Virus record (IMG/VR): IMGVR_UViG_3300033149_006003
Span: 1-20,786 of that record
Source: a virus
Length of the DNA: 20,786 bases
Strand: one strand, 5' to 3'
Position numbers and translations under genes: made by a program. A model generated the notes under the pieces. That model was given only the letters and a program-made list of their open reading frames with translations. It was not told the DNA's origin and did not search any database. Positions 1-20,786 of the stretch are shown in pieces; within the stretch, counting starts at the first letter, position 1, and each line of letters opens with the position of its first letter.

Positions 1-123
1 GTTTCGACTGCCGCTTTTTTTTCACAGTTTTAGCCCGAAAAAGCGGGTTATAAAACAAGTCTGGCGCGGCACACAGTATTAAATATAACAGTAAAATCTA
101 TAACAACAGCAGGAGGGCATATT
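1..123. other. Leader upstream of terminase; possible packaging-site region
   Basis: No gene is visible here. The stretch has a T-run (about 15-22), a short hairpin whose arms AGCCCG and CGGGTT (about 32-49, one G-T pair) flank an A-rich loop, a TTATAAAA string (48-55), a GC-rich patch near 61-72, and then an A+T-rich run into the ribosome site at 110-116. In lambda-type phages the cos packaging site lies directly before the small terminase gene, so part of cos could be here, but I cannot recognise a cohesive-end sequence or repeated R sites. No convincing -35/-10 pair was found. Confidence 0.25.
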
Positions 124-699
124 ATGCCAATTTATCTTAGTCAAACAGAATACGCCAAGCATAGAGGGATATCTCAACCGCGAGTATCTGTAATGGTTAA
201 ACAGGGAAAGCTCGATGGGTGCATTAAAAAAATAGGAAAATACAAAAAGATTGACCGGGACAAGGCCGACGAAGCGCTTAAAAACAACCTGGACAGGATT
301 TATAATCCAAATAGAAAAGTCACGAAGAAAGAAGTTGAAGAGACAATTAAGGCCGTGGGCTTCGAGCACATGAGTATGACTGAGGCACAAAAAGCGCAAT
401 CACAATATAAAGCTGCTTTGTTAAAACTGGACTATGAGGAACGGACGGGGGAATTAATTTCTGCCAGTCAGGTAAAAAAAGAAGTCTTTGGGATGGCAAG
501 AATGACAAGAGATGCAATTCTCAATATTCCAGACCATTTCCGCCGAGCTCGCCAGCATGACAAATGTGCATGCAATTTACGAAAAGTTGACTGCAGAATT
601 AACACAGGCTTTGGAGGAATTAAGCAAATGAAAATTGAACATATTATTCCGGATAATAAATGGATTCATTACCAACAAAATATTTTAAAGCTGGCATAA
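124..699 (+). CDS. terS: Phage terminase small subunit (Nu1-like), C-terminus frameshifted
   Basis: This is probably the DNA-recognition subunit of the terminase, which binds the packaging site and brings in the large subunit. The N-terminal ~30 residues (LSQTEYAKHRGISQPRVSVM) look like the winged helix-turn-helix of Nu1-like proteins. Residues ~30-60 continue with the usual basic stretch and ADEALKNN. The start has a strong AGGAGGG site at 110-116. From residue ~138 the reading frame loses family character and becomes rich in Cys, His and Arg. The +1 frame from 536 instead reads ISAELASMTNVHAIYEKL and on to ALEELSK, stopping with TGA at 629-631. That helical tail is what Nu1 relatives usually carry after an IPDR motif. 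A two-base loss near 535 would explain it, and repair would give about 169 residues (lambda Nu1 is 181). The unrepaired frame overlaps the large terminase by 40 bases; the repaired one does not. It could be a sequencing error, a real mutation or recoding. Confidence 0.85.
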   Translation: MPIYLSQTEYAKHRGISQPRVSVMVKQGKLDGCIKKIGKYKKIDRDKADEALKNNLDRIYNPNRKVTKKEVEETIKAVGFEHMSMTEAQKAQSQYKAALLKLDYEERTGELISASQVKKEVFGMARMTRDAILNIPDHFRRARQHDKCACNLRKVDCRINTGFGGIKQMKIEHIIPDNKWIHYQQNILKLA

Positions 700-2555
700 A
701 GCCTGACCCTTATATCGATTTCGTCGAATGGGGGAACAAATATTTTCGGCTGACAAAAGAATCCAGTGCTGAGTATGGCCAATACAGAACAAGTAGAACA
801 CCATGGGTGGAAGAAATTTTGCGTGAATTGTCTCCGCAATCGCAAACTCAGACAGTAGTTGTGATTAAGCCGACCCAGATGGGATTTACCACCTTAGCTA
901 CCATCATGCTCTGCTGCATAGCACATAGGTATCAGGGACCCTGTATGTTCGCACAACCCACTGATGATATGGTGAAAAAATTTTCAAAAAAGAAACTTGC
1001 CCCTACTGTCAGAGCTATCCCTGCATTAAAAGATATCATTAAGCCTGTAAAATCCAGAGATGCCGGGAATACGCTTTTATTGAAAGAATTTCCAGGTGGC
1101 TCTTGGACACTGACCGGTTCGAACAGTCCTGCAAGCGCAAGATCGGACTCTATCAGATATCTCATTTTAGATGATTACGATGGATTCATACAGGATGCAG
1201 GTGGAGAAGGTTTACCCGGTGACTTGATGAAAAAAAGAACCGACGCTTTTGGTAGTAAAAAGAAAATATATATCAATTCGACTCCAACAATTAAAGGTTC
1301 AAGCCACATTGAAGTTGAATGGGAAGCCTCAAGCCAAGGGCATTTTAACGTCCCGTGTCCTCATTGTGGGGAATATCAGTTTTTGGAATTTGGTGGACCC
1401 GATGCAGATTACGGAATCAAATTCACACGAGATGACGATGGACAAATAACTGATACATGGTATGTCTGTCAACATTGCCATCAGCGTATTGATGAGTGGC
1501 ATAAAACAGAGATGTTGTCAAAAGGCAAGTATATCCATAAATATCCAGACCGTAAAATCAGAGGTTTTAAAGTAAATTCTCAATATTCGCCACTTGGCTG
1601 GGTGACCTGGGCGCAGATAGCAGAAGAATTTTTAAAGGCCACAAAAGCATTAAAGCGTGGTGATACCCGGTTAATGAAGACCTGGACAAATACTCGGCAG
1701 GCCGAGACATGGGAAGAAACAGGAGATCAGCCGGAATGGGAGAAACTTGCTGCCAGAGCAGAACCTTATAAAATTCTTACTGTCCCCATGGAAGCGATGC
1801 TTTTGGTCGGCGGCGTAGATACGCAGGATAACAGGCTTGAAGTGTTGATTGAAGCCTTCGGTCGTGGTGAAGAATCGTGGATAATTTATCAATCTTCACT
1901 GTATGGTGACCCGGACAGGCCGGAAGTTTGGAAAAAGCTGGATGAATTATTATTTCGTACGTATGAACATGAATCCGGAATCGGGATGCACATTGAGGCG
2001 CTTGGTGTTGATACCGGTGGCCATAAAACGCAGTCTGTATATAATTACTGCAGGTCAAGGGCTCCTGTGGTTTTTGCTCTTAAAGGTGCAAGCACGGCAG
2101 GGAAACCGGTAATTGGAAGCCCCACAAAGCAAGATATAAATTATGCTGGTGAAAAGATTAAAAAGGGCGTGACGCTGTGGACAATAGGGACTGATGTCGC
2201 CAAGGGCACAATTTATAATCGTTTAAAACTTACCACTCCCGGACCGGGATTTATCCATTTCCCAATCGGCCTTAACGATGAATTTTATAGGCAATTAACT
2301 GCTGAAAAAATTGTAAAGTCATATAATAATCAAGGATTCGCAGTTCAAAAATGGATTAAAACAAGGGCAAGGAACGATGTCCTCGATTGTAAGGTTTATT
2401 CATATGCCGCAGCGTTAAAAGCCGGGCTTGCATATAGAGACTGGGACAGGGTTGCACAATCGTTTAAAGGTGCAAAACAGACATCTTCACAGCCTAAAAA
2501 AGCAGTGGTTCAGCATCAAGGTTATAATAAACCGTCATGGTTTCAAAATAGATAG
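660..2555 (+). CDS. terL: Phage terminase large subunit (GpA family)
   Basis: This is the packaging motor and nuclease: its ATPase drives DNA through the portal and its nuclease cuts concatemers. At 631 residues it is close to lambda gpA (641). A Walker A-type loop KPTQMGFTT lies at residues 70-78, a Walker B-type strand RYLILDDYDGF at 166-176, and a coupling-motif-like STPT at 207-210. Two CxxC pairs (Cys233/236 and Cys270/273) form a likely zinc finger within the family's central region. The C-terminal nuclease half shows acidic residues in GVDTQDNRLEV (Asp387), GVDTGGH (Asp451) and RNDVLDCK (Asp573, Asp576), consistent with an RNase H-like metal site. The ATG at 660 directly follows two in-frame stop codons (TAA at 654 and 657), so no longer start is possible. 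The ribosome site is weak, suggesting translation coupled to the small subunit upstream. Assignment is firm from motifs, length and position before the portal. Confidence 0.95.
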   Translation: MDSLPTKYFKAGIKPDPYIDFVEWGNKYFRLTKESSAEYGQYRTSRTPWVEEILRELSPQSQTQTVVVIKPTQMGFTTLATIMLCCIAHRYQGPCMFAQPTDDMVKKFSKKKLAPTVRAIPALKDIIKPVKSRDAGNTLLLKEFPGGSWTLTGSNSPASARSDSIRYLILDDYDGFIQDAGGEGLPGDLMKKRTDAFGSKKKIYINSTPTIKGSSHIEVEWEASSQGHFNVPCPHCGEYQFLEFGGPDADYGIKFTRDDDGQITDTWYVCQHCHQRIDEWHKTEMLSKGKYIHKYPDRKIRGFKVNSQYSPLGWVTWAQIAEEFLKATKALKRGDTRLMKTWTNTRQAETWEETGDQPEWEKLAARAEPYKILTVPMEAMLLVGGVDTQDNRLEVLIEAFGRGEESWIIYQSSLYGDPDRPEVWKKLDELLFRTYEHESGIGMHIEALGVDTGGHKTQSVYNYCRSRAPVVFALKGASTAGKPVIGSPTKQDINYAGEKIKKGVTLWTIGTDVAKGTIYNRLKLTTPGPGFIHFPIGLNDEFYRQLTAEKIVKSYNNQGFAVQKWIKTRARNDVLDCKVYSYAAALKAGLAYRDWDRVAQSFKGAKQTSSQPKKAVVQHQGYNKPSWFQNR

Positions 2556-2567
2556 GAGTCTTTTTTT

Positions 2568-2765
2568 ATGCAGGAACTTAAAAAAATAAAACTTCTCACA
2601 GTTGATCAAGTGCACCGGATTCTTGGCTGCAGTAAAAGCCATGTTTATAATCTAATCGACCAGCAGATCCTCCCGGCTGTTAAAATCGGCGTGCGCATGG
2701 GCATTAGAATCCGTAAAAGCGACGTCATAAATTTCATTAATCAGTCTGTCATTATTGACGATTAA
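2568..2765 (+). CDS. Small excisionase-like helix-turn-helix DNA-binding protein
   Basis: A 65-residue protein of the MerR/excisionase-like helix-turn-helix type (HTH_17). It shows the typical order LLTVDQVHRILGCSKSHVYN (residues ~9-28), then a recognition and wing segment with ILPAVKIG, RIRKSDV and the final helix. Such proteins act as transcription regulators, excisionases or architectural factors; which applies here cannot be told. AGGAG overlaps the large terminase stop codon and is followed by a T-run before the ATG, so it is co-transcribed with terminase. A DNA-binding regulator between the terminase and the joiner/portal is not part of the lambda core order, so this looks like an inserted accessory gene. 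It could also be a spare DNA-recognition protein for packaging, since Nu1 has a related fold. Confidence 0.75.
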   Translation: MQELKKIKLLTVDQVHRILGCSKSHVYNLIDQQILPAVKIGVRMGIRIRKSDVINFINQSVIIDD

Positions 2766-2788
2766 CCTCCCGTTATTCCTTTCTTTCT

Positions 2789-2890
2789 ATGTCGACCCCG
2801 GAGCTGTTTTTCCTTGAAATCTGGATACAAGGTTTCTGGCAGCAAAGCGACACAGTAACCCTTGAGGAGTACATCAAGGAATTATTATAA
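2789..2890 (+). CDS. Possible 33-residue peptide, doubtful
   Basis: A short open frame starts with MSTPELFFLEIWIQGFWQQ and ends with a helical LEEYIKELL. It lies between the helix-turn-helix gene and the hairpin. No Shine-Dalgarno site is visible: the bases before the ATG are pyrimidine-rich. The mix of aromatic residues followed by an acidic amphipathic tail is protein-like, and the rest of this gap is otherwise empty, but chance is a fair explanation. I do not recognise a family. Confidence 0.3.
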   Translation: MSTPELFFLEIWIQGFWQQSDTVTLEEYIKELL

Positions 2891-2924
2891 GCAGTAGAAA
2901 CAATATTAAATAAATAAAATTTAA

Positions 2925-2950
2925 AAGCCCGGAGGATTTGTTCTGGGCTT
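2925..2950 (+). terminator. Strong hairpin, possible transcription terminator
   Basis: A nine-base-pair stem AAGCCCGGA / TCTGGGCTT (one G-T pair) encloses an eight-base loop. On the + strand it is followed by CCTCTCTT, not a clean T-run. Read on the - strand, the stem is followed by TTAAATTTTATT, closer to an intrinsic terminator. It may attenuate transcription between terminase and head genes or act on antisense transcripts. The rest of the 2891-3032 gap shows no gene and no clear promoter. Confidence 0.5.
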
Positions 2951-3032
2951 CCTCTCTTAAAAAAAGTCCATCCTTTCCATTCTTTACATGGTCTATTTGT
3001 GCTTTAAAATAATGGCATGATATCTTACCACC

Positions 3033-3257
3033 ATGGCACGATACACACTCGAACGAATAAATGCAAAAATAGCACTTTGGGAAGCAGCTGACGACGCTGT
3101 TTCAACCGGGCAGTCATATTCTATTGCTGGCCGGATGCTCACACGAGCGGACGCTGATTTTATTGATCAGAAACTTGACAGACTTTATGCCGAAAAGGAC
3201 AGAATAGTCAATGGCTGCGGTAGGATTGTTGCAAGGCAAGGGAGGGTGGCTCGATGA
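3033..3257 (+). CDS. gpW-like / DUF6148 head-tail joining protein
   Basis: A 74-residue protein placed exactly where lambda W (68 residues) sits, between large terminase and portal. The sequence begins MARYTLERINAKIALWEAAD and contains TGQSYSIAGRMLTRAD followed by a charged helix, the pattern I associate with the DUF6148 small phage proteins. By position it should help finish the portal opening after packaging and prepare it for the tail. An in-frame TGA at 3018 leaves ATG 3033 as the only reasonable start. The ribosome site is poor. The final TGA shares its A with the portal start region (ATGA at 3254-3257), so the two are translationally coupled. Placement is firm; the exact family is less so. 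Confidence 0.75.
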   Translation: MARYTLERINAKIALWEAADDAVSTGQSYSIAGRMLTRADADFIDQKLDRLYAEKDRIVNGCGRIVARQGRVAR

Positions 3258-4813
3258 ATAATACTCCTATCCTTTATGGTCCCGACAATCGGCCATTGCG
3301 CCAAACCAGCGGAGTAAATCCATACGGCAGTCAAGAAGTATCCCGGCTTGCAGGTGGCCTGCGCGGTACTTTGTCAAATTGGTTTGTGCATAGGAACGAT
3401 TCATATTCCGCAAAGGCAGAAAGGCGGGTAATCGCTGATAGAGCAGAAGACCTTGCCGCCAACGATACCCACGCTACATCAGGTATTGATTCCATTGCAA
3501 CTAATACCATCGGGACAGGCCTTAATCCTCAATCAAGGCCAAATGCTAAAATATTGGGTTGGGACGATCAACAAACAAGAGATTTTCAGACTCAAGCAGA
3601 ATGGGCATGGTATATATGGCAAAGTGAAAGCGATGCTGCAGGCCGAATATCTTTTTGGCAGAATTGTCTTGTTGCAATTCGTAGCTTATTAATCAAGGGT
3701 GAATTTTTCCGGATTCCGTTGATGATAAAACGTCCCGGACGTACTTTTTCCCTTGCTTTGCAGTCAGTTGATCCTATTCGTGTTTATACACCATCTGACC
3801 TCACTGAGCGTAAAAATATTCATGATGGGGTTGTTGTTGGCAAATACGGAATTCCAAAAGCTTATTATGTCGCAAATCCTGACACGTCATTTATAAATTA
3901 TGATCTCAACTCAAATGACTTTGCCCGTGTTCGTGCAAGGGCAGGGCACAGGCCAGGCATGATTCATGTTTTTATAGCAAAAACAGAAGAGCAAGTACGG
4001 GGGGTTTCTATCCTCGCTCCTGCAATGAAATTCTTTAAAGACCTTAATGATTATCTTGATTTTGAGTTGGTCGGCGCAATTATCGCATCTTCCTTTCCGG
4101 TTTTTATCGAGACTGTAGATCCTTCCGGCACGGCGGACACTCTGGGAAACGCTTTTAATCAAATGGCCACGGCTGATGAAAAAACAAGATACCATGAAAC
4201 TGCACCGGGGACTGTTCTCTATGGCAATGCTAACGAAAAGCCTCATGTTTTAAAAAGCGATCGACCCGGGAATTCCTTTGAGCCATTTGTTGAACGAATT
4301 TTGCGGGCAATCGGTGCAGCAATCGGCATGCCGTATGAAGTGATTTCAAAAGATTTTTCCAAGACAAACTATTCATCAGCAAGGGCGGCATTACTTGAAG
4401 CATGGCGGGTTTTTGCAGTGTATCAAAAATGGATGATCGACGGATTCTGCCAGCCGGTCTGGAATATGGTACTCGAAGAGGCTTGGCTGCGCGGTATGAT
4501 AAAATTACCGGCCGGGTCTCCTGATTGGTACGATGCAGTTCATGCATATACAAGAGCCGGGTGGATTCCTCCACGCAGAGGCCACGTTGACCCGCTGAAA
4601 GAAGTCAAGGCAAATATTCTTGCAATACAGCATAATATTTCAACCCTTGCCTCGGTCACGGCGGAAGTTGGCGGCGGTGATTATGAGTCGAATTTGCAGC
4701 AACGTAAAAATGAGCGGGACCTTGAAAAAGAACTTGAAATTATACCGCCTGCCGATCTTGCAAAACAGCAGCAACAGCAACAGCAGGGAGTAGGAGATCA
4801 GAATGAATCATAA
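3254..4813 (+). CDS. Phage portal protein (lambda gpB family)
   Basis: The dodecameric portal forms the DNA entry channel at one vertex of the head, docks terminase and later the tail. At 519 residues it is close to lambda gpB (533). Family character is clear in ERRVIADRAEDLAANDTHAT (about residues 56-75), followed by NTIGTGLNPQ, in the region QSVDPIRVYTP, and in the C-terminal part with GMPYEVISKDFSKTNYSSAR, which is typical of this portal group. The C-terminus ends in a glutamine tract of seven residues (about 4769-4789) followed by GVGDQNES. In lambda the portal N-terminus is trimmed by the head protease; whether that happens here cannot be seen. It overlaps the preceding gene by ATGA and the following protease gene by 11 bases. 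Confidence 0.95.
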   Translation: MNNTPILYGPDNRPLRQTSGVNPYGSQEVSRLAGGLRGTLSNWFVHRNDSYSAKAERRVIADRAEDLAANDTHATSGIDSIATNTIGTGLNPQSRPNAKILGWDDQQTRDFQTQAEWAWYIWQSESDAAGRISFWQNCLVAIRSLLIKGEFFRIPLMIKRPGRTFSLALQSVDPIRVYTPSDLTERKNIHDGVVVGKYGIPKAYYVANPDTSFINYDLNSNDFARVRARAGHRPGMIHVFIAKTEEQVRGVSILAPAMKFFKDLNDYLDFELVGAIIASSFPVFIETVDPSGTADTLGNAFNQMATADEKTRYHETAPGTVLYGNANEKPHVLKSDRPGNSFEPFVERILRAIGAAIGMPYEVISKDFSKTNYSSARAALLEAWRVFAVYQKWMIDGFCQPVWNMVLEEAWLRGMIKLPAGSPDWYDAVHAYTRAGWIPPRRGHVDPLKEVKANILAIQHNISTLASVTAEVGGGDYESNLQQRKNERDLEKELEIIPPADLAKQQQQQQQGVGDQNES

Positions 4814-6032
4814 TTTTAATATTTTATCTCAACCATGGGCAATAACTCAAGAATGTCTTGAATTAGTTGCCCGCGAGTTGCAAGCAGCAAAAGAAGCCTC
4901 TTTTCAGCTGCCATTAGATCGAGAGGACATCGATAAAATACAGCTGAATATCCATAACGGCGTTGCTATTATCTCGATTACCGGCACATTATATCCCCGT
5001 GATTCATGGTATTCGCAAACATCGTATGAGCAGATCAGAGAGCAGGTCAATGCTGCTGTGTCTGATTCAGCAGTTCAGGCGATTGTTTTAAAAATATCAT
5101 CTCCTGGTGGCCTTGTATCCGGATGTAAAGAACTTGCTGATTTTATCTTTCAGGCTGGTAAGACCAAGCATATTTACGCTTATGCTGATGGGCAGATGTG
5201 TTCTGCTGCTTACTGGATAGGCTCAGCGGCAAAAGATATTGCAGCACCTGTCACGGCTGATATTGGCAGTATCGGCGTAAGGATGATACACATTGATTGG
5301 TCTAAGTTTAATGATGAGATGGGGCTAAAGTACACACATCTCGCGGCCGGTAGTTATAAAACACTTGGGAACGAAGACGAACCCCTGAATAAAAAAGCAA
5401 AAGATTATTTTCAGGCGCAGTTAGATACGCTTTATACAATTTTTGTTGATTCTGTTGCCAAAAATCGCAGGGTGGATACAGAAAAAGCTTTAGCCATGGC
5501 AGATGGGAAGGTTTTTCTTGCTGAAGAAGCTCTGAAGGTCGGGTTGATTGACAGGATTGAACAAGATTTTCAATCATATTTCACATTAATTTTAAAAAAG
5601 GAAAAAATTATGGACATTGCAACATTGAAAGCAGATTACCCAGATCTGTACAGTACAATCTTCGATGAGGGGAAGTCTGCCGCCGTGGCAGAAAATGAAG
5701 AAAAAGTAAAAGCAGCCGTAGCGGAGGAAACCGCACGCATCACGGGCATTGTTGGTGCGATTGCTGGAAAAGAGACGGCAGAAAAAATCACCGCAGTTGT
5801 AAAATCTGGTGCAAGCGTTGAGATGGTCGAGTCCCTTAAGGACTTATTCGTTGCTTCTGAGGAAGGTAAAACTGATGACACGACAGAAGCAAACTCAACT
5901 ACAAGAGCAGATATTCTGGCCGCATTGCAAAATGCCCATTCTGATGGAGTGAATCTTGAGAATGGTACAGAAAGCACGCAGGGTAAAAGCCTTGAAGAGC
6001 AGGCTAAAGAACTTGCCAGTTTGGCAAATTGA
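4803..6032 (+). CDS. S49 family capsid maturation protease with C-terminal scaffold (gpC-like)
   Basis: A signal-peptide-peptidase-A type serine protease that matures the procapsid, comparable to lambda gpC (409 residues here, 439 there). The fold's core is visible: VAIISITGTLYPR (54-66), the oxyanion-type SSPGGLVSG (99-107), the nucleophile region QMCSAAYW with Ser134, and the catalytic Lys186 in AAGSYKTLGNEDEP. The protease domain ends near residue 252. Residues ~270-409 are a helical, alanine/glutamate-rich tail (EEKVKAAVAEETARITG) typical of scaffold proteins. ATG 4803 lies inside the portal gene's end, preceded by GGAGTAGGAG, a strong ribosome site. An internal in-frame ATG at 5610 can start the scaffold alone. 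There is no signal peptide or membrane segment, consistent with action inside the procapsid. Confidence 0.93.
   Translation: MNHNFNILSQPWAITQECLELVARELQAAKEASFQLPLDREDIDKIQLNIHNGVAIISITGTLYPRDSWYSQTSYEQIREQVNAAVSDSAVQAIVLKISSPGGLVSGCKELADFIFQAGKTKHIYAYADGQMCSAAYWIGSAAKDIAAPVTADIGSIGVRMIHIDWSKFNDEMGLKYTHLAAGSYKTLGNEDEPLNKKAKDYFQAQLDTLYTIFVDSVAKNRRVDTEKALAMADGKVFLAEEALKVGLIDRIEQDFQSYFTLILKKEKIMDIATLKADYPDLYSTIFDEGKSAAVAENEEKVKAAVAEETARITGIVGAIAGKETAEKITAVVKSGASVEMVESLKDLFVASEEGKTDDTTEANSTTRADILAALQNAHSDGVNLENGTESTQGKSLEEQAKELASLAN
5610..6032 (+). CDS. Nested in-frame scaffold protein (Nu3-like)
   Basis: The codon for Met270 of the protease gene is preceded by AAGGA at 5598-5602, seven bases upstream, in a local A-rich stretch, the layout of a real initiation site. 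Starting there gives a 140-residue protein beginning MDIATLKADYPDLYSTIFDE, made of charged helices with no protease residues. In lambda, Nu3 scaffold is made the same way from an internal start in gene C and guides capsid assembly before being removed. The arrangement here is seen directly; the role is inferred from that parallel. The sequence break from folded domain to low-complexity helix right at this point supports it. Confidence 0.7.
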   Translation: MDIATLKADYPDLYSTIFDEGKSAAVAENEEKVKAAVAEETARITGIVGAIAGKETAEKITAVVKSGASVEMVESLKDLFVASEEGKTDDTTEANSTTRADILAALQNAHSDGVNLENGTESTQGKSLEEQAKELASLAN

Positions 6033-6051
6033 TTAAAAGGAGACTAATAAA

Positions 6052-6417
6052 ATGACACAATCTTTTGGTATGACAACAGAAACATACACCGAGCTGGAAT
6101 TTTTGGGCGATCATCCACCCATTACCATTTCCGGCACTCTTGCATCCGGGCAGAATCTTACGTCCGGGACGGTTGTTGGTAAACTTTCTTCAGGTGGGAA
6201 ATATGTAATTCTTGCGCCGGCGGCTTCAGATGGCTCTGAATCTGCGGCAGGAATTTTAATCGGCGATCTTGATGCATCCGGCGGAGATGAGCCTGGTATT
6301 TTTCTTGCGCACGGCGAGGCTATTTCTGATAATCTTACATGGCCTGCCGGAATTACTGATAATCAGAAAGCAACAGCTATTGCTCAGCTTCGTGCGCTTG
6401 GCATCTTTGTGAAATAA
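6052..6417 (+). CDS. Head decoration protein (lambda gpD-like)
   Basis: A 121-residue protein following the protease/scaffold gene and preceding the major capsid gene, as lambda gpD (110 residues) does. It contains the beta-rich, glycine-rich stretch GTLASGQNLTSGTVVGKLSS, then AAGILIGDLDASGGDEPG and an acidic end, typical of the family. Decoration trimers bind the expanded shell and stabilise it against internal DNA pressure. AAAAGGAGA before the ATG is a strong ribosome site, fitting a high-copy structural protein. Confidence 0.88.
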   Translation: MTQSFGMTTETYTELEFLGDHPPITISGTLASGQNLTSGTVVGKLSSGGKYVILAPAASDGSESAAGILIGDLDASGGDEPGIFLAHGEAISDNLTWPAGITDNQKATAIAQLRALGIFVK

Positions 6418-6436
6418 AAAAAGGAGAAAAAATAAC

Positions 6437-7462
6437 ATGTCTCTAACATTACCTGAATTAGACTGGCGAGTACAAACCAGAGCAGTTGAGCAGATTAAAA
6501 CTCCGCCCAAAATGCTCCAGGATTTAATTTTTAAAAACAGACATCCGAACCCCACTGACACAATCGAGATTGATATTATGAAAGGCGGGAAAAAACTCGC
6601 TCCCTTTGTTACTGACCTCGAAGGTGGAAAAATAATTTCCGGCTCCACAAGAGAATCCCGGGTCATCAAAACACCCAGAATAAGGCTGAAGGAACCGCTC
6701 ACGGCAAAAAAGCTGCTTGGTGAAAGAGGCGTTGGCCAGACTTACTATGCTGGCGGTATCAGCGACATCAATCAGGCCATGAATCAGAAAATCGCCTGGG
6801 AAAATAGAGAACTGAAAAACAGAATCCTCAATCGTATTGAATGGATGGCAGCGCAGGCCTTAACTGGTAAAATGACTGTAGCTCAGGATAACATTGCCTT
6901 TCAGGTTGATTATCTCATGCCGGCTGCAAATAAAATTACGCTTGGCTCAGGCGTAACCTGGGCTGCAGGCGATACCGGGAATCCCCTTGATAATATTCAG
7001 TCATGGACTGATCAGATTGTTAATGACCTTGGTTATGGTCCCGACATTCTCATTTGCGGCATTAATGCAGCTGCGGCACTTCGAAAAAAGGTTGCTGCGG
7101 ACGAATGGTTTGACGTTCGCCGTGTTTCAGCCGGAACGTTTAATTGGAATATGACATCAAATTACATGGGTAATCTTGGTGGAATATCTGTATATCGGTA
7201 TGGTTCTTTATATGAGGATGCATCCGGTGCAGATCAGAATCTTATCGATCCTGACAAAGTCTATCTTGTTGCCACTTCTGCCCGTTTTTCAATCGAGTTT
7301 GGGATTATTCTTGATCTTGATGCCGGCGCAACAGTCGTTGGTGAGATGTTCGCCAAGAATTGGAAAACAAAAGACCCATCTGTCCTCTGGAATCTTATTG
7401 AATCAAGACCTCTGCCCGTCGTGTGGCAGCCGGAAGCGATTATCGAAGCAACTGTGCTTTAA
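6437..7462 (+). CDS. Major capsid protein (lambda gpE family)
   Basis: Shell-forming protein of 341 residues, the same length as lambda gpE. Typical family segments are KTPPKMLQDLIF (about 21-32), RVIKTPRIRLKEPLT (about 75-89), GERGVGQTYYAGG, and the C-terminal region with DPDKVYLVATSARFSIEFG and a closing VWQPEAIIEATVL. It follows the decoration gene with an AAAGGAG ribosome site. No long N-terminal delta domain of the HK97 type is present, consistent with the separate scaffold in the gene before. Confidence 0.95.
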   Translation: MSLTLPELDWRVQTRAVEQIKTPPKMLQDLIFKNRHPNPTDTIEIDIMKGGKKLAPFVTDLEGGKIISGSTRESRVIKTPRIRLKEPLTAKKLLGERGVGQTYYAGGISDINQAMNQKIAWENRELKNRILNRIEWMAAQALTGKMTVAQDNIAFQVDYLMPAANKITLGSGVTWAAGDTGNPLDNIQSWTDQIVNDLGYGPDILICGINAAAALRKKVAADEWFDVRRVSAGTFNWNMTSNYMGNLGGISVYRYGSLYEDASGADQNLIDPDKVYLVATSARFSIEFGIILDLDAGATVVGEMFAKNWKTKDPSVLWNLIESRPLPVVWQPEAIIEATVL

Positions 7463-7471
7463 GGAGGTATC

Positions 7472-7660
7472 ATGGCCAAAGCAAAAAAAATGAGTATAGT
7501 CCTGGTGAATAAAGTTCTATTGAAATCAGGATATCATCTTCCCGATGAAATCATCGAATGCGATGAAAGCGAAGCGAAGCGGCTAATTAAACTTAATGCC
7601 GCTTTGCCTTGCGCCGAAGTCTCCCCCGATGAAATGTATAAAAACAAAGAGAAAGAATAA
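7472..7660 (+). CDS. Small head-region protein of unknown role (gpFI position)
   Basis: A 62-residue protein with a perfect AAGGAGGT ribosome site, nine bases after the major capsid gene. The body has a short strand-rich core (SIVLVNKVLLKSGYHLP), then ECDESEAKRLIKLNAALP and a charged end. This resembles small phage proteins with a 'device after the capsid gene' layout, in which a short motif of type DESEAKRLI..GAA is common. In lambda the position is held by FI, which stimulates packaging, but I see no clear FI similarity. Expression is probably high given the ribosome site. Confidence 0.7.
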   Translation: MAKAKKMSIVLVNKVLLKSGYHLPDEIIECDESEAKRLIKLNAALPCAEVSPDEMYKNKEKE

Positions 7661-7663
7661 CCC

Positions 7664-8017
7664 ATGACAAGTTTTTTTCAGGATTGCGTAAATCAGGATA
7701 TTGAGGATGTCTTCTTAAACATGTCTGAATTTGCAGATCAGGTTACATACGACGATACGGTAAATCAAAAACAGATTAAAGCGGTTTTTGATTTTGGGAC
7801 TGGGTTTGACACTGCTCACCCAAAAGATACCGCTACTGTTTTTATTTCAAAACTTGATGTCCCTGACCCTGATTACCGTCATAAAATTATCCGTTCCGGA
7901 GTAACTTGGTATGTTGCCAGGGATGCGCCGCAATCAGGAGTTGGCGTTGAAAAAAACGGATTATGGGAAATTAAAGTAACAACAAACGAAAGGTATAAAT
8001 TACAGGCACCCTGGTAA
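7664..8017 (+). CDS. Head-tail joining / head completion protein (gpFII-like)
   Basis: 117 residues, the same length as lambda gpFII and in the same place. The sequence has a helical start (CVNQDIEDVFLNMSEFADQV) and a beta-rich remainder ending in IIRSGVTWYVARDAPQSGVG and KVTTNERYKLQAPW, which suits the small beta-barrel joining proteins (gpFII / Gifsy-2-like group). It should cap the filled head and form the tail-binding surface. Its stop overlaps the next start as TAATG at 8015-8019, so both are translated together. Confidence 0.75.
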   Translation: MTSFFQDCVNQDIEDVFLNMSEFADQVTYDDTVNQKQIKAVFDFGTGFDTAHPKDTATVFISKLDVPDPDYRHKIIRSGVTWYVARDAPQSGVGVEKNGLWEIKVTTNERYKLQAPW

Positions 8018-8493
8018 TGGATATTTATGAAATAATACAGAACATGACCACAGCTGTAGCTGAAGATGATGACGTGAGAAATTTTTCAACTATCACCTAC
8101 GGTCATGCATGTACGGTCATGGAAAATATGGACGCAAGGGAACCGCCGTTACCTGAAGAGTGCCCAATCGTTATATTTTTTCCGGTCAGCAAACAAACAG
8201 GCACGGCCAGTTCACAAAAGGTTTTTATCGTCGGAGTAAGCATTTTGGTTTATGACGATTCAAAACCTGTTGACATTGACAATGTAGTAAGTTTCACAGG
8301 CGGCAGAACAGTTGAAACACTACGGAGACTTATTCTGGCAGCCATTCTTAATGCTTTAAAATCTCAGACAGTTTTGCATCTTGAAAAAGTAAATATGGAT
8401 TATAATCCTATTGATCAATATCCATATAACGATATTGCGATGGAATTGACCATTACAGCCGAGCAAGTGATCGGTGGGGATTTTTACGAATAG
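8017..8493 (+). CDS. Probable tail completion / tail terminator protein
   Basis: A 158-residue protein between head joining and tail tube genes. By position it should end the tail tube or connect it to the head, the role of lambda gpZ/gpU. It shows an N-terminal helix, a strand-rich centre (CPIVIFFPVSKQ, QKVFIVGVSILVYDD), a helix (TVETLRRLILAAILNAL) and a closing strand (IAMELTITAEQV), the alternation expected of the terminator fold. No specific motif identifies it, so the assignment rests on gene order and shape. Translation is coupled to the preceding gene by TAATG. Confidence 0.65.
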   Translation: MDIYEIIQNMTTAVAEDDDVRNFSTITYGHACTVMENMDAREPPLPEECPIVIFFPVSKQTGTASSQKVFIVGVSILVYDDSKPVDIDNVVSFTGGRTVETLRRLILAAILNALKSQTVLHLEKVNMDYNPIDQYPYNDIAMELTITAEQVIGGDFYE

Positions 8494-8505
8494 GAGTAAA
8501 ATATT

Positions 8506-9462
8506 ATGACACAAGCAACAGGCGCACTTGCAAGACTTGTTTTAGGGTTTCAGGCCGATAAAGCGACCCCGGCCACAGATGGTTTTGTGATGCCCATCAA
8601 CACATCAACTTTAAAATCAAGTAGGAATCAAATTATTCCTGGAACAATCCGGGGGAATCTCAACCCAGTCGAGCCCTCGGATGGGAACACTTCTGTTTCC
8701 GGGGATATAACTGTTCCGATTGATTCAATCGCAATGTGGTATTGGCTGAAGGCAATGTTTGGTTCTCCGGTAACAACGGGTTCTGCTTCGCCGTATTTGC
8801 ATACCTATAAGGCTGGTGATCCTTCAGCCAAACGGCCATATTTTACAATAGAGCATCAATATACCGATCTGGACACGCCCCTGTATTTTCTTTACACGGG
8901 TTGCAAGATAAATTCCATGAGCATTTCTATGGGCGAAGATGCGGAGCTTGTAGCGACTTTATCGATTGTTGCAATGCAGGAAGCTATAAACACGGTCTCT
9001 TTTGATTCAAGCCCGACGATAGTGAATATGTCTCGTTTGAAAAATAATCAGCTGACAATGAAAGAAGGTGGTTCTACAATCGCAAATGCAACCTTAACCA
9101 CAAATACCATTAATTGGAATTGTGATACAGATAAGTATGTAATTGGCGGCGGCGGCATACTCGGAGCTATCCCTGACGGAGTAATGAGCGTCTCTGGCAA
9201 TTTATCTGCTTTATTTGAGGATAAAGTGCTACTTGATAAGGCTATGCAGTCAACAGAATCAAGCCTTGAAGCAACCTTTACTGGTTCTGCTTCTTCAATT
9301 TTAACCTTTAAATTTCCAGAGATAAAATATACCCCGAACAGTCCGGGCATTGAAGGTCCCAAAGGCATTGCAATCTCATTGCCATACACTGCATATTATA
9401 ACAACAACAGTGACGCAACATCTGTAAAAGTTGAATTAACGAATACAGAAGAACACGCATAA
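8506..9462 (+). CDS. Major tail tube protein
   Basis: A 318-residue, almost wholly beta protein rich in Ser, Thr and Gly, with conserved-looking GFQADKATPA near the start, then RGNLNPVEPSDGNTSVSGDI (about 49-68) and PYFTIEHQYTD. This start pattern is typical of the Phage_tube_2 family, whose hexameric rings stack to form the tail tube. It is placed directly before the tail chaperones and has a good ribosome site (AGGAG). It is longer than lambda gpV (246), and the extra C-terminal part (GFT-type EATFTGSASSILTFKFPEI) may be a surface domain. Confidence 0.85.
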   Translation: MTQATGALARLVLGFQADKATPATDGFVMPINTSTLKSSRNQIIPGTIRGNLNPVEPSDGNTSVSGDITVPIDSIAMWYWLKAMFGSPVTTGSASPYLHTYKAGDPSAKRPYFTIEHQYTDLDTPLYFLYTGCKINSMSISMGEDAELVATLSIVAMQEAINTVSFDSSPTIVNMSRLKNNQLTMKEGGSTIANATLTTNTINWNCDTDKYVIGGGGILGAIPDGVMSVSGNLSALFEDKVLLDKAMQSTESSLEATFTGSASSILTFKFPEIKYTPNSPGIEGPKGIAISLPYTAYYNNNSDATSVKVELTNTEEHA

Positions 9463-9471
9463 GGAGAAAAT

Positions 9472-9741
9472 ATGAGAAAAATAAAAATTAAAGATAGGGA
9501 AATAGAGATTAATCCCCTCACCAGAGGTTGTATCAAAAAGATGAAACATTACAATTATCTTGGCCCCGTTGATATCACAATAGAAACCGCTGACGCCGCT
9601 ATTGATGAAATGTTGTTGGCTTCTTTGACTGCCGATGATCTTGATTATCTCGATGACTGCACATTAAAAGACACTCATAAAGTTTGGAACGCTTGTATCA
9701 AAGAAAACTACGGGGATAAGGAAGAGGAAAAAAACTCATAA
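9472..9741 (+). CDS. Tail assembly chaperone, short form (gpG-like)
   Basis: An 89-residue acidic protein immediately after the tail tube gene and before the tape measure region, the position of lambda gpG. It has a short strand-rich start (KIKIKDREIEINPLTRG) and then helices (ADAAIDEMLLASLTADD, LKDTHKVWNACIKENYGD). These chaperones coat the tape measure protein and recruit tube protein. The frame ends GDKEEEKNS with an AAAAAAC slippery heptamer right before the stop, so a fraction of ribosomes should move to the -1 frame and make the longer fusion described separately. Confidence 0.8.
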   Translation: MRKIKIKDREIEINPLTRGCIKKMKHYNYLGPVDITIETADAAIDEMLLASLTADDLDYLDDCTLKDTHKVWNACIKENYGDKEEEKNS

Positions 9742-10070
9742 ACCATCTGCTTTGGTGGATGGATACAAAAAGAATAAAATATTGTGAATTAGCCTGTGGC
9801 CCGGCAGAGAAAAGAGATTTTAAACAATGTGCAAAATGTGAATATGGGATTCCGCCGGCTTTAATACCAGAAAATCAAGATGCTTGGCGGATTTGGAACG
9901 AAATTCAAACTCAATGGCGGGCAGGTGCTGCAGGCGTGATTGGCTTGGATTATAAAACTATTAAAACCGCTTGCATTGAAACAGGGATAAAATATACCAG
10001 AGCACTTAAATTAAAAATCATGGCATGTGAGGGACAGGTTTTAAAATGCTTGAGCAGACAATCAGCATAG
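9472..10070 (+). CDS. Tail assembly chaperone, frameshifted long form (gpGT-like)
   Basis: Joined product of 199 residues: codons 9472-9735 in the first frame, then -1 to 9735-10070. The -1 frame reads LINHLLWWMDTKRIKYCELA, which continues without a stop from the slip site. The second half contains NQDAWRIWNEIQTQWRAGAA and GVIGLDYKTIKTACIETG, the pattern of DUF1799, the gpT-like domain that binds tube protein. Four cysteines (fusion residues 105, 109, 120, 123) form a CxxxC-CxxC pattern that suggests a metal knot. The ATG at 9759 has no spaced ribosome site, which argues that the T domain is normally made only by frameshifting. Its last bases overlap the next gene (10046). Confidence 0.8.
9729..9735 (+). 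promoter_or_regulatory. -1 programmed ribosomal frameshift site
   Basis: The heptamer reads A AAA AAC in the frame of the short chaperone, a canonical slippery sequence. A slip of -1 avoids the TAA at 9739-9741 and enters the gpT-like frame. Downstream, CCATC (9743-9747) can pair with GATGG (9758-9762), and ACCA (9742-9745) with TGGT (9753-9756), so a weak stimulatory stem is possible about seven bases after the site. Confidence 0.8.
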
Positions 10071-10645
10071 AAGGCGGTGTTAAAAAGACTTTAAAAGCTG
10101 TGAAACGTTATCAGCAGAAGAAAGATAAAGCCATGGAAGCCGCCATTCGAGGCGCAGGCTTCCAGATGAGGAGGAAACTTAAACAGCAACTCCGGCAGGG
10201 AGCTCCGGGCGGGCAGCCTCTTCGTCCGCTTACTTTTATTGCCAGGAAATGGTGGAGCAGACGACCCGGGCGCAAACCACTTTCAGCCCTTGCAAAAGCA
10301 GTCAGATATAAAGTCACATCTCAAAAGCCTTATGAAGTAGCTGTCGGGTTTACAGGGTCTGGAACCTGGAAAAAGATTGCAGCTATGCAGCAAAGCGGAT
10401 TTGATCAAGAAATCACACAAAAACAGCGCAAATCCCTTGCCAGATGGGGCACACATTTAATAAGCAAATCCAAATTTGAACGGGAAGAATTACATTCAAC
10501 TCCGTTTTTCCTCAGAAGATCTACAAAGAAATTTCATACGCCTGCAAGGAAGATTATTGAACCATTCTGGCGGCAGAATAGAGAAGAGGCCAAAGCGCTG
10601 ATTAAAAAGAATTTTAAATTGAAGATGGCCGGAAAGAGGTTTTAA
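10046..10645 (+). CDS. Basic protein of unknown role between tail chaperones and tape measure
   Basis: A 199-residue, strongly basic protein (many Lys and Arg, for example RKWWSRRPGRKPLSALAKAV and MRRKLKQQLRQG). The helical N-terminus, GGQPLRPLT and the segment YEVAVGFTGSGTWKKIAAMQ resemble HK97 gp10-like or virion-morphogenesis neck proteins, but I cannot confirm this. It starts inside the end of the chaperone frame (25-base overlap), with GAGGGACAGG upstream as a possible ribosome site, and is followed within two bases by the tape measure gene. A charge-rich protein here could bind DNA or the acidic chaperone. The position is odd for a neck protein, which would be expected earlier. Confidence 0.55.
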   Translation: MLEQTISIEGGVKKTLKAVKRYQQKKDKAMEAAIRGAGFQMRRKLKQQLRQGAPGGQPLRPLTFIARKWWSRRPGRKPLSALAKAVRYKVTSQKPYEVAVGFTGSGTWKKIAAMQQSGFDQEITQKQRKSLARWGTHLISKSKFEREELHSTPFFLRRSTKKFHTPARKIIEPFWRQNREEAKALIKKNFKLKMAGKRF

Positions 10646-10647
10646 AT

Positions 10648-12669
10648 ATGTCAGACGTAAAAATGGAAATAGTCCTGGCGGCAAAAGACGTTACAGCAAG
10701 GTCTTTTGCCTCAGTTGAAAAAAAGATTTCCGGGCTAAAAACTTCGGTGCTGTCTTTAAATAAAGTGATGGCAGGAGTCGCTGCAGCCACCGGTATTGGT
10801 TTTTTTATCAAAAAAAATCTTGAGGCTGCTGATGCTATTGCAAAGACAGCAGATAATATTGGTATTTCTACAAAAGCCCTGCAACAATGGCAATTTATTG
10901 CGGATAGGTCAGGCGTTTCGGCTGGCCAGCTTAATCAGGGGTTTGGTGCTTTTGCCAAAAGAATTGGAGAGTTACGTGCCGGAACAGGCGCTTTAAATAC
11001 ATATCTTAACAAAACCAACAAAGCATTAAAAAACCAACTTACCGCAACTCATTCCACATCGGAAGCTTTAAATATCTTTTTACAGGCACTTGCCGGAGTG
11101 AAAGACCAAAGCGAGCGTGCAGCCATGTCAGCAGCGGCGTTTTCACGCACCGCAGGTATAAAACTTACTAACCTTGTGCAAAATGGCACTGAGGGCCTTG
11201 CGGAAATGAAAAAAGAGTTCGCTGACCTGGGGCTTACCATTGATGATAAATTCCTTCGTCAAAGTGAAAAAGCAGTTGATCAGTTTACCAACCTTGAATT
11301 TGTAATAAAATCAAAGCTTATGCAGACCGTAGTCGAATTTACTCCTGAGATTATTAAAATTACGCAGGAAATGGTAAAGTGGATAACGCAGAATGATGAC
11401 TTGATGAAACAGAATCTGTCTGAATATCTCCACGAAGCAAAGACGGTTGTGTCAGGAATTTATGATCTTGTTAAGGAGATCAACAATTTTTATATGTCCC
11501 TGCCGGAGCCTGTCCGTGGCCCCATGGGGATTGGGCTTATTGGTACGATTCTTTTTGGGAGGAAGGGCATTATTTTATTAGGGTTATTTGCTTCAGTGGA
11601 CTCGCATGTTAGAGAAATGCAAAGAAAATTAGAGGCAATAAGCAAGCTGAAAAACAAAACAGGTGATTTTCAGATTACTTTTCCAATCAACAGCCAAACC
11701 CCGGGATATGATTTATATGATAAAAAACAAACTCAATTTAATGGTGATTTAGGGCTTGGGGAACATTACAAACAGATTCTTGAAAAATTAAAAAAATCAA
11801 GAATTGATGCACAAAAAGATTACGTGGATTCCTGGGAACTTGCCTTTCGTGACAAAGATGCAGTTCAGGCAAGATCAATTCAGGCCAGCATAGATCTCGA
11901 ACAACAGGCGATTGATGAAGCAGTTGCAAACGCCGGCACATATAAAGATTCCTGGATTGCAGCGGATAAAGAAAGAGTTGCAGCAAATCAAAGAGCTTTG
12001 GATGAGCTTGTAAAGTACGACATTGAGAGAATGCAGGAAATCAATGATTTTTCTACAAAGGTCTTTTCATCTATGGAAGATGTTTGGGTTGAGTTTTGTA
12101 CAACTGGCAAGGTTACATTTTCTGATTTTGCAAAGTCAGTGGTGGCGGACATTGCGAGAATCGAATTTGAAAAAAGTATCACAGATAAATTTAAACCAGG
12201 GCTAAATAATTTACTTTCAGCAGGGTTAGGTCTTTTTTTTGGTTCTTCTTTTGATTCAGCCCCTGATCCAAGTTCAATACATGTCGGCGCAGGCGGCACA
12301 ACAGCATTCCACATGCATACAGGCGGAATAGCAGGAGCAGACACACCGCAAAACGCAAGTTTTATGCCAACGGCCATGATGGCCTCTGCTCCAAGATTTC
12401 ATACGGGTTTGCTTCCAAATGAATTTCCTGCAATTTTAAAAAAAGGCGAAGGGGTCTTTACTCAAAAGCAGATGGCGGCATTAGGGCAACAAAACACGGC
12501 CCCGGTCGTTCAGGTTAACGTCATTAATAATACAGGCACTGATACAGATGTGAAACAACAAAGTCCCAAATGGGATGGTGAAAAATGGGTGATAGGCGTT
12601 GTGCTTGATGCGATGAAAAGGAATAAAGGTGGATTCCGCACAAATTTCAAATCAGTGATGGTGAAATAA
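10648..12669 (+). CDS. Tail tape measure protein (lambda gpH-like)
   Basis: Sets tail length and is ejected with the DNA. 673 residues (lambda gpH 853). The N-terminus has AAKDVTARSFASVEKKISGL, a hydrophobic segment at 39-53 (KVMAGVAAATGIGFF) and then long helices with LQQWQFIADRSGVSAGQLNQ (about 75-94), typical of the family. A second hydrophobic stretch lies near residues 291-317. The C-terminal part holds the lambda-type domain (FSSMEDVWVEFCTTGKVTF, about 471-489) and the closing motif PAILKKGEGVFTQKQMAALG (about 593-612). At about 0.15 nm per residue the tail would be roughly 100 nm, an estimate only. The ribosome site is GAAAGAGG. It ends with TAA directly before the next ATG. Confidence 0.92.
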   Translation: MSDVKMEIVLAAKDVTARSFASVEKKISGLKTSVLSLNKVMAGVAAATGIGFFIKKNLEAADAIAKTADNIGISTKALQQWQFIADRSGVSAGQLNQGFGAFAKRIGELRAGTGALNTYLNKTNKALKNQLTATHSTSEALNIFLQALAGVKDQSERAAMSAAAFSRTAGIKLTNLVQNGTEGLAEMKKEFADLGLTIDDKFLRQSEKAVDQFTNLEFVIKSKLMQTVVEFTPEIIKITQEMVKWITQNDDLMKQNLSEYLHEAKTVVSGIYDLVKEINNFYMSLPEPVRGPMGIGLIGTILFGRKGIILLGLFASVDSHVREMQRKLEAISKLKNKTGDFQITFPINSQTPGYDLYDKKQTQFNGDLGLGEHYKQILEKLKKSRIDAQKDYVDSWELAFRDKDAVQARSIQASIDLEQQAIDEAVANAGTYKDSWIAADKERVAANQRALDELVKYDIERMQEINDFSTKVFSSMEDVWVEFCTTGKVTFSDFAKSVVADIARIEFEKSITDKFKPGLNNLLSAGLGLFFGSSFDSAPDPSSIHVGAGGTTAFHMHTGGIAGADTPQNASFMPTAMMASAPRFHTGLLPNEFPAILKKGEGVFTQKQMAALGQQNTAPVVQVNVINNTGTDTDVKQQSPKWDGEKWVIGVVLDAMKRNKGGFRTNFKSVMVK

Positions 12670-13014
12670 ATGGCGACTTTCCCGACAATAGAAATTCTTA
12701 CAGGGCTTTCAGTAAAAAATATTAAACCTGCAAATAGAAAAACGTCAGCCGCAGGTTATTCTATGTCACGAGCCAGAGCGACGGTCACCAAAAAAGAATT
12801 TACTTTAAAGTATGAATGCGTGTCTGCTGCGGATAAAACAACCGTTGATGATTTTTTTGATGCCAACCAGGGACAAGTTTTTAATCTTAATGCTCCGGAC
12901 CCTGCCGACTCAACAATTTATACTGTCATATTTGGCCAAGATTCTATTGATTGGACTTACAGTAATCAAGGGGCTGGTAGTTGGTCAACATTAATAATTT
13001 TTCAGGAGGTTTAG
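12670..13014 (+). CDS. Minor tail tip protein (gpM-like)
   Basis: A 114-residue beta-rich protein immediately after the tape measure, where lambda gpM (109 residues) sits. It contains SMSRARATVTKKEFTLKYEC, FFDANQGQVFNLNAP and IDWTYSNQGAGSW, a pattern of the distal tail / gpM-DUF2460-like group that joins the tube to the tip. The start codon follows the tape measure stop with no gap (TAAATG), so it is translated by coupling. The family label is from position and shape more than from specific motifs. Confidence 0.7.
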   Translation: MATFPTIEILTGLSVKNIKPANRKTSAAGYSMSRARATVTKKEFTLKYECVSAADKTTVDDFFDANQGQVFNLNAPDPADSTIYTVIFGQDSIDWTYSNQGAGSWSTLIIFQEV

Positions 13015-13020
13015 CTTAAT

Positions 13021-13635
13021 ATGCCTTTGATTTTATCAACAAACGAGATCATCAGTAAAAATAAATTAACATCCTCAGATGTCGATTTGCTTTTGTTAAA
13101 ATTTGAATATAAACAGGAAATTCCTGTTAATGTCTGTTTGAACAATACTGAAATTTCCTGGAATAATGAAATATGGTATCCGGCAGCGTTTTCGTTAACG
13201 GGCTTAGAAGAGACAAAAGAAAGCACAATTCCTTCTGTGAACTTAACCTTTACAGACATTGAAAGGCGCATTATCCCAGAAATTGAATCATTTGACGGTT
13301 GTATAGGGGGAACTGTAACTTTATATATAGTTAATTCTTCTTTATTATCTAATTTAACCCCTTCTTTGCAAGAAACGTTAACAATCCTGGGTACAACTGT
13401 TGATGATAATTTAAATGTTACTTTTACTCTTGGGACAGAAAACCTTTTTTATCTTAGACTCCCTGTTAACAGATATATAAAAAATCAATGTAGATTTAAA
13501 TTTAAAGACAGTCTATGCCAATATTCCGGCAGTGAAACTGATTGTAATGGAACATATGCCAGGTGTCAGGAATTAGGGAATAGCAACAGATATGGCGGTT
13601 TTATTTCTATGGGAGCTAAAGGGGTAGTTGCATGA
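13021..13635 (+). CDS. Minor tail tip protein with iron-sulfur cysteines (gpL-like)
   Basis: A 204-residue homologue of lambda gpL (232), a tail tip ring protein. The N-terminus is beta-rich (CLNNTEISWNNEIWYPAAF, about 39-57; SVNLTFTDIERR, about 72-83). The C-terminus has four cysteines at 157, 166, 175 and 182, inside the order QCRFKFKDSLCQ, ETDCNG, ARCQELGN, then RYGGF. In lambda gpL the equivalent C-terminal cysteines bind a [4Fe-4S] cluster, so the same is inferred. AGGAGG sits in the end of the previous gene as its ribosome site. The base composition becomes clearly more A+T rich from here on. It overlaps the next gene by ATGA. Confidence 0.85.
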   Translation: MPLILSTNEIISKNKLTSSDVDLLLLKFEYKQEIPVNVCLNNTEISWNNEIWYPAAFSLTGLEETKESTIPSVNLTFTDIERRIIPEIESFDGCIGGTVTLYIVNSSLLSNLTPSLQETLTILGTTVDDNLNVTFTLGTENLFYLRLPVNRYIKNQCRFKFKDSLCQYSGSETDCNGTYARCQELGNSNRYGGFISMGAKGVVA

Positions 13636-14018
13636 TTGACCAATTTGAACATCTTATAGATATTCCTTTTGATGCTAATGGTGTAAATTGTTATGAATTA
13701 TTACGTAAGGCATACAAGACTTTTAATATATTTATTCCGCCAACTGACATTTCAGTCTGTGCCTGCAAACAAGTATCAAACAAAGAAATCAAAGATAGAA
13801 TTAAACTCGAATGGGAAAGAATACCAAAACCTGAAATTCCATGTGGAGTTATAATAACCCCATCTGATTTAAGTTCTGCTTTACATATTGCAACATATAT
13901 AGGCCAAGGAAAAATATTGCATATAACAAAAAATATAAACAGTATGATAGAGAATTTAAAGCCAAAATATAAAACAAGGATCTTTGGGTTTTATAGATTT
14001 ATAGGAAATAAAAAATAA
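13632..14018 (+). CDS. Small NlpC/P60-type tail tip protein (gpK-like, C-terminal domain only)
   Basis: A 128-residue papain-like NlpC/P60 domain, which in phage tails cleaves peptidoglycan peptides during entry or helps assemble the tip. The likely nucleophile is Cys20 in NGVNCYELLRKAY, the classic start-of-helix position. His85 in SALHIATYIG is the likely second residue, with His97 a candidate third. Lambda gpK also has a JAB metallopeptidase half in front; that half is absent here, as in many related phages. An extra CAC pair (43, 45) is unexplained. ATGA overlap upstream and TAATG overlap downstream (14016-14020) show strong translational coupling. Confidence 0.8.
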   Translation: MIDQFEHLIDIPFDANGVNCYELLRKAYKTFNIFIPPTDISVCACKQVSNKEIKDRIKLEWERIPKPEIPCGVIITPSDLSSALHIATYIGQGKILHITKNINSMIENLKPKYKTRIFGFYRFIGNKK

Positions 14019-17000
14019 TGATTACTGTTGTTTTTATAGAAAATCCATTAATTGCAACAAATAATATAAAAAAAAGATATTCTTTTAAGGAAGAGGAATC
14101 TCTTTTTTATTATTTAAATCATATATCAAAAGATAAGAAAAAATTATCTACAGATTTTGTTGTTGCTGTAAATGGATTTAAAGTTGATATCAACGATTAT
14201 AAACCTCAAGACCAAGATATTATCAGTATCACTCCTAAGGTAGAGGGATTAGTATCCGGGTTTTTAGCTTCTTATGTTGTTTCTTTCTTGTCTCTTTCAG
14301 GGGTTGCTACATACTTGACGTATGGCGCTGTGTATTTAGGTTCGATGTTTGCAATAGGATACGGAGCATCTAAACTTTTATCAGTATTGTCTCCTCCCCT
14401 TGATAACAAAACTCCTGAAATTGATGATCAAAATTATGGCTGGGGAGATGTTCAAAACTCTATTGTTGAAGGGAATCCTATCCCAATTTTATTTGGGACA
14501 AACAAGGTATATGGACAGGTTTTAAATTATTATACAAAAAATGATAATGACGACCAATATTTATACATGCTTATTGGGATTTGTGATCATGAGGTAAACG
14601 CTATTGATACTATCACAATCAACGGCAAGGACTATACTGACTATGAAAATGCAGAGGTTTATACAGGATTAGGAACAGCTAATGATGCTGTGATCCCGGG
14701 TTTTGGCGATTCTATTGTTCAAGATGCTGTTAATACTAATCTTGATGTGAATGTGCCCGTTTCGATTACAACAACAGGAGACATGGTAGAGGAAATAGAC
14801 GTTATGCTTACTGCTCCTGAAGGGTTGTATTATTTTGATCATCATGGAGATAAGCAAGATGTTTATACTAACGTTAAAATTGAATATAAAAAAGCTTCTG
14901 ACACAACATATACTTTATTCGGTAATTTTGAAGTAAGAGGAAACACAACAACAGTTGCCCAAAGAACATATACTATTGCCAGTCTTCCGCCTGATCAATA
15001 TGATGTGCAAGTCACAAGAACAGATGTGTTTAGGCGAGATTGGGAAAATCATGAAATTGAAGGTTCCACTACTGCTGGTGATGTTCTTGAATTTGCTGCA
15101 ATTCACGAGATTGTTAAAGGGGATTTAATTTTTCCGGGTCTTGCAAAATTTGGAGTAAAGTTAAAAGCAAATGAACAACTTAATAATTCCATGCCAACTT
15201 TGGCTTGTTATGCGCATAGAGATACTGTTCCTATTTTTGATGGGACGGATACAACAGACCAGAGAGCAGATAGTCCAGCTTGGATTTGTTTATATATTTT
15301 ACAGACTTTAGCCAATATCCCTTTTGAAAGAATTAATTATGATGATTTTCAGGAATGGGCAGATTACTGTGATGAGACTGTAGATTCAGATGTAAGATTC
15401 CGGGTTAATATTATTATCGGTGAAGGAAATTTTTGGGACAATCTTCAGAAAATTGCTTTTCTTGGTGACGCATCAATTATTAATCGAGTATCTCAATATG
15501 GGGTATTTATTGATAAGCCTGGCAGTTTAGTTTCTCATGTTTTTTCTATGGGTAATATTGTCGCAGATTCTTATAAAATGCAGTATCTCGATACAGAGAA
15601 TGCTGCTAATTGTATAGAGATTGATTATAATGATGTAAATAAGGACCAGGAAAGACAATCAGTCGCTGTTTATACGGATGGATATTTAACAGGAGTAAAA
15701 GATATTCAACCTGCAACGCTATCTCTATCTGCCGCAATCTCAAGAGACGAGGCTATTCGGCATGGCATTTTAAGTTTGAATAATAATTTATTATTAAAAA
15801 GAGTTATTACTTTTGATGCTTATATTGATTCTTTTGCCTGCATAGTAAAGGATTTAATCTATTTTCAGCATATTGCCACTGATGAAGGGACAAGAATTGG
15901 TGGAAGGATTATTGATGCAGGGAACGATGATGGTTCAGGAAATCCTTTTGTAACTTTTGATCAAAAAATTCCTGTTGTTGCAGGAACGACTTATGGTTTT
16001 TTAATCCGTCAAAAAGATGATTCTATTATTGAAAAGATCCTTGCCCCTGTTTCTTCTGGAGAATTTGATACTTTTACTATTCAATCATCTTGGGTGACCG
16101 TCCCGGACGTTACAGAAAAACCTCCCTTTATTTTTGGTGTTGAATATAAAAAAATTTACAGAATCACAAGTATTACAAGACAAGATGATTTTACACGCAC
16201 TATTACAGCGATTGAGTATAATCCTTTAATATATTCGAACAATCAAAATATTGTAATTCCTGATTATGTGGCGCCAGTAGTTCCATACCAAATTTCTTCT
16301 ATTTCCTGTAAAGAAATTTTAATTTTAGGCAAAGATTTGAATACTTATCAAAGTCTTGTAAATGTTAGTTGGACGACACAAGGCACGCCAGACTTAATAA
16401 ATTACACCTGGAATGTAACTATTGTCTCAACAGGAGATGCAGTTTTATTAGGTACGGGAACAGGAGTGGGGTATACCCAAACATGGTCAGGATATGATTC
16501 TTCATGGTCTGATACATACACAGATATGTATCAGATTGACGCTAATACCGTTGAGTTTTCAGGGATTACAACAAATAATTTTACTATTCCTCCAACATAT
16601 TTTTTTGAGGTAGGAAAGACATATAAGATATATGTATCTTCTCCACAGATAAAACAAAGTAATACATCAATTTTCCAAACGATTACAATAAAAGGCCAGG
16701 ATGCAGCTCCAGCAGATGTAACGTCGTTTCAAGGATTATTTGATTCAATAAAAAGAATAATAACTTTCACATGGGCAGCTATTTCAGACATTGATATTGA
16801 TAAATATGAACTGAGGGAGGGCTCTGACTGGCAATCAGCAATAAAGGTAATACAAACTATTGATAATATTGCAACTGTTTCAATTCCATCATCTGATAAA
16901 TCAGTATCAAAAACATACCTGTTAAAAGCAATAGATACATCTGGGAATGAATCTGCAAACGCTGCTGTCACAACTGTTGATATATCTGCAACAGGAGTAT

Positions 17001-19399
17001 CAAGTCTTGAAATTCCAACTGGATTAACTCTTACTACTCTTTCAACTGTATCCAGTTCCGGGACGGATGTTGTCACCCTGCTTGCCACCTGGGATAATAA
17101 TGCTGCTCAATATATAGATTTTAATCATTATGACATTCAGTTGGAAAACCTTGATATTGGGAAAAAATCTCAATATTCCACGACAGATGAAGAATACCAG
17201 TGGCAGGTTGTCCCCGCTACCAATTATGGAGTTACTGTTCGGGCAGCGGACAATGGGAATAATGTTACAGATTGGTGCACACAGCAAACAATTTTGTCAG
17301 CAAAGGATACAATTCCCCCATCTATTCCAACAACATTAAAAGCAGTAGGGACATGGACGTCTATTATTTTAACTTGGAAACATGGAGCAGAAGCCGATCT
17401 TAGCAATTTCATTGTCTTAAGGAATGACACCAATGACTCTTCCACTGCTGTAGAGTTAGGGATTGCACCAAAGACATTAACTCCAACTCTTGCAATGTTT
17501 ACCGATTCTCCTCCAAGTAGTAATGCCTACTATTATTGGGTAAAAGCAGTTGACACTTCCGGCAATGAAAGTGCGCTGTCAAATGTTGCTTCTGCTTCTG
17601 CTAAGGGGGTGGATTTTAAAGACATAAACATTCCTGAATTATCAATAACAGAGACTATGATTGCAGATGATTCAATCTCAACCCCAAAATTACAGGCTAA
17701 TTCAGTTACAACAAATGAAATTGCAGCGGGGGCTGTCAAGGCAGAAACGATTGCCGCAAACGCAATTACAGCGCAAAAAATAGCTGCGGGGGAAATTGGG
17801 ACTCAACAATTAGCAGCTGATGCAGTTATAGCAAGCAAGATAGATGTGGATAAATTATCTGCAATTTCTGCTGATATAGGGGTTGTTACAGCCGGGAAAA
17901 TTCAGAATAAAACAGGTTCAAGCTATTTTGATCTTGATAATAATCTATTCGCTCTCGGAACAGGTTTTACTTATAATGGTGTTGATCTTAATTACATAGG
18001 CAATATAACTATAAAATCGGGAACCGGATATTCTCAGTTTGTTGATAAACCAACATCTTTAAAAGATATTTCTGTAAGTGACAATGAATTACTTACTCAG
18101 GCATCAACCAATTCAGATTTTGCTATTAGTTTAATGACTGATATGCAATCTGATTCTATTCTTTCCCCTGCTGAAAAGGCTACATTACGGGCTAATTGGT
18201 CAACAATGTACGCCAATTATATGGCTTTAAAAAGTTATGCTGACATTTTAAATGTTGGTTCATCCGTGTTGGTAAAAAAGGCAGACAAACTTTATTCTTA
18301 TCTTGTATCTGCCGGAGTCTGGAGCCATCCCGATGATAGCTATAAAATCGTGGGAAATAGGCTGGTAGATAAAATAACAGCATATTATACAGCATTTACA
18401 GATTTGACAAGTGCCTGTTCTTCTGCTGCCGCAAACCTTGCAAGCGATGATGCACTTGCTTCTGCTCAATCTTATGCTGAAGATCAGGCACATCTTGCAA
18501 AAGTAACAGCTAATGCCTATGCAGATGGAATTGTCTCAGATTCAGAACAGGCAATGATGAATTATGCAAAGGCAAAGGCAAACGCAGCTAAAATAAGTGC
18601 TAAAGCCTACTCAGATGGAAAAATAACAAAAGCAGAGAAAAAGGCTATTGATGCAGCAAAAAAAAAGGCTGATGCGGCTAAACTTGATGCAATGCAGTAT
18701 ACAGAAAACTGGTGCGATCAAGGAGCGGACGTTACAAGTACAAATTTCGCAAAAGGGATAGTTAATCAAGGAGATCTTGCCACTAAAAATGTTGTCGGGA
18801 TTAATGATTTAAATAGCACTGTTATTTCAAATGGAAAAATCACTACTAACCTTGTTGATGCAAATTCTATTGTTTCGAGAAGTATTACAGCTAATGAGAT
18901 TGCAACAAATACTATCACTGCAAATGAAATTGCAGCGGGGGCTATTACAGCAAGTGAAATTGGTGCAAATAAGGTAATTACTTGCTCCGCAAATATTGGG
19001 GATTTAGTTGTTGACACCTTAAATATTGCAGGGAATGCTGTTACAGTCCCTTTAAGTATAAATGGAGGATATATAAGTGTCGGTGGTAATGCTATAGTTA
19101 AATTAATTGAAGCTGTGAATTTTCCATCAAACAAAGGGAATATTTTAATTCAATATTCAAGTACATATGGTGGTTTATCTTCTGATCGAGGAACTTTATT
19201 AGTTGCATTATACCGGGGAAATATAGAATGCAGGAGATTAGGTTATACATATGATGATGGAAATAAAGCTATTTCTTTCGCTTATATTGATAATTCTCCT
19301 AATGACACTGATACATATACCGTTTATTGCCAAAATTTACATGATCATGAACTATACTTAGATAATCTCAATTTAAGTTTATTGCTTGCAAAAAAATAA
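14018..19399 (+). CDS. Giant tail tip protein: gpI-like N-terminus fused to gpJ-like hub and receptor-side extension
   Basis: 1793 residues, far longer than lambda gpJ (1132). Residues ~1-77 look like a ThiS-type beta-grasp domain and ~78-127 are strongly hydrophobic (SGFLASYVVSFL onward), matching lambda gpI. Then GNPIPILFGTNKVYGQVLNY (152-171) opens a gpJ-type hub, carried on through GEGNFWDNLQKIAF and DAYIDSFACIVKDLIYFQHI. Three fibronectin III-like repeats follow at about 897-991, 998-1098 and 1097-1197; two contain KAxDTSGNES. An alanine-isoleucine repeat (TNEIAAGAV type) at about 1211-1295 and again at ~1614-1678 flanks a coiled-coil-like AYADG/KAKANAAK region at about 1481-1560. Residues ~1679-1793 form a beta-rich C-terminus, a plausible receptor-contacting tip. 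In lambda J the C-terminus binds the receptor; the same role is inferred. Confidence 0.9.
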   Translation: MITVVFIENPLIATNNIKKRYSFKEEESLFYYLNHISKDKKKLSTDFVVAVNGFKVDINDYKPQDQDIISITPKVEGLVSGFLASYVVSFLSLSGVATYLTYGAVYLGSMFAIGYGASKLLSVLSPPLDNKTPEIDDQNYGWGDVQNSIVEGNPIPILFGTNKVYGQVLNYYTKNDNDDQYLYMLIGICDHEVNAIDTITINGKDYTDYENAEVYTGLGTANDAVIPGFGDSIVQDAVNTNLDVNVPVSITTTGDMVEEIDVMLTAPEGLYYFDHHGDKQDVYTNVKIEYKKASDTTYTLFGNFEVRGNTTTVAQRTYTIASLPPDQYDVQVTRTDVFRRDWENHEIEGSTTAGDVLEFAAIHEIVKGDLIFPGLAKFGVKLKANEQLNNSMPTLACYAHRDTVPIFDGTDTTDQRADSPAWICLYILQTLANIPFERINYDDFQEWADYCDETVDSDVRFRVNIIIGEGNFWDNLQKIAFLGDASIINRVSQYGVFIDKPGSLVSHVFSMGNIVADSYKMQYLDTENAANCIEIDYNDVNKDQERQSVAVYTDGYLTGVKDIQPATLSLSAAISRDEAIRHGILSLNNNLLLKRVITFDAYIDSFACIVKDLIYFQHIATDEGTRIGGRIIDAGNDDGSGNPFVTFDQKIPVVAGTTYGFLIRQKDDSIIEKILAPVSSGEFDTFTIQSSWVTVPDVTEKPPFIFGVEYKKIYRITSITRQDDFTRTITAIEYNPLIYSNNQNIVIPDYVAPVVPYQISSISCKEILILGKDLNTYQSLVNVSWTTQGTPDLINYTWNVTIVSTGDAVLLGTGTGVGYTQTWSGYDSSWSDTYTDMYQIDANTVEFSGITTNNFTIPPTYFFEVGKTYKIYVSSPQIKQSNTSIFQTITIKGQDAAPADVTSFQGLFDSIKRIITFTWAAISDIDIDKYELREGSDWQSAIKVIQTIDNIATVSIPSSDKSVSKTYLLKAIDTSGNESANAAVTTVDISATGVSSLEIPTGLTLTTLSTVSSSGTDVVTLLATWDNNAAQYIDFNHYDIQLENLDIGKKSQYSTTDEEYQWQVVPATNYGVTVRAADNGNNVTDWCTQQTILSAKDTIPPSIPTTLKAVGTWTSIILTWKHGAEADLSNFIVLRNDTNDSSTAVELGIAPKTLTPTLAMFTDSPPSSNAYYYWVKAVDTSGNESALSNVASASAKGVDFKDINIPELSITETMIADDSISTPKLQANSVTTNEIAAGAVKAETIAANAITAQKIAAGEIGTQQLAADAVIASKIDVDKLSAISADIGVVTAGKIQNKTGSSYFDLDNNLFALGTGFTYNGVDLNYIGNITIKSGTGYSQFVDKPTSLKDISVSDNELLTQASTNSDFAISLMTDMQSDSILSPAEKATLRANWSTMYANYMALKSYADILNVGSSVLVKKADKLYSYLVSAGVWSHPDDSYKIVGNRLVDKITAYYTAFTDLTSACSSAAANLASDDALASAQSYAEDQAHLAKVTANAYADGIVSDSEQAMMNYAKAKANAAKISAKAYSDGKITKAEKKAIDAAKKKADAAKLDAMQYTENWCDQGADVTSTNFAKGIVNQGDLATKNVVGINDLNSTVISNGKITTNLVDANSIVSRSITANEIATNTITANEIAAGAITASEIGANKVITCSANIGDLVVDTLNIAGNAVTVPLSINGGYISVGGNAIVKLIEAVNFPSNKGNILIQYSSTYGGLSSDRGTLLVALYRGNIECRRLGYTYDDGNKAISFAYIDNSPNDTDTYTVYCQNLHDHELYLDNLNLSLLLAKK

Positions 19400-19408
19400 G
19401 GAAAAAAA

Positions 19409-19873
19409 ATGGAATTAACAGTTTATAATAAAAAAACCGGACAGATTATAAAGACAATGACAGGAAATAGAAAGATTATTGTAAACTGCCTGTCAAAAAA
19501 TGAAGCATATATTGAGGGGATATATCCACTCAACGGTGCAATTATAAATGGAAAATATCAACCAAAAAAATATAAACATCCAGATATCCCATCTGATAAT
19601 TTAAGGGATGTTTTAGAATATGCCAGAGAAGGAAAAGAAACGTGTATTAAGGCTCTTGAAAATACCGGAATGGCTAAAAGCCAGGCAGAGAAATATATTA
19701 TCGACAATTACCATGTCTTTCGTTCTAAAAGATATCCTGACATCCAAGAATTTATTGATGCAGAAGTTAAGATTCATTCTGGCGATGCGGCTCTGGTAAA
19801 GAAAGGACAGGAGCAAAAAGAAAAATATATTCAACAGTGTCTTGATGTAAAGAACGAATTTAAAAAGGGGTAA
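19409..19873 (+). CDS. Fibre-associated accessory protein, possible tail fibre chaperone
   Basis: A 154-residue protein between the giant tip gene and the fibre gene. The first half is strand-rich (KIIVNCLSKNEAYIEGIYP, about 23-41, then GAIINGKYQPKKYKHPD), as in the small beta domains of phage fibre-related proteins. The second half is helical and charged, with RSKRYPDIQEFIDAEVKI (about 105-122) and a close KYIQQCLDVKNEFKKG. A YPxxxEFIDA segment followed by a short lysine-rich end is common in small tail-region proteins next to fibre genes. No specific activity is visible. Ribosome site AAGGAAAAAA; four bases separate it from the fibre gene. Confidence 0.55.
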   Translation: MELTVYNKKTGQIIKTMTGNRKIIVNCLSKNEAYIEGIYPLNGAIINGKYQPKKYKHPDIPSDNLRDVLEYAREGKETCIKALENTGMAKSQAEKYIIDNYHVFRSKRYPDIQEFIDAEVKIHSGDAALVKKGQEQKEKYIQQCLDVKNEFKKG

Positions 19874-19876
19874 AGT

Positions 19877-20485
19877 ATGGCACGGAAAATAATAGATGAT
19901 GTAACTAATTTATCAACACCAAAAAAAATGATGATAGCGATAGATGAGAACTTTACAGAACTTTATAATGATGTTGCTGTTAACAATAAAAAAGTAGGGG
20001 TAACTGATCAAATATCCAGTCTTGTCGAAGACACCTCCCCTCAACTCGGTGGTGATCTTGATTTAAATGGGCATACAATACAAGGAATGACAACGGGGGG
20101 TTTGGGTGCAGTTGTCGAAGATACTTCTCCGCAGCTTGGCGGTGATCTCGACCTTAACGGGCATACAATTTTGAATCTTCCTGTTTCCGGGATATCTGAA
20201 GTTGTTGAGGATTCTACCCCACAGCTTGGAGGAACACTTGATACAAATGGAAACAATATTGACAATGTAACCCCCGCAGAATTAAATCGAGTTCACGGTG
20301 TCACATCTCCTATCCAATCTCAAATTGATAGTAAAATAGGGAATCTTGTCGAAGACACCTCCCCCCAGCTTGGCGGAGACCTTGATTTAAATGGGCATAC
20401 AATCACAGGTCTTTCAACGGGAGGATTAGGTTCTGTGGCAGAAGATACAACGCCACAGTTAGGCGGAAACCTCGATACAAATTAG
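19877..20485 (+). pseudogene. Repeat-rich tail fibre protein, reading frame broken by a 23-bp duplication
   Basis: The start MARKIIDDVTNLSTPKKMMI (ribosome site AAAGGGG) is followed by a fibre made of the repeat EDTSPQLGGDLDLNGHTI, beginning at residues 50, 80, 110, 158 and 188, with spacings 30, 30, 48 and 30. Between some repeats lies DNVTPAELNRVHGVTSPIQ, a module widespread in phage tail fibres. At 20483-20485 the frame meets a TAG created by an exact 23-bp tandem duplication (20459-20481 and 20482-20504). Removing one copy restores an open frame that continues the same repeat through to the window end, at least 101 more codons (20482 onward). The gene is therefore broken as written, or the duplication is a slippage variant or an assembly error. 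It is also incomplete at the window edge. Confidence 0.8.
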
Positions 20486-20552
20486 GCGGAAACCTCGATA
20501 CAAACGGGCATAATATTGATAACGTAACACCTACAGAGCTTAATCATGTGCA
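20369..20552 (+). repeat. First copy of a long direct repeat in the fibre gene
   Basis: Identical by eye to 20626-20786 over all 161 bases once the 23-bp duplication is set aside. It encodes the GGDLDLNGHTI to TELNHVH section. The corrected offset is 234 bp (78 codons). Confidence 0.85.
20459..20504 (+). repeat. 23-bp perfect tandem duplication inside the fibre gene
   Basis: Copies 20459-20481 and 20482-20504 are identical, beginning TTAGGCGGAAACC and ending GATACAAA. The junction creates the TAG that stops the fibre frame. 23 is not a multiple of three, so the copy number sets the frame. Confidence 0.9.
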
Positions 20553-20786
20553 CGGGACAACATCAAGCATCCAGGGGCAAATAGATTCAAAAATTGAAAA
20601 AGTTGAAGATGACACAGCACCAAAACTTGGCGGAGACCTTGATTTAAATGGGCATACAATCACAGGTCTTTCAACGGGAGGATTAGGTTCTGTGGCAGAA
20701 GATACAACGCCACAGTTAGGCGGAAACCTCGATACAAACGGGCATAATATTGATAACGTAACACCTACAGAGCTTAATCATGTGCA
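20482..20786 (+). CDS. Continuation of the tail fibre in the shifted frame, partial
   Basis: Read from 20482 this frame gives LGGNLDTNGHNIDNVTP, TELNHVHGTTSSIQGQIDSK, EDDTAPKLGGDLDLNGHTI and a second LGGNLDTNGHNID, the same fibre repeat modules, with no stop to the edge of the window. It has no start codon or ribosome site of its own and is best taken as the rest of the preceding fibre gene after correcting the 23-bp duplication. Confidence 0.7.
20626..20786 (+). repeat. Second copy of the long direct repeat, cut by the window end
   Basis: Perfect match to the first copy (20369-20552) without the extra 23 bases. The window ends while the repeat is still running, so its true length is unknown. 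Confidence 0.85.

Follow-up and report, generated by a model that had tools for sequence, protein, structure and literature searches.

A repetitive gene at the end of a phage record

The window analysed here is an entire virus record of 20,786 bp, and the end of the window is the end of the record. PHROGs matches to a terminase large subunit, a portal, a head maturation protease and a major head protein point to a lambda-like tailed phage, and a gpJ-like central tail fibre protein is also among the matches of the record. A repetitive gene starts at 19877, after the gpJ-like ORF and a 154-aa ORF, and its product repeats the motif PQLGG-LD-NG. Two copies of a 23-bp unit follow each other directly and in the same orientation within this gene, and the reading frame ends at their junction (Table 1).

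Table 1 Coordinates of the features in the window, and the control duplications with a period not divisible by 3
Feature	Location	Strand	Remarks
gpJ-like ORF	14018–19399		PHROGs match
154-aa ORF	19409–19873		between the gpJ-like ORF and the repetitive gene
Repetitive, probably fibre-like gene, 5' part	19877–20485	+	202 aa open, TAG at 20483–20485
Motif array continuation	20482–20784	+	other frame; 101 codons with no stop before the contig ends
23-bp unit, copy 1	20459–20481	+	exact tandem search; Tandem Repeats Finder
23-bp unit, copy 2	20482–20504	+	adjacent to copy 1, first bases complete the stop codon; exact tandem search; Tandem Repeats Finder
23-bp unit, third occurrence	20716–20738	+	single, in the next repeat module
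113-bp stretch	20369–20481	+	exact repeat at 20626–20738, offset 257
71-bp stretch	20482–20552	+	exact repeat at 20716–20786 (end of the record), offset 234
Terminal 161 bp	20626–20786	+	mismatch-free copy of 20369–20481 plus 20505–20552
Out-of-phase control duplication, period 19	L026		25 bp from the contig end
Out-of-phase control duplication, period 23	L090		between ORFs, not near a known contig end
Out-of-phase control duplication, period 20	L090		3' end of a 122-aa ORF, not near a known contig end

The repeat protein matches PHROG 31104 (unknown function) and PHROG 16122 (virion structural protein), and it has one phage match at the protein level, a putative structural protein of Pelagibacter phage HTVC115P with 38.7% identity (residues 71–176). 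The repeat motif is common to all of these, although the matches cover parts only. NCBIfam holds no match for the protein and Pfam none above the cut-off, and neither a distant nor a near search of the phage collection returned relatives of the fibre DNA. For the 202-aa part, a single-sequence fold prediction made without an alignment has a mean pLDDT of 44.5, too low to give a fold. The gene lies next to the tail-tip gene (gpJ-like, with one further ORF between) and consists of modular repeats, as expected of a tail fibre, and from its place and motif the product is probably a modular virion protein of this kind. The initial annotation had called it a receptor-binding fibre, a name with which place and motif agree but which no family model gives to the protein.

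Relatives of the portal at 72–75% identity occur in four viral records (L021–L024), in which the fibre and J proteins have no match; these records may be fragments, and such an empty answer shows nothing. The tail-tip module (14018–19399 and 19877–20786) may have been exchanged, or the records of the portal relatives may be fragmentary. Peptide patterns that reach close relatives only gave no viral-contig relatives for the J-like protein or for the 154-aa protein at 19409. The gpJ-like ORF contains a 23-bp exact repeat (17712–17734 and 18921–18943), the copies of which are 1,209 bp (403 codons) apart and hence in phase.

The duplication, the reading frame and the end of the contig

The two exact and adjacent copies that had been described at 20459–20504 are confirmed: they join without a mismatch, and the flanking bases at their borders differ on both sides. 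In a scan of the window for periods 6–599, no other exact tandem duplication exceeds a period of 6, and Tandem Repeats Finder gives this one 100% matches and returns one other row, an imperfect 15-bp repeat at 11855–11885. Among 200 simulated windows with the same trinucleotide statistics, none has an exact tandem duplication with a period of 15–59. The 23-mer has no exact match in viral contigs and the 31-base junction pattern none in genome contigs, in collections from which records very near the window may have been left out. Hairpin folding of the DNA at the duplication does not stand out (z −0.85, with 35 of 200 shuffles equally or more stable).

As the initial annotation had proposed, the duplication makes an immediate stop: the ORF ends GAT ACA AAT TAG, and the in-frame stop is created by the copy junction. 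The frame break is likewise present in the contig, in that the frame is open only with one copy and the motif resumes in another frame. Motif starts at 20039, 20129, 20219, 20363 and 20453 share one frame, and those at 20620 and 20710 share another. The spacings between them are 90, 90, 144, 90, 167 and 90, where 167 = 144 + 23, and only this interval, with its extra 23 bp, departs from the 90/144 pattern. The modules of the protein would be 30 and 48 residues long, and a pair of them makes 78 aa or 234 bp. The contig stops short of the 3' end of the gene.

With the extra 23 bp set aside, the terminal 161 bp match the stretch 234 bp (78 codons) upstream with 0 mismatches. The 144 bp ahead of that upstream stretch (20225–20368) differ from the sequence 257 bp downstream at 51 of 144 positions. 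The last module is either a very recent in-frame duplication or the product of an assembler that circled a repeat loop. The extra 23 bp occur in one pass through the repeat and are missing from the last module of the contig, which is identical in all else. Hence the extra copy, if real, arose after a module duplication whose 161 bp show 0 substitutions. It also splits a would-be 161-bp repeat into 113 and 71 bp; an exact repeat of 161 bp would exceed the longest ones listed for the control loci described below, which are 104 bp (viral) and 149 bp (genome locus L132). There are hints, without proof, that the contig could be written through the repeat only thanks to the 23-bp difference, be it real or an error.

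Comparison with control loci

The controls are 137 loci (L002–L027 and L034–L144) with a total of 1,533,205 bp, 106 of them from viral and 31 from genome contigs; L001 is the window and L028–L033 fall in records that had been counted before, and these were excluded. Most of the controls are distant relatives, several rows belong to a single locus, the loci are cut at a flank of 6–10 kb, and one control set consists of the best 80 of 398 relatives. The 31 genome loci (L114–L144) carry the motif in contigs of assembled bacterial and archaeal genomes from many phyla, and they are probably phage or prophage DNA binned with those genomes.

Between the duplication and the end of the record are 282 bp, and the record stops within the exactly repeated 71 bp. 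None of the 168 known contig ends of the 137 control loci lies inside a repeat of at least 20 bp that recurs in the locus. The related motif arrays examined are free of breaks: in 88 neighbouring motif pairs the two copies lie within 1 kb (62 of 137 loci), 83 of the pairs in one open frame and the other five across two adjacent ORFs (L068, L073, L110, L037 and L079), so that an intragenic frame break is seen in 0 of 88. Exact direct repeats of at least 60 bp with copies up to 2 kb apart were listed for 8 of the 137 loci, at most four per locus, and all 18 are spaced by a multiple of 3, in contrast to the 113-bp repeat of the window at 257. The five loci with a motif pair across two ORFs illustrate a separate point, namely that two neighbouring genes of a phage often both carry the PQLGG-LD motif, in frames that differ.

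Exact tandem duplications with a period of at least 15 number 19 in the 137 loci. Their period is divisible by 3 in 16 cases, 15 of which lie where one frame has no stop for 121 codons or more, and units of 69 and 84 bp are duplicated exactly and in phase. The three exceptions are given in Table 1, and the period-20 case in L090 shows that an out-of-phase duplication can overlap a reading frame elsewhere than at a contig end. Border homology is zero in 2 of the 19. In L090, an unrelated viral contig, positions 8941–9002 hold approximately 2.7 copies of a 23-bp unit between ORFs; this unit contains the palindrome-like GGGGAAAATTTCCC, and its length equals that of the unit in the window, probably by chance. 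The period-19 array in L026 (26–98), close to its contig end, is possibly an assembly effect.

Origin of the second copy

We consider it most probable, at roughly 60%, that the second copy is an assembly or library-preparation error at a repeat-limited contig end. The assembly of the phage would have run out inside an array in which some modules are repeated exactly in the DNA, the second 23-bp copy would be an assembly or library error made where the contig stops, and in the phage the gene would continue uninterrupted; the phage DNA presumably carries no double copy. An artefact had been offered by the initial annotation as the alternative to a switch, and it is now the best-supported reading, given the contig end in an exact repeat, the module spacing and the controls. 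In its favour, the 90/144 spacing holds everywhere except in the interval with the extra 23 bp, the control motif pairs stay in one open frame or span adjacent ORFs, and the listed control repeats of at least 60 bp keep a spacing in multiples of 3 that the window's 257 does not. The control tandem periods are mostly divisible by 3, with one of the three exceptions 25 bp from a contig end, and the extra copy, missing from the otherwise identical end module, would have to postdate a 161-bp duplication that has no substitution. The situation resembles the termination or mis-joining of metagenome contigs at near-identical repeats, in that the contig ends inside its own exact repeat and the oddity lies beside the end.

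One metagenome assembly is described as having used a MEGAHIT k-value list starting at 23 (PMC6646334). That 23 is a k-mer length is a lead only, as no assembly step is known to copy a single k-mer. A large-k de Bruijn assembler writes a double copy only when the reads contain one. Hence a simple k-mer error is not a full explanation, and roughly one third of the probability stays with a variant that is real, be it rare or young. Also against an artefact, out-of-phase exact tandem duplications do exist in the controls (two in L090), and zero border homology is found in control duplications too and is not unique to artefacts.

Second in rank, and clearly less probable than an error, is a real and recent 23-bp tandem duplication in the phage or in part of its population, which would cut the protein to 202 aa and be a passenger or loss-of-function mutation with no switching role. 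The duplication is perfect and cleanly bounded, the 69- and 84-bp in-phase control duplications indicate that young duplications are natural in such genes, and an assembler normally requires reads to write such a sequence. However, a real duplication would truncate a structural gene in the middle of its array, for which the control pairs offer no example of an intragenic break, and the site is at a repeat-limited contig end.

The initial annotation had raised the possibility of reversible slippage between one and two copies, which would toggle between a short and a long fibre. This is not supported, and we regard it as unlikely. In its favour, the period of 23 is not divisible by 3, the second copy brings a stop at once, and slippage can remove one of two adjacent exact copies such as those in the window. 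However, the tandem array has just two copies, any copy number above one meets the TAG at the first junction, leaving the frame open in the single-copy state alone, and that state offers no border homology (0 bp) from which a new duplication could be templated. Hence the locus could readily only lose a copy; zero border homology alone is weak evidence because 2 of 19 control duplications have it too. At a contingency locus, slippage works both ways and a change in copy number can reopen the frame. The window shares with such slipped-strand, phase-variable loci a tandem unit in a coding frame with a length not divisible by 3. It differs from them in that there are not several copies, or a homopolymer, able to gain and lose units, and in that no higher copy number reopens the frame, since a second copy always completes AAT TAG. 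Copy-number-variable tandem repeats are known from phage genomes. One such array is similar in consisting of short tandem repeats, but it has from two to more than 20 copies, lies at the variable terminus of its genome and was seen to vary in a population. The accessible parts of the open-licence literature on phage fibre phase variation and fibre tandem repeats, including PMC6445280, contain no comparable report of such a phage-fibre switch, which does not prove its absence. A population that mixes one- and two-copy molecules and switches between the 202-aa and the long fibre, and in which new double copies form otherwise than by plain slippage, is slightly more doubtful still.

Least probable of all is a reading in which the gene ends normally at this stop or is recoded there, with the downstream part a second gene or reached by a −1 ribosomal shift. 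By eye, a −1 step at AAT TAG leads straight into the downstream frame, but there is no canonical slippery heptamer by eye and the downstream RNA structure is not special (z 0.68, with 150 of 200 shuffles equally or more stable). Five control pairs show the motif in both of two adjacent genes, and a GTG at 20692 has a GGAGG a few bases upstream; however, this GGAGG recurs earlier, in the first module of the array (20420), where it encodes part of the repeat, and the GTG at 20548 has no Shine-Dalgarno-like site. Ribosomal frameshifting and an internal start are thus not well supported by the RNA fold and by inspection of the start sites.

A real and reversible duplication would give the phage a switch for a probable adsorption protein, which would be of interest. 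With an error as the preferred explanation, an idle mutation behind it and reversible phase variation unlikely, little biology depends on the duplication and the finding is ordinary. It does carry a caution: frame breaks in the repetitive fibre genes of metagenomic phages should be compared with the module spacing and with the position of the contig end before they are called phase variation.
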